Source: Microbacterium sp. JZ31
GTDB lineage: Bacteria > Actinomycetota > Actinomycetes > Actinomycetales > Microbacteriaceae
Assembly (NCBI RefSeq): GCF_016805985.1
Contig: NZ_CP017661.1
Coordinates: forward strand, 1,798,001 to 1,862,000
Reading direction: 5' to 3'
DNA: 64,000 bases
Shown: positions 1 to 64,000 of the stretch, one piece after another
Position numbering within the stretch: position 1 is the first letter of the stretch
How the letters are laid out: each line of letters opens with the position of its first letter
Notes under the pieces: generated by a model
What the model was told of the DNA's origin: nothing
Database searches by the model: none
Seen by the model: only the letters and a program-made list of their open reading frames with translations
Translations under genes and position numbers: made by a program

Positions 1-145
1 AGCTCGAGCGGCTGACGCCGGCGCGGGTCGCGATCTCGGCGATCGAGGTCGCCTCGTACCCCTTCTCGAGGAACAGCTCGCTCGCCGCCTCGGCGAGCGT
101 CTCGCGCGACGAGGCCTTCGGTCGGCCGGCGCGCGCGGAGGTCAT
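1..145 (-). CDS. TetR-family transcriptional regulator, N-terminal part (cut by window edge)
   Basis: Reading leftwards from an ATG at 145, the first 48 codons give a typical TetR DNA-binding domain: a basic N-terminus, then helix 1 with ETLAEAASELFLEKGYEATS, then the helix-turn-helix IAEIATRAGVSRSS running off the window. The ligand-binding domain lies outside. It is divergent from the paaF-like gene at 264, and a PaaR-type palindrome (207-220) lies between them, so it may be a second regulator of the phenylacetate genes or an unrelated neighbour. The start is supported by a -10 hexamer 6 bases upstream (leaderless arrangement) and by GGAGG in the same gap. The ligand cannot be inferred. Confidence 0.85.
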   Translation of the reverse strand, partial: MTSARAGRPKASSRETLAEAASELFLEKGYEATSIAEIATRAGVSRSS

Positions 146-151
146 GCCTCC

Positions 152-157
152 AGGGTA
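152..157 (-). promoter_or_regulatory. Leaderless -10 hexamer for the edge TetR gene
   Basis: On the minus strand TACCCT is followed by 6 bases (GGAGGC) and then the ATG at 145. The transcription start would fall on or beside the start codon. No convincing -35 box is visible. Confidence 0.5.
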
Positions 158-206
158 GGGCGCGGCGTTTGCGTCCCGTCGCGCCCGCCGCCTATCCTGA
201 ATCAAA

Positions 207-220
207 ACCGACCGATCGGT
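207..220. promoter_or_regulatory. PaaR-type operator upstream of paaF
   Basis: ACCGACCGATCGGT matches the core of the actinobacterial PaaR consensus (ACCG-NN-CG-NN-CGGT, flanked by ACTN and NAGT) at every fixed core base. The outer flanks match only partly (CAGG on the right). It lies 44 bases before the GTG of the paaF-like gene and 62 bases from the edge TetR start, so it could control both. The consensus is from memory of the Corynebacterium PaaR literature; binding by the PaaR encoded at 3995-4621 is inference. Confidence 0.6.
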
Positions 221-263
221 CAGGAAATAGGCATGCGAGCGGGACGACGAGGAGGTCACCCGG

Positions 264-1004
264 GTGAGCCAGACCCTGCGCGTCGAGACGCACGACACGC
301 ACGTGCGCGCGACGCTCGACCGCCCCGCCAAGCGCAATGCGATCGACCGTGAGCTCATCGACGCGCTGCACGCCCTCTGCGCCGAGCTCGAGCGCGACCC
401 GCGCACGCTGATCCTGACCGGCGCGGGCGGGACGTTCGCCGCGGGGGCCGACATCGCGCAGCTGCGCGAGAGGCGGGCCGCCGACGCGCGCGAGGGCATC
501 AACACGCACTGCTTCGCACGCGTGCGGGCGCTCCCCATGCCGGTGATCGCGGTCGTCGACGGCTACGCGCTCGGCGGCGGCGCCGAGCTGGCCTATGCCG
601 CCGACATCCGGATCGGCACGCCGCGGCTGAGGATCGGCAACCCGGAGACGGGGCTCGGGATCATCGCCGCCGCGGGCGCCACGTGGCGCCTGCGTGAGAT
701 CGTCGGCGAGCCGCTCGCCGCGGAGATCCTGCTCGCGGGGCGCGTGCTGGAGGCGGACGAAGCGCTCGCGGTGGGGCTCGTGACGCGCGTGCTCGAGCCC
801 GCACAGGCCGTCGAGGAGGCGGAGCGGATCGCCGCGCGCATCGCCGCGCTGGATCCGGCGGCGACGCAGGCGACCAAGCGCGCGCTGCTCGCGCCCCGCG
901 ACGCGCATCCTGCGATCGACCTGGAGGAGCAGGCCGTGCTGTTCGACAGCCCCGAGAAGGAGCGCCGGATGACGGCGTTCCTCGAGCGGAGGAGGACGAC
1001 GTGA
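264..1004 (+). CDS. paaF: Enoyl-CoA hydratase, PaaF-like
   Basis: A 246-residue crotonase-superfamily protein. The CoA/oxyanion-hole signature GTFAAGADI is at residues 56-64. The catalytic pair typical of hydratases is present: Glu108 in GGGAELA and Glu128 in NPETG. In phenylacetate catabolism PaaF hydrates 2,3-dehydroadipyl-CoA to 3-hydroxyadipyl-CoA, which the next gene would oxidise. The start is GTG with GAGGAGG about 8 bases upstream. The stop overlaps the PaaH start by four bases (GTGA), so the two are translationally coupled. The assignment as PaaF rather than a generic hydratase rests on the paa context; the family is certain. Confidence 0.85.
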   Translation: MSQTLRVETHDTHVRATLDRPAKRNAIDRELIDALHALCAELERDPRTLILTGAGGTFAAGADIAQLRERRAADAREGINTHCFARVRALPMPVIAVVDGYALGGGAELAYAADIRIGTPRLRIGNPETGLGIIAAAGATWRLREIVGEPLAAEILLAGRVLEADEALAVGLVTRVLEPAQAVEEAERIAARIAALDPAATQATKRALLAPRDAHPAIDLEEQAVLFDSPEKERRMTAFLERRRTT

Positions 1005-1861
1005 CCGACACCACGCCCGCGCGCGTCGGCGTGCTCGGCGGCGGACGCATGGGCGCCGGCATCGCGCACGCGTTCCTCCTGGCCGGCTCCGCCGTGACCG
1101 TCGTCGAGCGCGACGGCCGGGCCTCGGACGCCGCGCGGGAGCGCATCCGGCACGGCATCGGTCAGTCGATCGCGCGCGGCTTCCCCGGCGGTGCGGCCGA
1201 GCTGCTCAGCCGGCTGACTGTCGCGACCGACCCGGCGGCGTTCGGGCTGCACGGCCTCGTCGTGGAGGCCGTACCCGAGGACCTCGACCTCAAGCGGGAG
1301 GCGCTCGCCCGCGTGGAGGCGCAGCTCGCGGCCGACGCGGTCCTCGCGTCCAACACGTCGTCGATCCCGCTCGCGCTCCTCGCCGAGGCGCTCGAGCGCC
1401 CCGCGCGTCTGATCGGGCTGCACTTCTTCAACCCGGTTCCGGCATCGGCGCTCGTCGAGATCGTCGCGGGGGCGCAGACCGCGGCGGAGCTGCCGGACAC
1501 CGTGGCGGGGTGGGCGCGCGCGCTGGGCAAGACGCCGATCACGGTCAGGGACTCCCCCGGCTTCGCGTCCAGCCGGCTGGGCGTCGCGATCGCGATCGAG
1601 GCGATCCGGATGGTCGAGGAGGGCGTCGCCTCGCCCGCCGACATCGACCGCGCCATGGAACTCGGCTACCGGCACCCGACCGGCCCGCTCAAGACGACCG
1701 ACCTCGTCGGCCTCGACGTGCGCCTGGGCATCGCCGAACAGCTCGAACGCGAGCTCGGTCCGCGGTTCGCCCCGCCGCGGCTGCTGCGCGACATGGTCGC
1801 CGAGGGGCGTCTGGGACGCAAGACGGGACGGGGATTCTACGAATGGGAGGACGGACGATGA
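1001..1861 (+). CDS. paaH: 3-hydroxyacyl-CoA dehydrogenase, PaaH-like
   Basis: A 286-residue single-domain NAD-dependent 3-hydroxyacyl-CoA dehydrogenase. The Rossmann glycine motif GGGRMG is at residues 13-18, NTSS at 118-121, and the catalytic-region motif HFFNPVP at 141-147. The C-terminal helical domain ends with GRKTGRGFYEW, the usual family ending. In this cluster it would oxidise 3-hydroxyadipyl-CoA to 3-oxoadipyl-CoA. The GTG start overlaps paaF by four bases and the TGA overlaps paaZ by four (ATGA), giving a tightly coupled paaFHZ unit. It lacks the C-terminal duplication seen in the roughly 475-residue proteobacterial PaaH, as do other short members of the family. Confidence 0.87.
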   Translation: MTDTTPARVGVLGGGRMGAGIAHAFLLAGSAVTVVERDGRASDAARERIRHGIGQSIARGFPGGAAELLSRLTVATDPAAFGLHGLVVEAVPEDLDLKREALARVEAQLAADAVLASNTSSIPLALLAEALERPARLIGLHFFNPVPASALVEIVAGAQTAAELPDTVAGWARALGKTPITVRDSPGFASSRLGVAIAIEAIRMVEEGVASPADIDRAMELGYRHPTGPLKTTDLVGLDVRLGIAEQLERELGPRFAPPRLLRDMVAEGRLGRKTGRGFYEWEDGR

Positions 1862-3915
1862 GCCGCATGCTGCAGAGCTACGTGCGGGACGCCTGGTGGC
1901 AGCCCGCCGACGCCGCGACCGGCGCTGAGGTGCGCGACGCTTCCACGGGCGAGGTGGTCGCGACGGTGTCGAGCGACGGTCTCGACCTCGGCGCGGTGCT
2001 CGAGCACGGCCGCACGGTCGGCCAGGCGAGTCTCGGTGCGCTCACCTTCCATCAGCGGGCGTTGATCCTGAAGCGGCTCGCCCTCGTGCTGCAGGAGCGC
2101 AAGGACGAGCTGTACGACCTGTCGTACCGCACGGGCGCGACCAGGAACGACTCCTGGGTCGACATCGAGGGCGGCATCGGCGTGCTGTTCACCTACTCCA
2201 GCAAGGGCCGACGCGAGCTGCCGAACACGCCGTCGCCGCACACGCGCGTGCAGCTGGACGGCCCGCTCGAGGTGCTCGCGAAGGACGGCTCCTTCCTCGG
2301 ACGCCACATCCGCACCACGCTGCCCGGCGTCGCGGTGCAGATCAACGCGTTCAACTTCCCGGTGTGGGGCCCGCTCGAGAAGCTCGCGCCGGCGTTCCTG
2401 GCCGGGATGCCGAGCGTCATCAAGCCCGCCACGCCCACGGCGTACGTGACCGAGCACCTCGTGCGGATCATGGTCGAGTCGGGTCTGCTCCCGGCCGGAT
2501 CCGTGCAGCTCGTCACCGGATCGGTGCGCGAGCTGTTCGCGCACACACGCTTGGGCGACATCGTGTCCTTCACCGGATCGGCGTCGACCGCCGACGCGCT
2601 GCGCCGTCACGACGCGGTGCAGCGCGGTGGCGTGATCTTCCACGCCGAGACCGACTCGATCAACGCGTCCGTGCTGGGCCCCGACGCCGCGCCGGGCACC
2701 CCGGAGTTCGAAGCGTACGTCCGCCAGCTCGTCGCCGAGATGACGGCCAAGGCGGGCCAGAAGTGCACGGCGATCCGGCGCGCGATCGTCCCCGCCGCGC
2801 TCGCCGACGACGTCGTCGAGGCTGTGCGGCGCAGGATCGCCGACAAGGTCGTGGTGGGCGACCCGCGTTCCGACGGCGTCACGATGGGCGCCCTGGCATC
2901 GCTCGAGCAGCGCGAGGAGGTGCTGCGACAGGTGCGCACGCTCATCGACGGGGGCGGCGAGCTCGTGGTCGGCTCGGCGGAGGCGCCGGACGGGGAGGGC
3001 GCGTTCCTGTCCCCGATCCTGCTGCGCTTCCCCGATGCGACCGCCGAGCGCGCGCACGACACCGAGGCCTTCGGCCCGGTCGCGTCCCTGCTGACCTACG
3101 AGACACCCGAGCAGGCGGCGGAGCTCGTCGTGCGGGGCGGCGGATCGCTCGTCACGAGCGTGGCGTCCGGCGATCCGGCCTTCGTCGCCGACCTCACGCG
3201 CCGCACCGCGGCGGCCAACGGCCGCATGCTGCTGCTCGACCGCGACGACGCGCGCTCCTCGACCGGGCACGGCTCTCCCCTGCCGATGCTCGTGCACGGC
3301 GGCCCGGGTCGCGCGGGCGGCGGCGAGGAGCTCGGCGGCATCCGCAGCGTGTTCCACTACATGCAGCGCACGGCGATCCAGGGCTCGCCCGAGATGCTCA
3401 CGGCCGTGACCGGCGTGTGGCACACGGGCGCGCGGGCGACGTCCGACGGCGTGCATCCCTTCCGCAAGTCGCTCGAGGAGCTGCGGATCGGCGACCAGGT
3501 CGTGTCCGAGGAGCGCGAGGTCACGCTCGAGGACATCGAGCACTTCGCCGCGTTCACGGGCGACACCTTCTACGCCCACATGGACGAGGACGCCGCGGCC
3601 GCGAACCCGTTCTTCCCGGGCCGCGTCGCGCACGGCTACCTGCTCGTGTCGTTCGCGGCGGGCCTGTTCGTCGATCCCGAGCCCGGTCCCGTGCTGGCCA
3701 ACTACGGCCTCGAGAACCTGCGCTTCCTGACGCCCGTCTCGCCCGGGGACCGGATCCGCGTCACGCTGACCGCCAAGCAGATCGTCCCGCGCGAGACCGA
3801 CGAGTACGGCGAGGTGCACTGGGACGCCGTCCTGCGGAACCAGAGGGACGAGCCCGTGGCGACCTACGACGTCCTCACCCTGGTGTCGAAGTCCCCCCTG
3901 CCCGTCGCCGTCTGA
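1858..3915 (+). CDS. paaZ: Oxepin-CoA hydrolase / 3-oxo-5,6-dehydrosuberyl-CoA semialdehyde dehydrogenase
   Basis: A 685-residue bifunctional protein. The N-terminal 520 or so residues are an aldehyde dehydrogenase, with the general base Glu near residue 264 (FHAETDS) and the nucleophilic Cys near 303 (GQKCTAIRR). After a linker comes a MaoC-type (R)-hydratase domain with the TGDTFYAHMD motif (Asp near 569) and VAHGYL (His near 592). The hydratase half opens the oxepin ring and the dehydrogenase half oxidises the reactive semialdehyde. The ATG at 1858 is the start: it overlaps the paaH stop as ATGA and begins directly before the family N-terminus. Both active sites look intact and the length is normal. 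Confidence 0.95.
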   Translation: MSRMLQSYVRDAWWQPADAATGAEVRDASTGEVVATVSSDGLDLGAVLEHGRTVGQASLGALTFHQRALILKRLALVLQERKDELYDLSYRTGATRNDSWVDIEGGIGVLFTYSSKGRRELPNTPSPHTRVQLDGPLEVLAKDGSFLGRHIRTTLPGVAVQINAFNFPVWGPLEKLAPAFLAGMPSVIKPATPTAYVTEHLVRIMVESGLLPAGSVQLVTGSVRELFAHTRLGDIVSFTGSASTADALRRHDAVQRGGVIFHAETDSINASVLGPDAAPGTPEFEAYVRQLVAEMTAKAGQKCTAIRRAIVPAALADDVVEAVRRRIADKVVVGDPRSDGVTMGALASLEQREEVLRQVRTLIDGGGELVVGSAEAPDGEGAFLSPILLRFPDATAERAHDTEAFGPVASLLTYETPEQAAELVVRGGGSLVTSVASGDPAFVADLTRRTAAANGRMLLLDRDDARSSTGHGSPLPMLVHGGPGRAGGGEELGGIRSVFHYMQRTAIQGSPEMLTAVTGVWHTGARATSDGVHPFRKSLEELRIGDQVVSEEREVTLEDIEHFAAFTGDTFYAHMDEDAAAANPFFPGRVAHGYLLVSFAAGLFVDPEPGPVLANYGLENLRFLTPVSPGDRIRVTLTAKQIVPRETDEYGEVHWDAVLRNQRDEPVATYDVLTLVSKSPLPVAV

Positions 3916-3941
3916 GCGGTCTGCCCGATGTGCCGGAATCC

Positions 3942-3957
3942 GCCGCGGAATCGCGGC
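3942..3957. terminator. Hairpin between convergent paaZ and paaR
   Basis: GCCGCG-GAAT-CGCGGC forms a perfect 6-bp stem with a 4-base loop, 26 bases after the paaZ stop and 37 bases before the end of paaR. No T-run follows on either strand, so termination is plausible but not shown. Confidence 0.35.
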
Positions 3958-3994
3958 ACTTCGGGGCACGTCGAGCTCGGACACCGCGGCGGGA

Positions 3995-4621
3995 TCAGCG
4001 GAAGTCGCGGTCCTCGCTGACGCGCAGGCCGCTGCGGACGAAGGCCACCACCGCGTCGGCGAGCTGGTCGGGGTTCAGCGGGCCGTCCGGGCGGTACCAC
4101 TCGACGATCGAGTTGACCATGCCGAAGGTCAGGCGCTCGGCGACGCCGGGATCCATGTCGTCGCGGAGCTGACCCTCGCCGCGCGCGAGCTCGAACAGCC
4201 GGCGCAGGCGCAGGTCCAGCTCGCGCCGACGCCGCATCGCCTCGCGCTCGACGTCGGTGTTGCCGCGCAGGCGCAGCAGCAGCGTCAGGTACGGCAGCTG
4301 CTCGCACGCGACCGTGACGGCCCCGCGCAGGACGTGACGGATCCGCAGGTCCACGGGTCCGTCGTTCGCCTCCGGTGAGTCGAACACCTCCTGCAGCGAT
4401 CCGAGCGCCTTCTCGAGCGCGAGCTCGAGCATCTCCTCCTTGGACGAGAAGTGGTGGTACACGGCCGACTTCGACAGCCCGAGGCGCTGGGCGATGATCC
4501 CGAGCGACGTCGCGTCGTAGCCGTGGTCGTTGAACGCCGCGACGATCACCGCGAGCATGCCGTCGCGGTCGTAGCCGGGGCGCCCCCGGCGCGCCGGCGC
4601 GGCGTCCGTCGTGGTGGTCAT
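3995..4621 (-). CDS. paaR: TetR-family regulator of the phenylacetate genes (PaaR-like)
   Basis: A 208-residue TetR protein. A basic RRGRPGYDRD start is followed by the helix-turn-helix TSLGIIAQRLGLSKSAVYHHF, with a helical C-terminal ligand domain. It is the last gene of paaI-paaK-paaR, 26 bases after paaK, with GGAG just before the ATG. Actinobacterial PaaR proteins repress paa genes and are released by phenylacetyl-CoA; the two PaaR-type palindromes in this region (207-220 and 6498-6519) fit that role. The name rests on family, location and sites, not on a proven effector. Co-transcription with the genes it represses would give negative autoregulation. Confidence 0.82.
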   Translation of the reverse strand: MTTTTDAAPARRGRPGYDRDGMLAVIVAAFNDHGYDATSLGIIAQRLGLSKSAVYHHFSSKEEMLELALEKALGSLQEVFDSPEANDGPVDLRIRHVLRGAVTVACEQLPYLTLLLRLRGNTDVEREAMRRRRELDLRLRRLFELARGEGQLRDDMDPGVAERLTFGMVNSIVEWYRPDGPLNPDQLADAVVAFVRSGLRVSEDRDFR

Positions 4622-4647
4622 CGCTCCATCCTGCCGCAGCGCCCGCG

Positions 4648-5967
4648 TCACTCCCGCGCGCGCAGGTCGTACACGCGCTTGTACTTGCCCTCCGAGCGCG
4701 GCAGCGAGCCGGTGGGCACGATCTCGACGCCGATCGTGGTGCCGATCCGCTCCTTGACGCGCGCCTGCAGGATCTGTGCGGCCGCCTCGCTCGTGGCGCG
4801 CTCGATGCCGGGCGTGCACTCGATCTTGACGGTGAGCTCGTCCATCCGGCCGCGCTTGGTCAGCTCGAGCACGAAGTGCGGCGTGAGGTGCTCGATCTCG
4901 AGCGCGATCTCCTCGATCTGCGTCGGGAAGAGGTTCACCCCGCGCAGGATGATCATGTCGTCGTTGCGGCCCGTGATCTTCTCGATGCGGCGCATCGCGG
5001 GGAACGCCGATCCGGGCATCAGCCGTGTGAGGTCGCGCGTGCGGTACCGGATGACCGGGAACGCCTCCTTGGTCAGGGTCGTGAAGACGAGCTCGCCACG
5101 TTCGCCGTCCGCCACGTGCTGCAGGTCGTCGTCGATGACCTCGGGGAGGAAATGGTCCTCCCAGATGTGCGGCCCGTCCTGCGTCGCCACGGCCTCCTGG
5201 CCGACGCCCGGCCCCATCACCTCGGACAGGCCGTAGATGTCGACGGCCTTGAGGTCCATCCGCCGTTCCAGCTCGCGCCGCATCTCGTTCGTCCACGGTT
5301 CGGCGCCGCAGATCGCGACCTTGAGCGACGTCGCCCGCGCATCCAGCCCCTGCTCCTCGAACGCGTCGGCGATCGTCAGCAGATAGCTCGGCGTGCACAT
5401 GATGACGTCCGGCTCGAAGTCGCGGATCAGCTGCACCTGCCGTGCGGTCTGCCCGCCCGATACGGGGATCACGACGCACCCGAGCCGTTCGATGCCCGCG
5501 TGCGCGCCGAGTCCGCCCGTGAACAGGCCGTAGCCGTACGCGTTGTGCACCTTCCAGCCCGGTTGGACGCCCGCCGCCCGCAGCGATCGCGCGATCAGCT
5601 CCGCCCACCGGTCGAGGTCGCCCTGCGTGTAGCCGACGACGGTCGGACGGCCCGTCGTGCCCGACGACGCGTGGATCCGCCGCACCTCGTCCATCGGCAC
5701 CGCGAACATCCCGAAGGGGTACGCGCCGCGCAGGTCCTCCTTCGTCGTGAACGGCAGCCGCTCGACGTCGGCCAGGGAGCGAATGTCGCCCGGGGCGATC
5801 CCGGCGGCGTCGAACTTCGCGCGATACAGCGGCACGTTCTCGTAGGCGTGACGCACGGTCCACTGCAGCCGCTCGAGTTGCAGCGCCTGCAGCGACGCGC
5901 GATCCATGGTCTCCGGATCGGCGGATGCCGCGGGCGGTGCCACGCGGACGGGCAGGATGTCGGTCAT
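4648..5967 (-). CDS. paaK: Phenylacetate-CoA ligase
   Basis: A 439-residue AMP-forming ligase that activates phenylacetate with ATP and CoA, the first step of the pathway. The nucleotide-binding motif SSGTTGRPTVVGYT is near residues 107-120 and YGLSEVMGPG lies mid-protein. The C-terminal domain includes the hinge/lysine region ending in GKYKRVYDLR. Length is normal for PaaK. The ATG at 5967 overlaps the paaI stop by four bases (ATGA) and precedes the family N-terminus; longer open frames upstream are only read-through. It belongs to the operon paaI-paaK-paaR, divergent from paaA. Confidence 0.95.
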   Translation of the reverse strand: MTDILPVRVAPPAASADPETMDRASLQALQLERLQWTVRHAYENVPLYRAKFDAAGIAPGDIRSLADVERLPFTTKEDLRGAYPFGMFAVPMDEVRRIHASSGTTGRPTVVGYTQGDLDRWAELIARSLRAAGVQPGWKVHNAYGYGLFTGGLGAHAGIERLGCVVIPVSGGQTARQVQLIRDFEPDVIMCTPSYLLTIADAFEEQGLDARATSLKVAICGAEPWTNEMRRELERRMDLKAVDIYGLSEVMGPGVGQEAVATQDGPHIWEDHFLPEVIDDDLQHVADGERGELVFTTLTKEAFPVIRYRTRDLTRLMPGSAFPAMRRIEKITGRNDDMIILRGVNLFPTQIEEIALEIEHLTPHFVLELTKRGRMDELTVKIECTPGIERATSEAAAQILQARVKERIGTTIGVEIVPTGSLPRSEGKYKRVYDLRARE

Positions 5968-6440
5968 CGGGGCTCCTTCGTCGTCGGAGGGATCGCCGGG
6001 TCGGGGATCGCGCGGGACCGGCCGCGGAACTCGGCCACGGCCTCCCCTCGCTCGTCGGTCACGGTGATGTCGTAGATGCCGCTGCGACCGCCGAGCCAGC
6101 GCCGCGTGGCGGTCGCGGTGAGGAGGTCGCCCGCACGCGTGGCGCGCAGGAACGTGATGTCGGCGGCCTGCGCGACGACCATGTCCTCGCCCTCGTTGCA
6201 CGCGTAGGCGAAGGCGGTGTCCGCGAGGGTGAACACCATGCCGCCATGCGTGATGCCGAAGCCGTTGGCCATCCAGTCGCGCACGGTCATCGTGAGGACC
6301 GCGCGTCCGCGCTCGAGCTCGAGGATCTGGATGCCGAAGTGCCGCTTCGTGTAGTCGGTGGGCGCCATGGTGCTCGCGCGCCACGAGGGATCCGGCGTGA
6401 TCTCGCTTTCGAACGTCTGCACGTGCTGCTCCGGACTCAT
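5964..6440 (-). CDS. paaI: Hydroxyphenylacetyl-CoA thioesterase PaaI
   Basis: A 158-residue hotdog-fold thioesterase. The PaaI signature [20 protein letters not shown] carries the HGG motif and catalytic-helix Asp, followed by the ACN and ADITFLR motifs. PaaI hydrolyses dead-end ring-hydroxylated or ring-oxidised CoA thioesters and so rescues CoA. The ATG at 6440 is preferred because GGGAG stands 5 bases upstream; an alternative in-frame ATG at 6473 would add 11 residues. It is the first gene of the minus-strand paaI-paaK-paaR operon, and its promoter overlaps the paaA promoter and the PaaR operator. Confidence 0.92.
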
Positions 6441-6472
6441 CCACGCTCCCTCGCGCCCCGGACCCGCTGTCA

Positions 6473-6500
6473 TTGCGGGCCGATCTGACGCGAGTATACT
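6473..6500 (+). promoter_or_regulatory. paaA promoter
   Basis: A -35 of TTGCGG (6473-6478) and a -10 of TATACT (6495-6500) are separated by 16 bp. The PaaR-type operator starts inside the -10 and covers the expected start site, consistent with repression by occlusion. Confidence 0.6.
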
Positions 6501-6521
6501 CACTGAATGTTCGGTCAGTAA
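6493..6521 (-). promoter_or_regulatory. paaI-paaK-paaR promoter
   Basis: On the minus strand TTACTG (6521-6516) and TATACT (6498-6493) are 17 bp apart. The -10 hexamers of the two divergent promoters interlock because AGTATACT is palindromic. The operator fills the -35/-10 spacer of this promoter. Confidence 0.55.
6498..6519. promoter_or_regulatory. PaaR-type operator in the paaI/paaA divergon
   Basis: A 22-bp imperfect palindrome with outer ACT and AGT, left inner half ACTG and right inner half CGGT. It differs at two fixed positions from the actinobacterial PaaR consensus ACTN-ACCG-NN-CG-NN-CGGT-NAGT. It overlaps both divergent promoters, so one bound dimer could switch off paaABCDEG and paaIKR together. 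Confidence 0.72.
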
Positions 6522-6544
6522 TTCCGGAACCGAGGAGGCCCGCG

Positions 6545-7516
6545 ATGTCGACGACGACAGACGCCCCCGCCGCCGATGAGCGCGCGGCGCAGCAGGAGTT
6601 CGAGGCCCTGATCGAGGCGGATCAGCGGATCGAGCCGCGCGACTGGATGCCCGAGGCGTATCGCCGCACGCTGATCCGGCAGATCTCGCAGCACGCGCAC
6701 TCGGAGATCATCGGCATGCAGCCGGAGGCGAACTGGATCACGCGCGCTCCGAGTCTGCGGCGCAAGGCGATCCTGATGGCGAAGGTGCAGGACGAGGCCG
6801 GCCACGGGCTGTACCTCTACTCCGCGGCGCAGACGCTCGGCATCACACGCGACGAGATGACGCAGGCGCTGATCGACGGCAAGGCGCGCTACTCGTCGAT
6901 CTTCAACTACCCGACGCCCACCTGGGCCGACATGGGGGCGATCGGCTGGCTGGTCGACGGCGCGGCGATCTGCAACCAGGTACCGCTGTGCCGCGCCTCC
7001 TACGGCCCGTACGGCCGCGCCATGGTGCGCATCTGCAAGGAGGAATCCTTCCACCAGCGGCAGGGGTTCGAGATCCTCCTCGAGCTGTCGCAGGGGACGC
7101 CCGAGCAGAAGCGGATGGCGCAGGAGGCGGTCGACCGCTGGTACTGGCCCGCCATCATGATGTTCGGCCCGCCCGACGAGGACTCCCCCAACTCGGCGCA
7201 ATCGATGACCTGGAAGATCAAGCGGTTCTCGAACGACGAGCTTCGGTCGCGATTCGTCGGCATGCTCGTGCCGCAGTTCGAGGCGCTCGGGCTCTCCTGC
7301 CCCGACGAGGACCTGCACTTCGACGAGACCCTGGGCCGGTGGGTCACGGGTCCGATCGACTGGGACGAGTTCCACGAGGTGCTCGCCGGACGCGGCCCCA
7401 TGAACGCCGCGCGACTGCGGCATCGGCGCGAGGCGCACGAGAACGGTGCTTGGGTCCGTGACGCGGCTGCCGCCTACGCGCGCAAGCAGCAGGAGAAGTC
7501 GCGCTTCGCGGCGTGA
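6545..7516 (+). CDS. paaA: Phenylacetyl-CoA 1,2-epoxidase subunit PaaA (catalytic)
   Basis: A 323-residue di-iron monooxygenase subunit. Iron ligands are visible as Glu54 (HSEIIG), the DE-x-x-H motif at residues 83-87 (QDEAGHG), and the second EE-x-x-H at 166-170 (KEESFH). With PaaC it forms the catalytic core that epoxidises the ring of phenylacetyl-CoA using O2 and electrons from PaaE. The ATG at 6545 is chosen because GAGGAGG lies 8 bases upstream and it is the family start; an upstream ATG at 6473 lies in the promoter. First gene of paaABCDE. Confidence 0.96.
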
Positions 7517-7541
7517 CCCGCTCGAGCACGAGGAGACGAGG

Positions 7542-7847
7542 ATGTCGACGCCCGGAGAATCGCCCGCCGAGACCTGGCCCCTGTGGGAGGTGTTCGTGCG
7601 CGCGAACCGCGGCCTGAGCCACGTGCACGTCGGATCGCTGCACGCGCCCGACGAGCAGATGGCGCTGCGCAACGCGCGCGACCTCTACACGCGCCGCGGT
7701 GAGGGCGTGTCAATCTGGGTCGTCCCCGCCGCCGCGATCACGACCAGCGATCCGGATGCGAAGGGCGCGTTCTTCGAGTCGCCGACCGGCAAGAACTACC
7801 GCCATGCGGTGTACTACACGCGCGCCGAGGGGGTGAAGCACCTGTGA
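7542..7847 (+). CDS. paaB: Phenylacetyl-CoA epoxidase subunit PaaB
   Basis: A 101-residue small subunit. The conserved block TWPLWEVFVRANRGLSHVHV opens the protein, followed by MALRNARDLYTRRGEGVSIW and the C-terminal KNYRHAVYYT. PaaB is needed for full activity and assembly of the PaaABCE complex and has no cofactor. The ATG at 7542 follows GAGGAGACGAGG, a good ribosome-binding site 25 bases after paaA. The TGA overlaps the paaC start (GTGA), so translation is coupled. Confidence 0.95.
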   Translation: MSTPGESPAETWPLWEVFVRANRGLSHVHVGSLHAPDEQMALRNARDLYTRRGEGVSIWVVPAAAITTSDPDAKGAFFESPTGKNYRHAVYYTRAEGVKHL

Positions 7848-8758
7848 CGGCGGTCGAGTCCCCGCACGGCGTCGACCCCGACGTGGCCGACCCCCATGGC
7901 GTCGATCCCCACCGCGTCGATCCCCACGGAGTCGATCACCACGGTGCCGATCACCACGGTGACGTGACGGTCGACGCGCTCGACCTCGCGGACGAGCTTC
8001 CCGGATCGGGCGGGGTCGCCTCTCCGGACGTCGCGGAGTACGCGATGCGACTGGGCGACGACGCGCTGATCCTCTCGCAGCAGCTCGGATGGTGGATCTC
8101 CCGTGCGCCGGAGCTCGAAGAGGACCTCGCCCTCGGCAACATCGCCCTCGATCTGCTGGGTCACGCCCGCGCGCTGCTGCGCTACGCCGGGACGTCGTCG
8201 GGCCGCTCGGAGGACGACCTCGCCTACGGGCGGGACGAGCCGGACTTCCGCTGCTGCTGGCTCGTGCAGCAGCCGAACGGCCACTTCGGCGACACGATCG
8301 CGCGGCAGCTGCTCGTCTCCGCCTTCCAGGTCGAGCTCTACGACGCACTGTCGGACAGCGGCGATCCGGGTCTGCGCGCGATCGCCGGGAAGGCCGCGCG
8401 CGAGGTCGCCTATCACCGCGACCACGCGGTGCAGTGGACGCTGCGCCTCGCGGGCGGGACGGAGGAGTCCCGAGCCCGGATCATCCGCTCGCTGACCGAT
8501 CTGTGGCCGTACGTGGACGAGCTGTTCGCGGACGACGAGCTGTGCGACCGGCTGGGCGACGCGGTGCCGCGTCCCTCGTCGCTGCGCGCGGGATTCGACG
8601 CCGTGATCGACGCGGTGTTCGCGGAAGCGGAGCTCGAGCGCCCGCAGGTCAGCCCCGCGATGGCGCGGGGAAGGTCGGGGCGTCACAGCGCGCATCTCGG
8701 CTACCTGCTCGCCGAGATGCAGTGGCTTGCGCGCCGTCACCCGGGGGCGACGTGGTGA
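7844..8758 (+). CDS. paaC: Phenylacetyl-CoA epoxidase subunit PaaC with a His/Asp-repeat N-terminal extension
   Basis: A 304-residue ferritin-like structural partner of PaaA. The normal PaaC body starts near residue 62 (VAEYAMRLGDDALILSQQLG) and runs through ALGNIALDLLGHARALL, the DEPDFRC block and the C-terminal HLGYLLAEMQ. The family is usually about 250 residues. The excess is an N-terminal stretch with seven pentapeptides of the type V-D-P-H-G (residues 5-39). The GTG at 7844 is supported by GAGGGGGTGA upstream and the four-base overlap with paaB. The in-frame GTG at 7964, which would remove the repeat, has no ribosome-binding site. Confidence 0.93.
   Translation: MTAVESPHGVDPDVADPHGVDPHRVDPHGVDHHGADHHGDVTVDALDLADELPGSGGVASPDVAEYAMRLGDDALILSQQLGWWISRAPELEEDLALGNIALDLLGHARALLRYAGTSSGRSEDDLAYGRDEPDFRCCWLVQQPNGHFGDTIARQLLVSAFQVELYDALSDSGDPGLRAIAGKAAREVAYHRDHAVQWTLRLAGGTEESRARIIRSLTDLWPYVDELFADDELCDRLGDAVPRPSSLRAGFDAVIDAVFAEAELERPQVSPAMARGRSGRHSAHLGYLLAEMQWLARRHPGATW
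7856..7960 (+). repeat. 15-bp tandem repeat inside paaC
   Basis: Seven 15-bp units follow each other without gaps. The most regular ones (7901-7960) are close to GTCGATCCCCACGGN. They encode ESPHG, VDPDV, ADPHG, VDPHR, VDPHG, VDHHG and ADHHG: 8 His and 7 Asp in 35 residues. The unit length is a multiple of three, so copy-number change would keep the frame. Confidence 0.9.
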
Positions 8759-9273
8759 GCGCCGTCGCATCCGGCGGCCGCCCCGTGGACGCCGCGTCGG
8801 CCGCGGCGTGGGACGTCGCCGCGCGCGTCGCCGACCCGGAGGTGCCCGTGCTCACGATCGCGGACCTCGGCGTCCTGCGATCCGTGCGCTCGGACGGCCG
8901 GCGCGCCGAGGTCGTCCTGACGCCTACCTACTCGGGGTGCCCGGCGATCGAGCAGATGCGCGACGACGTGATCCTCGAGCTCACGGCCGCCGGCTACGAG
9001 CGCGTGGACGTGTCGTTCACCCTCTCGCCCGCCTGGACCACCGACTGGATGAGCGAGGACGGCAGGGCGAAGCTCGAGCGCTACGGCATCGCGCCGCCCA
9101 ACGGCAGCGCTCCGGTGCGACGCGGCCCGATCCCGGTGCTGCTGGGCGTGAAGTGCCCGCGGTGCGCGTCGCTGCACACGCGTGAGGTGTCGCGATACGG
9201 CTCGACGTCGTGCAAGGCGCTGTACGAGTGCCTCGACTGCCGGGAGCCCTTCGACTTCTTCAAGGTGCACTGA
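8755..9273 (+). CDS. paaD: Phenylacetate pathway Fe-S assembly-type protein PaaD
   Basis: A 172-residue protein. The N-terminal half is a MIP18/DUF59-type domain (VADPEVPVLTIADLGVLRSV, then TYSGCPAIEQM with a conserved Cys). The C-terminal part has a four-Cys cluster: KCPRCAS, SCKALYECLDC. PaaD is not part of the epoxidase complex but is needed for activity, probably in maturation of the iron centres. The GTG at 8755 overlaps the paaC stop by four bases; GTG 8752 is an equivalent alternative. The stop shares one base with the paaE start (TGATG). Confidence 0.93.
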   Translation: MSAVASGGRPVDAASAAAWDVAARVADPEVPVLTIADLGVLRSVRSDGRRAEVVLTPTYSGCPAIEQMRDDVILELTAAGYERVDVSFTLSPAWTTDWMSEDGRAKLERYGIAPPNGSAPVRRGPIPVLLGVKCPRCASLHTREVSRYGSTSCKALYECLDCREPFDFFKVH

Positions 9274-10391
9274 TGCCGGCGGCAGACATCGTCACCCCGC
9301 CGAAGAGGCGCGCGGTCTTCCACCGCCTGCGCGTGCACGACGTGCGCCCGCTGACCCCGACGAGCGTCGAGGTCACGTTCGATGTGCCTCCCGACCTCGA
9401 GGACGACTACCGCTACGTGCCAGGGCAGTACCTCGCGCTGCGCGCCCGGATCGACGGCGAGGAGGTGCGCCGCTCGTACTCGATCTGCCGACCGCCGTCA
9501 CCCGGACGCATCTCGGTCGCGGTCAAGCGCGACGAGCAGGGCTTGTTCTCGCGCTGGGTGCACAGCGCCCTGACGCCGGGAGACGAACTCGACGTCATGA
9601 GCCCGCAGGGCACCTTCACGTCGAACCTCGACGAGCTCGAGGGCCGTCACGTCGTGGGCATCGCGGCCGGGTCCGGCATCACGCCCGTCATCACGATGGC
9701 GCACCGGATCCTCGAGGGCAGCGCGAGCGGGCGCTTCACGCTGCTGTACACGAACCGCTCGTCGCTCGATGTGATGTTCATCGAGGAGCTCGCCGACCTG
9801 AAGGACCGCTTCCCCGACCGCCTGGCGCTGCATCACGTGCTGTCCCGCGAGCAGCGCACGGCGCCCCTGCTCTCCGGCCGGCTCGACGAGCCGAAGCTGC
9901 GCACCATCCTGACCGCGCTGATCCCTCCGCACACGGTGGACGAGTGGGCGCTGTGCGGACCGTTCGAGCTCGTGCAGCTGTGCCGCGACCTCCTCGAGGA
10001 ATCGGGCGTCGACCCTGCCCACATCCGCTTCGAGCTGTTCACCACCGGGGAGCCGGGCGAGGCCGCTCCGCAGCGCGGGCGCCCCGTCGCCGCCGGAGCC
10101 GGCGAGAAGACCTACCGGATCGACTTCATGCTCGACGGCACGTCGGCGTCGGTCGACAGCCCGGTCAGCGCCAACGAGTCGATCCTGAACGCCGCGCTGC
10201 GGGTGCGGCCGGATGTGCCGTTCGCGTGCGCGGGCGGCGTGTGCGGCACCTGCCGCGCGCGCCTCGTCGACGGCAGCGTGACGATGAGGGAGAACTTCGC
10301 GCTCGAGCCGGACGAGATCGACCGCGGGTACGTCCTCACGTGCCAGTCCCATCCCACGTCCGACCACGTCGTCGTCGACTACGACGTCTGA
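9273..10391 (+). CDS. paaE: Phenylacetyl-CoA epoxidase reductase PaaE
   Basis: A 372-residue flavin reductase with a plant-type ferredoxin domain. The N-terminal ferredoxin-reductase module has the FAD motif RRSYSIC and the NAD(P)-binding region GIAAGSGITPV. The C-terminal [2Fe-2S] domain has Cys319, Cys324 and Cys327 (CAGGVCGTC) and Cys357 (LTCQSHP). It passes electrons from NADPH to the PaaAC di-iron site. The ATG shares a base with the paaD stop. Domains and length are normal. Confidence 0.95.
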   Translation: MPAADIVTPPKRRAVFHRLRVHDVRPLTPTSVEVTFDVPPDLEDDYRYVPGQYLALRARIDGEEVRRSYSICRPPSPGRISVAVKRDEQGLFSRWVHSALTPGDELDVMSPQGTFTSNLDELEGRHVVGIAAGSGITPVITMAHRILEGSASGRFTLLYTNRSSLDVMFIEELADLKDRFPDRLALHHVLSREQRTAPLLSGRLDEPKLRTILTALIPPHTVDEWALCGPFELVQLCRDLLEESGVDPAHIRFELFTTGEPGEAAPQRGRPVAAGAGEKTYRIDFMLDGTSASVDSPVSANESILNAALRVRPDVPFACAGGVCGTCRARLVDGSVTMRENFALEPDEIDRGYVLTCQSHPTSDHVVVDYDV

Positions 10392-10419
10392 CCCACAAGC
10401 CCGACCGAGGGAGGACCGG

Positions 10420-11208
10420 ATGATCGAACTCACGATCCAGGACGACGTGGCGGAGGTCCTGCTGCGCGCGCCGGAGCGGCGGAACGCGCTCGGGCCGGAC
10501 GACCTCGACGCCCTGGCGGAGGCCTATGCCGAGGCCGAGCGGGCCGGCGTGCGGGCGCTCGTCCTGCGCGGCGAGGGACGCGCGTTCTGCGCGGGACGCG
10601 ACATCTCCGGGGTCGACCCGCGCGAGGACGACGTGCTCGGCTATCTCGAGGGGCGCGTCGAGCCCGTCATGCGCCGGATCGCGCAGTTCCCCGCGCCGAC
10701 CTTCGGCGTCGCGCACGGCGCCTGCGTCGGCGTCGGGCTCGGCCTGCTCATCGCGACGGACGTCGTCTACGTCGCCGAGTCGGCGAAGATCGGCAGCCCG
10801 TTCGCGAACCTCGGGGCGACGCTCGACTCGGGAGGGCACGCGCTGTTCTTCGAGCGGCTCGGCGCGCATCGCACGCTCGATCTGATCTACTCCGGACGGC
10901 TGATCTCCGGGGCCGAAGCGGTCGCCCTCGGCCTGTTCTCCCGCGCCGTCGCAGACGACGAGGTCGTGGCGGAGACGCGTTCGGCGGCCGCGCGCGCGGC
11001 CGCGGGCCCGACGCAGGCGTTCGTCGCCTCGAAGCGCCTGATCGCGTCGCTGCGCGACGCCCGCGTGGGCCTGTGGCGGTCGATGTCCGACGAGAACCGC
11101 GCGCAGGCCGCGCTGTGCGACACCGATGACTACCGCGAGGGCTTCGCCGCGTTCCAGCAGAAGCGCACCCCCGTGTTCGGCGGCGGGGCCGTCGTGGGAC
11201 GCCCATGA
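10420..11208 (+). CDS. paaG: 1,2-epoxyphenylacetyl-CoA isomerase PaaG
   Basis: A 262-residue crotonase-fold protein. Unlike the PaaF-like protein at 264, it lacks the Glu of GGGxEL (here GVGLGLL). It has the single catalytic Asp expected for PaaG, Asp136 in ANLGATLDSGGH. PaaG rearranges the ring-epoxide to oxepin-CoA and also shifts double bonds later in the pathway. GAGGGAGGA lies just before the ATG, 28 bases after paaE. The stop overlaps the next start as ATGA. Asp versus Glu is the main reason for calling it PaaG. Confidence 0.87.
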   Translation: MIELTIQDDVAEVLLRAPERRNALGPDDLDALAEAYAEAERAGVRALVLRGEGRAFCAGRDISGVDPREDDVLGYLEGRVEPVMRRIAQFPAPTFGVAHGACVGVGLGLLIATDVVYVAESAKIGSPFANLGATLDSGGHALFFERLGAHRTLDLIYSGRLISGAEAVALGLFSRAVADDEVVAETRSAAARAAAGPTQAFVASKRLIASLRDARVGLWRSMSDENRAQAALCDTDDYREGFAAFQQKRTPVFGGGAVVGRP

Positions 11209-11615
11209 ACTACGTGGCGCAGCAGGGCCCGGGCGAGCTCGCGGAGAAGATGGGCATCGAGTTCCTGGAGCTCACCGTGGAGCGCGCGGTCGCCCGCATG
11301 CCCGTGCACGGGAACCGCCAGTCGGTCGGGTTCGTGCACGGCGGCGCGTACGTCGTGCTCGGCGAGTCGCTCGGCTCCGTCGCGGCGAACCTGCACGCCG
11401 GCGCGGGGCGCCTCGCGGTCGGCGTCGACGTGAACGCGACGCATACGCGATCCGCCACGTCCGGTCACGTCACCGCCGTCTGCACGCCGCTGCACCTCGG
11501 CACCACGGTCGCGGTGCACGAGATCGTGATCACGGACGACGAGGGCCGCCGGTGCTCGACGGTACGCATCACGAATCACATCAAGGACATGCCCCCGCAC
11601 GCCGTGTCGTCCTGA
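11205..11615 (+). CDS. Hotdog-fold acyl-CoA thioesterase
   Basis: A 136-residue 4HBT-type thioesterase. The motif SVGFVHGGAYVVLGESLGS has HGG and the catalytic Glu on the following helix, the arrangement of YdiI/EntH-like esterases rather than of the PaaI protein at 5964. It is coupled to paaG by a four-base overlap and closes the paaABCDEG unit. It may salvage CoA from stalled aromatic thioesters, or be a DHNA-CoA thioesterase (menaquinone pathway) placed here by chance. Substrate unknown. Confidence 0.82.
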   Translation: MNYVAQQGPGELAEKMGIEFLELTVERAVARMPVHGNRQSVGFVHGGAYVVLGESLGSVAANLHAGAGRLAVGVDVNATHTRSATSGHVTAVCTPLHLGTTVAVHEIVITDDEGRRCSTVRITNHIKDMPPHAVSS

Positions 11616-11631
11616 ATGCGGGCCCGGCCGC

Positions 11632-11637
11632 TACGCT
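11632..11637 (+). promoter_or_regulatory. Leaderless -10 hexamer for the 11644 lipoprotein gene
   Basis: TACGCT is followed by 6 bases and then the ATG at 11644. It lies just past the end of the paa transcription unit. Confidence 0.5.
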
Positions 11638-11643
11638 CCGATC

Positions 11644-12114
11644 ATGAACGCCCGTGCTGTCGTCGCCGTCCTCGCGCTGGCCGTCGCATCGGCCGCCCTG
11701 ACCGGATGCGCTCCCGCCGAGCCCGACCCGAGCGAGGTGCAGGCGTGGCTCGACGAAGCGCCCGCGGAGGCCTCCGACCTGCTCGCCTCCCTCAGCGGGC
11801 AGGCGGGACCCGGCGTCCCGTCGCAGGATGACAACGAGGAGCCGGAGGGCATCACGGTCACCTTCGAGACCCCGGTGACCGTCGACCGAATCGACATCAC
11901 GTGCTTCGGTGAGGCGACGATCTTCATCGAGGCCGAGATCACGGGATCGCCGACCACCCACGCCGCCGAGACGAACGAGCTTCGGTGCGAGCGAGGCACG
12001 TTCTCCCTCATCGAGGACATCGGCGCCGGGAACGTCACCGCGGTCCGCGTCGATGCCCCCACAGCGGACGTCCTCACCGCCTGGCGCGCCACCGTCCACG
12101 GCTCCCAGGGCTGA
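11644..12114 (+). CDS. Secreted lipoprotein of unknown function
   Basis: A 156-residue protein with a lipoprotein signal: MNAR, a hydrophobic run, then the lipobox ALTGC with Cys about residue 21. The rest is an acidic, soluble domain with two cysteines that could pair (DITCFGE and NELRCER). No enzymatic motif is recognised. The start has a leaderless -10 rather than a Shine-Dalgarno, suggesting a transcript separate from paaG. It precedes an ABC importer gene by 91 bases, but a shared role is not evident. Confidence 0.75.
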   Translation: MNARAVVAVLALAVASAALTGCAPAEPDPSEVQAWLDEAPAEASDLLASLSGQAGPGVPSQDDNEEPEGITVTFETPVTVDRIDITCFGEATIFIEAEITGSPTTHAAETNELRCERGTFSLIEDIGAGNVTAVRVDAPTADVLTAWRATVHGSQG

Positions 12115-12205
12115 CCGCCCGCGCCCGCCGTTCCCTGGCGGGCGTATTCTTGGACGCAGTCCGGTTACACCGACCGCTACAGCACATCCCCTGACAAAGG
12201 TCCTC

Positions 12206-13843
12206 ATGCTCCGTCGCGCGCTGCCCGCCCTCGTCCTCGCCTCCTCCGTCGCGCTGATCGCCACCGCGTGCGCCCCTTCGACCGGAGAGGCCGGGCCCAG
12301 CTCCGAGCCGCAGGACGGCGGCACGCTCGTCTACGCCACGGGCGACGCCGAGCCGACGTGCCTCGACCCGCACGTCGGCGGCAACTACCCCCAGGCGCTG
12401 ATCAGCTCGCAGTACCTCGAGCCCCTCGTCGGCCGCGACGCCGACGGCGCCATCACGCCGTGGCTCGCGGAGGAGTGGGAGGTCTCCGAGGACGGCCTGA
12501 CCTGGGACTTCACGCTGCAGGGCGACGTCTCCTTCACGGACGGCACCCCGCTCGACGCCGAGGCCGTCAAGGCCAACATCGAGCACCTGCAGGATCCGGA
12601 GACCGCCTCGTCCACGGGCTATCTCGCGGTGTCCAAGATCGCCGAGGTCGAGGTCGTCGACGACACCCACGCGCGCATGCACCTGTCCGAGCCCGACTCG
12701 GCGCTGCTGGAGTCGCTCAGCATGCCGTGGACCGCGATCCAGTCCCCCGCCGGCATCGCGCGCGGCATGGAGGAGAACTGCGCCGCTCCCATCGGCACCG
12801 GTCCGTTCGTCGTCGAGGAGTGGGTCCCGCAGCAGCAGATCACGCTCACGCGCAACGACGATTACGCGACCGCCGGGCCGCAGACCGAGAACCAGGGCGC
12901 CGCGCACCTCGACGAGATCGTGTGGCGCTTCATCCCCGATGCCGCCACGCGCCAGGCCGCGCTCACGTCGGGCGAGGTGCACGTGATCGACAACCCGCAG
13001 CCCGACGCAATCGTGGCCGCCGAGCAGGGCGACGAGATCACGCACATCGACGCACCGCGCCCGGGCTCGGTGAACCGCATCGAGCTCAACGCCGGGCAGG
13101 CGCCGTTCGACGACGCCCGCGTGCGCGAGGCCTTCATCCGCGCCGCCGACCCGAATCCCGGCATCGAGGCCCTCTACCTCGGCACGGTCACGCGCTCGTA
13201 CTCGCCGCTCGGCAGCTCCGAGCCCATGGCGGTGTCGGACGAGTCCCTGTTCGCGACGGACCCGGAGCAGGCGAACGCCCTGCTGGACGAGGCCGGCTGG
13301 ACCGAGAAGGACGAGGACGGCATCCGGATGAAGGACGGCGAGCGCCTCACGGTGCGCTTCCCCGTGAGCACGAACCAGTCGGTCGCCGCCGAGCAGTCGC
13401 TGTTCGAGCAGATCCAGGCGAACGTCGCCGAGGTCGGCTTCGACGTCGAGCTCTCCCCCGTCGACCTGTCGACCTGGTACGGCGTGCTGGGCGCGAACGA
13501 GTACGAGGCCGTCAGCGCGCCGTACACCCGCGTGGGCGCCGAGGTGCTGCGCGTGCTCTACCACTCCGACGCGATCGTGCCCGCACCCTCGGGATACTTC
13601 GCGAACCACGCACAGCTGTCGGACCCGGAGCTCGATGCGCTGCTCGACGAGGCGTCGGCGACGCAGGACGAGTCGGCCCGCGCCGACCTGTACGCACAGG
13701 CGCAGCAGCGCGTGCTGGAGAGCTTCACGGTGCTGCCGCTGTACGACCAGCAGAACCACTTCCTCACGCGCGGCGTCACCGGCGTCACCACGCTCGGCAC
13801 CGTCGCGACCCCGACGTTCGTCGATGCGCGCATCGCCGGCTGA
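12206..13843 (+). CDS. ABC transporter substrate-binding lipoprotein, family 5 (peptide/nickel type)
   Basis: A 545-residue extracytoplasmic binding protein. A signal peptide ends in the lipobox LIATAC (Cys about 22). A SBP_bac_5 domain follows, with the hallmark YLEPLVGRDADGAITPWLAEEWEVSEDGLTWDF-like opening and EGLVAxxP-type blocks. AAAGG stands 6 bases before the ATG. It is the first gene of a four-gene importer (binding protein, two permeases, fused ATPase). The substrate could be an oligopeptide, a metal chelate or a sugar, and cannot be told from sequence. Confidence 0.88.
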   Translation: MLRRALPALVLASSVALIATACAPSTGEAGPSSEPQDGGTLVYATGDAEPTCLDPHVGGNYPQALISSQYLEPLVGRDADGAITPWLAEEWEVSEDGLTWDFTLQGDVSFTDGTPLDAEAVKANIEHLQDPETASSTGYLAVSKIAEVEVVDDTHARMHLSEPDSALLESLSMPWTAIQSPAGIARGMEENCAAPIGTGPFVVEEWVPQQQITLTRNDDYATAGPQTENQGAAHLDEIVWRFIPDAATRQAALTSGEVHVIDNPQPDAIVAAEQGDEITHIDAPRPGSVNRIELNAGQAPFDDARVREAFIRAADPNPGIEALYLGTVTRSYSPLGSSEPMAVSDESLFATDPEQANALLDEAGWTEKDEDGIRMKDGERLTVRFPVSTNQSVAAEQSLFEQIQANVAEVGFDVELSPVDLSTWYGVLGANEYEAVSAPYTRVGAEVLRVLYHSDAIVPAPSGYFANHAQLSDPELDALLDEASATQDESARADLYAQAQQRVLESFTVLPLYDQQNHFLTRGVTGVTTLGTVATPTFVDARIAG

Positions 13844-14900
13844 CGCGACCTCCGCGACCAGGCCGAGCGACCGGCGCGAGCGAGGGAGACGCTCTCCCGC
13901 ACGGCTCCGGCCCGTCGTGCGCTGGATCGCGGGGCGGATCGGGTCCGCCGTGCTGGTGGTCTGGATCGTCGCGACCGCGGTGTTCTTCGCGCTGCGCGCG
14001 TCGGGCGATCCGCTCGAGGCGATCCTCGGCGGCCCCGGATCGCAGGCGGGCCCGGAGGCGGTGGCGCAGGCTCGCGAGGAGTACGGCCTCGATCAGCCGC
14101 TGATCCTGCAGTACCTGACGCAGCTGTGGCGCGTCGCGACGTTCCAGCTGGGCGACTCGTACGCGAGGCGACAGCCGGTGGCCGACCTCATCGCGGCCCA
14201 GCTGCCCGGGACGCTGCTGCTCGCCGCGCTCGCGCTGCTGCTCGCGTGGGCGCTCGCGCTCGCGGGATCCGCGATCGCCGCCACGGCTCGCGGTCCGGTC
14301 GGCCGCGCCGCGGTGGGCGTCGTGCGCGGGCTCGAGCTCGTCGCGACCGTCATGCCGCAGTTCTGGCTGGGCGCGGTGCTGATCCTGGTGTTCGCGGCCT
14401 CCCTGCGGATCCTGCCCGCCACGAGCGGCGGCGCGGATCCGGCGGGACTGATCCTGCCCGTCGTGACGCTCGCGATCCCCATCGCCGGCTTCCTCGCGCA
14501 GCTGTCGCGCGACGCGCTGCAGGAGGCCGACCGTGCGCCGTTCGCGACGACCGCGCGGTCGCGCGGTGCGAGCGAGTCGCGCGTGCTGCTGCACCACACG
14601 CTGCGCCACGCCAGCCTGCCCGCGCTGTCGCTGTCGGGCTGGGCGTTCGGTCACCTGCTGAGCGGCGCGGTCGTCGTGGAGTCGCTGTTCGCGCGCCCGG
14701 GGCTCGGACGGCTGCTGCTCGACGCCGCCCTGAGCCGCGACGTCCCCGTCGTGATCGGCGCCGTCGTGGTCGTCGCGCTCCTGTACGTCCTGGTCGTCAC
14801 GATCGTCGACGCGGTCGAGCTGCTCGTCGATCCGCGCCTGCGCCGACCGCGGGCGGCCCACGCGGCCGAACGGACGCCCGAGCTGGCGGTGGGCTCATGA
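13824..14900 (+). CDS. ABC transporter permease (DppB-like)
   Basis: An inner-membrane permease with the DppB/OppB plan: an N-terminal membrane segment (GRIGSAVLVVWIVATAVFFALR), the periplasmic ASGDPLEAILGG loop, about five further membrane spans, and the EAA-type loop ARSRGASESRVLLHHTLRHA that docks the ATPase. The start is uncertain. The ATG at 13824 overlaps the binding-protein gene by 20 bases and has no clear ribosome-binding site; GTG at 13917 (MRWIAGRIG) would give a more typical N-terminus. Coupled to the next permease by ATGA. Confidence 0.85.
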   Translation: MRASPADATSATRPSDRRERGRRSPARLRPVVRWIAGRIGSAVLVVWIVATAVFFALRASGDPLEAILGGPGSQAGPEAVAQAREEYGLDQPLILQYLTQLWRVATFQLGDSYARRQPVADLIAAQLPGTLLLAALALLLAWALALAGSAIAATARGPVGRAAVGVVRGLELVATVMPQFWLGAVLILVFAASLRILPATSGGADPAGLILPVVTLAIPIAGFLAQLSRDALQEADRAPFATTARSRGASESRVLLHHTLRHASLPALSLSGWAFGHLLSGAVVVESLFARPGLGRLLLDAALSRDVPVVIGAVVVVALLYVLVVTIVDAVELLVDPRLRRPRAAHAAERTPELAVGS

Positions 14901-15730
14901 CGACCGTCGACACGCCCGTCCGCCGCGCGCTGCGACGGCTCGGCCCCGGTGGCGCCGTGGCCGGCGTCGCGCTCATCGCGATCCTGTTCGCGGTGTTCGC
15001 GCCATCCGCGCTCGCGCCGGGCGATCCGCTCGCGATCGCGCCCGCGGAGGCGTTCTCGCCCCCGTCGTGGGCCCATCCGTTCGGCACGGACGAGTCGGGC
15101 CGCGACCTGTACACGCGCGTGGTCCACGGGGCGGCCGCGTCGGCGGGCATCGGGCTGGCCGCCACGGGCATCGGCATCGCGGCGGGCCTCGTCCTGGGCT
15201 TCGCGGGTGCACTGGGCCCGCGCTGGCTTGATGCGGCGATCGCGCGCGTCGTCGAGGTGCTGTTCGCGCTGCCGACGCTCGTGCTCGCGCTGCTGCTCGT
15301 CGCGGTGCTCGGGCCGGGCACCCAGGCGTCCATCCTGGCGATCGGGGTCGCGACGGCCCCGGGCTACGCGCGCATCCTGCGCTCCCGCGTGCGGGGCGTC
15401 GCACGCAGCGACTACGTCGCGTACGCCCGTCACGAGGGTGCCGGGCCGCTCACGGTGTTCGTGCGGCACATCGCCCCCAACACGCTGTGGCCGCTCGTCG
15501 CGACCGCCACGCTCGGCGTCGGCCAGGCCATCGTGTGGGTCTCGGCGCTGAGCTTCCTGGGGCTGGGTGCGCTGCCGCCCTCGCCCGAATGGGGCGCGAT
15601 GCTCAACGCGGGACGCGTCTACATCTCGACCGCGTGGTGGATGACCGTGCTGCCCGGACTCGCGATCGTGGCGACCGCGACCGTGCTGACCGTGCTCGGA
15701 CGCCGCGCCTCGGGGGCGGGAGCATCATGA
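14897..15730 (+). CDS. ABC transporter permease (DppC-like)
   Basis: A 277-residue permease of the DppC/OppC class. It has an N-terminal membrane segment, the conserved HPFGTDESGRDLYTRVVHGA motif, several membrane helices, and an EAA-type loop (DYVAYARHEGAGPLTVFVRH). It pairs with the upstream DppB-like protein. Both its start and stop overlap neighbours by four bases, so the operon is tightly coupled. Confidence 0.9.
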   Translation: MTTVDTPVRRALRRLGPGGAVAGVALIAILFAVFAPSALAPGDPLAIAPAEAFSPPSWAHPFGTDESGRDLYTRVVHGAAASAGIGLAATGIGIAAGLVLGFAGALGPRWLDAAIARVVEVLFALPTLVLALLLVAVLGPGTQASILAIGVATAPGYARILRSRVRGVARSDYVAYARHEGAGPLTVFVRHIAPNTLWPLVATATLGVGQAIVWVSALSFLGLGALPPSPEWGAMLNAGRVYISTAWWMTVLPGLAIVATATVLTVLGRRASGAGAS

Positions 15731-17247
15731 GCCTGCTGCACCTGCGTAATCTGTCGGTCACGATGCCGGGTGGCGTCGCCGCGCTGCGCGGCGTGGATCT
15801 CGACGTCGCCGCGGGCGAGGTGCTCGCGATCGTGGGCGAGTCGGGTGCGGGGAAGTCGGTGCTGGCGCGGACGATCCTCGGCCTGTCGCGGCGCGACGGC
15901 GGTCGGGTGTCCGCCGACGCCTTCGAGCTCGGCGGGCGGGATGCGCGTCGCCTTCCCGAGCGGCACTGGCGCGCGGTGCGCGGGGGCGGCGTCTCGCTCG
16001 TGCTGCAGGACGCGCTGCAGTCGCTCGATCCGCTGCGCACGATCGGCGCCGAGGTGGGCGAGGCGCTCGCGGTGCGGCGCGTGCCGCCGAGCGAGCGCCG
16101 CTCCCGGGTGCTGGATGCGCTCGAGGCGGCCGGACTGCCGCTCGGCGGGGCGCAGCGCTCGGAGGTCGCCGCGCGCCTGCGGCAGCGGCCGGGCGAGCTG
16201 TCGGGCGGCATGCGGCAGCGCGCGCTGATCGCGTCGGCGGTCGTCGCGGGAGCACCCCTCGTCGTGGCGGACGAGCCCACCACGGCGCTGGATGCCACCA
16301 CGGCCGTGCGCGTCCTGGACCTGCTGGGGCGTCTCCGCGACGAGGGCACCGGGCTCATCCTGATCAGCCACGATCTCGCCGCGGTCGCGCGCATCGCCGA
16401 CCGGATCGCGGTGCTCGACGCCGGCCGGATCGTCGAGAGCGGCCCCGCGGCCCGTCTGCTCTCCGAGCCCGCGCACCCCGTCACCCAGGCCCTGCTGGCG
16501 GCCGCGCCCCGGGGCGCGAAGCCGTCGCCCGCGTCCCAGACCCGCGAGCCGGTGCTCGAGGCGCAGGGCCTGGTGCGCCACTACCCCGGCCCCGGCGGCA
16601 CGGTCGCCGCGGTCGACGACGTCACGATCGCCGTCCGCGGGGGCGAGGTCCTCGGCATCGTGGGCGAATCCGGATCCGGCAAGTCGACGCTCGCCCGGCT
16701 GCTGCTCGGTCTCGAGCGGGCGGACGCCGGCGCCCTGACACGCCGCCCGGATGCGCGCGCCCGGCTGGTGCCGCAGGATCCGCTCGGAGCGTTCGATCCG
16801 CGCCACACCGTGGAGCGGATCCTGAGGCACGCACGCCGCGACGACGCCCCCGCACCCGCCGAGCTGCTCGCGCGCGTGGGGCTCGATGCCGCGGTGCTGC
16901 GGCGCCAGCCCGCGTCGCTCTCGGGCGGTCAGCGCCAGCGTGTCGCGATCGCCCGCGCCCTCGCCGCCCGGCCGGACGTGCTCGTGTGCGACGAGCCGGT
17001 GTCGGCGCTCGACGTTACGACCCAGGCCGGCATCCTCGATCTGCTGCTCGACCTGCAGCGCCGCGAGGGGCTCACGATCGTGTTCATCTCCCACGACCTC
17101 GCCGTCGTGCGCCGCGTCAGCGACCGCGTCGCGGTCATGCGGCACGGCCGCATCGTGGAGCAGGGCAACACCGAGGCGGTCTTCTCCCGCCCCGCCCACG
17201 CGTTCACGCGCGAGCTGGTGTCGGCCAGCCTCAGTCCGCGCTCGTGA
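15727..17247 (+). CDS. ABC transporter ATPase with two fused nucleotide-binding domains (DppD-DppF type)
   Basis: A 506-residue protein with two complete ATPase domains. The first has Walker A GESGAGKS, signature LSGGMRQRAL and Walker B LVVADEPT. The second has GESGSGKS, LSGGQRQRVA and VLVCDEPV. The fusion replaces the separate DppD and DppF subunits and energises the DppB/DppC-like permeases upstream. The second domain is shorter, missing part of the usual helical insert. Its last 17 bases overlap, tail to tail, the end of the minus-strand gene at 17231. Confidence 0.92.
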   Translation: MSLLHLRNLSVTMPGGVAALRGVDLDVAAGEVLAIVGESGAGKSVLARTILGLSRRDGGRVSADAFELGGRDARRLPERHWRAVRGGGVSLVLQDALQSLDPLRTIGAEVGEALAVRRVPPSERRSRVLDALEAAGLPLGGAQRSEVAARLRQRPGELSGGMRQRALIASAVVAGAPLVVADEPTTALDATTAVRVLDLLGRLRDEGTGLILISHDLAAVARIADRIAVLDAGRIVESGPAARLLSEPAHPVTQALLAAAPRGAKPSPASQTREPVLEAQGLVRHYPGPGGTVAAVDDVTIAVRGGEVLGIVGESGSGKSTLARLLLGLERADAGALTRRPDARARLVPQDPLGAFDPRHTVERILRHARRDDAPAPAELLARVGLDAAVLRRQPASLSGGQRQRVAIARALAARPDVLVCDEPVSALDVTTQAGILDLLLDLQRREGLTIVFISHDLAVVRRVSDRVAVMRHGRIVEQGNTEAVFSRPAHAFTRELVSASLSPRS

Positions 17248-17731
17248 CCGACAGCACGGAGGCGTCGGAGGCGAGGTTCACGAGCAGCACGTCGTCGGCG
17301 GCGTCCGGGTCGAGCGCGTACTCGAGCACGGCGAACGGATCCTCGCCGCCGTGCTCGTCCGCGAGGATCGTCATGCTCATCAGCTGAAGCGACCGGATGA
17401 TGTCGACCGCCGCATCCCCGCTGATGTCGACGAGGAAGTCCTCCAGCTCGTCGCCGAGCGTCTGCTGCTGCATCAGGATGTACTCGGTCACCTCGCTCGC
17501 GCGGTTGTCGACTTCGCTGAGCATCGCGGAGCGGCTGCGGCGATCGAGCTCCTCGAGAGCGGACACCATGGCGGCGGCGGCGTCGAGAGCCGCGGGCGAG
17601 ACGTCCTCCTGGTCGGGAGCCGTCAGGTCGACGGTGACGTTCTGGTCGCCGAGCTCGACGTTCTCAGACCAGAAGATGGAGCCGTCGGGGCCGGACTCCA
17701 GAAGGCCGAAGAAGTCGTGTTCGATCGCCAT
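17231..17731 (-). CDS. Small acidic cytoplasmic protein, possibly DUF2004 family
   Basis: A 166-residue strongly acidic protein without signal or membrane segments. The N-terminus MAIEHDFFGLLESGPDGSIF and following NVTVDLTAPD resemble DUF2004-type proteins of unknown role, an impression from memory only. The C-terminal half is helical. Start: ATG at 17731 with AGGG just upstream. It converges on and overlaps the ABC ATPase gene by 17 bases. No function can be given. Confidence 0.75.
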   Translation of the reverse strand: MAIEHDFFGLLESGPDGSIFWSENVELGDQNVTVDLTAPDQEDVSPAALDAAAAMVSALEELDRRSRSAMLSEVDNRASEVTEYILMQQQTLGDELEDFLVDISGDAAVDIIRSLQLMSMTILADEHGGEDPFAVLEYALDPDAADDVLLVNLASDASVLSVTSAD

Positions 17732-17799
17732 ATCCCTATGAAACCAGCAGGGCGACCCGCACGGTAGATCGCCCGGTCCGCGGCGCGATCGGGCGTGTC

Positions 17800-17883
17800 G
17801 CGGCGGGAGGATTCCGCGCCCGGGCGTGAGGATCCCGCCGCGCGGCGCAAGGGGCCCGGTACCCGGCGTGAGGATTCCGTGAG
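17800..17883. repeat. Four 21-bp tandem repeats upstream of kup
   Basis: GAGGATTCCG recurs at 17807 and 17870, with diverged copies GAGGATCCCG at 17828 and AAGGGGCCCG at 17849: four units at an exact 21-bp spacing. A further partial copy is at 17902. The array fills the region between the DUF2004-like gene and kup. Confidence 0.75.
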
Positions 17884-17957
17884 GATGCGGCTCGAGCGCG
17901 TGTGGATTCCGTGCGAGCCGGCCGTCGGGCGCGGTCTGCGGCGTAACTTCGCCCTCC

Positions 17958-19903
17958 GTGACACAGCTGCTCGAACGCACCCCGACCCGGACGACGGCCA
18001 CGCACTCCGTGCGGGACCGCGTCCGTTTCGCCCTGGTGCTCGGGCCCTCGGCGTCGTCTTCGGCGACATCGGCACGAGCCCGATCTACACGCTGCAGACG
18101 ATCTTCAACCCGGACGACCCGCACCCCGTGCCCGTCGACCCCGAGAACGTCTACGGCGTCGTGTCGCTCATCTTCTGGTCGATGATGATCATCGTCACGC
18201 TCACCTACGTGTCCCTCGCCATGCGCGTCGACAACCACGGTGAGGGCGGCATCATGGCGCTCATCACGCTGCTGCGGTCGTGGGCCGCCAAGCGACAGGT
18301 GCGCGTGACGGGGGTGCTGGCCGTGCTCGGCATCTTCGGCGCCTCGCTGTTCCTCGGCGACGGCATGATCACGCCCGCCATCTCGGTGCTGTCGGCCGTC
18401 GAGGGCCTTAAGGTCGTCAACCCCGACCTGGAGGCCTTCGTCATCCCGATCGTCGTCGTGATCATCGTCGTGCTGTTCGCGGCCCAGAAGTTCGGCACGA
18501 ATGCCGTCGGCCGCCTGTTCGGTCCGATCACGACCGTGTGGTTCGTCGCGATCGCGCTGTGCGGCGTCGGCGGCATCCTGCTGGAGCCGGGGATCCTCGT
18601 GGCCCTGTCGCCCACGTACGCGTTCACGTTCCTGCTCGGTCACTTCCACTACGCGTTCTTCGCGCTCGCGGCGATCGTGCTGTGCTTCACCGGCGCCGAG
18701 GCGCTGTACGCGGACATGGGCCACTTCGGGCGAAAGCCCATCACGATCGGCTGGCTGTTCGTCGTGCTGCCCGCCGTCACGATCAACTACATGGGTCAGG
18801 GCGCGCTGATCCTGCACGACGAGGGTGCGCTGGCATCCCCGTTCTTCCTGCTGATCCCCGACGCCCTGCGTGTGCCGATGATCATCCTGGCCACCGCCGC
18901 GACGGTCATCGCGTCGCAGGCGGTCATCAGCGGGGCCTTCTCCGTCGCGTCGCAGGCCGCCGAGCTCGGCTACCTGCCGCGCCTGCGCATCCTGCACACC
19001 TCCACCGACACGTACGGTCAGATCTACGTGCCGTGGGTCAACTGGATCATCCTCGCCGCAGTGCTGATCCTGGTCTTCACGTTCCAGAGCTCCACCGCCC
19101 TCGCCTACGCGTACGGCATGACGGCGATCGGCACGAACACGATCACGACGATCCTGTTCTTCTACGTCGCCTTCCGCGCATGGAAGACGCCGCGCTGGCT
19201 GCTGTGGACCGGCCTCGCGCTGATCCTGTCGTTCGAGCTGCTGTTCGTCGCGGCGAACCTGACGAAGATCCTGCACGGCGCGTGGCTGCCGCTGGCGATC
19301 GCGCTGGCGTCGTTCACGGTCATGGCGACGTGGCAGAAGGGCCGCAGCATCGTGACGGCGAAGCGCACGAAGATGGAGGGCTCCCTCGCCGAGTTCATGG
19401 AGGAGATCAAGAGCCGTCCCTACGAGATCGTGACCGTCCCGGGCACCGCGATCTTCCTCAACCGCGGCAAGAGCGCCGTGCCGCTGGCGCTGCGCGACAA
19501 CATCCGCCACAACCACGTGCGGCACGAGAACATCGTGCTCGTGTCCGTCGAGATCGCGACCGTCCCGCGCGTGGCATCCCGGCACCGCGTCGTGGTCGAC
19601 GACCTGGGCGACCCCACGGACGGCATCACCCACGTCACCGTGAACTTCGGCTACGCCGAGGTGACGGACGTCCCTCGCGCCCTGGCGCTCGTGAGCCCGA
19701 AGGCCGCGTGCGGGCGGCTGCAGCTGGACGAGGCGATCTACTATCTGTCGAAGATCGAGCTGCGCGCCGGCCGCAAGCCGCGCATGCGGACGTGGCGCAA
19801 GAAGCTCTTCCTCGCGACCTCGCGCATCACGGTGGACGCGGCCGAGCACTTCAACCTGCCGCTGAACCGCACGGTCGTCCTCGGCGAGGTCGTCGAGATC
19901 TGA
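17958..19903 (+). CDS. kup: Kup-family potassium uptake transporter with an apparent -1 frameshift near the 5' end
   Basis: About 648 residues if the frame is restored. The family block ALGVVFGDIGTSPIYTL, about twelve membrane helices and the cytoplasmic C-terminal domain are all present. Kup imports K+ with H+. The main frame has no sensible start. The expected N-terminus (GTG 17958, MTQLLERTPTRTT..RFALVLG) lies in another frame and would join ALGVVFGDIG if one G were added to the GGG at 18042-18044. TAACTT lies 8 bases before the GTG. Either the base is a sequencing error or the gene is damaged; ATG 17885 in the main frame gives an implausible N-terminus. Confidence 0.85.
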
Positions 19904-19941
19904 TTCCCTCGGGGACGCTCCCACCCTGACTCACGGGGGCT

Positions 19942-19955
19942 CGCGGACGACCGCG
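19942..19955. terminator. Possible hairpin between convergent kup and ftsY
   Basis: CGCGG-ACGA-CCGCG is a 5-bp stem between the kup and ftsY stops. It has no T-run. Weak evidence. Confidence 0.25.
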
Positions 19956-19957
19956 CG

Positions 19958-20839
19958 TCAGTCGACGGCGCCCTCGACGAGAGCCTGCACGAACACGTGC
20001 GGCGTGAAGCCCGTGAGGTCTCCGATGCCCTCGCCCTGGCCGAGCAGCTTGACGGGGATGCCCGTGCGCTCCTGCACGGCGAGCACGAAGCCGCCCCTGG
20101 CCGAGCCGTCGAGCTTCGAGATCACGAGGCCCGTCACGCCCGCGTGCTGCAGGAATGCCTCTGCCTGCATCACGCCGTTCTGGCCCGTCGTCGCATCCAG
20201 CACGAGCAGCACCTCGCTGATCGGCGCCTGCTTCTCGATCACACGCCGGATCTTGGTGAGCTCATCCATCAGGCCGCCCTTGGTGTGCAGGCGCCCCGCC
20301 GTGTCGACGAGCACGATCTCGGTGCCCGTGCGCTTGGCGTAGTCGATCGTCTGGAACGCGACGGAGGCGGGATCCTGACCCTCGCGGTCGGGGCGCACGA
20401 TCGCGGCTCCCCCGCGCTCGGCCCAGGTCGCGAGCTGGTCGACGGCCGCGGCGCGGAACGTGTCGGCCGCGCCGACGACGACCGAGCGCTGGTAGCGGCC
20501 CAGGAAGTGCGCGAACTTGCCGATCGTGGTGGTCTTGCCCACCCCGTTCACGCCGACCACGAGCACGACGGCGGGGCGTTCGGTGAGCTTCAGCGTCGTG
20601 TCGTACTTCGCGAAGCGCTCCTCGAGCGTCTCCTGCAGCATGCGGTTGAGGTCACGCGGATCCGTCGTGCGGTAGCGCTCGACGTCCTCCCGCAGCTGGT
20701 CGACGATCCGCTCCGTGATGTCGGGCCCGAAGTCGGCCTGGATCAGCGCGGTCTCCAGCGTGTCCCAGGTGTCCTCGTCGATCGTCGGACGCGTGAACAT
20801 GCCGCGCAGCGCGCGACCCAGGGACCACTTCTCCGCCAT
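19958..20839 (-). CDS. ftsY: Signal recognition particle receptor FtsY
   Basis: A 293-residue SRP GTPase, the receptor that brings ribosome-nascent-chain complexes to SecYEG. The N domain comes first, then G1 GVNGVGKTTT near residue 95, DTFRAAAVDQL, G3 DTAGRLHTKGG, the G4-type SKLDGSARGG and a C-terminal GEGIGDLTGF. The long acidic A domain of E. coli FtsY is missing, as in many actinobacteria with the short form. The start is supported by a -10 hexamer 7 bases before the ATG. It is not directly adjacent to smc here; glgC, glgA and a methyltransferase lie between. Confidence 0.95.
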   Translation of the reverse strand: MAEKWSLGRALRGMFTRPTIDEDTWDTLETALIQADFGPDITERIVDQLREDVERYRTTDPRDLNRMLQETLEERFAKYDTTLKLTERPAVVLVVGVNGVGKTTTIGKFAHFLGRYQRSVVVGAADTFRAAAVDQLATWAERGGAAIVRPDREGQDPASVAFQTIDYAKRTGTEIVLVDTAGRLHTKGGLMDELTKIRRVIEKQAPISEVLLVLDATTGQNGVMQAEAFLQHAGVTGLVISKLDGSARGGFVLAVQERTGIPVKLLGQGEGIGDLTGFTPHVFVQALVEGAVD

Positions 20840-20846
20840 GGGTTCA

Positions 20847-20852
20847 ACTCTA
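20847..20852 (-). promoter_or_regulatory. Leaderless -10 hexamer for ftsY
   Basis: TAGAGT on the minus strand is followed by 7 bases and the ATG at 20839. Confidence 0.5.
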
Positions 20853-20905
20853 TGTGTGCGGGTGCCCCCTCCGCGGGCCCCGGGCGCCGCGCCGACGCGT
20901 GCCGC

Positions 20906-22159
20906 TCAGTCGGCCGTGACGCGCACGCCCTTGCCGACCACCGTGATGCCGCTGTCGGTCACGATGAAGCCCCGCGCGCGGTCCTTCTCGGCGTCGACGC
21001 CGATCGAGGCGCCGGGATCGACAACCACGCTCTTGTCGATGATCGCGCGGCGCACGGTGGCGCCCGCGGCGACGCGCGTGTTCTCGAACAGGATGGAGTC
21101 GGTCAGCATCGCCCCGGATTCGACGACGGCGCGCCCGCCGAGCACGCTGCGCTCGATGTGCGCGCCCGAGATGACGGAGCCGAGGGAGACGATCGAGTCG
21201 ATCACGGTGCTGAGCGTGCCGCGGGCATCGCGCGTGAACTTGGCGGGCGGCAGGTTGTCCTGGCGGCTGAAGATGGGCCACTCGTTGTTGTAGAGGTTGA
21301 AGACCGGCAGCACCGAGATCAGGTCCTGGTGCGCGTCGAAGTACGACTCGATCGTGCCGACGTCGCGCCAGTAGTAGCGGTCGCGCGCCGTGCTGCCCGG
21401 GACGTCGTTGTGCTTCATGTCGTACACGCCCGCCGTGCCCTTGTCGACGAAGTACGGCACGATGTCGCCGCCCATGTCGTGGTTCGAGTCCGTGCGCTCG
21501 CCGTCGGCCCGCACGGCCTCGACGAGCGCGTCGGTCGTGAAGATGTAGTTGCCCATCGAGGCCAGCACCTCGCCGGGCGAATCGGGAAGGCCCTGCGGCT
21601 GCGAGGGCTTCTCGAGGAACTCGCGGATGCTCGCCGGGCTTCCGGGGTCGACGTCGATCACGCCGAACTGGTTCGCGAGCGTGATCGGCTGCCGGATCGC
21701 CGCCACCGTGCACTCGGCCCCCGACGCGATGTGCGCGTCGAGCATGTGCTCGAAGTCCATGCGATACACGTGATCCGCTCCCACGACCACGATGTAGTCG
21801 GGGTTCTCGTCGAACACGAGGTTCAGGCTCTGCAGGATCGCGTCGGCCGAACCGAGGTACCAGCGCTTGCCGAGGCGCTGCTGCGCGGGCACCGAGGTGA
21901 CGTACGAGTTGAACAGCCCGCTCATGCGCCACAGCTGCGAGATGTGGCGGTCGAGGCTGTGCGACTTGTACTGCGTCAGCACGATGACCTGGCGCAGGCC
22001 GGAGTTCATCAGGTTGGACAGCGCGAAGTCGATCAGGCGATAGTGGCCGCCGAAGGGGACGGCGGGCTTCGCGCGATCCAGCGTGAGCGGCATCAGTCGC
22101 TTGCCTTCGCCGCCCGCGAGCACGATTCCCAGCACCTTCTTCGTCGCAGACGCTGCCAT
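20906..22159 (-). CDS. glgC: Glucose-1-phosphate adenylyltransferase
   Basis: A 417-residue ADP-glucose pyrophosphorylase, which makes ADP-glucose from glucose-1-phosphate and ATP for glycogen and related alpha-glucans. The nucleotidyltransferase opening [28 protein letters not shown] and the [12 protein letters not shown] motif are present, followed by a C-terminal left-handed beta-helix. Divergent from glgA with only 49 bp between the start codons. The -10 hexamer lies 7 bases before the ATG. The same divergent pair occurs in mycobacteria. Confidence 0.96.
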
Positions 22160-22166
22160 AGGCCTG

Positions 22167-22172
22167 ACCCTA
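22167..22172 (-). promoter_or_regulatory. Leaderless -10 hexamer for glgC
   Basis: TAGGGT on the minus strand, 7 bases before the ATG at 22159. Confidence 0.55.
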
Positions 22173-22196
22173 GTGTCCCGCGGACGCGGATCGCAC

Positions 22197-22202
22197 TAGG
22201 TT
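22197..22202 (+). promoter_or_regulatory. Leaderless -10 hexamer for glgA
   Basis: TAGGTT, 6 bases before the ATG at 22209. The two divergent -10 boxes (this and 22167-22172) are 24 bases apart, so the promoters must overlap. Confidence 0.6.
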
Positions 22203-22208
22203 GACACC

Positions 22209-23396
22209 ATGCGCGTCGACCTGCTCACCCGCGAGTATCCGCCCGAGATCTACGGGGGCGCCGGCGTCCACGTGGCCGAGCTCGTCAAGGCGCTGCGGCG
22301 CGACATCGACGTCGTCGTGCGGTGCTTCGGCGCCCCGAGGGACGAGCAGGACGTGCACGCCTACGCCGTGCCGCCCGAGCTCGGCGAGGCGAACGGCGCG
22401 CTGCAGACCATGGGGGTCGACCTCGCGATCGCGCGCGACGCGGCGGGGGCGGATCTCGTGCACTCGCACACCTGGTACGCGAACTTCGGGGGCCACGTGG
22501 CCAAGATGCTGCACGGCATCCCGCACGTGGCGACGGCACACAGCCTGGAGCCGCTGCGCCCCTGGAAGGCCGAGCAGCTCGGCGGCGGCTACCGCCTGTC
22601 GAGCTGGATCGAGCGCGACGCCCTGACATCCGCCGACGCGGTCGTGGCGGTCAGCGAGGGCATGCGACGCGACCTCCTGCGCGTGTACCCAGATCTCGAT
22701 CCCGGGCGCGTGAAGGTCGTCTACAACGGCATCGACCTCGACGCCTGGAGACGCGTCGAGGATCCCGACACGGTGCGTGCGCTCGGGGTGGATCCCGATC
22801 GCCCGTCGATCGTCTTCGTCGGGCGGATCACGCGCCAGAAGGGACTGCCGTACCTGCTGCGCGCCGCGCGGCAGCTGCCGCCGGATGTGCAGCTCGTGCT
22901 CTGCGCGGGCGCCCCCGACACGCCGGAGATCATGACGGAGGTCGAGGGTCTCGTCGCCGAGCTGCGCGAGACCCGCGCGGGCGTGGTGTGGATCGACCGT
23001 CATCTGCCGCGTCACGAGCTGAGCGCCCTCCTGAGCGCGGCCACGACGTTCGTGTGCCCCTCGGTGTACGAACCCCTCGGCATCGTCAACCTGGAGGCCA
23101 TGGCGTGCGGCGCTCCCGTCGTCGGCACGGGCACGGGCGGCATCCCGGAGGTCGTCGCCCACGGTGAGACCGGCACGATCGTGCCGCTGGAGCAGCTCGA
23201 CGACGGCACCGGCACCCCGACGGACCCCGACCGGTTCGTCTCCGACCTCGCGGCCGCGCTCACCGACATGGTGTCGGATCCGGAGCGCGCTCGCGCCCTG
23301 GGCGAGGCGGGTCGCCTGCGCGCGGAACGCGAGTTCTCGTGGCGGCAGATCGCCGACCGCACCCACGCGCTCTACGCCGACGTCCTGGCCGGCTGA
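22209..23396 (+). CDS. glgA: GT4-type glycogen/alpha-glucan synthase (actinobacterial GlgA/GlgM)
   Basis: A 395-residue GT-B glycosyltransferase of family GT4. The N-terminal motif REYPPEIYGGAGVHV, AHSLEPLRPWK, and the C-terminal EPLGIVNLEAMACGAPVV with the paired Glu residues are present. Actinobacterial members use ADP-glucose to extend glucan or to make maltose-1-phosphate. It is divergent from glgC, the source of ADP-glucose. The start codon is preceded by a -10 at leaderless spacing and has no Shine-Dalgarno. Confidence 0.93.
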   Translation: MRVDLLTREYPPEIYGGAGVHVAELVKALRRDIDVVVRCFGAPRDEQDVHAYAVPPELGEANGALQTMGVDLAIARDAAGADLVHSHTWYANFGGHVAKMLHGIPHVATAHSLEPLRPWKAEQLGGGYRLSSWIERDALTSADAVVAVSEGMRRDLLRVYPDLDPGRVKVVYNGIDLDAWRRVEDPDTVRALGVDPDRPSIVFVGRITRQKGLPYLLRAARQLPPDVQLVLCAGAPDTPEIMTEVEGLVAELRETRAGVVWIDRHLPRHELSALLSAATTFVCPSVYEPLGIVNLEAMACGAPVVGTGTGGIPEVVAHGETGTIVPLEQLDDGTGTPTDPDRFVSDLAAALTDMVSDPERARALGEAGRLRAEREFSWRQIADRTHALYADVLAG

Positions 23397-23551
23397 GCCC
23401 CCCGCATGAGCGCTCCGCGCGACGTTCCGCCCGCGACAGATGTTGACGGCGGACCCGCCCCCGGAGGACGACACGCGGACAGCCGCGCCCTCTCCCCGCG
23501 CGACGCGACGCCCCGACGCGCCGGGTCGCCGCGCTCGGCGCCGCGATCTGC

Positions 23552-23728
23552 ATGGGCGCGGCGACGACGACGTACTACCTGCTGCGCTGGATCGTGCTCG
23601 ACCCGTGGCGCATGGGAGCCTCCGATCCGGCCGCCGAGCAGTGGCACTCCCCGGCCGGGCTCCTGGTGCTCGTCGCGGTCGTCGGTGCGCTGACGGACCT
23701 CGCGCGCGCGGTCTTCGCGATGCTCTGA
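23552..23728 (+). CDS. Possible small membrane protein, 5' end unresolved
   Basis: In this frame the segment from about 23531 to 23728 reads VAALGAAICMGAATTTYYLLRWIVLDPWRMGASD.. then AGLLVLVAVVGALTDLARAVFAML and a stop: two credible membrane helices. The only start in frame is ATG 23552, which would cut into the first helix. The frame is closed by a stop at 23444-23446. Plausible hydrophilic N-termini exist in the other frames (ATG 23406 and ATG 23440), so a frameshift is possible. Function unknown. It fills the 341-base gap between glgA and the methyltransferase gene. Confidence 0.4.
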   Translation: MGAATTTYYLLRWIVLDPWRMGASDPAAEQWHSPAGLLVLVAVVGALTDLARAVFAML

Positions 23729-23737
23729 CCGCCGCCG

Positions 23738-24868
23738 TCAGCGCGAGACGCTGACCGTGACCGTGAACTTCGGGTTGCGACCCGCCTGGCGCGTGGGGCC
23801 GACCGTGCGCTCGAGGATCGGCCGGTAGCCGAGGTGCGAGTTGAACACGCACCACAGCTCGCCGCCCGGGCGCAGCACGCGCGCGGCGTCCGCGAAGAGC
23901 CTGGGCGCGATCGCATCCGTCACCGCGGCCCCCGAGTGGAACGGCGGGTTCAGCAGGATCAGGTCGGCCGACGCGTCGGACTGCGCGTGGAGCCCGTCGT
24001 CACGCACGACCTCGACGCGGTCCGCGACGCCGTTCGCGGCGGCCGTCGCCCGGGCCGATGCCACCGCCGCGGCCGACTGATCCGTCGCGAGCACGCGGAT
24101 GGCGGGCCGGTCCCTCGCGAGCATGGTCGCGAGCACGCCCGTGCCGCACGCGAGGTCGATCGCGGTCTCGGCCTCGCGCATCCCGTCGAGGAACCCGAGC
24201 AGGTACCGCGTGCCGATGTCGATCGACGTGCCCGCGAACGCCGCGCCGTGGGCGCACACCGTGATCCCGAGGTCGGGATGGTCTCGCCGCCGCGGCCACG
24301 GTGATCCGGATCCGCGTACCGCCCCGCTCGCATGCAGCACACGCGACTTGCCGGCGGCCCGGCTCGCCGTGACGGACGTGAAGTGCCGCCCCAGTACGTC
24401 GTTCATCGCCGGCGTCATGTGCTTCACGCGTCCGCCCGCGACGAGCCGAACGTCGTGCGCGGCTGCGGCGGCGATCACCCCGGCGATCTCGTCGAGCGCG
24501 TCGAGCGACCGCGGCAGCTGCAGCAGCACGGTGCGCGCGCCGTCGGCGAGCGAGGCGTCGAGCCCGTGCCAGGTCACCCGGTCGAGCGGGATGCCGATCC
24601 GCTCGGCGTTCGCCCGCAGCGCCCGCTCCCCCGTGATGGCATCCTGATGCACGCGCACCCGGGCGTCGGGATCGGCCGCCAGCAGCGACAGCGTGAGCCC
24701 TCCGTACCGGTCGCCGATCACGACGACCTCCCCGTGATCCCCACCGGTCTCCGACTCCGTCAGGACGAGCCGATCGCTGACGTCGGCCGCGACCAGGTCG
24801 TGCGCCTCCACGTCCGGCCACCGCCGCAGCCGCGGCGCGAGAGCGTCGAACTCCTCGGCGGCCGTCAC
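23738..24868 (-). CDS. RlmG/RsmC-type rRNA guanine-N2 methyltransferase homolog
   Basis: A 376-residue protein with two methyltransferase-like halves. The C-terminal half is active-looking: the SAM-binding DLACGTGVLATMLA, acidic ATDQS, and catalytic NPPFHSG. The N-terminal half has a degenerate fold. This is the layout of RsmC/RlmG, which methylate guanines in 16S or 23S rRNA. Which rRNA base is modified cannot be told. The GTG start overlaps the smc stop by four bases, so it is co-translated with smc. Confidence 0.85.
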   Translation of the reverse strand: MTAAEEFDALAPRLRRWPDVEAHDLVAADVSDRLVLTESETGGDHGEVVVIGDRYGGLTLSLLAADPDARVRVHQDAITGERALRANAERIGIPLDRVTWHGLDASLADGARTVLLQLPRSLDALDEIAGVIAAAAAHDVRLVAGGRVKHMTPAMNDVLGRHFTSVTASRAAGKSRVLHASGAVRGSGSPWPRRRDHPDLGITVCAHGAAFAGTSIDIGTRYLLGFLDGMREAETAIDLACGTGVLATMLARDRPAIRVLATDQSAAAVASARATAAANGVADRVEVVRDDGLHAQSDASADLILLNPPFHSGAAVTDAIAPRLFADAARVLRPGGELWCVFNSHLGYRPILERTVGPTRQAGRNPKFTVTVSVSR

Positions 24869-27800
24869 GACGCGGCGCGCTCGGAGATCCGCTGGCCCAC
24901 GACGGCCGAGACGCCGTCCTGGCGCATCGAGACGCCGTACAGCGCGTCGGCGATCTCCATCGTGCGCTTCTGGTGCGTGATCACGATCAGCTGGCTCGAC
25001 TCCCGCAGCTGCTCGAACACGCCCAGCAGGCGACCGAGGTTCGCGTCGTCGAGCGCTGCCTCGACCTCGTCCAGGATGTAGAAGGGGCTGGGTCGCGCCT
25101 TGAAGATGGCCGTCAGGAACGCCACGGCCGCCAACGACCGCTCGCCGCCCGAGAGCAGCGAGAGCCGCTCGATCTTCTTGCCGACGGGCCGCACCGACAC
25201 CTCGATGCCCGTCGTGAGCAGATCGTCGGGGTTCGTGAGTGCGATCGAGCCCGTGCCGCCGGGGAAGAGGATCGGGAACACCTCGGTGAAGGCGGTCCTC
25301 GTGTCCTCGAAGGCCGCCTCGAAGATCACCTGCATGCGCTCGTCGAGATCGGAGATGATCGTCATCAAATCCTTGCGGGTCTGGACGAGGTCGTCCAGCT
25401 GCTCCGTCAGGAACTTGTGCCGCTGCTCGAGCGCCGCGAACTCCTCGAGCGCGAGCGGGTTCACACGCCCGAGCTGCGTCAGCTTGCGCTCGGCGTCGCG
25501 CAGGCGCCGCTCCTGCATGCGGCGGTCGTACGGGATCGTGGCGGGCATGCCGTCCTCGGCATGCGTCCCCTGCTCGGCGTGCTCGACGAGATCTTCCGCG
25601 ACGCGGATGTCCGCCGTATCGCGCGGAACCGGCTGATCCGGGCCGTATTCCGAAACCAGGATGTCCTCGCTCAAGCCGAGTTCGCTCGCGACGCGCTCGA
25701 GCAGGCTCGCGACATGCAGCTTCTTCTCGTGGATCTGCAGCTCGAGCCCGTGCACGCTCTCGGTCAGTCCCGTGAGGCGCTCGCGCAGGCCCGCCTCCTT
25801 GCCGCGCAGCTCGCGCAGTTCGGCCGTCACGGTGGCCCGGGCGCTCTCGGCCTCCGCCAGCGCCATGCGCGCCTCGGTGACCGAGCGGTCGACCGAATCG
25901 AGCAGGTGCGGCAGCTCGCCCGCCACGCCCTCGGCGATCTCGCGCTGGCGGCGGCGGATGACGGCGCGTCGCGCGGCGGCGGCCGCGGCCTCCCGCTCGC
26001 GTTCGCGCTGCCGCTCGAGGCTCACCGCGCGGGCCTCGGCCGCGCGGACGCGCTCGCGCAGCGTCTCGACGTCCAGGCGCGCGCGCATCTCCTGCTCCCG
26101 CGCGGCCTCGAGCGCGGCGAGGTAGTCGTCACGAGCGGAGGCGTCGAGGATGGGCCGCGGCTTCTGGAGGGCGGCGTTGAGCTCCTCCGTCGCGGCCTTC
26201 GCCTTCCCCTCGGCGTCCGCCACGGCTCCCTGTGCCTGTGCGAGCCCGTTCTGCAGGCGCTCGCACTCCGCGACCGCCGCCTCATGCCGCACGGTGGCCC
26301 GGTTCAGCTGCTCGGCGTGCTGCGCGAGCTGGGCGTCGTGCTCGCGCAGGGCCTGAAGCGCCTCCTTGGCCACGCGACGCGCGGTCTGCAAGCGCTCGTT
26401 CGCCTCGGTCCGCAGGACCGTGTGCTCCTCGACGTGTACGCGCACCTCGGCGAGTCGCGCCGCCGCGGCGTCCCGTTCGGCCTGCAGCTCGAGGCGCGAC
26501 CGCTCGCCCGCCCCGGCGCGCACGGTCTGCGCCGTGCACACCTCGCCCGCGCGGGTCACGATCGTCAGCGCCGAGTCGGGCGCCGCGTCGAACGCGGCTC
26601 GCGCCGCATCGAGATCGTCGGCCACCGCGACGTGGGCGAGGATCCGCAGCACGCCCTCGGGCGCCCGCACGACCTTCCGCGCGGGAACGACTCCGGGTTC
26701 CGCGGGGGTCCCCGCCTCGGCACCGCCCGCGTCCGCGATCACGATGTCGACGACGCCGAACTCCCCGGCGCGCTCCGCGACGGCGAACGCCGCGGAGCGC
26801 GAGTCGACGAGCACACCCTCCGCGAGCGGCCCCAGCACGGCCGCGATCGCGGCCTCGTATCCCGCGTCGACGTGCACCTCGTCGCCGACGAGCCCCCGCA
26901 CACCCGCGCCGCCCCGCGCGATCAGCGCGGCGGCGCCGTTCTGCACATCGAGCGCGCTCGACAGCGCCGCGACCTTCGCCGTCAGCGCGTCGGCCTCGCG
27001 CTCGGCGGCGCGGTGCGCCTCACGGATGCGCTCGAGCTCGGCCTCGGCCTCGCCCGTCTCGCGCTGCGCGGTCTCGTACGCCGTCTGGTGCTCGGCCGCC
27101 GATCCCTCCGAGACCACGGTCGGATCGATCCGCTCCAGCTCCTCCGCCGCCTCGATCCGGCGCTGATCCGCGGCGTCCAGCGCATTCTGCTGACGCAGCA
27201 CGCCGCCGCGGACGGCCGCCAGGGCCAACTGCGCCGCCTCGGCGGAGCCGCGCAGGGCCGTCAGCCGCATGTCGTGCTCGGACACGAGCGCGCTCTGCTC
27301 CGCGATGTCGGCATCGAGCGCGTCGAGCTCCCCGCGGGCCCGCACGAGCGCGCGTGAGGCCTCCTGCACGGCATCCTGAGCCGCGCCCAGCCCGTCCGAG
27401 ATCTCGGTGATCTCCTCGCGCGCCTCGTCGATCGCCGCCTGCGTGACCGTGATCGCGACCGTGTCCGGATCGTCATCCGCACCGAGCAGCGCCAGGCGCT
27501 GGTTCGCGAGCGTGAACAGCCCGCGCAGTCGCTCCTGGACCTGCTCGAGCGCGAAGGTCACGCGCCGGGCCTCGTCGACCGCCTCCGCGTTCTGCTCGCG
27601 CTCCAGCTGCGCGATCCGCGACCGCACGCCGTCGACCTCGTCCTGCAGCACGAGGCGCTCGGTGTGGCGCTCCTGCTCGCTGCGCGCGTGATCCGCCAGC
27701 GCGGACCGCAGCTGCACGACCTCGTCCGCCAGCAGACGCGCCTTGGCGTCGCGGACGATCGCCGCGATGGTCTGGGCCTCCCGCGCGATCTCCGCCTGCT

Positions 27801-28419
27801 TGCCGAGCGGCTTGAGCTGGCGCCGGATCTCGCCCGCCAGATCGCTCAGGCGCGTCAGGTTCTGCTCCATCGCCTCGAGCTTGCGGAGCGTCTTCTCCTT
27901 GCGCCGGCGGTGCTTGAGGATGCCGGCCGCCTCCTCGATGAAGCCGCGCCGGTCCTCGGGAGTCGCCTGCAGCACGGCGTCGAGCCGCCCCTGCCCGACG
28001 ATCACGTGCATCTCACGACCCAGACCCGAGTCGCTCAGCAGCTCCTGCACATCCAGCAGTCGGCAGGACTCGCCGTTGATCGCGTACTCGCTCGATCCGC
28101 TGCGGAACAGCGTGCGACTGATCGTCACCTCGCTGTACTCGATCGGCAGCGCGCCGTCGGAGTTGTCGATCGTGAGCTGCACCTCCGCGCGCCCGAGTGG
28201 GCCGCGCGTGGCGGTGCCGGCGAAGATGACGTCCTCCATCTTGCCGCCGCGGAGGGTCTTCGCGCCCTGCTCGCCCATGACCCAGGCGAGGGCGTCGACG
28301 ACGTTCGACTTGCCGGATCCGTTCGGACCGACGATGGCCGTCACACCGGGCTCGAGCGCGAAGGTCGTCGGCTGCGCGAACGACTTGAAGCCCTTGAGCG
28401 TCACGCTCTTCAGGTGCAT
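24865..28419 (-). CDS. smc: Chromosome segregation ATPase SMC
   Basis: A 1184-residue condensin ATPase. Walker A GPNGSGKSNVVDA is near residue 32, followed by a long coiled coil, a hinge near residues 510-640 (GVRGLVGDEVHV through GEVCTAQTV), a second coiled coil, and the C-terminal signature LLSGGERSL with Walker B FYILDEVEAALDD. It compacts and aligns the replicated chromosome. GGGAGGAG stands 5 bases before the ATG. The full-length, uninterrupted coiled coil shows no damage. Confidence 0.97.
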   Translation of the reverse strand: MHLKSVTLKGFKSFAQPTTFALEPGVTAIVGPNGSGKSNVVDALAWVMGEQGAKTLRGGKMEDVIFAGTATRGPLGRAEVQLTIDNSDGALPIEYSEVTISRTLFRSGSSEYAINGESCRLLDVQELLSDSGLGREMHVIVGQGRLDAVLQATPEDRRGFIEEAAGILKHRRRKEKTLRKLEAMEQNLTRLSDLAGEIRRQLKPLGKQAEIAREAQTIAAIVRDAKARLLADEVVQLRSALADHARSEQERHTERLVLQDEVDGVRSRIAQLEREQNAEAVDEARRVTFALEQVQERLRGLFTLANQRLALLGADDDPDTVAITVTQAAIDEAREEITEISDGLGAAQDAVQEASRALVRARGELDALDADIAEQSALVSEHDMRLTALRGSAEAAQLALAAVRGGVLRQQNALDAADQRRIEAAEELERIDPTVVSEGSAAEHQTAYETAQRETGEAEAELERIREAHRAAEREADALTAKVAALSSALDVQNGAAALIARGGAGVRGLVGDEVHVDAGYEAAIAAVLGPLAEGVLVDSRSAAFAVAERAGEFGVVDIVIADAGGAEAGTPAEPGVVPARKVVRAPEGVLRILAHVAVADDLDAARAAFDAAPDSALTIVTRAGEVCTAQTVRAGAGERSRLELQAERDAAAARLAEVRVHVEEHTVLRTEANERLQTARRVAKEALQALREHDAQLAQHAEQLNRATVRHEAAVAECERLQNGLAQAQGAVADAEGKAKAATEELNAALQKPRPILDASARDDYLAALEAAREQEMRARLDVETLRERVRAAEARAVSLERQREREREAAAAAARRAVIRRRQREIAEGVAGELPHLLDSVDRSVTEARMALAEAESARATVTAELRELRGKEAGLRERLTGLTESVHGLELQIHEKKLHVASLLERVASELGLSEDILVSEYGPDQPVPRDTADIRVAEDLVEHAEQGTHAEDGMPATIPYDRRMQERRLRDAERKLTQLGRVNPLALEEFAALEQRHKFLTEQLDDLVQTRKDLMTIISDLDERMQVIFEAAFEDTRTAFTEVFPILFPGGTGSIALTNPDDLLTTGIEVSVRPVGKKIERLSLLSGGERSLAAVAFLTAIFKARPSPFYILDEVEAALDDANLGRLLGVFEQLRESSQLIVITHQKRTMEIADALYGVSMRQDGVSAVVGQRISERAAS

Positions 28420-28524
28420 CCGACTCCTCCCGTTCCGCGGAATTCCGCGGGTTTCACGCTACCTGACACCCCGGCTCACACCGTGCACCACGCGCGCCGA
28501 CATCAGACACGCCTGAGAGAACGC

Positions 28525-28554
28525 TTGACGGACGCTGAACGGCACCGCTAATAT
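28525..28554 (+). promoter_or_regulatory. Strong sigma-A promoter ahead of a leader-peptide transcript
   Basis: TTGACG (28525-28530) and TAATAT (28549-28554) are separated by 18 bp, the closest match to a housekeeping promoter in the window. Transcription should start near 28561 and run into the 27-codon ORF at 28595. The smc gene leaves in the other direction from 28419. Confidence 0.7.
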
Positions 28555-28594
28555 CGGGAGCCGCGACCCGCGAACAGATGAGAGGAGGGGCGCG

Positions 28595-28678
28595 ATGTTG
28601 ACTGATTTCACTCCAGATCTCCGCGTCTCCCGCCTCGGCATCCTCGGCGTCGCACGGCGTTTCCCCGCGGCCATCTGA
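28595..28678 (+). CDS. Putative 27-residue leader peptide
   Basis: ATG at 28595 follows GAGAGGAGGGG, an excellent ribosome-binding site, about 34 bases into the predicted transcript. It encodes MLTDFTPDLRVSRLG and then ILGVARRFPAAI, ending in TGA. No single amino acid is enriched enough to name a sensed amino acid, though four Arg are present. It is followed by 223 bases of structured, gene-free RNA before the next start, which is the layout of a regulatory leader ORF. Its translation is supported only by the promoter and ribosome-binding site. Confidence 0.55.
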   Translation: MLTDFTPDLRVSRLGILGVARRFPAAI

Positions 28679-28810
28679 CGCGTTCACGCCACCGGTCTGC
28701 CCACTGAGGGCGCCCGCCTGAGGTCTCGCCTCGCCGGGCCGCCTCGTCGGCAACGATCCGCCTCACCGGCGGTCGGCCCCGCGATCCACGGCCATCCGGA
28801 CGATCGCCGC

Positions 28811-28884
28811 GATCCCCCTGTCCTTCCGCGACAGGCTCCCTCCCCGCTCGGGGATCCATCCATCACCGTCCCCGCACCGGGGAC
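28811..28884 (+). promoter_or_regulatory. Structured leader RNA before the 28902 gene
   Basis: Three hairpins can be drawn. GATCCCC (28811-28817) pairs with GGGGATC (28850-28856) around an inner CTGTC/GACAG stem (28818-28822 with 28830-28834). CCCC-GCTC-GGGG (28842-28853) competes with the outer stem. GTCCCC-GCACC-GGGGAC (28868-28884) ends 6 bases before the GAGGAG that serves the ATG at 28902. This suggests alternative folding that could gate translation. Confidence 0.45.
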
Positions 28885-28901
28885 CTCACCGAGGAGACAC
28901 C

Positions 28902-29231
28902 ATGTCCGCCACCACCCTCCGCACGACCGATCGCCGCGACGTCCTGGGTCAGGGCTCCGAGGCGCAGGCCGTGCGCACCTCGCATCCGCCGCAACCGCCG
29001 GACTCGATAGCCGAGGCGCTGCAGAACCGCTCTGCTCGCACCGCGCTTCCCGACCGGGTGGCGATGTGGATCGGCCTGAGGCTGCTGCTGTGGGGCACTC
29101 GCCCCGTCCGCGGCCAGGCCACGAACAGCGACCTGCACCAGCTGCACATGGAGCGCGAACTGCACAAGCGCCGCGCCGAGCTCGAGCTCGTGCAGGCCTG
29201 GTCCGGGCTCCACGGGCATCTTCCCCGCTGA
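28902..29231 (+). CDS. Small protein of unknown function
   Basis: A 109-residue basic protein. The N-terminal third is polar. The middle has ALPDRVAMWIGLRLLLWGTRP, which is amphipathic or weakly membrane-associated, followed by a charged helix (LHQLHMERELHKRRAELELVQAW). GAGGAG stands 5 bases before the ATG. No domain recognised. It lies between the leader region and two GNAT genes, probably in one transcript. Confidence 0.65.
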   Translation: MSATTLRTTDRRDVLGQGSEAQAVRTSHPPQPPDSIAEALQNRSARTALPDRVAMWIGLRLLLWGTRPVRGQATNSDLHQLHMERELHKRRAELELVQAWSGLHGHLPR

Positions 29232-29300
29232 TCACTCTCACCCGGGGCCGGGTGGAATCCCCACCCGGCCCCGACCTCCCCACGAAGGAAGCACTCCCTC

Positions 29301-30392
29301 ATGTTCGACACGTTCGACACCCTTCCGCTGCGCATCGATGCGCTGCCCATCCCCGTCGCGATCGACGCACCCGACGCGGTCGGCCTGCTCGCCGCGGCGG
29401 ACATCATCACCGCCTCCGGTCGCCACGACAGCGGCACCGATCTGTTCGACGTCGAGCCCGCCGAGTGGCTCGCCGCTCTGCGCGCCACCGAGTACACGGT
29501 GCGCGAGGCCCGCATCGCCCGCGACGGCGACCGGATCGCCGGCGTCCTGCTGTTCGAGTACCAGCGCGACGGCGACAAGAACGCGAGCGCCGGCGTCTTC
29601 GTCCGTCCCGAGGACCGCGGCCGCGGGATCGAGGACGCCCTCCTCGACGAGGCCGAGCGCCTCGCCCACGAGCACGGGCGGTCGGTCCTGCATTCCTGGA
29701 ACCTCACGCGAGCCGATCACCCCGGCGAACGGCTCGTCTCCCCCACCGGCATCGGATCGATCCCGTCAGACGCCGACACGACGCGCCTGCTGCAGCGGCA
29801 CGGTTACACGCTCGGTCAGGTCGAGCGCGTGAGCATGTTCGACTTCGCCGCGTCGCTCGGCCACGCGCAGCGCATGCTCGACGCGGCGCTCGCGAAGGCG
29901 GGTGGCGACTATCGCCCCGTGTGGTGGCAGTCCCCCGCGCCCGACGAGCACGTCGACGGCTACGCCTACGCCGTCTCCCGCATGGCCACCGATGTGCCGA
30001 GCGGGGAGCTCGAGTGGGAGGAGGAGACCTGGGACGCCGCGCGCATCCGCTATCGCGAGAAGCTCAAGGCGGACGCGGGTCAGATCATGGCGGTCGCCGC
30101 CGTCGTCCACGTCCCCACCGGCGCGATCGCCGCGTTCAACGAGCTCGTGATCGGGCGCGACCGCGGCCGCCGCGCGGAGAACTACGGCACGCTTGTGCTG
30201 CCCGAGCACCGCGGGCACCGCCTCGGCACGATCGTGAAGTGCCTGGGCCTCATCCGCTGGCACGAGCTCGTGCCAGCCTCTCCGAGCGTGATGACGTTCA
30301 ACGCCGAGGAGAACCGCTACATGCTGGACGTGAACGAGGCGGTCGGGTTCCGCCCCGTCGGCGCGTCCGGCGAATGGAAGAAGGAGCTGTGA
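29301..30392 (+). CDS. GNAT-family N-acetyltransferase with two GNAT-like domains (copy 1)
   Basis: A 363-residue protein with two acetyltransferase folds. The N-terminal half has the acetyl-CoA loop VRPEDRGRGIEDALL. The C-terminal half has VLPEHRGHRLGTIVKCLGL and the GNAT end-motif TFNAEENRYMLDVNEAVGF. The layout resembles mycothiol-synthase-like double GNATs, but the substrate is unknown. GAAGGAAG stands before the ATG. Its stop shares one base with the start of its paralog (TGATG). Confidence 0.82.
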   Translation: MFDTFDTLPLRIDALPIPVAIDAPDAVGLLAAADIITASGRHDSGTDLFDVEPAEWLAALRATEYTVREARIARDGDRIAGVLLFEYQRDGDKNASAGVFVRPEDRGRGIEDALLDEAERLAHEHGRSVLHSWNLTRADHPGERLVSPTGIGSIPSDADTTRLLQRHGYTLGQVERVSMFDFAASLGHAQRMLDAALAKAGGDYRPVWWQSPAPDEHVDGYAYAVSRMATDVPSGELEWEEETWDAARIRYREKLKADAGQIMAVAAVVHVPTGAIAAFNELVIGRDRGRRAENYGTLVLPEHRGHRLGTIVKCLGLIRWHELVPASPSVMTFNAEENRYMLDVNEAVGFRPVGASGEWKKEL

Positions 30393-31480
30393 TGGAGTCG
30401 ACGACCTTGCACGTCCGGATCGAACCGCTCGTCATCCCCGCCTCGCTGGACGCGCCGGACGCGACCGATTTCCTCGAGGGCGTCAGGATCGCGAACGACG
30501 CCTGGCGCCGGGCATCCGGCACCGATCTGCACGACGACGAGCCGGCGGAGCTCCTCGTGCGTTCGCGGGAGACGCCGTATCGCGTCACGCACCTCGTCGG
30601 CGCCCGGGTCGAGGGCCGGCTCGTGGGCATCGGCAGCGTGGAGTTCGACAAGACGACAGCGGATTCGGCCGAGTTCGACGTGTCGCTCGTCGCCGAGCAC
30701 GAGCAGGGTCCTGCGGCCGACGCGCTGCTGGCCGAGGTGGAGCGCATCGCGCGCGAGCGCGGCCGCAGCGTGCTGCAGACGTGGACGATCCACCGGCCGG
30801 ACCCCGTCGAGCGCCGCCTCGTCCCGCCGACCGGCGCGGGCTGGATCCCGAGCGAGGACGCGGCCACGCGGCGCATGCTCGCCGCCGGCTTCCGCCTCGG
30901 TCAGGTCGAGCGCAACAGCGTGTTCGAGCTGCACGGCTCGTACGACGCCACGGACGTGCTGCTCGAGCAGGCGCTGGCCAAGGCCGGTCCGGACTACCGC
31001 ACCGTGTGGTGGGCGGGACCGACGCCGCCCGAGTACGCCGCCGGCTACGCCGCCGCGATCGCGCGGATGCACTCCGACGTGCCGAGCGGAGACATGGTCA
31101 CCGAGCAGTCCGTTTGGGACGCCGAGCGCGTCTTCGAGCGCGACGGCCGGTTCGCGGAGGCGGGCACCCTGATGGGCGTGACGCTCGTGCTGCACGAGCC
31201 GACGGGCGCGGTCGCCGCGTTCAACGAGCTGTCGATCGGCCCCGACCGCACGCGTCCGACCTCGCAGTGGGGAACCCTCGTGATGCCGGAGCACCGCGGT
31301 CGTCGCCTCGGCGCGATCGTGAAGTGCATCGGCCTGAAGAAGTGGCACGAGCTCGTGCCGGAGTCGCCGCGGGTGTCCACGTTCAACGCCGAGGAGAACC
31401 GCTACATGCTCGACGTGAACGAGGCCGTGGGCTTCGTGCCCGCCTCCTACGCGGGCGCATGGGAGAAGAAGCTGTCCTGA
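30392..31480 (+). CDS. GNAT-family N-acetyltransferase with two GNAT-like domains (copy 2)
   Basis: A 362-residue paralog of the preceding protein. It has the same architecture and a near-identical C-terminal block (VMPEHRGRRLGAIVKCIGL, then the shared TFNAEENRYMLDVNEAVGF). The N-terminal acetyl-CoA loop is much weaker here (AEHEQGPAADALL replaces RGRGIEDALL), so only the C-terminal domain may be active. The tandem duplication and translational coupling suggest the two act together, perhaps as a heterodimer or with divided specificity. Confidence 0.82.
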   Translation: MESTTLHVRIEPLVIPASLDAPDATDFLEGVRIANDAWRRASGTDLHDDEPAELLVRSRETPYRVTHLVGARVEGRLVGIGSVEFDKTTADSAEFDVSLVAEHEQGPAADALLAEVERIARERGRSVLQTWTIHRPDPVERRLVPPTGAGWIPSEDAATRRMLAAGFRLGQVERNSVFELHGSYDATDVLLEQALAKAGPDYRTVWWAGPTPPEYAAGYAAAIARMHSDVPSGDMVTEQSVWDAERVFERDGRFAEAGTLMGVTLVLHEPTGAVAAFNELSIGPDRTRPTSQWGTLVMPEHRGRRLGAIVKCIGLKKWHELVPESPRVSTFNAEENRYMLDVNEAVGFVPASYAGAWEKKLS

Positions 31481-31503
31481 TCCGTGCCGCCGCCGATCCC
31501 GCA

Positions 31504-31509
31504 TACGGT
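31504..31509 (+). promoter_or_regulatory. Leaderless -10 hexamer for fbiA
   Basis: TACGGT, 6 bases before the GTG at 31516. Confidence 0.45.
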
Positions 31510-31515
31510 TGATCC

Positions 31516-32484
31516 GTGAATCTTGTGGTGATCGGCGGCGGCGTGGGCTGCGCGCGTTTCGTGATGGGCCTGCGCGAGCACGTGCGACGGACCGGAGGAC
31601 GCGACCGGATCGACGTGGTCGTCAACACCGCCGATGACTGGTGGGTGTCCGGGCTGCGGATCGCGCCGGACCACGACAGCCTGCTCTACGCGCTCGCGGG
31701 CGTGAACGACCTCACGCGCGGCTGGGGACGCGCCGACGAGAGCGAGCGCGTGTCGGGCGAGCTCGCCGCGTGGGGCACCGCACCGGCGTGGTTCACCCTC
31801 GGCGATCTCGACCTCGGCACGCACATCGCCCGCACGGCGTGGCTGCGCGAGGGGCTGAGCGTCTCCGAGGTCTACCGGCGCCTGGGCGCGCGATGGGACC
31901 TCGGCGTCACGCTGCACCCGGCGACGGATGCCGAGGTCGACACGCATGTCCTGCTCGGCGATCGCGAGCCGATCCACTTCCAGGAGTGGTGGGTGCGCCA
32001 TCGCGCGCAGCTGCCGGCGACGGGCTTCACGCAGCAGGGCATCGAGCAGGCCACGCCGTCGCCCGGGGCGCTCGACGTCATCGCGGCCGCCGACGTGATC
32101 CTCGTCGCACCGTCCAACCCCGTGGTCTCGGTCGGCCCCGTGCTCGCCGTGCCCGGCATGCGGCAGGCACTCGCCGCCGCCTCCGCTCCCGTGGTCGGCG
32201 TCTCGGGCATCATCTCCGGATCCGTCGTGCGCGGGATGGCGGACGCGTGCCTGGCTGCGATCGGTGTGGACACGAGCGCGGAGGCGGTCGCGCGTCACTA
32301 CGGCGCACGCGTCGCGGGCGGTCTCCTCGACGGATGGCTCGTCGACGAGTCGGATGCGGCGGCGGCGGCGCCCCTGAACGCTGCGGGCATCTCGACGCGT
32401 GCCGTGCCGCTGTGGATGCGCGACGCCGGCACCTCCGCTCGGCTCGCCGCCGACGCCCTCGAGCTCGCGGACACGCTGGCCTGA
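31516..32484 (+). CDS. fbiA: CofD/FbiA-type phospholactate (phosphoenolpyruvate) transferase of F420 biosynthesis
   Basis: A 322-residue CofD-family protein. The N-terminal nucleotide-binding loop VVIGGGVGCARF, NTADDWWVSGLRIAPDHDS and APSNPVVSVGP are family hallmarks. FbiA joins the phospholactyl or phosphoenolpyruvyl moiety to the deazaflavin Fo in making coenzyme F420. No fbiB, fbiC or fbiD is within the window. The GTG start has no Shine-Dalgarno but a -10 at leaderless spacing. Confidence 0.9.
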   Translation: MNLVVIGGGVGCARFVMGLREHVRRTGGRDRIDVVVNTADDWWVSGLRIAPDHDSLLYALAGVNDLTRGWGRADESERVSGELAAWGTAPAWFTLGDLDLGTHIARTAWLREGLSVSEVYRRLGARWDLGVTLHPATDAEVDTHVLLGDREPIHFQEWWVRHRAQLPATGFTQQGIEQATPSPGALDVIAAADVILVAPSNPVVSVGPVLAVPGMRQALAAASAPVVGVSGIISGSVVRGMADACLAAIGVDTSAEAVARHYGARVAGGLLDGWLVDESDAAAAAPLNAAGISTRAVPLWMRDAGTSARLAADALELADTLA

Positions 32485-32595
32485 TCCGGCCGAGGCGCCT
32501 GCGCACCGGGCCTGGCCGAGCCGCTCAGTCCGCGACTGCCGGCCTGCGGCGCCACCCGCCCGCGGCTGCTGACCCGCGGCGCTACCGGCCCCGCG

Positions 32596-33261
32596 TCACT
32601 GCGAGCGGCCGAGCAGAGCGTCCTCGACGCCGTCGATCTCGTCGAGGAGCAGCATCAGGGCGGGGGCGCCGGCCTTGCTGAGGGACTGCGAGACGGCGGA
32701 CTGAGAGATCCCCTCCGCGTCCGCCAGGTCCTTCTGCGCGTCACCGCGCATGCGCCCGAGCGTCAGACGGCGGGCGCGACCGTTCATCTCGCCGACCATG
32801 TGATCGCGCGCCACGAGGTAGCTGTTCACGAGGCCGGTGATCGCCGCGATCTCACGCGGCGCGCCGACTCCCGCCCCGAACCAGGTGCGCGCCGATCGGA
32901 CGCGGCGCCGGGCGAGCGAGTGGACATGCTCGATCGCCTGGCGCGCGGCCCACCACCCCGGCCCGTCCTGGAGCTCCTCTCGCGTCGATGCCACGGAGAC
33001 GACCCCGCCGTATCCGATGCCGAAGCGGCACTCGACATCGTCGGGCGCGGCCAGCTGGAGCACGAGCGTCGCCCGCAGCGCCCGGCCAAGGCTGCCGTAC
33101 ACCGCCTGCAGTTCGTCGCCCACGGTGGGACGCCACGGTTGGTCCGCGCCGGGCACGAGCCGGTCCGACTGCCCGGCGGCGTCTTCGATCTGCTGCTGAA
33201 GAGCGTCACGGTCGGGCTGACGCCGGGATCCGACGATGTCCGCGATGATGGCGACCGTCAT
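32596..33261 (-). CDS. SatD-family protein with C-terminal helix-turn-helix
   Basis: A 221-residue protein. The N-terminal part (MTVAIIADIVGSRR, then RPTVGDELQAVYGSL) matches the SatD family, named after a streptococcal acid-tolerance gene and resembling a nucleotide-cyclase-like fold. The C-terminus has a clear helix-turn-helix (KDLADAEGISQSAVSQSL), suggesting DNA binding. The gene stands alone between fbiA and mutM. Its upstream region has paired TTATCA palindromes overlapping the promoter, fitting autoregulation. The signal sensed is unknown. Confidence 0.82.
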   Translation of the reverse strand: MTVAIIADIVGSRRQPDRDALQQQIEDAAGQSDRLVPGADQPWRPTVGDELQAVYGSLGRALRATLVLQLAAPDDVECRFGIGYGGVVSVASTREELQDGPGWWAARQAIEHVHSLARRRVRSARTWFGAGVGAPREIAAITGLVNSYLVARDHMVGEMNGRARRLTLGRMRGDAQKDLADAEGISQSAVSQSLSKAGAPALMLLLDEIDGVEDALLGRSQ

Positions 33262-33270
33262 GCGTGAAGG

Positions 33271-33303
33271 TTATCACTGATAATCGCCAGTTATCAGTCA
33301 AAC
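33271..33303 (-). promoter_or_regulatory. satD promoter with AT-rich palindromic operator
   Basis: TTATCACTGATAA (33271-33283) is a perfect palindrome around its centre. A second half-site TTATCAGT starts exactly 20 bp later (33291). On the minus strand a -35-like TTGACT (33303-33298) faces a TGATAA (-10 candidate) inside the palindrome, a few bases before the satD ATG. A regulator binding here would block polymerase. The cluster stands out as AT-rich in a GC-rich sequence. Confidence 0.6.
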
Positions 33304-33408
33304 GTTCATAAATATCCGCGCAGCAGCCGCTAGCTGATGACCTCGAAAGATAAGCAGGAGACTGATCCCTAGGCGATCGCTGCGCCCCATCGCTGCGACG
33401 GTGTCGCC

Positions 33409-33435
33409 GAGAGAGCGCGAAGTCCGCGCTCTCTC
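33409..33435 (-). terminator. Terminator hairpin after mutM
   Basis: GAGAGAGCGCG and CGCGCTCTCTC form a perfect 11-bp stem with a 5-base loop (33420-33424), starting 4 bases after the mutM stop. The T-run is missing, as is usual in this GC range. Confidence 0.65.
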
Positions 33436-33439
33436 CAGA

Positions 33440-34351
33440 CTAGCGGGGCAACCGCTGGCAGTGCGGGCAGAAATGACTGCTCCGGTTGGCGAACGCCACC
33501 CGCACGATCGGCCTGCCGCACCGCGGGCACGGCTTTCCATGCCTGCCGTAGGCGTTCAGGCTGTGGGCGAAGTAGCCGGCTTGGCCGTTGACGTTCACGT
33601 ACTGTGCATCGAAGCTCGTGCCGCCCTCCGCCAGCGCCTTCGCCAGCACGGCGCGGACCTCGGACAGCAGCCGGTTCACGGCGCGCGTCGACAGGTCGCG
33701 CGCGACGGTCTCCGGATGGATCCGCGCGGCCCACAGCGCCTCGTCCGCGTAGATGTTGCCGATGCCGCTCACGACCGTCTGATCCAGCAGCACGCGCTTG
33801 ATCGCAGACGACTTGGTCGCCAGCCGCCTGCGGAACAGCGCATCGTCGAAGGCCGGATCGAGCGGATCCCGCGCGATGTGGGCGGCCTGCTGCGGCACGA
33901 GGGGCGTGTCGTCGCCGAAGCCTCCGGCCCGGCCGTCCTGCGTGGGGATCAGCGCATCGATCGCGAGGGATCCGAACGTCCGCTGGTCCGCGAAGACGAC
34001 GGCGAGCTCGCCGTGATCCGGATGCTCGATCGCGAGACGGATGCGCTCGTGGCGCTCGAGCGGCGCGCCGGGTTCGCGCAGCAGCATCTGTCCGCTCATC
34101 CCCAGGTGCACCATGACGGCCTCGGGGCCGACGGCGTCGTCCGCGTCGGACAGGGGCAGCCACAGGAACTTGCCGCGCCGTGACGTGCCGAGGATGGCAC
34201 GCCCCGTCAGCCGCGCCTCGAAGTCGGCCGCGGTGCCGACATGCCGGGTCAGCGCCCGGGGATCGTGCGCCTCGACTCCCCGCACGCGCGCGCCGGTGAC
34301 GGCAGGCGCGAGCCCGGCGCGCACCACCTCGACCTCGGGAAGCTCCGGCAT
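33440..34351 (-). CDS. mutM: Formamidopyrimidine-DNA glycosylase
   Basis: A 303-residue base-excision enzyme that removes 8-oxoguanine and FaPy lesions and nicks the strand. The catalytic N-terminus MPELPEVE (Pro2, Glu3) is intact. The helix-two-turn-helix is followed by a C-terminal zinc finger with CPRCGRP and CPHCQR. The last gene of the recG-coaD-DUF177-rpmF-rnc-mutM series, 9 bases after rnc, followed by a strong hairpin. Confidence 0.96.
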   Translation of the reverse strand: MPELPEVEVVRAGLAPAVTGARVRGVEAHDPRALTRHVGTAADFEARLTGRAILGTSRRGKFLWLPLSDADDAVGPEAVMVHLGMSGQMLLREPGAPLERHERIRLAIEHPDHGELAVVFADQRTFGSLAIDALIPTQDGRAGGFGDDTPLVPQQAAHIARDPLDPAFDDALFRRRLATKSSAIKRVLLDQTVVSGIGNIYADEALWAARIHPETVARDLSTRAVNRLLSEVRAVLAKALAEGGTSFDAQYVNVNGQAGYFAHSLNAYGRHGKPCPRCGRPIVRVAFANRSSHFCPHCQRLPR

Positions 34352-34360
34352 GGGCGCGGA

Positions 34361-35059
34361 TCAGGCGCGCTCGCGCGCGTCGAGCACGCGCCACAGGTCG
34401 AGCGCGGCAGCCATCTCGGCGGTCTTCTTGCTCGTGCCCTCGCCGCTCGCCGACAGCTCGCCCACCGTCACCGTCGCGACGAAACGGCGCTCGTGATCCG
34501 GACCGCTCGCCTCGACCGCGTAGACCGGCGGCGTGAACCCCTGCCGTGCCGCGATCTCCTGCAGCGCGGTCTTCGGATCCATCGCGGCGCCGTAGCGCTC
34601 GGGATTCTCCAGCAGCGGCTCGATCAGGCGCAGCACCATCGCCGTCGCGGGCTCGCTCCCGGCCGAGACGTAGGCGGCGCCGATCACGGCCTCCATCGCG
34701 TCGGCGAGGATCGAGTCCTTGTCCCGCCCGCCGGTGAGGATCTCGCCGCGGCCGAGACGGATGTGCTCGCCCAGGCCGATGCCGCGCGCGATCTCCGCCA
34801 GCGCGACGGTCGAGACGACGCTCGCGCGCCGCTTGGCGAGCGACCCCTCGTCGAGCTCCGGATGCCGCGTGTACAGCATCGTCGTCACGGCCAATCCCAG
34901 CACCGAGTCGCCGAGGAACTCGAGGCGCTCGTTGTGCGGGATGCCGCCGTTCTCGTACGCGAAGGAGCGGTGCGTCAGCGCCAAGCCGAGAAGCTCGGCG
35001 TCGAAGTCGACGCCGAGCTTCTCGGTCAGGTGCTGAGGTCCGCGACTATCGATCGTCAC
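34361..35059 (-). CDS. rnc: Ribonuclease III
   Basis: A 232-residue double-strand RNA endonuclease for rRNA and mRNA processing. The RNase III signature NERLEFLGDSVLGL is at residues 43-56, with the second acidic cluster at DAMEAVIGA. A C-terminal dsRNA-binding domain contains GPDHERRFVATV. The GTG start is 10 bases after rpmF. The operon rpmF-rnc-mutM is conserved in Microbacteriaceae. Confidence 0.96.
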   Translation of the reverse strand: MTIDSRGPQHLTEKLGVDFDAELLGLALTHRSFAYENGGIPHNERLEFLGDSVLGLAVTTMLYTRHPELDEGSLAKRRASVVSTVALAEIARGIGLGEHIRLGRGEILTGGRDKDSILADAMEAVIGAAYVSAGSEPATAMVLRLIEPLLENPERYGAAMDPKTALQEIAARQGFTPPVYAVEASGPDHERRFVATVTVGELSASGEGTSKKTAEMAAALDLWRVLDARERA

Positions 35060-35069
35060 GGGTGCCGAT

Positions 35070-35279
35070 TCAGACGTCGGCGACCTTGCGGCCCTTGTAC
35101 TCCAGGAACAGCTCGGTGCCCTGCGAGTCGGTCACGACCTTGGCCTGGTGCGGACGGCTGTAGACGACCTTGCCGTTCTCGACCGTCTTGACGAGCGCGG
35201 GGGCCTCGGCCTTCCACTGCGCGCGGCGCGAACGGGTGTTGGAGCGGGAGACCTTCCGCTTCGGGGGGTTACCAGCCAT
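35070..35279 (-). CDS. rpmF: 50S ribosomal protein L32
   Basis: A 69-residue ribosomal protein. The N-terminus [20 protein letters not shown] is the L32 signature, but the zinc-binding CXXC pairs of many L32 proteins are absent, so this is a cysteine-free (C-minus) paralog. Such forms are often favoured when zinc is scarce. It lies 4 bases downstream of the DUF177 gene, the common bacterial arrangement. Confidence 0.93.
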
Positions 35280-35283
35280 GATT

Positions 35284-35838
35284 TCAGCTCTCTTCTGTGT
35301 CGCGGGCGGCGTCGTGCGCCGATCCGTGGTCGGTGAGGTTCTGGAGCGCGGCCCATCGAGGATCGACGGGCGCCTGCGTGGCGCCTGCCGGTTCCGTCAA
35401 CCGCTCGCCCGTGACCGGATCAAGGCCGGGGCAATCCGGCTGACAGACCGGCTGAAACGGAAGCGCCAGAACGGTCGCATCCCTGACCAGAGTTTCAAGA
35501 TCCACGTGGTCGTCTTGAACCTCGAAGTCAGCAGTTTCCTCCCCAGGATACTCGAAAAGCTCCTGGAACTCGACTTCGACGGGCGCGGCGATGTCCCGCA
35601 GGCAGCGCCCGCACTCGCCCTCGTACTCGGTGTCGACGGTTCCCGACACGAGGATTCCCTCGTGCACCGACTCGAGGCGCACATCGAGATCGATCTCCTT
35701 GCCCTGCGGCACGGAGACGATGCCCTCCCCCCAGCGCTCGGGCGCCGGGATGGTCAGGGAGTGCTCGCGCATCTCGCCCGGCTTGCGGACGATGTCGCGC
35801 ACGGGCAGCACGAAGGGGCCGGAAAGTCGTGATCTCAC
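35284..35838 (-). CDS. YceD-like DUF177 protein
   Basis: A 184-residue member of DUF177 (YceD), usually encoded just before rpmF and linked to 23S rRNA accumulation. The conserved core [20 protein letters not shown] and the C-terminal [17 protein letters not shown] (cysteine motif) are present. The GTG start is supported by a -10 hexamer 6 bases upstream and no Shine-Dalgarno, so the DUF177-rpmF-rnc-mutM unit may have its own leaderless promoter. Confidence 0.9.
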
Positions 35839-35844
35839 GCTTCG

Positions 35845-35850
35845 ATGCTA
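35845..35850 (-). promoter_or_regulatory. Leaderless -10 hexamer for the DUF177-rpmF unit
   Basis: TAGCAT on the minus strand, 6 bases before the GTG at 35838. Confidence 0.55.
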
Positions 35851-35888
35851 CCCGCGGGGCGCTTCGGCGAGGGCCGGGCGAGCCGAGC

Positions 35889-36392
35889 TCAGAAGTCGTT
35901 CGCGCCGGCCTGCGCGAGGAACCGAGACACCGCCGGCGGCACGTACGGCGACACGTCGCCGCCGAGGCCCGCCACCTGGCGCACAAGCGAGCTCGACACG
36001 AGCGCGTGCGACGGCTCGGGTAGCAGGAACACCGTCTCGATGTCCGCGAGGTGACGGTTGACGACCGCCATGGGCGTCTCGTAGGCCACGTCGACCTGCG
36101 AGCGGATGCCCTTCACGAGCACGCCCGCGCCGACCTCCTGCGCATAGTCGACGAGCAGCCCCACGCTCCAGGCGCCGACGATCACGTTGCCGTCCATGCC
36201 GTCGTCCTCGGCGATGGACTGCTCGAGCAGAGAGACGCGCTGGGCGGCCGGCAGCATGCCCGCCTTGTCCGGGTTGTGCACGACCACGACGTGCAGCTCG
36301 TCGTAGAGCCGGGCGGCACGTCGGATGACGTCGAGATGACCGAGGGTCGGCGGGTCGAAGGATCCGGGAACGACGGCGATCCGACTGCTCAT
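35889..36392 (-). CDS. coaD: Phosphopantetheine adenylyltransferase
   Basis: A 167-residue enzyme of CoA synthesis (4'-phosphopantetheine + ATP to dephospho-CoA). The [14 protein letters not shown] motif carries the T-x-G-H nucleotide-binding signature, and VSSSLVR is the conserved C-terminal loop. ATG 36392 is chosen because it gives the normal length and has TAGGCT 7 bases upstream. The in-frame GTG at 36413 (four-base overlap with recG) would add 7 residues and remains possible. Confidence 0.93.
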
Positions 36393-36399
36393 GCCCAAG

Positions 36400-36405
36400 A
36401 GCCTA
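36400..36405 (-). promoter_or_regulatory. Leaderless -10 hexamer for coaD
   Basis: TAGGCT on the minus strand, 7 bases before ATG 36392. It lies just beyond the recG stop at 36410-36412, suggesting an internal promoter. Confidence 0.4.
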
Positions 36406-36409
36406 TCGG

Positions 36410-38587
36410 TCACGACTTGGACAGAGCCGCGCGCTCCTCCTGCGTGACGCGACGAGACAGCGCGTCGGCGAGCTCCGGATGCCCGTCGAGCAGCGGATCC
36501 TGCTCCAGGACGCGCTCCGCCTCCTCGCGGGCACGGGCGATGAGCTCCGCGTCCTTCACGACGCGCAGCAGCCGCAGCGACGAGCGCACACCGGACTGCG
36601 CGTCACCCAGCACGTCCCCCTCCCCGCGCAGCTCGAGGTCGATCTCGGCGAGGGCGAAGCCGTCGAGAGTGGAGGCCACGGCCTCGACCCGCGAGCGCGC
36701 GACGCTCCCCTGCTCGGCCTCCGTGACGAGCAGGCACAGGCCGGGCACGCCGCCGCGGCCCACGCGCCCGCGCAGCTGGTGGAGCTGCGAGACCCCGAAG
36801 CGGTCGGCATCCAGGATGACCATGGTCGACGCGTTCGGCACGTCGACGCCGACCTCGATCACGGTGGTGGCGACCAGCAGGTCGATGTCGCCGCGCGCGA
36901 AGTCCTGCATGATGCGGTCCTTCTCGTCGGCGGGCAGCTTGCCGTGCAGCGTGGCGAGGCGCAGCTGCCCCACGGCGGGATGCCGCTGCAGCATGTCGGC
37001 GACCTGCACGACGCCCCAGTGCGGTCGCGCCGCCTCGCCCTCGACCGGCGCAGCGCCCGCCCCCGTGCCGTCGTCGGCACCGGGCGTCGGGGCCGACTTC
37101 TCGGCGTCGATAGCCGAGCACACGACGAACACCTGGTGCCCCTTCGCGACCTCCTCCGCCGCCCGGTCCCATACCCGTCCGAACCAGCCCGGCTTCTCGG
37201 CGACGGGCGCCACGAAGGTCTGGATGCCCGCGCGCCCGGCCGGCATCGTCCGGATGGTCGACACGTCGAGATCGCCGAACACCGTCATCGCGACGGTGCG
37301 TGGGATGGGGGTCGCGGTCAGCACGAGCGCGTGCGGGCTGGTGCCCTTGGCCCGCAGCGTCTCGCGCTGCTCGACGCCGAAGCGATGCTGTTCGTCGACG
37401 ACGACGAGGCCGAGATCGGCGAACGTCGTGCCCTCGCTCAGCAGCGCGTGCGTGCCGATGACGATGCGCGCCTGACCGGAGGCGACGCGGAGCGCGGCCT
37501 TGCGGCGTTCCGCGGCGGTCATCTGGCCGGTCAGCAGCGTCGGCATCAGCTCGGGCGCCAGCGCGGGGCCCAGCATGCGCGCCATCGAGCGCAGGTGCTG
37601 CGCCGCGAGCACCTCGGTCGGCGCGATCAGCGCCGACTGGCCGCCCGACTCGGCGACCTGCAGCATCGCCCGCAGCGCGACCAGCGTCTTGCCGGAGCCG
37701 ACCTCGCCCTGCACGAGACGGTTCATCGGCCACTCGGCGACCAGGTCTGCCGCGATCTGGCTGCCGACCGTGACCTGATCCGGCGTCCGCTCGAACGGCA
37801 GCGCGGCGTCGAAGCGTGCGAGCAGACCGCCCTCACGCGCGGGACGCTGCGTCGCGGACATCATCCGCACCGACTGGCGCTGCTGCGCGAGCGCCGTCTG
37901 CAGCACGAGCGCCTCGTGCCACCGCAGCGTGCCGCGCGCGGCGTCGATCTGCGGGCGCGTCTGAGGCCGGTGCACCCATTCGACGGCCTCCCGCGCGGTC
38001 AGCAGCGCCTCGCGGAACCGCAGCTCCTCCGGGACGGGATCGGGGACGTCGCCCAGCCGGTCGAGCACGTCCGAGATCCAGCGCTGGATCTTCCACGTCG
38101 CGATCGCCGCCGTCGCGGGATAGATCGGGATGGGGGTGCGCACCATCTCGTCGGCCTGCGCGAGGCCGCTCCGGTCGTCCTCGAACAGCTCGTAGTCGGG
38201 GTTCGAGAACTGCAGCTTGCCGCGGAACGCGCCGACCTTGCCCGAGAAGACGCCGCGACGCCCGGGCCGGAGCTCCTTCTCGCGCCAGGCCTGACCGAAG
38301 AACGTCAGCGCGAGCTGCCCCTTGCCGTCGCCGATCACGACCTCGAGGATCCTGCCGCTGCGGTTGCGCATCGGCCGCGACGAGACCGACATGACCTCGG
38401 CGACCACCGTCGCGAGCTCGCCGAGCGGGAGCCCGTCGATCGGGGTCAGCTCACCGCGGAGCGCATAACGGCGCGGGTAGTGCGCCAGGAGATCGCCGAC
38501 CGTCGACATGCCGAACGCGCGCGAGAGCTCCTTGGCGGGCTTGTCGCCGAGCGCGACGATCAGCGGCGTGTCGAGCGTGAACGACAT
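36410..38587 (-). CDS. recG: ATP-dependent DNA helicase RecG
   Basis: A 725-residue branch-migration helicase that remodels stalled forks. The N-terminal wedge (OB-fold) region has the conserved [11 protein letters not shown]. The helicase core has Walker [24 protein letters not shown] (DExH), TATPIPRT, and the C-terminal TRG-like [10 protein letters not shown] non-conserved Ala/Gly/Pro-rich insert ([15 protein letters not shown]) lies in the second RecA domain. The ATG has a -10 hexamer 6 bases upstream and no Shine-Dalgarno. Confidence 0.96.
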
Positions 38588-38593
38588 GAGCCG

Positions 38594-38599
38594 AGTCTA
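38594..38599 (-). promoter_or_regulatory. Leaderless -10 hexamer for recG
   Basis: TAGACT on the minus strand, 6 bases before the ATG at 38587. Confidence 0.55.
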
Positions 38600-38658
38600 G
38601 GTCGGGGCGCCGACGTCCCGATCGCGCCGCGAGGCGGTGGGGTGCGGGCTGCGACCGG

Positions 38659-38664
38659 TAGGTT
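38659..38664 (+). promoter_or_regulatory. Leaderless -10 hexamer for rsmD
   Basis: TAGGTT, 6 bases before the GTG at 38671. It is 60 bases from the divergent recG -10 hexamer. Confidence 0.55.
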
Positions 38665-38670
38665 GAATCG

Positions 38671-39255
38671 GTGACGAGGATCATCGCGGGTGCGGCGGGC
38701 GGAGTGCGTCTCGACGTGCCGTCGTCCGGCACCCGCCCCACGAGCGACCGCGTGCGCGAGTCGCTGTTCGGGGCGCTGGAGTCGAGCGGCGCTCTGGATG
38801 GAGCCCGCGTCGTCGACCTCTACGCGGGCTCCGGCGCGCTCGGCCTCGAGGCCGCGAGCCGCGGCGCGGCGGCGGTCGATCTCGTCGAGCGCGCGCGAAC
38901 CGCCGCCCTCATCGCGCGGCGCAACGCCGAGAATGTCCGACGCTCGATCGGCCGCGACGCTCCCCCGGTCCGCGTGCACGCAGCCGCCGTCGGCACGTGG
39001 CTGCGCGGCGCGAGCGGACCGATCGATCTCGCGTTCCTCGATCCGCCGTACGACCTCCCCGGCACCGAGCTCACCCAGAACCTCGCGGCGCTCGCGTCCG
39101 TGCTCTCCCCCAACGCCCTCGTCGTCGTGGAGCGCTCATCGCGATCCGGATCGCCCGACTGGGCTGCGGCCGGGCTCGCGCCGCTGCGCGATCGGACCTA
39201 CGGCGACACCGCGCTGTGGTGGGGTCAGCCGGCCGCCGCGTCCCAGTCGCGGTAG
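38671..39255 (+). CDS. rsmD: 16S rRNA (guanine966-N2)-methyltransferase RsmD
   Basis: A 194-residue SAM-dependent methyltransferase. RIIAGAAGGVRL and RPTSDRVRESLF open the protein, followed by the SAM loop LYAGSGALGLEA and catalytic FLDPPYDLP. It methylates G966 of 16S rRNA. The last 31 bases overlap the 3' end of thiL on the other strand. The short spacing to recG is typical, but here the two are divergent. Confidence 0.94.
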   Translation: MTRIIAGAAGGVRLDVPSSGTRPTSDRVRESLFGALESSGALDGARVVDLYAGSGALGLEAASRGAAAVDLVERARTAALIARRNAENVRRSIGRDAPPVRVHAAAVGTWLRGASGPIDLAFLDPPYDLPGTELTQNLAALASVLSPNALVVVERSSRSGSPDWAAAGLAPLRDRTYGDTALWWGQPAAASQSR

Positions 39256-40220
39256 GGATCCCAGCCGCCGGGGCCGCCGTACGGTCGGCCGTCGACCAGC
39301 ACGCCCGCGGCGCCGCGCGCGACGACGCGACCGAGGGGCCGGAAGCCGGGCGGCAGGGCATCGTCCGGGAACGTCGCGAGCAGCGCGTGGTCCTCGCCGC
39401 CCTCGAGCGCGGCGGCGGGATCGGGACCCAGCCGGGCAGGATCGAGGTCGAGCGAGACGCCGGAGGCGTCCGCCAGCCGTCGGGCGTCGAGCGCGAGCCC
39501 GTCCGAGACGTCCATCATCGCCGTCGCGCCCACGACCGCCGCCATCGCGCCGAGGCCGATGGGCGGCGAGGGCCGCAGCTGCGCGGCGAGTTCCTCGGGC
39601 TCCCCCGAAGCAAGGCGCGCCGGATCGACGGGGACGGGCGACCCGGACTCGTCGCGGAACCGCTCGAACAGCACCGCGAGGCCGCGCGCGGCCACCCCCA
39701 GCTCGCCCGCGACCGCGACGACGTCGCCCTCTCGCGCGCCCGAGCGCAGCACCGCCCGTCGTCCCTCGAGGTCGCCGAGGGCCGTGATCGCCAGCGTTAG
39801 GGTCGCGGACACGGTCAGATCGCCGCCCACGACCGCGCATCCGGGGGCCAGCGCGTCGCACGCGTCGCGCAGGCCGTCCGCGAGCGCCTCCACGAACGAG
39901 ATACGGGTGTCGTTCGGCATCGCGAGCGCCACCAGCAGAGCCGTGGGGCGAGCGCCCATCGCCGCGACGTCCGCGAGGTTGACGGCCGCGGCCTTCCAGC
40001 CGAGGTCGTACCCGCTCGACCACGCGAGGCGGAAGTCGGGTCCGTGCACGAGCGTGTCCGTGGTCGCGACGACCGACCCGCTCGGCGCGCCGATCACGGC
40101 GGCGTCGTCGCCCGGCCCCACGACAGCGACTGCCGCACGTCCCGTGCGCGCGATGATCCGCCGCAGGATCTCGCCCTCGCTCAGCTCGCCGATCGTGGGG
40201 TCCGCGGGCGCCTCGTGCAT
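39225..40220 (-). CDS. thiL: Thiamine-monophosphate kinase
   Basis: A 331-residue AIR-synthase-fold kinase that turns thiamine phosphate into the active diphosphate. GPGDDAAVI, TTDTLVHGPDFRLAW, the NLADVAAMGARP motif and MMDVSDGLALDARRL are present. The ATG has both GGAGGG and a -10 hexamer (TACGCT) immediately upstream. Its end overlaps rsmD by 31 bases. Confidence 0.95.
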   Translation of the reverse strand: MHEAPADPTIGELSEGEILRRIIARTGRAAVAVVGPGDDAAVIGAPSGSVVATTDTLVHGPDFRLAWSSGYDLGWKAAAVNLADVAAMGARPTALLVALAMPNDTRISFVEALADGLRDACDALAPGCAVVGGDLTVSATLTLAITALGDLEGRRAVLRSGAREGDVVAVAGELGVAARGLAVLFERFRDESGSPVPVDPARLASGEPEELAAQLRPSPPIGLGAMAAVVGATAMMDVSDGLALDARRLADASGVSLDLDPARLGPDPAAALEGGEDHALLATFPDDALPPGFRPLGRVVARGAAGVLVDGRPYGGPGGWDPYRDWDAAAG

Positions 40221-40226
40221 CCCTCC

Positions 40227-40232
40227 AGCGTA
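40227..40232 (-). promoter_or_regulatory. -10 hexamer for thiL
   Basis: TACGCT on the minus strand, 6 bases (GGAGGG) before the ATG at 40220. Confidence 0.5.
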
Positions 40233-40313
40233 GGCGCCGCGCCTGTCCGCCCGTTCCGCGCGGGAGGTCCGTCAGCGGAGGTCGGGCGGAGAAGCCCTTC
40301 AGGATCCAGGAAA

Positions 40314-40319
40314 TAGGCT
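40314..40319 (+). promoter_or_regulatory. Leaderless -10 hexamer for the DUF3515 gene
   Basis: TAGGCT, 6 bases before the GTG at 40326. Confidence 0.55.
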
Positions 40320-40325
40320 GGACGG

Positions 40326-40817
40326 GTGATCCGTCGTCTCGCCGCCGCGGCCGCGCTCCTGCTCATCCTCGGCCTCGCGGGATGCGCCAGCACCGTCTCC
40401 GTGCCGGCCGCCGAGGACGCGAACGACCCGCTGTGCGCGGACGTCACGGTGCGCCTGCCCGATTCGCTCGGCGAAGGCACGTCCCTGCTGGAGCGCCGCT
40501 GGACCGACGGTCAGGCGACCGGCGCCTGGGGCGATCCGACGGCGGTGATCCTGAGCTGCGGCGTGCAGCCGCCCGGGCCCACCACGCTGCAGTGCGTGAC
40601 GTTCGAGGGCGTGGACTGGATCGTCGATGCGTCCGAACTGCCGATGCAGCGCATCACGACCTACGGCCGCACGCCCGCGACGCAGGTCTACGTCGACACC
40701 TCGGTCATCAGCCCGTCCGACGTCCTGCCCGCGATCAGCCGCCTCGTCCAGCCGATCCCGGCCGAGTCGTCCTGCGTCGGCCTCGAGGACGCGACGCCCG
40801 TGCCCGACGAGGGTTGA
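40326..40817 (+). CDS. DUF3515 family lipoprotein
   Basis: A 163-residue secreted lipoprotein of unknown function: a signal peptide with lipobox LGLAGC (Cys about 21), then a DUF3515-like domain (DPLCADVTVRLPDSL, LSCGVQPPGPTTLQC, and the C-terminal SSCVGL). Actinobacteria often carry this gene beside thiL or ddl, as here, which suggests an envelope role. It has a GTG start with no Shine-Dalgarno. Confidence 0.85.
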   Translation: MIRRLAAAAALLLILGLAGCASTVSVPAAEDANDPLCADVTVRLPDSLGEGTSLLERRWTDGQATGAWGDPTAVILSCGVQPPGPTTLQCVTFEGVDWIVDASELPMQRITTYGRTPATQVYVDTSVISPSDVLPAISRLVQPIPAESSCVGLEDATPVPDEG

Positions 40818-41206
40818 CACCCGCCCGCGTCCAGGCTCGCCAGTCCCCGGAGGTGGCTCCCGTCCCATCCAGCCTGTGAGCGGCCGCCCGCGGCGTACCC
40901 CGCCCGCACCCAAGCTCACCTGCCCGGACACGGGCTCATCAGGCCCGCGAGACCACTCCGGCCACATCCGTCCCGTAAGCGGCGGACGCGACCGGGTTGC
41001 ACCCGCATCCAGGCTCACGCACCCGGATCCAGGCTCACCGGCCCCGGAAGACCACTCCCCCCACACCCAGCCTGTACGCGGGCCAGACCAGGCGGATCCG
41101 CGTCCCCGCATCCAGGCTCACGCGCCCGGGTTCAGGCTCACCAGCCCCGACGGGCAGCTACCGCCACGCCCAGCCTGTACGCGGTCGCGCCGCGGACCGT
41201 GAGCGG
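40818..41206. repeat. 99-bp imperfect tandem repeat array between convergent genes
   Basis: Four diverged units (the first shortened) fill most of the 429-base gap between the DUF3515 gene and the end of ddl. Units 3 and 4 are clearest: CATCCAGGCTCACGC at 41006 and 41109, a second CAGGCTCACC at 41030 and 41133, and CCCAGCCTGTACGCGG at 41066 and 41170. Each unit starts with CAGGCT and ends with AGCCTG, which are complementary, so every unit can form a hairpin. No gene is convincing inside it, though both strands stay open over long stretches because the period is a multiple of three. Confidence 0.85.
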
Positions 41207-41246
41207 CCGCGCCGCCGACCGGCAGCGGTCCGCCCACCCGACCGGC

Positions 41247-42341
41247 TCAGGCCGCGCGGGCGATCCCGAGCTCGATCAGCTCGGAGATGAGCTCGGCGTA
41301 CGTCATGCCGGACGCGATCCAGCACTTCGGGTACATCGAGATCGGGGTGAAGCCCGGCATCGTGTTGAGCTCGTTGATCACGACGTCGCCGCCGGACGTC
41401 AGGAACACGTCCACGCGCGCGAGGCCGCGGCCGTCGACCGCCTCGAACGCCCGCCGGCCGACCTCGCGGATCCGCTCGGTCTCGTCGTCGGTCAGCGTCG
41501 CGGGGCACACGACATCCGCGCCCTCGCCGCCCAGGTACTTCCCCTCGAAGTCGTAGAACTCGCGCGTCGTCAGCACGATCTCGCCCGGCAGCGACGCGCG
41601 CGGGCGCCCGCCGTCGCGGCCCTCGAGGATCGCGACCTCGATCTCGCGACCGACGATGCCGACCTCGACCAGCACCTTGTCGTCCTCGGCCAGCGCGACC
41701 CGCATGGCCTCGTCGAGCTCGGACGCGTCGTGCGCCTTCGAGACGCCGACGCTCGAGCCGGCGCGGGCCGGCTTCACGAAGACCGGATACCCCAGGCTCT
41801 CGACCTCGGCCCGCACGCCGTCGGCGTCGGACGCCCAGCGCGCGGCCCGCACCGTGACCCACGGCGAGACCGGCAAGCCCTCGGCCTGCAGCGCGACCTT
41901 CATGAAGTGCTTGTCCATGCACAGCGCGGAGTCGAGCACGCCGCCACCCGCGTACGGCAGCTCGAGGATGTCGAGGAAGCCCTGGATCGTGCCGTCCTCG
42001 CCGTGCAGGCCGTGCAGGATCGGCAGCACGACGTCGACGTCGGCGATATCCTCGACCGACCCGTCCTCGCGCGCGACGCGCAGAGTGCGGTCGCCGCCGG
42101 CCGAGGGCCACAGGATGCGCGTGCCGTTGTCGACGACCTCGGGCAGCTTCGCGGCGTCGAGCGCGAAGCGCGCCGGATCGTCCTGCTCCAGGACGAAGAC
42201 GCCCTCCCTGGTGATGCCCACCGGGATCACCCGGTAGCGGTCGCGGTCAATCGCGCCGAGGACCCCGCCCGCCGTCGCGGAGGAGATCGAGTGCTCGCTC
42301 GATCGCCCTCCGAAGAGCACCGCCACGGTCGTTCTGGCCAT
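41247..42341 (-). CDS. ddl: D-alanine--D-alanine ligase
   Basis: A 364-residue ATP-grasp enzyme that makes the D-Ala-D-Ala end of peptidoglycan stems. VAVLFGGRSSEHSISSATAG opens the protein, the ATP-grasp core has VFVKPARAGSSVGVSKA, and the C-terminal catalytic region has RVDVFLTSGGDVVINELNTMPGF. The ATG at 42341 sits directly before the conserved start. Its first 95 bases overlap the 3' end of gpsA in another frame, an unusually long same-strand overlap. Confidence 0.95.
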   Translation of the reverse strand: MARTTVAVLFGGRSSEHSISSATAGGVLGAIDRDRYRVIPVGITREGVFVLEQDDPARFALDAAKLPEVVDNGTRILWPSAGGDRTLRVAREDGSVEDIADVDVVLPILHGLHGEDGTIQGFLDILELPYAGGGVLDSALCMDKHFMKVALQAEGLPVSPWVTVRAARWASDADGVRAEVESLGYPVFVKPARAGSSVGVSKAHDASELDEAMRVALAEDDKVLVEVGIVGREIEVAILEGRDGGRPRASLPGEIVLTTREFYDFEGKYLGGEGADVVCPATLTDDETERIREVGRRAFEAVDGRGLARVDVFLTSGGDVVINELNTMPGFTPISMYPKCWIASGMTYAELISELIELGIARAA

Positions 42342-43383
42342 TCTGCGTCCCTTCGCCCTGCGGGGTGTCGTCGTCTGTCGTGAGATGCGGCGCGATCTCC
42401 CGCGGGCTCATCCGGCCTTCCAGCACCATCTTCACCTGCTGCACGATCGGCATATCGACCCCGGCCTCTTTCGCCAGCTGCAGGATCGGATGCACGGATG
42501 CGAGTCCCTCGGCCGTCTGGTTCATCTGCGCGATGACCTCGTGGAACTTGTATCCCTGCCCGAGCAGGCGGCCCGCCGTGTTGTTGCGGCTGAGCGGCGA
42601 CTGGCACGTCGCGATCAGGTCGCCGAGGCCCGCGAGGCCCTGGAGCGTGCCGGGCTGCGCGCCGTAGGCGACCGCGAAGTCGGTCATCTCGACGAGACCG
42701 CGCGTGATGATCGAGGCCTTCGTGTTCTCGCCGTAGCCGACGCCGTCGACGATGCCGATCGCGACCGCGATCAGGTTCTTCAGCACGCCGCCGAACTCGG
42801 TGCCGGTGACGTCGGTGTTGACGAAGCTGCGGAAGTAGGAGTTCCGGGCGCGGCGTGCGACCGCGTCGGCGGTGTCCTGGCTGCCCGATGCGATCACGGC
42901 CGCGGTGGGGTTCTCGCGCGCGATCTCCAGCGCGAGGTTGGGGCCGCTCGCGACCGCGATGCGCGCGGGGTCGCACCGCAGCTCCTGCTCGATCACCTGG
43001 CTCATGCGCAGGTTCGTCTTCTTCTCGACGCCCTTCATGAGACTGACGATCGGGACGGTGTCGTCTGCCAGATACGGACGCATGGCGCGCAGCGTGTCAC
43101 GTGCCGACTGGCTGGGCACCGACAGGTACACCTGCGCCGCACCGTCGATCGCCTCGCGCAGCTCGTGCGTGGCGCGCATGGTGCGCGGCAGGTTGATGCC
43201 GGGCAGGTACTTCGAGTTGCGCTTGGCCTCGTCGATCTCCTGCGCCTGCTCCGGCCGGCGCGCCCACATCGTCACCTGCGCGCCGCCGTCGGCGAGGATC
43301 TTGCCGAACGTCGTGCCCCAGCTTCCGGAGCCGACGACCACGACCTTCGGTCCGTCGGGCCTGCGGCCCGGCTGACGGCTCAC
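42247..43383 (-). CDS. gpsA: Glycerol-3-phosphate dehydrogenase [NAD(P)+]
   Basis: A 378-residue enzyme giving glycerol-3-phosphate for phospholipids. VVGSGSWGTTFGKILADGG is the nucleotide-binding loop, with KGVEKKTNLRMSQV, the catalytic-lysine region EFGGVLKNLIA and the C-terminal NNTAGRLLGQG. GTG at 43383 overlaps the plsC stop by four bases. The protein runs about 40 residues past the usual GpsA end, through a polar tail overlapping ddl. Confidence 0.93.
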   Translation of the reverse strand: MSRQPGRRPDGPKVVVVGSGSWGTTFGKILADGGAQVTMWARRPEQAQEIDEAKRNSKYLPGINLPRTMRATHELREAIDGAAQVYLSVPSQSARDTLRAMRPYLADDTVPIVSLMKGVEKKTNLRMSQVIEQELRCDPARIAVASGPNLALEIARENPTAAVIASGSQDTADAVARRARNSYFRSFVNTDVTGTEFGGVLKNLIAVAIGIVDGVGYGENTKASIITRGLVEMTDFAVAYGAQPGTLQGLAGLGDLIATCQSPLSRNNTAGRLLGQGYKFHEVIAQMNQTAEGLASVHPILQLAKEAGVDMPIVQQVKMVLEGRMSPREIAPHLTTDDDTPQGEGTQNGQNDRGGALRRAIERALDLLRDGGRGPRRD

Positions 43384-44123
43384 AGGCGTCCCGTCTCGGA
43401 CTGGCCGTGCGACGTGGGGTCCCAGCGCACCGCGGGCGCCTTCTCGTCGCGGATCTCCTCGAGCAGCGCCGTGATCGCCCTCATCAGGCGCTCGGTCGCC
43501 TCGGAGATCGCGGCCGGATCGGTCGGACGGCCCTTGAGGTCGGAGAGGTCGACCGGATCGCCGAACGCCACGCGCACGTGCTTGCGCGGCGGCCAGACGC
43601 TGATCGACCGTGCGTAGCGCGCCATGATGTTCTGCACGCCCCAGTGCGCGACGGGGATGAGCGGCATGTCGCCCGCGAGCGCCAGGCGCGCGGCCCCGGA
43701 CTTGCCGCGCATGGGCCACAGCTCGGGGTCGCGCGTGAGCGTCCCCTCGGGGTACACGATCACACCGCGGCCGTCCGCGACCAGCGCGTGCGACTGCGCC
43801 ATGGTCTGCGCCGCCGAGTCGCGCGAGGACGTGCGCGCGACGGGCACCATGCCGGTCGCCCGCAGCGCGGCGCCCACCACGGGCACGCGGAACAGGCTCT
43901 CCTTGGCCATGAACCGCGGCGCGCGGCCGAGCCGCCAGACCGCCAGCGCGACGATCAGCGGATCCAGCTCGCTGACGTGGTTCGGCGCGACGACGTACGC
44001 GCCCTCGCGCGGCAGCTTCTCGGCCCCCGTGATGCGCACGCGCGCCAGCAGTCCCATGATCGGCACCACGACGGCCGCGAGCGGCCAGAACCAGCTCGGC
44101 CGACTCTTCTCCGAAGAGCTCAT
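43380..44123 (-). CDS. plsC: 1-acyl-sn-glycerol-3-phosphate acyltransferase
   Basis: A 247-residue membrane-associated acyltransferase making phosphatidic acid. An N-terminal hydrophobic segment (FWPLAAVVVPIMGLLA) is followed by the NHVSELD form of the H-x4-D catalytic motif, then VIVYPEGTLTRDP. Directly upstream of gpsA with a four-base overlap, so glycerol-3-phosphate synthesis and acylation are coupled. Length and motifs are normal for the family. Confidence 0.9.
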   Translation of the reverse strand: MSSSEKSRPSWFWPLAAVVVPIMGLLARVRITGAEKLPREGAYVVAPNHVSELDPLIVALAVWRLGRAPRFMAKESLFRVPVVGAALRATGMVPVARTSSRDSAAQTMAQSHALVADGRGVIVYPEGTLTRDPELWPMRGKSGAARLALAGDMPLIPVAHWGVQNIMARYARSISVWPPRKHVRVAFGDPVDLSDLKGRPTDPAAISEATERLMRAITALLEEIRDEKAPAVRWDPTSHGQSETGRL

Positions 44124-44134
44124 GCGCGCCCCGC

Positions 44135-45502
44135 TCAGCCGACGACGTCGAAGTCGGCGCCGAGCGCCGTCAGCTTCTCGAAGAACTTCTCGTAACCGCG
44201 GCGGATGATGCCCACACCCGACACGCGCGACGTCCCCTCGGCCGCGAGGGCCGCGACCACGTAGCTGAACCCGCCGCGCAGGTCGGGCACGACGATGTCG
44301 GCGCCGCGCAGCGGCGTCGGGCCGTTGATCACGGCTGCCTGCTCGAGCGCGCGGCGCGGCACGCGTCGGTACTCGCCCTCGATGCCGTGCTCGTGCACGA
44401 CGATGTCGGCGCCCATCTGCACGAGCGCACGCGTGAATCCGAGGCGGTTCTCGTACACGGTCTCGTGCACGACGGACTGCCCGTTCGCCTGCGTCAGGGC
44501 GACGATCAGCGGCTGCTGCCAGTCGGTCATGAAGCCGGGGTGCACGTCCGTCTCGACCGTGATGGCCTTGAGCGGCGCCGAGCCGCGGCGGAAGCGGATG
44601 CCCTCGTCGGTGATGTCGAAGTCGCCGCCGACCTTGCGGTACACGTTCAGGAACGTGAGCATCTCGTACTGGCGGGCGCCGCGGACGAAGATGTCGCCGT
44701 CCGTGGCCAGCGCGGCGCACGCCCACGACGCGGCCTCGTTGCGGTCGAACAGCGACCTGTGGTCGTAGCCGCGCAGCTCGTCGACGCCCTCGATGAAGAT
44801 CACGCGGTTGGGCTCGTAGGAGATGATCGCGCCCATCTTCTGGAGCACGCCGATGAGATCCATGATCTCGGGCTCGATCGCCGCGTTGCGCAGCTCGGTC
44901 ACGCCCTTCGCGCGCACGGCCGTGAGCAGCACCTGCTCGGTCGCGCCGACGCTCGGGTACGGCAGCTCGATGTGCGCACCGTGCAGGCCCTCCGGGGCCG
45001 ACAGGCGGATGCCGCTGGGCTGCTTGTCGACGATCGCGCCGAACTTGCGGAGCGCATCGAGGTGGAAGTCGATCGGGCGGTCGCCGATGCGGCAGCCGCC
45101 GAGGTCGGGGATGAACGCCTGGCCGAGCAGGTGCAGCAGCGGTCCGCAGAACAGGATCGGGATGCGCGACGAACCCGCGTGCGCGTCGATCTCCTCGAAG
45201 TTCGCCGACTTGGCGTCGGACGGGTCGAGCACGAGCGAGCCGGGCTCGTCGCCGTCCGAGACGTGCACGCCGTGCACCTCGAGCAGCGAGCGCACCACCT
45301 CGACGTCGCGGATGTCCGGGACGTCGCGCAGGATGCTCGGGGTCTCGCCGAGGAGGGACGCGACCATCGCCTTGGTGGCGAGGTTCTTCGCGCCGCGCAC
45401 GTCGACCTGACCCTTGAGCGCCCGCCCCCCGCGGATCTCGAGGACTTCACCCGACGCGTATGCCGGAGTGCCGGGAGTTTTGGCGTCGCCGATCAGAGTC
45501 AT
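44135..45502 (-). CDS. murA: UDP-N-acetylglucosamine 1-carboxyvinyltransferase
   Basis: A 455-residue EPSP-synthase-fold enzyme, the first committed step of peptidoglycan synthesis (UDP-GlcNAc + phosphoenolpyruvate). VDVRGAKNLATKAM is the substrate-binding start (KN motif). The catalytic Cys lies in LGGCRIGDRPIDFHL, and the fosfomycin-target Cys is kept. LPYPSVGATEQVLL is the next block. It is rather long for MurA because of an N-terminal tail of about 20 residues. ATG 45502 precedes the family start. Confidence 0.93.
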   Translation of the reverse strand: MTLIGDAKTPGTPAYASGEVLEIRGGRALKGQVDVRGAKNLATKAMVASLLGETPSILRDVPDIRDVEVVRSLLEVHGVHVSDGDEPGSLVLDPSDAKSANFEEIDAHAGSSRIPILFCGPLLHLLGQAFIPDLGGCRIGDRPIDFHLDALRKFGAIVDKQPSGIRLSAPEGLHGAHIELPYPSVGATEQVLLTAVRAKGVTELRNAAIEPEIMDLIGVLQKMGAIISYEPNRVIFIEGVDELRGYDHRSLFDRNEAASWACAALATDGDIFVRGARQYEMLTFLNVYRKVGGDFDITDEGIRFRRGSAPLKAITVETDVHPGFMTDWQQPLIVALTQANGQSVVHETVYENRLGFTRALVQMGADIVVHEHGIEGEYRRVPRRALEQAAVINGPTPLRGADIVVPDLRGGFSYVVAALAAEGTSRVSGVGIIRRGYEKFFEKLTALGADFDVVG

Positions 45503-45560
45503 GTGGTGGTGCCTCACTAGGGATCGCGCGGCGGTGAGCCGCTTGCTGTTTCGAGGCGTT

Positions 45561-45583
45561 GCGGGGCCTCGTCGAGACCCCGC
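45561..45583 (-). terminator. Possible terminator after leuD
   Basis: GCGGGG (45561-45566) and CCCCGC (45578-45583) pair around a CCTCG/CGAGA-like inner stem with one mismatch. The hairpin starts 5 bases past the leuD stop and is 58 bases before murA. Confidence 0.45.
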
Positions 45584-45588
45584 CAGGC

Positions 45589-46185
45589 TCACGAGACGGG
45601 TGTCGTCCGCGGCCGCCACGCCTCGCGGCGGGCCTCGAACTGCGCGATCCTGTCTTCGTTGCGCAGCGTGAGCCCGATGTCATCGAGCCCTTCGAGGAGC
45701 CGCCACCTAGTGTAATCGTCGATGTCGAAGGCGGCCGTGAAGTCACCCAACGTGGCGGTTCGCGACACGAGGTCGACCGTCATCTCGACGCCCGGCTGGG
45801 CCTCGATGGCTGCCCAGAAGCGCTGCGTGTCGTCCTCCGAGATCACACCGGTGACCAGTCCCTGCTTGCCGGAGTTGCCCCGGAAGATGTCGGCGAACCG
45901 CGGGCTCAGCACGACCTTGAACCCGTAGTCGCGCAGCGCCCACACGGCGTGCTCGCGGCTCGATCCGGTGCCGAAGTCGGCACCCGCGACGAGGACGGAG
46001 GCCGCGCGGTACGGCTCCTGGTTCAGCACGAACTCGGGGTCCTGCCGCCAGCCGTGGAACAGCGCGTCCTCGAAGCCGGTCTTGGTCACGCGCTTGAGGA
46101 AGACCGCCGGGATGATCTGGTCGGTGTCGACGTTCGAGCGCTTCAGCGGTGCCGCGGTGCCGGTGTGCGTGGTGAACTTCTCCAT
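45589..46185 (-). CDS. leuD: 3-isopropylmalate dehydratase small subunit
   Basis: A 198-residue aconitase swivel-domain protein. [26 protein letters not shown] opens the protein, with the [13 protein letters not shown] loop and [11 protein letters not shown]. With LeuC it isomerises 2- to 3-isopropylmalate in leucine synthesis. The start is 1 base after the leuC stop, so translation is coupled. Confidence 0.97.
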
Positions 46186-46186
46186 G

Positions 46187-47656
46187 TCAGGCCTCCGCCC
46201 CGGTCGTCTCCAGCTGCGCGTCGGCCGCGTCCACGTCGGACGGGCTCGACAGCGTGCCGCGGATCGCCGTGGCGGCCGCGACGAGCGGCGACACCAGGTG
46301 GGTGCGCCCGCCCTTGCCCTGCCTGCCCTCGAAGTTGCGGTTGCTCGTGGAGGCGCAGCGCTCCCCCGGCGCGAGCTGATCCGGGTTCATGCCCAGGCAC
46401 ATCGAGCAGCCGGCGAACCGCCACTCGGCCCCGAAGTCCTTGACGATCCGGTCGATGCCCTCGGCCTCGGCCTCGAGTCGCACGCGGGCGGATCCGGGGA
46501 CGACCATCACGCGCACGCCGTCGGCCTTCTTGCGTCCCTTGATGATCGACGCGAAGGCGCGCAGGTCCTCGATGCGGCTGTTCGTGCACGAGCCCATGAA
46601 GACGGCGTCGACGGGGATGTCCTTCATCGGCGTCCCGGGCTGCAGGTCCATGTACTGCAGCGCGCGCTCGGCCGCGGCCCGCTCGTTGGCGTCGGCGATG
46701 TCCGCCGGCGTCGGGACGACGTCGCTCAGCGACACGCCCTGGCCGGGGTTGGTGCCCCACGTCACGAACGGCTCGAGCTCGTTGGCGTCGATGAACACCT
46801 CGGCGTCGAACACGGCGCCCTCGTCGGTGGGCAGCGTGCGCCAGTACGCGACGGCGTCGTCCCAGTCCTGTCCCTGCGGGGCGTGCGGCCGGCCCTGCAG
46901 GTAGGCGAACGTGGTCTCGTCCGGCGCGACCATGCCGGCACGCGCGCCGGCCTCGATCGACATGTTGCAGATCGTCATCCGGCCCTCCATCGAGAGCGAC
47001 CGGATGGCGCTGCCGCGGTACTCGAGCACGTAGCCCTGCCCGCCGCCGGTGCCGATCTTGGCGATCACAGCCAGGATGATGTCCTTCGCCGTCACGCCGG
47101 GCTTCAGCTCGCCCTCGACCGTGATGGCCATGGTCTTGAACGGCTTGAGCGGCAGGGTCTGCGTCGCCAGCACGTGCTCGACCTCGCTCGTGCCGATGCC
47201 GAAGGCCATGGCGCCGAACGCGCCGTGCGTCGAGGTGTGACTGTCACCGCACACGACCGTGATTCCCGGCATCGTCAGGCCCAGCTGCGGGCCCACCACA
47301 TGGACGATCCCCTGCTCCTTGTCGCCCAGCGAGTGCAGGCGCACGCCGAACTCGGCGGCGTTGCGGCGCAGCGTGTCGATCTGGGTGCGGCTCGTCAGGT
47401 CGGCGATCGGCTTGTCGATGTCGATCGTCGGGGTGTTGTGGTCCTCGGTCGCGATCGTGAGATCGAGGCGGCGCACCGGGCGCCCCTCGGCGCGGAGCCC
47501 GTCGAAGGCCTGCGGGCTCGTGACCTCGTGCACCAGATGCAGATCGATGTAGATCAGGTCGGGCTGGCCGTCTTCGCCCTTGACCACGAGGTGGTCGTCC
47601 CAGACCTTCTCGGCCAGGGTGCGCGGGCGGTCGGGGATGCTGCTGATATCGCTCAT
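46187..47656 (-). CDS. leuC: 3-isopropylmalate dehydratase large subunit
   Basis: A 489-residue [4Fe-4S] aconitase-family protein. The cluster ligands are in GSCTNSR and [10 protein letters not shown], and the substrate loop [13 protein letters not shown] is present. ATG 47656 has GGAGAAG 4 bases upstream. That Shine-Dalgarno is exactly complementary to the Leu-codon run of a leader peptide encoded about 90 bases earlier, which points to translational attenuation of leuCD by leucine supply. Confidence 0.97.
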
Positions 47657-47660
47657 TGCT

Positions 47661-47753
47661 CTTCTCCAGGGGTTCGCGTTGTCGGCCTGCGCGACGGACT
47701 CCGCGACGGGGAGAGGCCTAGAAGAGGATCCCGTCGCGGCGCAGAAGGAGAAG
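47661..47753 (-). promoter_or_regulatory. leuC attenuator region (anti-SD/SD pairing and 10-bp hairpin)
   Basis: In the minus-strand RNA, CTTCTCC (47753-47747, inside the Leu codons) is fully complementary to the leuC Shine-Dalgarno GGAGAAG (47667-47661). Immediately after the Leu codons, CCGCGACGGG (47739-47730) pairs perfectly over 10 bp with CCCGTCGCGG (47710-47701). A ribosome stalled at the Leu codons would cover the anti-SD and disturb the hairpin. The regulation itself is inferred from this layout. Confidence 0.68.
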
Positions 47754-47771
47754 GACTCCGGCGAACCGCAT
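47718..47771 (-). CDS. leuL: leu leader peptide (17 codons, four consecutive Leu)
   Basis: ATG at 47771 encodes [17 protein letters not shown] followed by TAG: five Leu in 17 residues, four of them consecutive (codons CTT CTC CTT CTG at 47753-47742). TAGGCT lies 6 bases before the ATG and there is no Shine-Dalgarno, so the transcript probably begins at this ATG. Leader peptides rich in the end product are the classic sign of attenuation. Placed 61 bases before leuC. Confidence 0.75.
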
Positions 47772-47777
47772 GCCGCA

Positions 47778-47783
47778 AGCCTA
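47778..47783 (-). promoter_or_regulatory. Leaderless -10 hexamer for leuL-leuCD
   Basis: TAGGCT on the minus strand, 6 bases before the leader-peptide ATG at 47771. Confidence 0.6.
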
Positions 47784-47832
47784 GCATCCTGCATCGGATA
47801 GGGCCGTCCGGGGACCAGAGTGCACAGACGAA

Positions 47833-47875
47833 GGCGGCGCGGAGGTCCCGCCTCTCAGCAGAACTCCGCGCCGCC
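47833..47875 (-). terminator. Strong terminator hairpin after terC
   Basis: GGCGGCGCGGAG (47833-47844) and CTCCGCGCCGCC (47864-47875) form a perfect 12-bp stem with a 19-base loop, 25 bases past the terC stop. TTCGTCTGT follows in the transcript direction. Confidence 0.7.
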
Positions 47876-47900
47876 TATCAGATTGCGCAGCGCCCGGGGG

Positions 47901-48899
47901 TCAGCGCTCAATCGACTCGCGACGACGCTCGCGCGAGGACGCGGCCAGGCTCGCGATCGTCGCGACACCCACCGAGAGCACGATGACGGCCAGCGACACC
48001 CAGTTGTTGATCTCGGGCGCCCAGTCGACGTGCTCGCCGCCGTTGATGAAGGGCAGTTCGTTCACGTGCAGCGCGTGGAAGAACAGCTTCAGACCGATGA
48101 AGCCGAGGATGAACGCCACGCCGTAGTGCAGGTAGCGCAGCTTCTCGAGCAGGTCGCCCAGCAGGAAGTAGAGCTGGCGCAGACCCATGAGCGCGAAGAT
48201 GTTCGCGGTGAAGACGATGAACGGGCTCTGGGTGAGGCCGTAGATCGCGGGGATCGAGTCGACCGCGAAGATCAGGTCGGTCACGCCGATTGCGATGAAC
48301 ACCAGCAGCATCGGCGTGAAGAAGCGCTTGCCGTCGATCGTGGTGCGCAGCTTGTTGCCGTCGTACTGGTCGCTGATGTCGATGAAGCGACGCAGGAACC
48401 GCACGATCGCGGTCTCCTCCTTCTTGTCCTCGTCGTGCTTCTCCGGCATCGCCTGGCGGATCGCGGTGAAGACCAGCCACGCGCCGAAGATGTAGAAGAT
48501 CCAGGAGAAGTTCTCGATCAGCGCCGCGCCGAGCATGATGAACGCGGCGCGCAGCACGAGCGCGATGATGATGCCGATCATCAGCACCTCCTGCTGCAGC
48601 TTCCGCGGCACGGAGAACTGGGCCATGATCAGCACGAAGACGAAGAGGTTGTCGATCGACAGGCTGTACTCGGTCAACCAGCCGAGCAGGAACTCCTGCG
48701 CCGGCTGGCCGCCGGCGAAGAAGAACATCAGCAGCGCGAAGATCAGCGCCAGGACCACGTAGAAGACGACCCAGAGGGTCGATTCCTTCGTCGAGGGGAT
48801 GTGCGGCCGCTTCAGGATGAGCAGCAGGTCCGCGACGAGGATCAGCGTCAGCACGACGAGCGATCCCACCTCGAACCAGACGGGAAGAGCGAGGTCCAT
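47901..48899 (-). CDS. terC: TerC-family membrane protein (manganese/metal export type)
   Basis: A 332-residue integral membrane protein with about nine hydrophobic segments. The two acidic family motifs are present: SLSIDNLFVFVL and LIFAVDSIPAI. TerC/Alx proteins export Mn2+ or load it onto exoenzymes, and are often controlled by a manganese riboswitch; the upstream region has just such a fold. GGAAAGG stands 6 bases before the ATG. It has its own promoter and terminator, a one-gene unit. Confidence 0.93.
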   Translation of the reverse strand: MDLALPVWFEVGSLVVLTLILVADLLLILKRPHIPSTKESTLWVVFYVVLALIFALLMFFFAGGQPAQEFLLGWLTEYSLSIDNLFVFVLIMAQFSVPRKLQQEVLMIGIIIALVLRAAFIMLGAALIENFSWIFYIFGAWLVFTAIRQAMPEKHDEDKKEETAIVRFLRRFIDISDQYDGNKLRTTIDGKRFFTPMLLVFIAIGVTDLIFAVDSIPAIYGLTQSPFIVFTANIFALMGLRQLYFLLGDLLEKLRYLHYGVAFILGFIGLKLFFHALHVNELPFINGGEHVDWAPEINNWVSLAVIVLSVGVATIASLAASSRERRRESIER

Positions 48900-48942
48900 T
48901 CAGGGCCTTTCCGGTACGGCCTCGTCGAGGCGCGACAGTTCT

Positions 48943-49038
48943 CGAGAGTCTCTCCCCGCGTTCGACCGCGGTGCGGCCCGGGACCCCACCGTCGAAGTCC
49001 GTGATGACGAGCGCGCGCTGACGGGATACTCCCTCTCG
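48943..49038 (-). ncRNA. yybP-ykoY (manganese) riboswitch candidate upstream of terC
   Basis: In the minus-strand RNA, CGAGAG (49038-49033) pairs with CTCTCG (48948-48943) as P1. Inside P1 the sequence opens with GGGAGTA, and the internal conserved GTCATCAC is at 49008-49001. The closing part is GGGGAGAGAC (48958-48949). These are the sequence blocks of the yybP-ykoY Mn2+ aptamer as I recall it, in the right order and 44 bases ahead of a gene of the class it controls. The remaining RNA (to 48900) would be the expression platform. A covariance-model search would decide. Confidence 0.75.
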
Positions 49039-49046
49039 CAGGCTCC

Positions 49047-49052
49047 AGGATA
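49047..49052 (-). promoter_or_regulatory. -10 hexamer for the riboswitch-terC transcript
   Basis: TATCCT on the minus strand, 8 bases before the start of aptamer stem P1. No clear -35 box is seen. The rest of the gap up to the sigma gene at 49233 shows nothing else recognisable. Confidence 0.4.
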
Positions 49053-49232
49053 CCGGCCGCGTGTCCGTTCCCCTTCGCGTCGCCGAAATCCGCCTGACGC
49101 CTCGCGCCCCGACCCGCGCGGCGTCCGTCGGCGAACCGAGACGATGCGTCCGCTGCGGACACTGACAGAGTGAGAGACGACGGCGGCCCGCCGGCTCGTC
49201 GCCGCACGCAGACGCCCCGCAGGACGGACACG

Positions 49233-49781
49233 ATGGAGATCTCCGGCACAGACGACGCCGCGCTGGTCGCGCGCGCCGCGGACGGGAGCGAGCAGGCGTT
49301 CCGGCAGCTGTACCGCCGGCACGTGCGCCCCGTCTACTGGATCGCGCACGGGCTCCTCCACTCCGCGGCCGACGCCGAGGACGTGGTGCAGGAGACCTTC
49401 GTCGTGGCCTGGCGAAAGCTCTCCGGCTTCGAACTCGCCGGAGAGTCGCTCCTCCCCTGGCTCGCGACGATCTGCCGGTTCCAGGCGGCGAACCGCCTGC
49501 GCGCGCTGCGGCGTGCGGAGGCGGACGAGCTGGACGAGCGCTCCCCCGCCGCCTTGGACGTGGAGCAGCAGGTGATCGACGCCGACCTGGCCGAGCGGGT
49601 CCTCCAGGCGGTCGACGGCCTGAGCCCGCTCGACCAGCGCATCTTCCGGCTGTGCGTCGGCGAGGGCTACGCCTATCAGGCCGCGGCCGACGAGCTCGGC
49701 GTGGCGCACGGCGTCGTGCGCAATCGTCTCTCCCGCATCCGCACGAGACTGCGGACCGTCGTGAGAGAGGAGGCGTCATGA
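49233..49781 (+). CDS. ECF-type RNA polymerase sigma factor
   Basis: A 182-residue sigma-70 family protein. Region 2 has AFRQLYRRHVRPVYWIAHG and the sigma2 core ADAEDVVQETFVVAWRKL. Region 4 has SPLDQRIFRLCVGEGYAYQAAADELGV, where the helix-turn-helix is expected. ATG 49233 follows AGGACGGA; an upstream GTG at 49170 is less likely. The stop overlaps the next gene by four bases, so it is coupled to a DUF4349 membrane protein that may act as its partner. Confidence 0.9.
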   Translation: MEISGTDDAALVARAADGSEQAFRQLYRRHVRPVYWIAHGLLHSAADAEDVVQETFVVAWRKLSGFELAGESLLPWLATICRFQAANRLRALRRAEADELDERSPAALDVEQQVIDADLAERVLQAVDGLSPLDQRIFRLCVGEGYAYQAAADELGVAHGVVRNRLSRIRTRLRTVVREEAS

Positions 49782-50887
49782 ACACGGATATGAAGGATGA
49801 GCTGCCCGACGTGTCCGACGAGACGCTCGCCGGCATCGAGGACCGGGTGTTCCGGGTCATCGCCGAGGAGCGCGGGTCGCGATCGTCCGCCGCGAAGCGA
49901 CGGCGGCGCGTCTGGCAGACCGTCGGCGTCGCGGCCGCCCTCGTGACCGTCGCGGCCGTGATCTCACCCGCCGTGCTGCAGGGCGTGAGCGGGAGCGGAA
50001 GCTCGGTGATGTCCGAGGGCGGCGCGGTGAACGAGGCGCCCGTCGCGCCGGACGCGTCCGGCGGCGACGCCGCCGAATCGGCGGAGGAGTCGGCGCCGGG
50101 TGCGGAGAGCGCCACGCCCGGCGACCGCGGGGCGGTGACCGATCCCCTCGCCGAGCAGGAGATCGTCCGCACCGCATCGGCGAGCATCGTCGTCGACGAC
50201 CCGGCGCAGGCCGCCGAGGCGATCGTGACGCTCGCATCCGCGCACGGGGGCTGGGTGGAGCAGCTGTCGATCGGCGCGGATCAGTCGTTCACCGGCCCGG
50301 CGGAGACGGGCGGAAGCGCGTGGGTGCCGGACGAGGGCGGCTACGTCACCGTGCGCGTGCCGGTGGATCGGCTGGATCCGGTCATGGAGCAGCTGGATGA
50401 GATCGGCGAGGTCGCGAGCACGCAGGTGGGCACCGAGAACGTCACGGCGCAGGCCGTCGACCTGCGGGCCCGGATCGATGCGGCGCGCGCCTCGGTGGAG
50501 CGGCTCACACAGCTGCTCGCCGAGGCGGGCAGCGTGGGCGATCTCGTGCAGGTCGAGAGCACGCTGTCCGAGCGGCAGGCCGAGCTCGAGTCGCTCGAGC
50601 GTCAGCTGGAGAGCCTCGAGAGTCAGGTCGCGATGTCGACGCTGTCCGTGTCGCTCCAGCGCGATACGCCGCCCGTCGACCCGGACCCGGCGGGCTTCGG
50701 CGACGGCCTGGAGGCGGGCTGGAACGGTCTGCTCACGGCGGTGAACGGAACCGTGGTCGCGATCGGATTCCTGCTGCCGTGGATCGCGGTGCTCGCCGTC
50801 GTCTGGCTGGCGGTGTGGGGCATCCGGCGTGCGCTGCGCCGGCAGCGTCTCCGGAGAGCGGAGGCACGCGGGCCCGGAAGCAGCTGA
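49778..50887 (+). CDS. DUF4349 membrane protein coupled to the sigma factor gene
   Basis: A 369-residue protein. A cytoplasmic acidic N-terminus of about 45 residues (DELPDVSDETLAGIEDRVF) precedes a first membrane helix (VGVAAALVTVAAVISPAVL). A low-complexity Ala/Glu/Gly/Pro linker follows, then the DUF4349 extracytoplasmic domain with a strong coiled coil (residues about 228-285), and a second helix (VAIGFLLPWIAVLAVVWLAVW) near the C-terminus with a basic tail. The layout (sigma gene, then a membrane protein with a short cytoplasmic N-terminus) resembles an anti-sigma arrangement. The N-terminus does not look like a zinc anti-sigma domain, so that role is a guess. Confidence 0.85.
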   Translation: MNTDMKDELPDVSDETLAGIEDRVFRVIAEERGSRSSAAKRRRRVWQTVGVAAALVTVAAVISPAVLQGVSGSGSSVMSEGGAVNEAPVAPDASGGDAAESAEESAPGAESATPGDRGAVTDPLAEQEIVRTASASIVVDDPAQAAEAIVTLASAHGGWVEQLSIGADQSFTGPAETGGSAWVPDEGGYVTVRVPVDRLDPVMEQLDEIGEVASTQVGTENVTAQAVDLRARIDAARASVERLTQLLAEAGSVGDLVQVESTLSERQAELESLERQLESLESQVAMSTLSVSLQRDTPPVDPDPAGFGDGLEAGWNGLLTAVNGTVVAIGFLLPWIAVLAVVWLAVWGIRRALRRQRLRRAEARGPGSS

Positions 50888-50944
50888 ACGGGCCGGCGGG
50901 ATCCCGCCTTAGCATGGTCGGACCCGTGCACCGAGGAGGTCTGG

Positions 50945-52645
50945 TTGGCTTCGTCCCACCCGTACGCGTCCAAGCCCTGGCTCGCGGCGTATCCGCCCGA
51001 TGTCCCCGCCTCGATCGGAGAGGTGACGCAGACGCTGCTGGCCATGCTCGCTGACAGCGTGAGACGTCACGGCCGCAGGACCGCGCTCGAATTCTTCGGC
51101 GCCGGCGTCACGTATCGCACGCTGTGGCGGGAGATCGAGCTCGCGGCGGAGGGCCTGCGCCGCCGCGGTGTCGCGAAGGGCGATCGCGTCGCGATCGTGC
51201 TGCCGAACTGTCCGCAGCACGTCATCGCGTTCTACGCCGTGCTGCGCCTCGGCGCGATCGTCGTCGAGCACAACCCGCTCTACACCGCGCGTGAGCTGCG
51301 GCACCAGTTCGAGGACCACGGCGCGCGCCATGCCATCGTGTGGGACAAGGTGCACGACACCGTGGCGGAGTTCCCGTCGGACATCCGTCCCGGGGTGATC
51401 GTGAGCGTGGACATCACGGCGGCGCTTCCGCTGGCGAAGCGCGTCGCGCTGCGCCTGCCTGTCCCCAAAGCGCGCGAGACGCGCGCCAGGCTGACCGCAC
51501 GCCCCAGCGGCCGGCGCATTCTCACCTGGAAGGACCTCACCGGCGGGCGAGGCCTTCGACGCTCCTTCGCCGGCCCAGACCTGGACGACGTCGCTCTGCT
51601 GCAGTACACGAGCGGGACGACCGGCGCGCCCAAGGGGGCGATGCTCACGCACCGCAACCTGCGCGCGAACGCGATGCAGGGCGAGGCGTGGGTTCCCGGC
51701 CTGCGCAAGGGCGCGGAGACGTTCTACGCCGTGCTGCCGCTGTTCCACGCGTACGGCCTCACGCTGTGCCTGACGTTCGCGATGAGCATCGGAGCGAAGC
51801 TCGTGCTCTTCCCGACGTTCGACGTGGAGCTCGTCGCGCAGGCCTCGCGCAAGAGCCCGCCCACCTTCCTTCCGGCAGTGCCGCCGATCTACGACCAGCT
51901 CGCGCGGGCAGCCGCGCACGGGCGGCTGGATGTCAGCAGCGTGCGATTCGCGATATCGGGCGCGATGAGCCTGCCTGTCGCCACGGTCGAGCGCTGGGAA
52001 GATGCCTCGGGCGGTCTGCTCGTCGAGGGCTACGGCATGACCGAGGCGTCCCCCGTCGCGCTGGGCAACCCGATGGGACCCACGCGCCGCCCGGGTACCG
52101 TCGGCGTGCCGTTCCCCAGCACGGACATCCGCGTGGTCGATCCCGACGATCCGGCGAAGGACGTGCCGCCCGGCGAGGCTGGCGAGCTGCTCGTGCGGGG
52201 CCCCCAGGTCTTCGGCGGCTACTGGCAGCGCCCCGCCGAGACGGCGGCCGTGCTGCTCACCGGTGGGTGGCTTCGCACGGGAGACGTCGCGACGGTGTCG
52301 TCCGACGGGTTCGTCACCATCGTCGACCGACTCAAGGAGCTCATCATCACGGGCGGCTTCAACGTCTCGCCGACCGAGGTCGAGCAGACGCTGGAGTCCC
52401 ACCCCGACGTGAGCGCAGCCGCCGTGGTGGCCGTGCCGCGCGGTGACGGCGGAGAAGCCGTCGCCGCCGCCGTCGTCCTGAGGGAGGGCGCCTCGGTCGA
52501 TCTCGGCGGCTTGCGCGACTTCTGTCGCCTGCATCTCGCCGAGTACAAGGTGCCGCGGCGGATCGTGGCGATGGACGACCTGCCGCGCTCGCTCATCGGC
52601 AAGGTCCTGCGTCGCGAGGTCCGCCAGCGCATCGTCGGGAAGTGA
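50945..52645 (+). CDS. Long-chain fatty acid--CoA ligase (FadD-like)
   Basis: A 566-residue adenylate-forming enzyme. The ATP/AMP motif YTSGTTGAPKGAMLTHRN is mid-protein, followed by VEGYGMTEASP, RTGDV, and the C-terminal catalytic Lys in LIGKVLRRE. TTG at 50945 follows GAGGAGG, and the ending matches the family. It likely activates fatty acids or similar acids for degradation or lipid synthesis. A strong hairpin follows the stop. Confidence 0.9.
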   Translation: MASSHPYASKPWLAAYPPDVPASIGEVTQTLLAMLADSVRRHGRRTALEFFGAGVTYRTLWREIELAAEGLRRRGVAKGDRVAIVLPNCPQHVIAFYAVLRLGAIVVEHNPLYTARELRHQFEDHGARHAIVWDKVHDTVAEFPSDIRPGVIVSVDITAALPLAKRVALRLPVPKARETRARLTARPSGRRILTWKDLTGGRGLRRSFAGPDLDDVALLQYTSGTTGAPKGAMLTHRNLRANAMQGEAWVPGLRKGAETFYAVLPLFHAYGLTLCLTFAMSIGAKLVLFPTFDVELVAQASRKSPPTFLPAVPPIYDQLARAAAHGRLDVSSVRFAISGAMSLPVATVERWEDASGGLLVEGYGMTEASPVALGNPMGPTRRPGTVGVPFPSTDIRVVDPDDPAKDVPPGEAGELLVRGPQVFGGYWQRPAETAAVLLTGGWLRTGDVATVSSDGFVTIVDRLKELIITGGFNVSPTEVEQTLESHPDVSAAAVVAVPRGDGGEAVAAAVVLREGASVDLGGLRDFCRLHLAEYKVPRRIVAMDDLPRSLIGKVLRREVRQRIVGK

Positions 52646-52684
52646 CCGCGCCGACCGCGGCCATCGGCCCCGGAGCGCGGAAAC

Positions 52685-52720
52685 GACGAGAGCCCGATCC
52701 TGATGGATCGGGCTCTCGTC
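52685..52720. terminator. Bidirectional terminator between acyl-CoA ligase and tRNA-Glu
   Basis: GACGAGAGCCCGATCC and GGATCGGGCTCTCGTC form a perfect 16-bp stem with a TGAT loop. On the plus strand TGTGTGTG follows. It serves the ligase gene and, read from the other side, lies 6 bases past the tRNA-Glu 3' end. Confidence 0.85.
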
Positions 52721-52726
52721 TGTGTG

Positions 52727-52799
52727 TGACCCCAGCGGGATTCGAACCCGCGTTACCGGCGTGAGAGGCCAGCGTACTAGGCCGCTATACGATGGGGCC
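52727..52799 (-). tRNA. tRNA-Glu(CTC)
   Basis: A 73-nt cloverleaf on the minus strand. The acceptor stem GGCCCCA pairs with TGGGGTC (one G-T pair), with discriminator A. The anticodon loop CTCTCAC has anticodon CTC at 52765-52763, with T33 and A37 in place. The T-arm has GGTTCGAATCC. CCA is not encoded. Confidence 0.95.
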
Positions 52800-52959
52800 G
52801 TGCTGTGGGCCCTTCTGGGCCCCGTTTCCGTTTCCGGCAACTAGAAGAGTATGACATGAGGTCCGGGCGGTGAACAAATCGAGGCGCTTCCGCGTCGCAT
52901 CCCGCGCGTGTCGCGTCATCCGGGCCCCGCCGCACCGGCGTCGATGATTGACTCATGCC

Positions 52960-53598
52960 ATGCGCATCACGAAGCACGAGCATGCCGCCCTCCGCATCGA
53001 GGCGCACGGCGCGACGCTGATCATCGATCCCGGCAGCTTCACGACCGTGCTCGGCGAGCTGCACGCCCTCGCGGCCATCGTGATCACGCATGAGCACGCC
53101 GATCACTGGACGCCCGAGCAGCTCGAGCGCATCTTCGTCGCCGCTCCCGACGTGCCGATCTTCACGACCGCGGCCGTCGCGGCGGCCATCCAGGACCACG
53201 ATGTGACGGTCGTCTCCCCCGGCGACGAGCTTGCCGCCGGCCCGTTCTCGCTGCGGTTCTTCGGGGGCGCGCACGAGCAGATCCACTCGAGCATCCCGGT
53301 CGTCGACAACGTCGGTGTGCTCGTGGACGATCTCCTCTACTACCCCGGCGACTCCTACGCGCTGCCGGAGGGCGTCGTGGTCGACACGCTCGCGATCCCG
53401 ACCGGAGGCCCCTGGCTGCACCTCGGCGCCGCGATGGACTTCGTCCTCGCCGTGCAGCCGCGCCGTGCGTTCGGCACCCACGACATGACGCTCTCGGTCG
53501 CCGGCCGCACGATGCACTTCAGCAGGCTGAAGTGGGCGACCGAGCAGCACGGGGGCGAGTTCCACCCGCTCGACCCGGGCGACAGCCTGGAGGTCTGA
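52960..53598 (+). CDS. Metallo-beta-lactamase-fold hydrolase (UlaG-like)
   Basis: A 212-residue single-domain metal hydrolase. The HxHxDH motif THEHADHW is near residues 47-54. Further ligands are a His in GGAHEQIH, an Asp in PGDSYAL and the final His in FGTHDMTL. No signal peptide. Such stand-alone proteins are often lactonase- or phosphodiesterase-like, but the substrate is unknown. ATG 52960 precedes MRITKHEHAALRIE. The 160-base gap before it shows no further feature. Confidence 0.88.
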   Translation: MRITKHEHAALRIEAHGATLIIDPGSFTTVLGELHALAAIVITHEHADHWTPEQLERIFVAAPDVPIFTTAAVAAAIQDHDVTVVSPGDELAAGPFSLRFFGGAHEQIHSSIPVVDNVGVLVDDLLYYPGDSYALPEGVVVDTLAIPTGGPWLHLGAAMDFVLAVQPRRAFGTHDMTLSVAGRTMHFSRLKWATEQHGGEFHPLDPGDSLEV

Positions 53599-53622
53599 AC
53601 GGCGCGCGGGTCGCCGCCAGCC

Positions 53623-53826
53623 TCACTCGTGGGGGTCCGTGCCGGACTGAGCCGCCTGCTCGGGGTCGTCCTCCGCCCACAGCGCGGGCGTCGGCCCACC
53701 GGGCGGCGGGACCGGCCCGCCCCACGGGGCAGAGCCCGCGTCCGTGGGCTTCTGCGCCCGGTAACCCGCGGGAAGCTCGTCGACGATGCGGCCATCCTCG
53801 GGGCCGCCCTCCAATGCGTATGCCAT
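53623..53826 (-). CDS. Small conserved-looking protein, unknown function
   Basis: A 67-residue acidic, Pro/Gly-rich protein starting MAYALEGGPEDGRIVDELP. The start EGGPxDG...LP is seen in small actinobacterial and phage-related proteins, an impression from memory. TAGCGT lies 6 bases before the ATG, the same leaderless spacing found at clearly real genes nearby, which supports its being expressed. It is antisense to nothing: the frame lies between the hydrolase and histidine-kinase genes. Confidence 0.6.
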   Translation of the reverse strand: MAYALEGGPEDGRIVDELPAGYRAQKPTDAGSAPWGGPVPPPGGPTPALWAEDDPEQAAQSGTDPHE

Positions 53827-53832
53827 GTGTGA

Positions 53833-53838
53833 ACGCTA
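53833..53838 (-). promoter_or_regulatory. Leaderless -10 hexamer for the 67-residue protein gene
   Basis: TAGCGT on the minus strand, 6 bases before the ATG at 53826. Confidence 0.45.
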
Positions 53839-53953
53839 TGCGCGCACCCGTGCCGAGGAAAGACGGTTGACGGCGTGCCGGCAGCGAGTCACTGATCGAA
53901 ACGCGGATGCACCCGCGCGATCGATCACCGACACGGACGGACGGCCGCGTCGC

Positions 53954-53959
53954 TAGGAT
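53954..53959 (+). promoter_or_regulatory. Leaderless -10 hexamer for the histidine kinase gene
   Basis: TAGGAT, 6 bases before the GTG at 53966. Confidence 0.55.
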
Positions 53960-53965
53960 CGCGGG

Positions 53966-55627
53966 GTGGAGTTCTGGGGCGCACGGCCTGCGGGCACGCG
54001 CCCGGGGTCGGAAGCCGCGGGCGCCGGACCGGACTCGCGGACGCGCTCGATCTGGCTGAACCAGCTCGCCCTCACGGCGACCGTGGTCGTGATCTCTCTC
54101 GTCGTGCAGGGCCTCACGCCCGGCAGGATCACGAGCTGGACGTTCGTGGCGGGCGTCGCGCTCATCATGACCGTGACGATGATCGCGCTCGCGGTCCCAT
54201 GGCACCGCCTCCGCCGCCACGCCGTGGCCGCGATCCCGCTCGCCGACATCCTCGGCATCGGCCTGATGTCGGCCGGCGACGAGCTGCGGCTCGCGTTCCT
54301 CTGGGTGGTGCCGATCGTCTGGATCGCGACGCACTTCTCGCTCGCACCGCTGGTCGCGGCCCTCGCCGGCATCGTCGCGATCATGCTCACGGACCTCGCC
54401 CTGACGGGCGGCAGCGACGCCGTGGCGCTGCACATCGTCGTGACGGAGCTCTGCCTGACGTTCATCGGCCTCACGGCGCACGCCGGAGCGCGCCAGACCC
54501 GCGCGTTCAAGCGGCTGCTGCGCGCACAGGCGGCCCGCATCCAGACCACTCTCGATCGCGTCAGCGAGCAGGAGCGCAACGTCTCGCTGATGATCAACGC
54601 CATCGACGTCGGGATCGTCCGGCTGTCGGCCGACGGCGAGCTGATGGCGATGAACGACACGTACGCACGCCTGCACGGCATCGACCCCCGTGACCCGTGG
54701 CATCCCGCGCGCGCGATCGAGTACGGCGAGCGCGGCGGCCGACCGCTCCCCGAACCGGAGCGGCCGCTGCAGCGCGCCGCGCGCGGTGAGACGTTCGACG
54801 ACGAACGGGTGTGGCTCTTCGACGCGGCCGGCGAGTGGCGCGCGCTCTCGGTCGCCGCGCGCAGGCTCGAGGGCGGCGAGGCGGAGCCGCCGTCCGTGCT
54901 GCTCGTCGTGCACGACGTGACGGCCCTGATCGAGTCGGAGCGGGTGCGGCAGCGAATCGCCGCCGTGGTGTCGCACGAGCTGCGCAATCCGCTCACGGCC
55001 GTGATCGGCCACGCGGAGCTCGGCGTGGAGGACGCGCAGGTGCCGGACGCGGCCCGCCGCAAGTTCGACACGATCCGCCGGGCGGGCGAGCGCATGGAGC
55101 GGCTGCTCGACCAGGTGCTGCGTGCCCCCGCGCAGCCCGTGGCCGATCACGAGCCGGGGCGAGCCGAGCTGCGCTCGATCCTCGAAAGCTCGGTGGAGTC
55201 GTTCCAGCCGACGGCCACCGCGCGCGGGCTGCGGCTCGAGCTCGACGCGCCCGACACCGTTCTTCTCGCCGGGGACGGCTTCCGGCTCCGGCAGGTGATC
55301 GACAACCTCATCAGCAATGCGATCAAGTACACACCGCGGGAGGGCGTCATCCGGGTGTCCTGCCGCACGGAGCGGGAGGAGGTCGCGGTGACCGTCACGG
55401 ACACCGGCATCGGCATCGCGCGGGAAGACGTCGGGCGCGTGTTCGAGGCCTACTTCCGCGCCCAGACCGCGCGCGACTCCGAGATCCCCGGCACAGGGCT
55501 GGGAATGGCGATCGCGCGGGAGATCGTCGTGGCGCACGCCGGGTCGCTCGATGTCGCGAGCGAACCCGGCGTCGGCACCACGGTCACCGTGCGACTGCCG
55601 CTCGCCGCAGCGGAAGTCCTGCGGTGA
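53966..55627 (+). CDS. Membrane PAS-domain sensor histidine kinase
   Basis: A 553-residue protein. About six membrane helices fill residues 30-180. A PAS-like domain follows (NVSLMINAIDVGIVRLSADGELMAMNDTYARLHG). HisKA has the phospho-acceptor His in VVSHELRNPLTAVIGHAEL, and the ATPase domain has NLISNAIKYTP (N box), DTGIGIA (G1) and GTGLGMAIA (G2). No response regulator is encoded beside it. The GTG is preceded by a leaderless -10. The stop overlaps the next start by four bases, coupling it to a GGDEF-like membrane protein. Confidence 0.93.
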   Translation: MEFWGARPAGTRPGSEAAGAGPDSRTRSIWLNQLALTATVVVISLVVQGLTPGRITSWTFVAGVALIMTVTMIALAVPWHRLRRHAVAAIPLADILGIGLMSAGDELRLAFLWVVPIVWIATHFSLAPLVAALAGIVAIMLTDLALTGGSDAVALHIVVTELCLTFIGLTAHAGARQTRAFKRLLRAQAARIQTTLDRVSEQERNVSLMINAIDVGIVRLSADGELMAMNDTYARLHGIDPRDPWHPARAIEYGERGGRPLPEPERPLQRAARGETFDDERVWLFDAAGEWRALSVAARRLEGGEAEPPSVLLVVHDVTALIESERVRQRIAAVVSHELRNPLTAVIGHAELGVEDAQVPDAARRKFDTIRRAGERMERLLDQVLRAPAQPVADHEPGRAELRSILESSVESFQPTATARGLRLELDAPDTVLLAGDGFRLRQVIDNLISNAIKYTPREGVIRVSCRTEREEVAVTVTDTGIGIAREDVGRVFEAYFRAQTARDSEIPGTGLGMAIAREIVVAHAGSLDVASEPGVGTTVTVRLPLAAAEVLR

Positions 55628-56736
55628 CCGCCGTCGGCTTCGGTCTGCCGCAGATCGCGCTCTCCACCCTCGCGGCCGTGCTGATGGTCGGCCTGGGCTT
55701 CCTGCCGCGTCCGAGCCGTGCGACGCTGCTGTGGTCGGCGGCGTTCGTCGTCGCCGTGATCTCCGCCTCGCTCACCACGACGGCGGCGGAGCTCGGATCC
55801 GAGACGCTCCGCCGTGCGACGCTCGGCGCGCTGCTCTCGCCACAGGTGCTGATCTGGGCGGGCCTGCGCGCGTGGCGCGGCGTGCCGTCGCACTGGTGGC
55901 TCGTGCTCGCCTTCGGCGGCGCCTCGGCGAGTGCACTGGCGCTGGTCGACGACGGCGCCGCATTCGTGATCGCGTTCCGGATCGCGTACCTCACGGCCGC
56001 CGTCTTCGCCGTGCTCACGCTCGTCGAGCTGCGCCGCATCCCCGAGCGACGCAACCGGATGCTGCTTCCGCTTGCGGTCGTGTGCGGCGCATTCGGCGTG
56101 ATCGCGGTCGCGAGCGCCGCGATGCTGCTGATCGAGCCGCCGTCCGGCTCTGCGGATCTCGCGCTCGCGCGCAACCTGAACTCGCTCGGGATGCTCGTCA
56201 ACATCGTGTGCTCGCTCGTCAGCCTGCTCTGGCTCGCTCAGCGTTCCGTACCGCAGGAGCACCACGACCCGGCGCACTGGCACCATTTCTCCGCGGTCGC
56301 GGGAGATCGGCTGCGACGCGCGCGCGAACGCGGCGAGCGATCCTGGTCGGTCCTGAGCATGCGGCTGGACGACGCGGACGACGTGCGGCAGGCGTGGGGC
56401 GAGACCGCGTTCGGTGAGCTCGCGCAGGCGTTCGAACGAAGAGTACGGCGCGCGTTCCCGGCTGAGGCCGACATCGGCCACCGCGGCCACGGCTGGCTCG
56501 TCGTCCTCGTTCCGCGCACGACCGAGGTGCTCCGCGAGCAGGTGCGCGCACTGCTGCACGACGTCGCGTCGATGGACGAGACCGTGAGCGCGACGGTGCG
56601 CGTCTCCGCGAGCATCGGATGGGCCTCGGCCGGCGACTCCGGCTACGACCTGGATCACCTCGTGCGCGTGGCGGACAGCGCCCTCGAGGAGGCCGCCGCC
56701 GAGGGCGGCGACCGCTGGCGGCGCGTGCGCGTCTAA
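55624..56736 (+). CDS. Membrane protein with degenerate GGDEF domain
   Basis: A 370-residue protein coupled to the kinase gene by a GTGA overlap. About seven membrane helices (residues 5-200) are followed by a cytoplasmic domain ending VRVSASIGWASAG..LVRVADSALEEA, the usual tail of GGDEF diguanylate cyclases. The signature loop, however, reads GHRGHGWLVVLVP instead of R-x-GGDEF, so cyclase activity is unlikely; it may bind a nucleotide or act as a partner of the kinase. Start GTG 55624 is fixed by the overlap. Confidence 0.82.
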   Translation: MTAVGFGLPQIALSTLAAVLMVGLGFLPRPSRATLLWSAAFVVAVISASLTTTAAELGSETLRRATLGALLSPQVLIWAGLRAWRGVPSHWWLVLAFGGASASALALVDDGAAFVIAFRIAYLTAAVFAVLTLVELRRIPERRNRMLLPLAVVCGAFGVIAVASAAMLLIEPPSGSADLALARNLNSLGMLVNIVCSLVSLLWLAQRSVPQEHHDPAHWHHFSAVAGDRLRRARERGERSWSVLSMRLDDADDVRQAWGETAFGELAQAFERRVRRAFPAEADIGHRGHGWLVVLVPRTTEVLREQVRALLHDVASMDETVSATVRVSASIGWASAGDSGYDLDHLVRVADSALEEAAAEGGDRWRRVRV

Positions 56737-56750
56737 TCGCGCGACGCTCT

Positions 56751-56764
56751 CCCCGAGGGCGGGG
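56751..56764. terminator. Small hairpin between convergent genes
   Basis: CCCCG-AGGG-CGGGG, a 5-bp GC stem between the GGDEF-like gene and the arabinofuranosidase gene. No T-run. Confidence 0.35.
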
Positions 56765-56770
56765 TCCGCG

Positions 56771-58306
56771 TCAGGACCGCACGACGTCGAGCACGACGAC
56801 CGCCCAGGACAGCGGCGGCAGCGTCGAGCGGAGAGCGCCCTCGACAAGCTCGACGTCGCGCAGCGCGACGAGACCGACGCGATCCTGATCCTGCTCGACG
56901 TTCGCCGCGAAGCGATCATCCCCGTCCGGCACCGTCAGCACCTCGGCCGAGCGCACCCGGATGGCGTCGAGGCCGTGCAGGTCGAGCGTGATGTCGCCCG
57001 GCTCGTCCAACGAGCGGTTCGCGAGGAACAGCGCGACCGTGCCGGTCTCCTCGTCCCACGTCGCGGCCGCGTCGATCGCGTCGACGTCGCCGAACTTCTT
57101 CGTGGGAAGCTGCGACGACTCGACTGCGAGCCGCAGGATCCGGCCCGTCGCGAGCTGCGACATCCGCGCGAACGGCCAGAAGATCGACTGCCGCCACGCG
57201 GCTCCGCCCTCCTCCGACCGGATCGGCGCGATCACGTTGACCAGCTGCGCCTGATTCGCGATGCGCACGCGATCGCCGTGGCGCAGCAGGCTGTGCAGGA
57301 AGGTTCCGACGACGACTGCGTCCGTGACGTTGTAGGTGTCCTCGATCAGACGCGGATGCTCCCGCCACGCCTTCGAGACCTGGTGCGGCTGATCGTCGGT
57401 GTCGAGGCCGTGCTGGTACCAGACGTTCCACTCGTCGAACGAGATGTCGACCTGCTTGCGGTGCTTGCCCGCCGCCTTGACGGCGTCGATCGTCGCGATC
57501 ACGCCGTCGATGAAGGAGTCCATGTCGACCGCCTCGGCGAGGAACGAGGCCGCGTCGCCGTCGCTCTCCTGGTAGTACGCGTGCATCGAGACGTAGTCGA
57601 CCTCGTCGTACGCGTGCGTCAGGACCGTGTGCTCCCAGGAGCCGAACGTCGGCATGGCGCGCGAGGACGAGCCCACCGCGACGAGCTCGATCGACGGGTC
57701 GACGAACCGCATGGCCTTCGCGGTCTCGTTCGCGAGACGCCCGTACTCGTCGGCCGTCTTGTGCCCGATCTGCCACGGCCCGTCGAGCTCGTTGCCCAGG
57801 CACCACAGCTTGATGTCGAACGGATCCGCCGCGCCGTTCTTCCGGCGCAGGTCCGACCAGTAGGTGCCGCCGGGGTGGTTGGCGTACTCGACGAGCGCCC
57901 GAGCCTCCTCGACGCCGCGCGTGCCGAGGTTCACGGCCTCCATCACCTCGACGTCCGCCGTCCTCGCCCAGTCCACGAACTCGTGCAGGCCGAACGCGTT
58001 GGTCTCGATCGTGTGCCACGCCCCGTCCAGACGGCGCGGGCGGTCCTCGACCGGACCGATCCCGTCCTCCCACAGGTAGCCCGAGACGAAGTTGCCGCCC
58101 GGATAGCGGATCACGGTGGGCCCGAGCTCCTTGACCAGCTGCAGCACGTCCGTGCGGAAGCCCCGCGCGTCCGCCTGCGGATGCCCCGGCTCGAAGATGC
58201 CGGTGTAGACGCAGCGGCCCATGTGCTCGACGAACGAGCCGAACAGGCGGCGCGGCACGTCGGCGATCGTGAAGTCGCGGTCGATGACGATGCGGGCGTT
58301 GGTCAT
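56771..58306 (-). CDS. Alpha-L-arabinofuranosidase, GH51
   Basis: A 511-residue intracellular glycoside hydrolase (no signal peptide). The acid/base Glu is in WCLGNELDGPW and the nucleophile Glu in SFDEWNVWY, at the usual GH51 spacing. RIVIDRDFTIADVPRRLFGSF opens the protein and the C-terminal part is the beta-sandwich. It releases arabinose from arabino-oligosaccharides imported by the neighbouring transporter. Last gene of the five-gene minus-strand cluster, 53 bases after the second permease gene. Confidence 0.94.
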   Translation of the reverse strand: MTNARIVIDRDFTIADVPRRLFGSFVEHMGRCVYTGIFEPGHPQADARGFRTDVLQLVKELGPTVIRYPGGNFVSGYLWEDGIGPVEDRPRRLDGAWHTIETNAFGLHEFVDWARTADVEVMEAVNLGTRGVEEARALVEYANHPGGTYWSDLRRKNGAADPFDIKLWCLGNELDGPWQIGHKTADEYGRLANETAKAMRFVDPSIELVAVGSSSRAMPTFGSWEHTVLTHAYDEVDYVSMHAYYQESDGDAASFLAEAVDMDSFIDGVIATIDAVKAAGKHRKQVDISFDEWNVWYQHGLDTDDQPHQVSKAWREHPRLIEDTYNVTDAVVVGTFLHSLLRHGDRVRIANQAQLVNVIAPIRSEEGGAAWRQSIFWPFARMSQLATGRILRLAVESSQLPTKKFGDVDAIDAAATWDEETGTVALFLANRSLDEPGDITLDLHGLDAIRVRSAEVLTVPDGDDRFAANVEQDQDRVGLVALRDVELVEGALRSTLPPLSWAVVVLDVVRS

Positions 58307-58359
58307 TGCTCTCCTTGTGGTGGGGGCGTGGAACTCGTGGACGAGCGTCGCGGTCCGGG

Positions 58360-59250
58360 TCAGGTACCGCCGAAGCCGGTGGTGGCGACGCCCTTGACGA
58401 TCTGCTTCTGGAAGATGAGGAACACGACGATGAGCGGAAGCGCGGCCAGCACGGCCTGTGCCATGACCTGCGCGTACTGCACGCCGTAGGCGCTGATGAC
58501 GGTCTGGAGGCCGACGGGCAGCGTCATGAGCGTGGTGTCGCTGATGACGAGGAAGGGCCACAGGAAGTTGTTCCAGGCGCCGATGAACACGAAGATCGCC
58601 ACGGACGCGAGGATCGGCCGGGACAGCGGCAGCACGATCGACCAGAACACGCGGAACCGGTTGGCACCGTCGACGCGGGCGGCGTCCTCGAGCTCGATCG
58701 GCACCTGATCGAAGAACTTCTTCAGGATGAACACCATCGCCGGGGCGACGATCTGCGGCAGGATCAGGCCCCAGTGGGTGTCGACCAGGTTGAACACCAG
58801 CATCTGGTAGAACAACGGGATGATGAGCGCCTGCGGGGGCACCACGATCGCGGCGATCACGACGACGAACAGCCATCTGCGACCGCGGAAGTCCAGTCGC
58901 GAGAACGCGTAGGCCGCGAGCGCGGAGATCGCGACCGTGAGCACCGTGACCGCGGCTGCGGTCCACAGGCTGTTGAGCGCCCACAGGTAGACGTTGCCCT
59001 GCGACAGGATCGCCGTGAACGCCTCGGTCGTCGGACCGGTCGCGCCGATCCACGTCGGCTCCCCCGACGCGGCGTCGGTCTCGGTCTTGAACGCCGTCGC
59101 GATCGCCCACAGGAACGGCAGCAGCCACCCGACCGCGAGCAGCAGCAGGATGACGAACGCCAGGATGCGCAGCGGCCCGAAGGGCTTGGCCCCCGGCTTG
59201 CGACCGGCGCGTACGCCGGGGTTCACGAGCGTCTCGGTGACGGTGGCCAT
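58360..59250 (-). CDS. Carbohydrate ABC transporter permease, MalG-type
   Basis: A 296-residue permease with six predicted membrane helices and the EAA loop EDAARVDGANRFRVFWSIVLP. It is the second permease of a CUT1 sugar importer. ATG 59250 shares a base with the stop of the first permease (TGATG), so the two are coupled. No ATPase gene follows; the importer probably uses a shared MsiK-like ATPase encoded elsewhere. Confidence 0.92.
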   Translation of the reverse strand: MATVTETLVNPGVRAGRKPGAKPFGPLRILAFVILLLLAVGWLLPFLWAIATAFKTETDAASGEPTWIGATGPTTEAFTAILSQGNVYLWALNSLWTAAAVTVLTVAISALAAYAFSRLDFRGRRWLFVVVIAAIVVPPQALIIPLFYQMLVFNLVDTHWGLILPQIVAPAMVFILKKFFDQVPIELEDAARVDGANRFRVFWSIVLPLSRPILASVAIFVFIGAWNNFLWPFLVISDTTLMTLPVGLQTVISAYGVQYAQVMAQAVLAALPLIVVFLIFQKQIVKGVATTGFGGT

Positions 59251-60197
59251 CACTGCTCCTTCCTGCGACGCGTGATGAGCGCCTGGGCGACGCCGATGAC
59301 GATGATGAGGGCGAAGAACACGTAGGAGATCGCGGCCGAGTAGCCGAATCGGTAGCCGACGAAGCCCGCCTCGTACATGTACTGCACGATGGAGCGCGTG
59401 GTGTCGCTCGCGACGCCGCCGAGCATCTGGTACGCCTGGTCGAACAGCTTCAGGGACGCGAGGATCTGCAGCATCACGATCAGCACCGTCACCGGAGCCA
59501 GCTGCGGGAGCGTGATCGACCAGAGCTGCCGCAGCGGTCCCGCGCCGTCGAGCGACGCGGCCTCGTACTGCTGCGCGGGGATGTTCTGCAGCGCGGCGAG
59601 ATAGAGCAGGAAGTTGAACCCGACCGTCCACCACACGGTGGCGATGATGATCGCGTTCATGTTCGTGTCGGGGTTCTGCAGCCACGCGAGCGGCTCGAGC
59701 CCGAACGCTTCGAGGATCGCGTTGGCGGCGCCGATCTGCGGGTTGAAGATCCAGACCCAGATCTGCGAGATGACCGTCGAAGCGAGCAGGAACGGCATGA
59801 AGAACGACAGCCGCCACAGCCATTGCCCCGGGATGCCGCGATCGACGAGCACCGCCATGAGCAGGGCGATGAGCACGAGCGGGATCGTGGAGGCGACGGT
59901 GAACCACAGCGTGTTGCCGATCGATCGCCACATGATCGGGTCGGCGAGCGCCTCGGCGTAGTTCGCGAAGCCGATGAACGCGCCGCCGGCTCCCGTGAGG
60001 GACTGATCCGTGAAGCTCAGGTAGAGACCGTGGACCACGGGCCACACCAGGAACAGCACGAAGGCGACGAGGAACGGGGCCAGGAACGCCCAGCCGACGA
60101 GCTGCTCGCCGCGACGCGTGCCGGCGTGGACCTCGCGATCGAGGGCGGCTCCCGTGACGATCGTGCGCGTCCGGGCGTTGTCGGTGATCGCGCTCAT
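59250..60197 (-). CDS. Carbohydrate ABC transporter permease, MalF-type
   Basis: A 315-residue permease with six membrane helices. The EAA loop EAASLDGAGPLRQLWSITLP contacts the ATPase. The N-terminal tail is hydrophilic (MSAITDNARTRTIV). The start overlaps the binding-protein gene by four bases (ATGA). It pairs with the MalG-type permease downstream. Confidence 0.92.
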   Translation of the reverse strand: MSAITDNARTRTIVTGAALDREVHAGTRRGEQLVGWAFLAPFLVAFVLFLVWPVVHGLYLSFTDQSLTGAGGAFIGFANYAEALADPIMWRSIGNTLWFTVASTIPLVLIALLMAVLVDRGIPGQWLWRLSFFMPFLLASTVISQIWVWIFNPQIGAANAILEAFGLEPLAWLQNPDTNMNAIIIATVWWTVGFNFLLYLAALQNIPAQQYEAASLDGAGPLRQLWSITLPQLAPVTVLIVMLQILASLKLFDQAYQMLGGVASDTTRSIVQYMYEAGFVGYRFGYSAAISYVFFALIIVIGVAQALITRRRKEQ

Positions 60198-61546
60198 GCC
60201 TGCCACGTCCCTTCGGGGTCGGCGGGATTGGGCTGCGCCAGCAGGCGGTTCACGCGCGCGGTGAACGCGTCGATCGCGCCCGCGGGGTCGCCGCCGCTGA
60301 GCAGCACGGGCTGGACCGCTGCGCCGAAGTCGCTCTGGAAGTTCGAGCCGGACCCCGTGAACCACGCGGCGGGATCGTAGTTCACGAACGAGGCGGCCTC
60401 GGCGTAGTGCGCCTGCGGGATCAGGTCGGCGTACTCCGGCGATTCGGTCACCGGCAGGTACGCCGGCACGTGGCCCGCGCCGGCCCAGTCGAAGGAGCCC
60501 TTGAGCAGATCCGCCGCGAACCGGTACACGAGGTCGCGCTTGGCGGGATCCGGGCGCGACTGGTGCGGCAGGACGAACGAGTGGGAGTCGGCGTAGACGG
60601 CCTTCGTGCCGTACAGCGTGGGGATCAGCGTGGCGTCGAACGGGATGCCCGCGCCCTCCATCGTGCGCAGCTCCCAGACGCCGGTGACGAACATGCCGCT
60701 GCGCCCCGTCGCGAACTCGGCCACCGCGGAGGCGTAGTCGGCTTCCGGCTGCGCGATGTCGCCGTCCAGCAGTGCCTGCATGAAGGCCAGCGACTCCACG
60801 GCGGCGTCCTTGTCGAGCACCGCGGTGCCGCCCTCCGGGGTCTCCATCGCGAGGCCGTGCTGTGCGTACAGCGTGTAGAACAGTCGCCACATCTGGGCGC
60901 CGTCTCCCAGGTAGCCGTACGACAGTCCGTGGCCCTCGCCGCCGTTCGCATCCCTGGCCGCGGCGGCCACGTCGCGCGCGACCTGCAGGAAGTCGTCGGG
61001 ACCGGTGATCTCCCGCAGCCGGCCGTCGCTGTCGAGCACGCCGGCGGCATCGCAGATATCGCGGTTGTACATGAGCACGAACGGGTGCGCATCGAGCGCG
61101 AGGCTGTAGAGCCTGCCACCCGCGTGTCCGCGCTCCCAGATCGGCGCGGGGAACGTGGACTCGTCGATGCCGAGCTCGGCGAGCCGGTCGAGATCCCACG
61201 TGTCCAGGAGCCCGCCGGGGGCGTATCCCGTGACGCGCGTGGCGTGCATGATCGCCACGTCGGGTGCGCGTCCGCCCGCGCCGGCCATGGCGAGCTTCGT
61301 GTAGTAGGGCGTTCCCCAGGAGAGCACGGTCGGGCGGACGCGGTAGTCGCCCTGCGCGGCGTTGACCGCGTCGAGCATCGACGACATCGTGACGCCGTCG
61401 CCGCCCGAGAGCAGGTGCCAGAACTGCAGATCCTGGGCGCCGCTCGCTCTGCCGGCCGGGGCGCATCCCGCCAGCAGCGAGGCGCCGGCCGTCGCCGCCA
61501 TCCCGGCGAGGAACTGCCTTCGGGTCAGGTTGATCGGTGGTGTCAT
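60194..61546 (-). CDS. Sugar ABC transporter substrate-binding lipoprotein, CUT1 type
   Basis: A 450-residue binding protein. The N-terminus has a twin-arginine-like signal (LTRRQFLAGMAATAG) ending in the lipobox LLAGC. A family-1 (MalE-like) fold follows, with conserved YYTKLAMAGAGGRAPDVAI and WAGAGHVPAYLPV. AAGGGAG stands 5 bases before the ATG at 61546. The context (GH51 gene, LacI regulator) suggests arabino-oligosaccharides as ligands. Confidence 0.93.
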   Translation of the reverse strand: MTPPINLTRRQFLAGMAATAGASLLAGCAPAGRASGAQDLQFWHLLSGGDGVTMSSMLDAVNAAQGDYRVRPTVLSWGTPYYTKLAMAGAGGRAPDVAIMHATRVTGYAPGGLLDTWDLDRLAELGIDESTFPAPIWERGHAGGRLYSLALDAHPFVLMYNRDICDAAGVLDSDGRLREITGPDDFLQVARDVAAAARDANGGEGHGLSYGYLGDGAQMWRLFYTLYAQHGLAMETPEGGTAVLDKDAAVESLAFMQALLDGDIAQPEADYASAVAEFATGRSGMFVTGVWELRTMEGAGIPFDATLIPTLYGTKAVYADSHSFVLPHQSRPDPAKRDLVYRFAADLLKGSFDWAGAGHVPAYLPVTESPEYADLIPQAHYAEAASFVNYDPAAWFTGSGSNFQSDFGAAVQPVLLSGGDPAGAIDAFTARVNRLLAQPNPADPEGTWQA

Positions 61547-61583
61547 GTCACTCCCTTGTGACGCGTGAACCGTGATGGCGACA

Positions 61584-61612
61584 TCATTACATCGATGTAA
61601 TGCAGAGCACAA
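61584..61612 (-). promoter_or_regulatory. Promoter of the arabinoside uptake operon
   Basis: On the minus strand TTGTGC (61612-61607) and TAATGA (61589-61584) are 17 bp apart. The LacI operator fills the spacer and most of the -10, which fits repression by occlusion. Confidence 0.6.
61585..61602. promoter_or_regulatory. LacI-type operator, perfect 18-bp palindrome
   Basis: CATTACATCGATGTAATG has a central CG typical of LacI-family operators and reads the same on both strands. It is 38 bases ahead of the binding-protein ATG and 34 bases past the regulator gene's stop. Confidence 0.8.
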
Positions 61613-61636
61613 GGCTTTCCTCGAGGTCTCCGCCCG

Positions 61637-62665
61637 TCAGCTCGCGCGGGTGGTGCTGGCACGCACGACGATCTCGTGCGGCACCGTGACCGAGCGCGGC
61701 GGGCGCGAGCGATCGCTCATCCGGCTCTCGAGCAGGCCGACGGCCTCGCGCGCGAACAGGGCGAGGTCGAACCGCACCGTCGTCAGCTGTGGCGTGGTGA
61801 ACCGCGAGAGCTCGACGTCGTCGAAGCCGGTCACGAGCACATCGTCGGGCACGCGGATGCCCCGCGCGTGCAGGGCGTGCAGCACTCCGCTCGCGATCGA
61901 ATCGGTGAACGCCACGACCGCATCGAACGCCGCATCCCGGGCGATCAGCTCGCCGACAGCGGATGCCCCGGATTCCGGCGTCCACGGGAAGTGATGCACC
62001 TCGAGCGTGGTGTCCCTCGCGATCCCCGCCTCCTCGAGCGCATCGTGATAGCCCGCCAGACGCAGCCGGCTGGTCGCGGTGGCCCGCTCGGGGTCACGGT
62101 CGCCGCCGACCACGGCGATCCGTCGCGCGCCCCGCTCGATCACGTGCCGCGTGATGTCGCGAGCGGCGCCGCGGCTGTCGATGCCCACGTGATCCGTCTG
62201 CGGCTCCTCCACCTCCCCGATCAGGACCACAGGCGGCAGGTGCTCGGCCCCGGCGACGGCGCTGTCCTCGAGACGGATCGGATTCAGGATCAGCCCGTCC
62301 ACGAGATGGGCACGCGCGCGGGACAGCAGCGCGTACTCCCGCCCCGGTTCGGCTGCCGTCTCCTCCACCTGCAGGGCGAAGCCGCGCTCGTGTGCGACCT
62401 CGACGAGGCAGTGCAGCAGCGCCCCGGAGAACGCCGTCGCGAGGTCCGGCAGCGCGGCCGCGATCGTGCCGGATCGCCCGTTGCGCAGGCCGCGGGCGCT
62501 GAGATTGGGCACGAACTGCAGCGTGTCCATCGCGGCCTGGACGCGCGCGACGGTGTCGGGGCGCACGAAGGTCGTGCCCGTGACGACGTTCGACACCGTC
62601 TTGGGCGACACGCCCGCCAGCAGCGCCACGTCCTTCATGGTGGCGCGCCCGGTCCTCCCCGCCAT
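61637..62665 (-). CDS. LacI-family transcriptional regulator
   Basis: A 342-residue repressor. The helix-turn-helix is TMKDVALLAGVSPKTVSNVV. The hinge-helix region PNLSARGLRNGRSGTIA precedes a periplasmic-binding-like ligand domain (VVGGDRDPERAT, PDDVLVTGFDDVELSRF). It lies directly upstream of the operon it probably controls, through the 61585-61602 palindrome. ATG 62665 has TATCCT 6 bases upstream and no Shine-Dalgarno; ATG 62638 would remove 9 residues. Confidence 0.93.
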   Translation of the reverse strand: MAGRTGRATMKDVALLAGVSPKTVSNVVTGTTFVRPDTVARVQAAMDTLQFVPNLSARGLRNGRSGTIAAALPDLATAFSGALLHCLVEVAHERGFALQVEETAAEPGREYALLSRARAHLVDGLILNPIRLEDSAVAGAEHLPPVVLIGEVEEPQTDHVGIDSRGAARDITRHVIERGARRIAVVGGDRDPERATATSRLRLAGYHDALEEAGIARDTTLEVHHFPWTPESGASAVGELIARDAAFDAVVAFTDSIASGVLHALHARGIRVPDDVLVTGFDDVELSRFTTPQLTTVRFDLALFAREAVGLLESRMSDRSRPPRSVTVPHEIVVRASTTRAS

Positions 62666-62671
62666 CGGGCC

Positions 62672-62677
62672 AGGATA
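62672..62677 (-). promoter_or_regulatory. Leaderless -10 hexamer for the LacI regulator gene
   Basis: TATCCT on the minus strand, 6 bases before the ATG at 62665. Confidence 0.5.
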
Positions 62678-62703
62678 TCCCCGAGGATCGGGCGCGCGTG
62701 TCG

Positions 62704-64000
62704 TCAGGTGAGCGCGGAGGCCCGCGACGGCGAGGTCGGCGCGGCGAAGAACGCGAGCTCGTGGGCGGACGAGATCCGGAACGCCTCGCGCATGGCTGCT
62801 CGCCTGTGCTCCCCTTCCGCGGCCGCGACGCGTGCCACGATGTCGATCGCTCGCCGCGTCGAGGCCGCGAACGCTTCGTCGGCGTAGGTGTCGAGCCAGG
62901 ACACGTATGGATGCTCGGGATGCGAAAGGGCGCTCAGCCTCGTTCCGACATCCTGGTAGAGCCAGAAGCACGGCAGCAGCGCCGCGATCAGGACCGCGTA
63001 ATCGCCGCGGGCGGCGCAGGCGAGGAGATGATCGAGATACGCGGTCGTCGTCTCGCTGGGGCGGACGGCCTCGAGCGCGTCGGGTGTGAGCCAGCTCTCG
63101 TGCAGCTGCAGCTCCGCCGCGATGGCCCCCTGCGCGGCTCCGGCCCAGAACGCCTGCTCGTCGGGTGTCGGCGCGAGGCCGCTGGCCGCCGCGAGCACGC
63201 GGGAGTAGTCGCGGAGGTAGAGCGCGTCCTGCGCGAGGTACCAGAGGAACGCGCTGCGGTCGAGAGTGCCGTCTCCCAGTCCCTGGAGGAAGGAGACCTC
63301 GTCGATCCCCGCTCGGATCTCCCGGATGTCCTCCCACCAGTCGGTCTCGACCTCGTCCGCGGTGGGGCGGGTGACGGTGCCGCCGCGTTCCCAGAGGCCG
63401 GCGAGATGGCTGACCGGTCCGTGACCCGAGCCGACCTCGAGGCTCGCGCCGTGGCGGATGCTCTCGGCGAGCCAGCGCTTGGACTCCCCCACCGCTTCGA
63501 TCCAGTCGCTCGAGCGCGCGTACCGGGCCGCGAGCGCGGAGGACAGCGAGCAGCCGGTGCCGTGCGTGTTCGTCGTGTCGATGCGGACGCCGGGGAACTC
63601 GGCGACCGCGACCGCCTCTCCGCGCGCATCGACGAGGGCGTCGGGCAGATCGGCTCCCGCGAGGTGCCCGCCCTTCGCGAGCACGCGCACGCCGTAACGC
63701 GCGGAGACGCGCGCCGCCTGCGCCACGACCGCCGTCCAGTCGTCCGCCGTCGGCTCATCGGCGAGGATCGCCAGCTCCGGGATGTTCGGGGTGAGCAGGT
63801 GAGCGCGCGAGCTCAGCTGGCGCAGCGCCTCCTCGGCGTCCTCATCGAGCAGGCGGTCGCCGCTCGTGGCGACCATCACCGGGTCGAGCACCACCACCGG
63901 CGGGTCGACGCGATCGAGCCACTCCCGAACGGCGCGAATGACGTCCGCCGTGGCGAGCATCCCGATCTTGACCGCGTCGATCTCCACGTCGTCGGACACC
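62704..64000 (-). CDS. thiD: ThiD-TenA fusion: hydroxymethylpyrimidine (phosphate) kinase / thiaminase II (5' end outside window)
   Basis: 432 codons visible; the N-terminus lies beyond 64000. The first part is the C-terminal two thirds of a ThiD kinase (VVVLDPVMVATSGDRLL, LTPNIPEL, and the anion-hole THGTGCSLSSALAA). After a short linker comes a TenA domain with the catalytic Cys in LLPCFWLYQDVG. ThiD phosphorylates HMP and HMP-P for thiamine synthesis; TenA salvages pyrimidine from degraded thiamine. The fusion joins salvage and activation in one protein. It ends 38 bases before the LacI start. Confidence 0.92.
   Translation of the reverse strand, partial: VSDDVEIDAVKIGMLATADVIRAVREWLDRVDPPVVVLDPVMVATSGDRLLDEDAEEALRQLSSRAHLLTPNIPELAILADEPTADDWTAVVAQAARVSARYGVRVLAKGGHLAGADLPDALVDARGEAVAVAEFPGVRIDTTNTHGTGCSLSSALAARYARSSDWIEAVGESKRWLAESIRHGASLEVGSGHGPVSHLAGLWERGGTVTRPTADEVETDWWEDIREIRAGIDEVSFLQGLGDGTLDRSAFLWYLAQDALYLRDYSRVLAAASGLAPTPDEQAFWAGAAQGAIAAELQLHESWLTPDALEAVRPSETTTAYLDHLLACAARGDYAVLIAALLPCFWLYQDVGTRLSALSHPEHPYVSWLDTYADEAFAASTRRAIDIVARVAAAEGEHRRAAMREAFRISSAHELAFFAAPTSPSRASALT

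Follow-up and report, generated by a model that had tools for sequence, protein, structure and literature searches.

The closest described relative of the leader analyzed here is the actinobacterial LEU element, which was reported before leuA and consists of a leader open reading frame (ORF) that carries several Leu codons in a row, a pseudoknot, and a base stem whose strands are this Leu run and the Shine-Dalgarno sequence (SD) (Seliverstov et al. 2005; PMC1262725); the element is not defined by its position in that report, in which a copy in a transposase gene is also named. Its mechanism was not settled at the time: the effects of mutated Leu codons in S. coelicolor (Craster 1999, as reported in PMC1262725) were not those of classical attenuation, and the mutant data fit neither this nor a riboswitch. 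The authors favored a protein-binding RNA for the leuA element, and proposed Rho for other leaders. Excerpts of two further reports describe the leuA leader LeuL1 of Streptomyces lividans, with a leaderless transcript start mapped by RNA-seq and no typical terminator (PMC8079986), and a putative leader of leuA in C. glutamicum that contains four Leu codons (PMC4046766). In the mycobacterial leaderless polycysteine ORFs (Canestrari 2020), as far as described in excerpts of PMC9031893 and PMC13236596, downstream translation depends on cysteine supply.

The window, i.e. the whole stretch of 64,000 nt from Microbacterium sp. JZ31 that was analyzed, contains a leader of this type on its minus strand upstream of leuC (46187..47656, minus strand; ORF read from the ATG at 47656-47654, relatives 75-93% identical), directly downstream of which lies, by ORF position, a gene (45589..46185, minus strand) that we take from its sequence to be leuD. 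The leader ORF (47718..47771, minus strand) comprises 17 codons (ATG CGG TTC GCC GGA GTC CTT CTC CTT CTG CGC CGC GAC GGG ATC CTC TTC TAG, 47771-47718) with four consecutive Leu codons (CTT CTC CTT CTG, 47742..47753), as the original prediction had it, to the base. The Leu run is the 5' strand of the base stem and the leuC SD (GGAGAAG, 47661..47667, minus strand) its 3' strand; the full complementarity claimed for the two is exact on the minus strand, where CTTCTCC (47753-47747) pairs with GGAGAAG (47667-47661) over 7 bp. The Leu run is followed by a hairpin with the 5' arm CCGCGACGGG (47730..47739, minus strand) and the 3' arm CCCGTCGCGG (47701..47710, minus strand), both supported by the sequence and by conservation, and the stop codon of the leader ORF lies within the hairpin loop. 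The arms are perfect 10-bp complements at the positions predicted, though the stem starts 2 nt past the last Leu codon and not directly after it. A -10-like box TAGGCT (47778..47783, minus strand), with TG two bases 5' of it, ends 6 nt 5' of the leader ATG and suggests a leaderless start, so that the earlier label 'leaderless-type' fits; no complete two-hexamer sigma-70 promoter was found before the leader.

Three features go beyond the original prediction: a pseudoknot of 5 bp between GGCCT in the hairpin loop (47714..47718, minus strand) and its complement AGGCC in the 3' flank (47684..47688, minus strand), a second copy of the element at leuA in the same genome, and a predicted extension of the base stem past 7 bp, for which CGCGAA (47673..47678, minus strand) pairs with 47746-47740 in the minimum-energy fold, in which the Leu run and the SD are paired as well. 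Further upstream, between the end of an ORF that we take to be TerC-like and the leader promoter, there is a 13-bp inverted repeat (AGGCGGCGCGGAG / CTCCGCGCCGCCT, 47832-47876, minus strand), which is perhaps the terminator of the TerC-like gene and which is absent from the list of the terminator scan.

Judged by its sequence, the leuC leader belongs to the actinobacterial LEU elements. Its upstream ORF carries a Leu run, of four codons in the window; its hairpin loop can form a pseudoknot with the 3' flank, over 5 bp in the window; and its Leu run makes up a base stem with the SD, with 7 exact base pairs in the window and coevolution as described below. The leader is also homologous to the leuA copies, which are found by a model (R1) built from leuC leaders only. 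It shares with the leuA element of PMC1262725 the Leu-run ORF, the pseudoknot, the base stem, and the lack of a terminator, whereas that element sits at leuA and in a transposase gene and the copy in the window sits at leuC. The peptide of LeuL1 as given in the excerpt of PMC8079986, MRFGLLLLSCRGEGL, contains a Leu run like that of the leuC leader, but LeuL1 precedes leuA. The polycysteine ORFs in the excerpts of PMC9031893 and PMC13236596 are leaderless leaders with a run of one codon and a functional parallel to the putatively leaderless leuC leader, for cysteine in place of leucine. The design itself has thus been known since 2005 for leuA, the same layout including the base stem having been published in PMC1262725, and the novelty that the original prediction saw in it does not hold; the location at leuC is absent from PMC1262725. 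No leader before leuC in Microbacteriaceae is reported in the literature searched, which is weak evidence of absence as most subscription journals lie outside it; as far as this literature shows, the leuC location and the covariation of codons and SD are new.

We regard a leader-peptide translational switch as the best explanation of the LEU element at leuC(D), and as a probable one. Transcription would start at or next to the leader ATG, and the leaderless leader ORF would be translated first. When leucine is plentiful, the ribosome would read through the Leu codons, reach the stop in the hairpin loop, and leave; the hairpin and the pseudoknot would then place the vacated Leu run beside the leuC SD, and the run would pair with the SD and shut leuC translation. 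When charged Leu-tRNA is scarce, the ribosome would sit on the run, which could then not pair, and the SD would be free. Leaderless initiation, stalling at leucine shortage, and control at the level of translation are what we infer, and the sensing of Leu-tRNA is a putative function of the run in the same way.

An intrinsic terminator was not found in 47600-47920 (none listed by the terminator scan), in agreement with the terminator-free design of the original prediction. Classical attenuators (mycobacterial ilvB, trp, and Streptomyces leuS), according to PMC1262725 and an excerpt of PMC13236596, have codons for their pathway in the leader peptide, as here, but use an intrinsic terminator, and the absence of one from 47600-47920 speaks against a classical transcription attenuator. 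Control of transcription might also be exerted through leader translation acting on Rho-dependent termination, or on pausing of RNA polymerase, ahead of leuC; the leader ORF and a strong hairpin exist, and Rho has been proposed for other leaders (PMC1262725), yet the run tracks the SD, which termination would not need, and together with the missing intrinsic terminator this makes such control quite improbable. A match to Rfam 15 was not obtained on the element, either in 45000-50000 of the window (E up to 10) or in five loci (E up to 1); identity with an Rfam family was rejected, as there were only sub-threshold matches and none of them was on the element.

The window sequence alone proves little, because the fold energy is ordinary and CTTCTCC is frequent: the leader folds modestly better than its shuffles (z -1.24, with 24 of 200 shuffles equally good), and the window contains 15 copies of CTTCTCC where 5.2 are expected. 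CTC and CTT Leu codons are anti-SD-like by nature, and the 7-mer complementarity is by itself weak evidence. It is the comparative data, i.e. conservation, the TANNNT box before the start, and the covariation with the SD, that raise the element above chance.

For the leuC locus, the best 80 of 597 leuC matches in named genomes were compared, of which 27 (L001-L027) were taken from their titles to be Microbacteriaceae. The architecture is present before leuC in 19 of these 27 loci, in genera including Microbacterium, Leifsonia, Agromyces, Glaciibacter, Leucobacter, Cryobacterium, Terrimesophilobacter, and Rathayibacter; the other eight family loci (Curtobacterium, Frigoribacterium, Salinibacterium, two Agrococcus, Rhodoluna, and two further members) were found to be without the element, which counts against the proposed switch. 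Several of these element-less loci (L011, L017, L018, L020, L022, L023, L025, L027) have a leuC that starts with M-G-K/R-T-L-A. The remaining 53 of the best 80 loci also lack the element (top score 19.7 bits). Model R1 was built from the 19 family leuC leaders and the one in the window, so that on these 80 loci only its negatives are informative.

In the genome of Microbacterium sp. JZ31, R1 matches leuA with 77 bits and leuC with 71 bits, and the next match has 20 bits; within Microbacteriaceae, 388 of 398 genomes are matched. A set of 80 genomes was drawn from those with an R1 match and comprises 78 genomes from different genera together with G323 and G397, which have many matches; of the 85 genus representatives (G000-G084), G005, G012, G015, and G065 (no match) and G044, G061, and G081 (match) were left out. 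The 151 R1 matches in this set are distributed over leuA (87), leuC (56), and other positions (8), which corresponds, in a set chosen among matching genomes, to an element at leuA in 79 and at leuC in 56 of the 80 genomes. By eye, the eight other matches (E 6e-5 to 0.0093) look like chance, perhaps with the exception of L321 (G323:C1:3335015-3335094, plus strand), a weak match (E 6.8e-5) that has a TAGGAT box, a hairpin, and a short ORF starting at an ATG and containing CTG CTT CTT; the ORF behind it is MFS transporter-like by eye, and L321 may be a LEU-like leader of a transporter gene. A further 20 matches in 15 genomes, from 55 matches in 20 multi-match genomes, are located before leuA or a second leuA-like gene (14) or before leuC (6). 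The second leuA-like genes carry a variant element with the arm CCACGGCGGGG or similar, often with a longer pseudoknot (GACCGGC with GCCGGTC), at L317-L320, L352, L353, L355, L358, L361, L362, L364, L366, L368, and similar loci.

In a sample of the phylum, 74 of 396 genomes match R1, nine of them in Microbacteriaceae, and the leuC copy looks like an addition of the Microbacteriaceae because all 21 loci examined outside the family are leuA. The nearest neighbor of a leuC copy is a leuA copy for 34 and another leuC copy for 21 of the 55 leuC copies; this pattern fits a derivation of leuC copies from leuA copies, and neither proves nor dates it.

The anatomy of the element was examined over 142 leaders (87 leuA and 55 leuC; from 143, the leuC locus L304 was dropped for lack of a usable gene start). 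A TANNNT box 3-10 nt before an in-frame start is present in 142 of the 142 leaders against 12 of 2840 random positions, and at 6-7 nt from an ATG or GTG in 139 of 142 (null 1 of 2840). The first in-frame stop falls inside the hairpin loop in all 139 leaders with a recognized 3' arm (the other three were excluded); the corresponding counts for the other frames are 4 and 2 of 139. At the three modeled positions of the run, CTT makes up 257 and CTG 10 of 415 Leu codons, compared with 3.5% CTT and 45% CTG among the 3626 Leu codons of the first part of the genes, and the third of these positions holds CTT in all but one of the 142 leaders. The pseudoknot helix is longer with the own than with the crossed partner in 29 of 55 genomes and shorter in 16 (p=0.007); own helices are also slightly longer than those with shuffled tails (4.9 vs 4.5), and a first version of the test, based on energy, gave p=0.037. 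The check for loss of the Leu run and of the complementarity in close relatives, which had been named as refuting the original prediction, did not refute it.

The sequence of the hairpin arms is nearly invariant, beyond what mere pairing would explain, as might be expected if a regulatory protein bound the hairpin and pseudoknot and controlled access to the SD, the Leu peptide then not being the sensor. The S. coelicolor mutant data speak for such a protein, which the authors of PMC1262725 prefer for leuA, naming a DEAD-box-like protein that co-occurs with the element. A protein site would need neither the conserved frame with -10 box, start, and stop in the loop nor a Leu run preserved as CTC and CTT codons, and we consider this explanation unlikely next to the leader-peptide switch.

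For the base stem, a within-genome cross test was used in which the leader of each leu gene was paired with its own SD and with the SD of the other leu gene; base composition and genome descent are common to each such comparison, and gene starts had been picked by SD score and start codon, blind to the leader. Among 55 two-copy genomes, a 12-nt stretch (the run plus 3 nt) pairs more strongly with its own SD in 38 and more weakly in 13 (Wilcoxon p=1.7e-5). With the 9-nt run only, the counts are 34 and 10 (p=4.7e-4); a sample of one genome per genus gives 36 to 13 of 53 (p=3.5e-5). Three controls show no significant preference (p=0.24 for the 5' part of the leader, 0.44 for the 5' arm, and 0.69 for the run vs -60 to -40), but the 13 nt that end at the first base of the run also favor their own SD (p=0.04). 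Three of the four one-sided cross comparisons are significant, and that of the leuC leader with its own vs the leuA SD is not (p=0.10). Pairing of leader and own SD also beats swaps between genomes, and none of 200 shuffles reaches it, for either gene.

Covariation at silent sites was examined with a register chosen without the two wobble positions, for 78 of 120 eligible leaders (22 of the 142 runs are not CTYCTYCTT, and 42 leaders had no unique register at the threshold). CTC codons face G, and CTT codons A, more often than expected: CTC faces G in 38 cases and A in 24, CTT faces G in 19 and A in 39 (odds ratio 3.25, one-sided p=0.0015), and permutation within gene class gives p=0.001, the genomes being related and these statistics ignoring the tree; 36 of 156 wobble sites face a pyrimidine. 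These are the compensatory changes of codons and SD across Microbacteriaceae for which the original prediction had suggested looking. By the decoding rules, CTC and CTT are read by one tRNA. Changes between them leave the peptide unaltered and are therefore a sign of pairing at the RNA level. Contingency between the pair of bases that follows the third codon of the run and CTRAG or CGRAG near the SD is weak or absent (leuA p=0.53, leuC 0.07, together 0.016).

The complementarity of run and SD might still be a by-product of a conserved RNA, any CTC/CTT run pairing with any SD; swapped pairs of leader and SD do pair well (mean -8.2 to -8.7 kcal/mol), and the frequency of CTTCTCC in the window and the fold z-score are of the kind expected then. 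This explanation is already disfavored and, in our view, highly improbable, as own pairing exceeds swapped and crossed pairing and the silent sites covary. Coevolution of the Leu run with its own SD is well supported by these comparisons; comparison of sequences also shows the element itself, the leader ORF with the position of its stop, the hairpin, and the pseudoknot.

The proposed switch was also examined by folding, with nested structures only (the pseudoknot being ignored) and with ribosome footprints masked. In the model, a ribosome on the run leaves the SD more open than one at the stop does in 32 of 55 leuC leaders, and less open in 8 (p=1.2e-5); the corresponding numbers for leuA are 51 and 14 of 87 (p=2e-7). 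A pairing probability of SD and run of at least 0.5 is predicted for 37 of 55 leuC and 64 of 87 leuA leaders when unoccupied. The mean for the unoccupied leuC leader of the window is 0.83, and the proposal that the Leu codons act as a lock on the SD thus gains from this model as well as from the coevolution of the stem. The window copy is predicted to barely open, however, with the SD free at 0.17 when unoccupied, 0.24 with a stalled ribosome, and 0.28 with a ribosome at the stop, and for the leuA copy of the same genome, with a poor SD, a lock of run and SD of only 0.008 is predicted. This leuA leader (L193, G000:C1:1580803-1580881) has a full Leu run, MRLGGLLLLSRRDETSI, and the leuA start codon at this locus may be another one. 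We keep the stem apart from the sensing because the S. coelicolor mutants do not fit classical attenuation and because the window and leuA copies model poorly.

With leuC(D), a further locus joins the genes that carry a LEU element. We somewhat favor the wider reading that the element is a terminator-free attenuator in which the sensor codons are also the lock, that the choice of CTC or CTT is tuned to each target SD, and that the module was copied from leuA to leuC in Microbacteriaceae, where each of two unlinked loci would be controlled through a codon lock matched to it. Genomes with two copies whose SDs differ are common in Microbacteriaceae and constitute an internal control for the stem of codons and SD; this control lets the coevolution of the stem be shown, and synonymous changes of the Leu codons provide a clean experimental handle.
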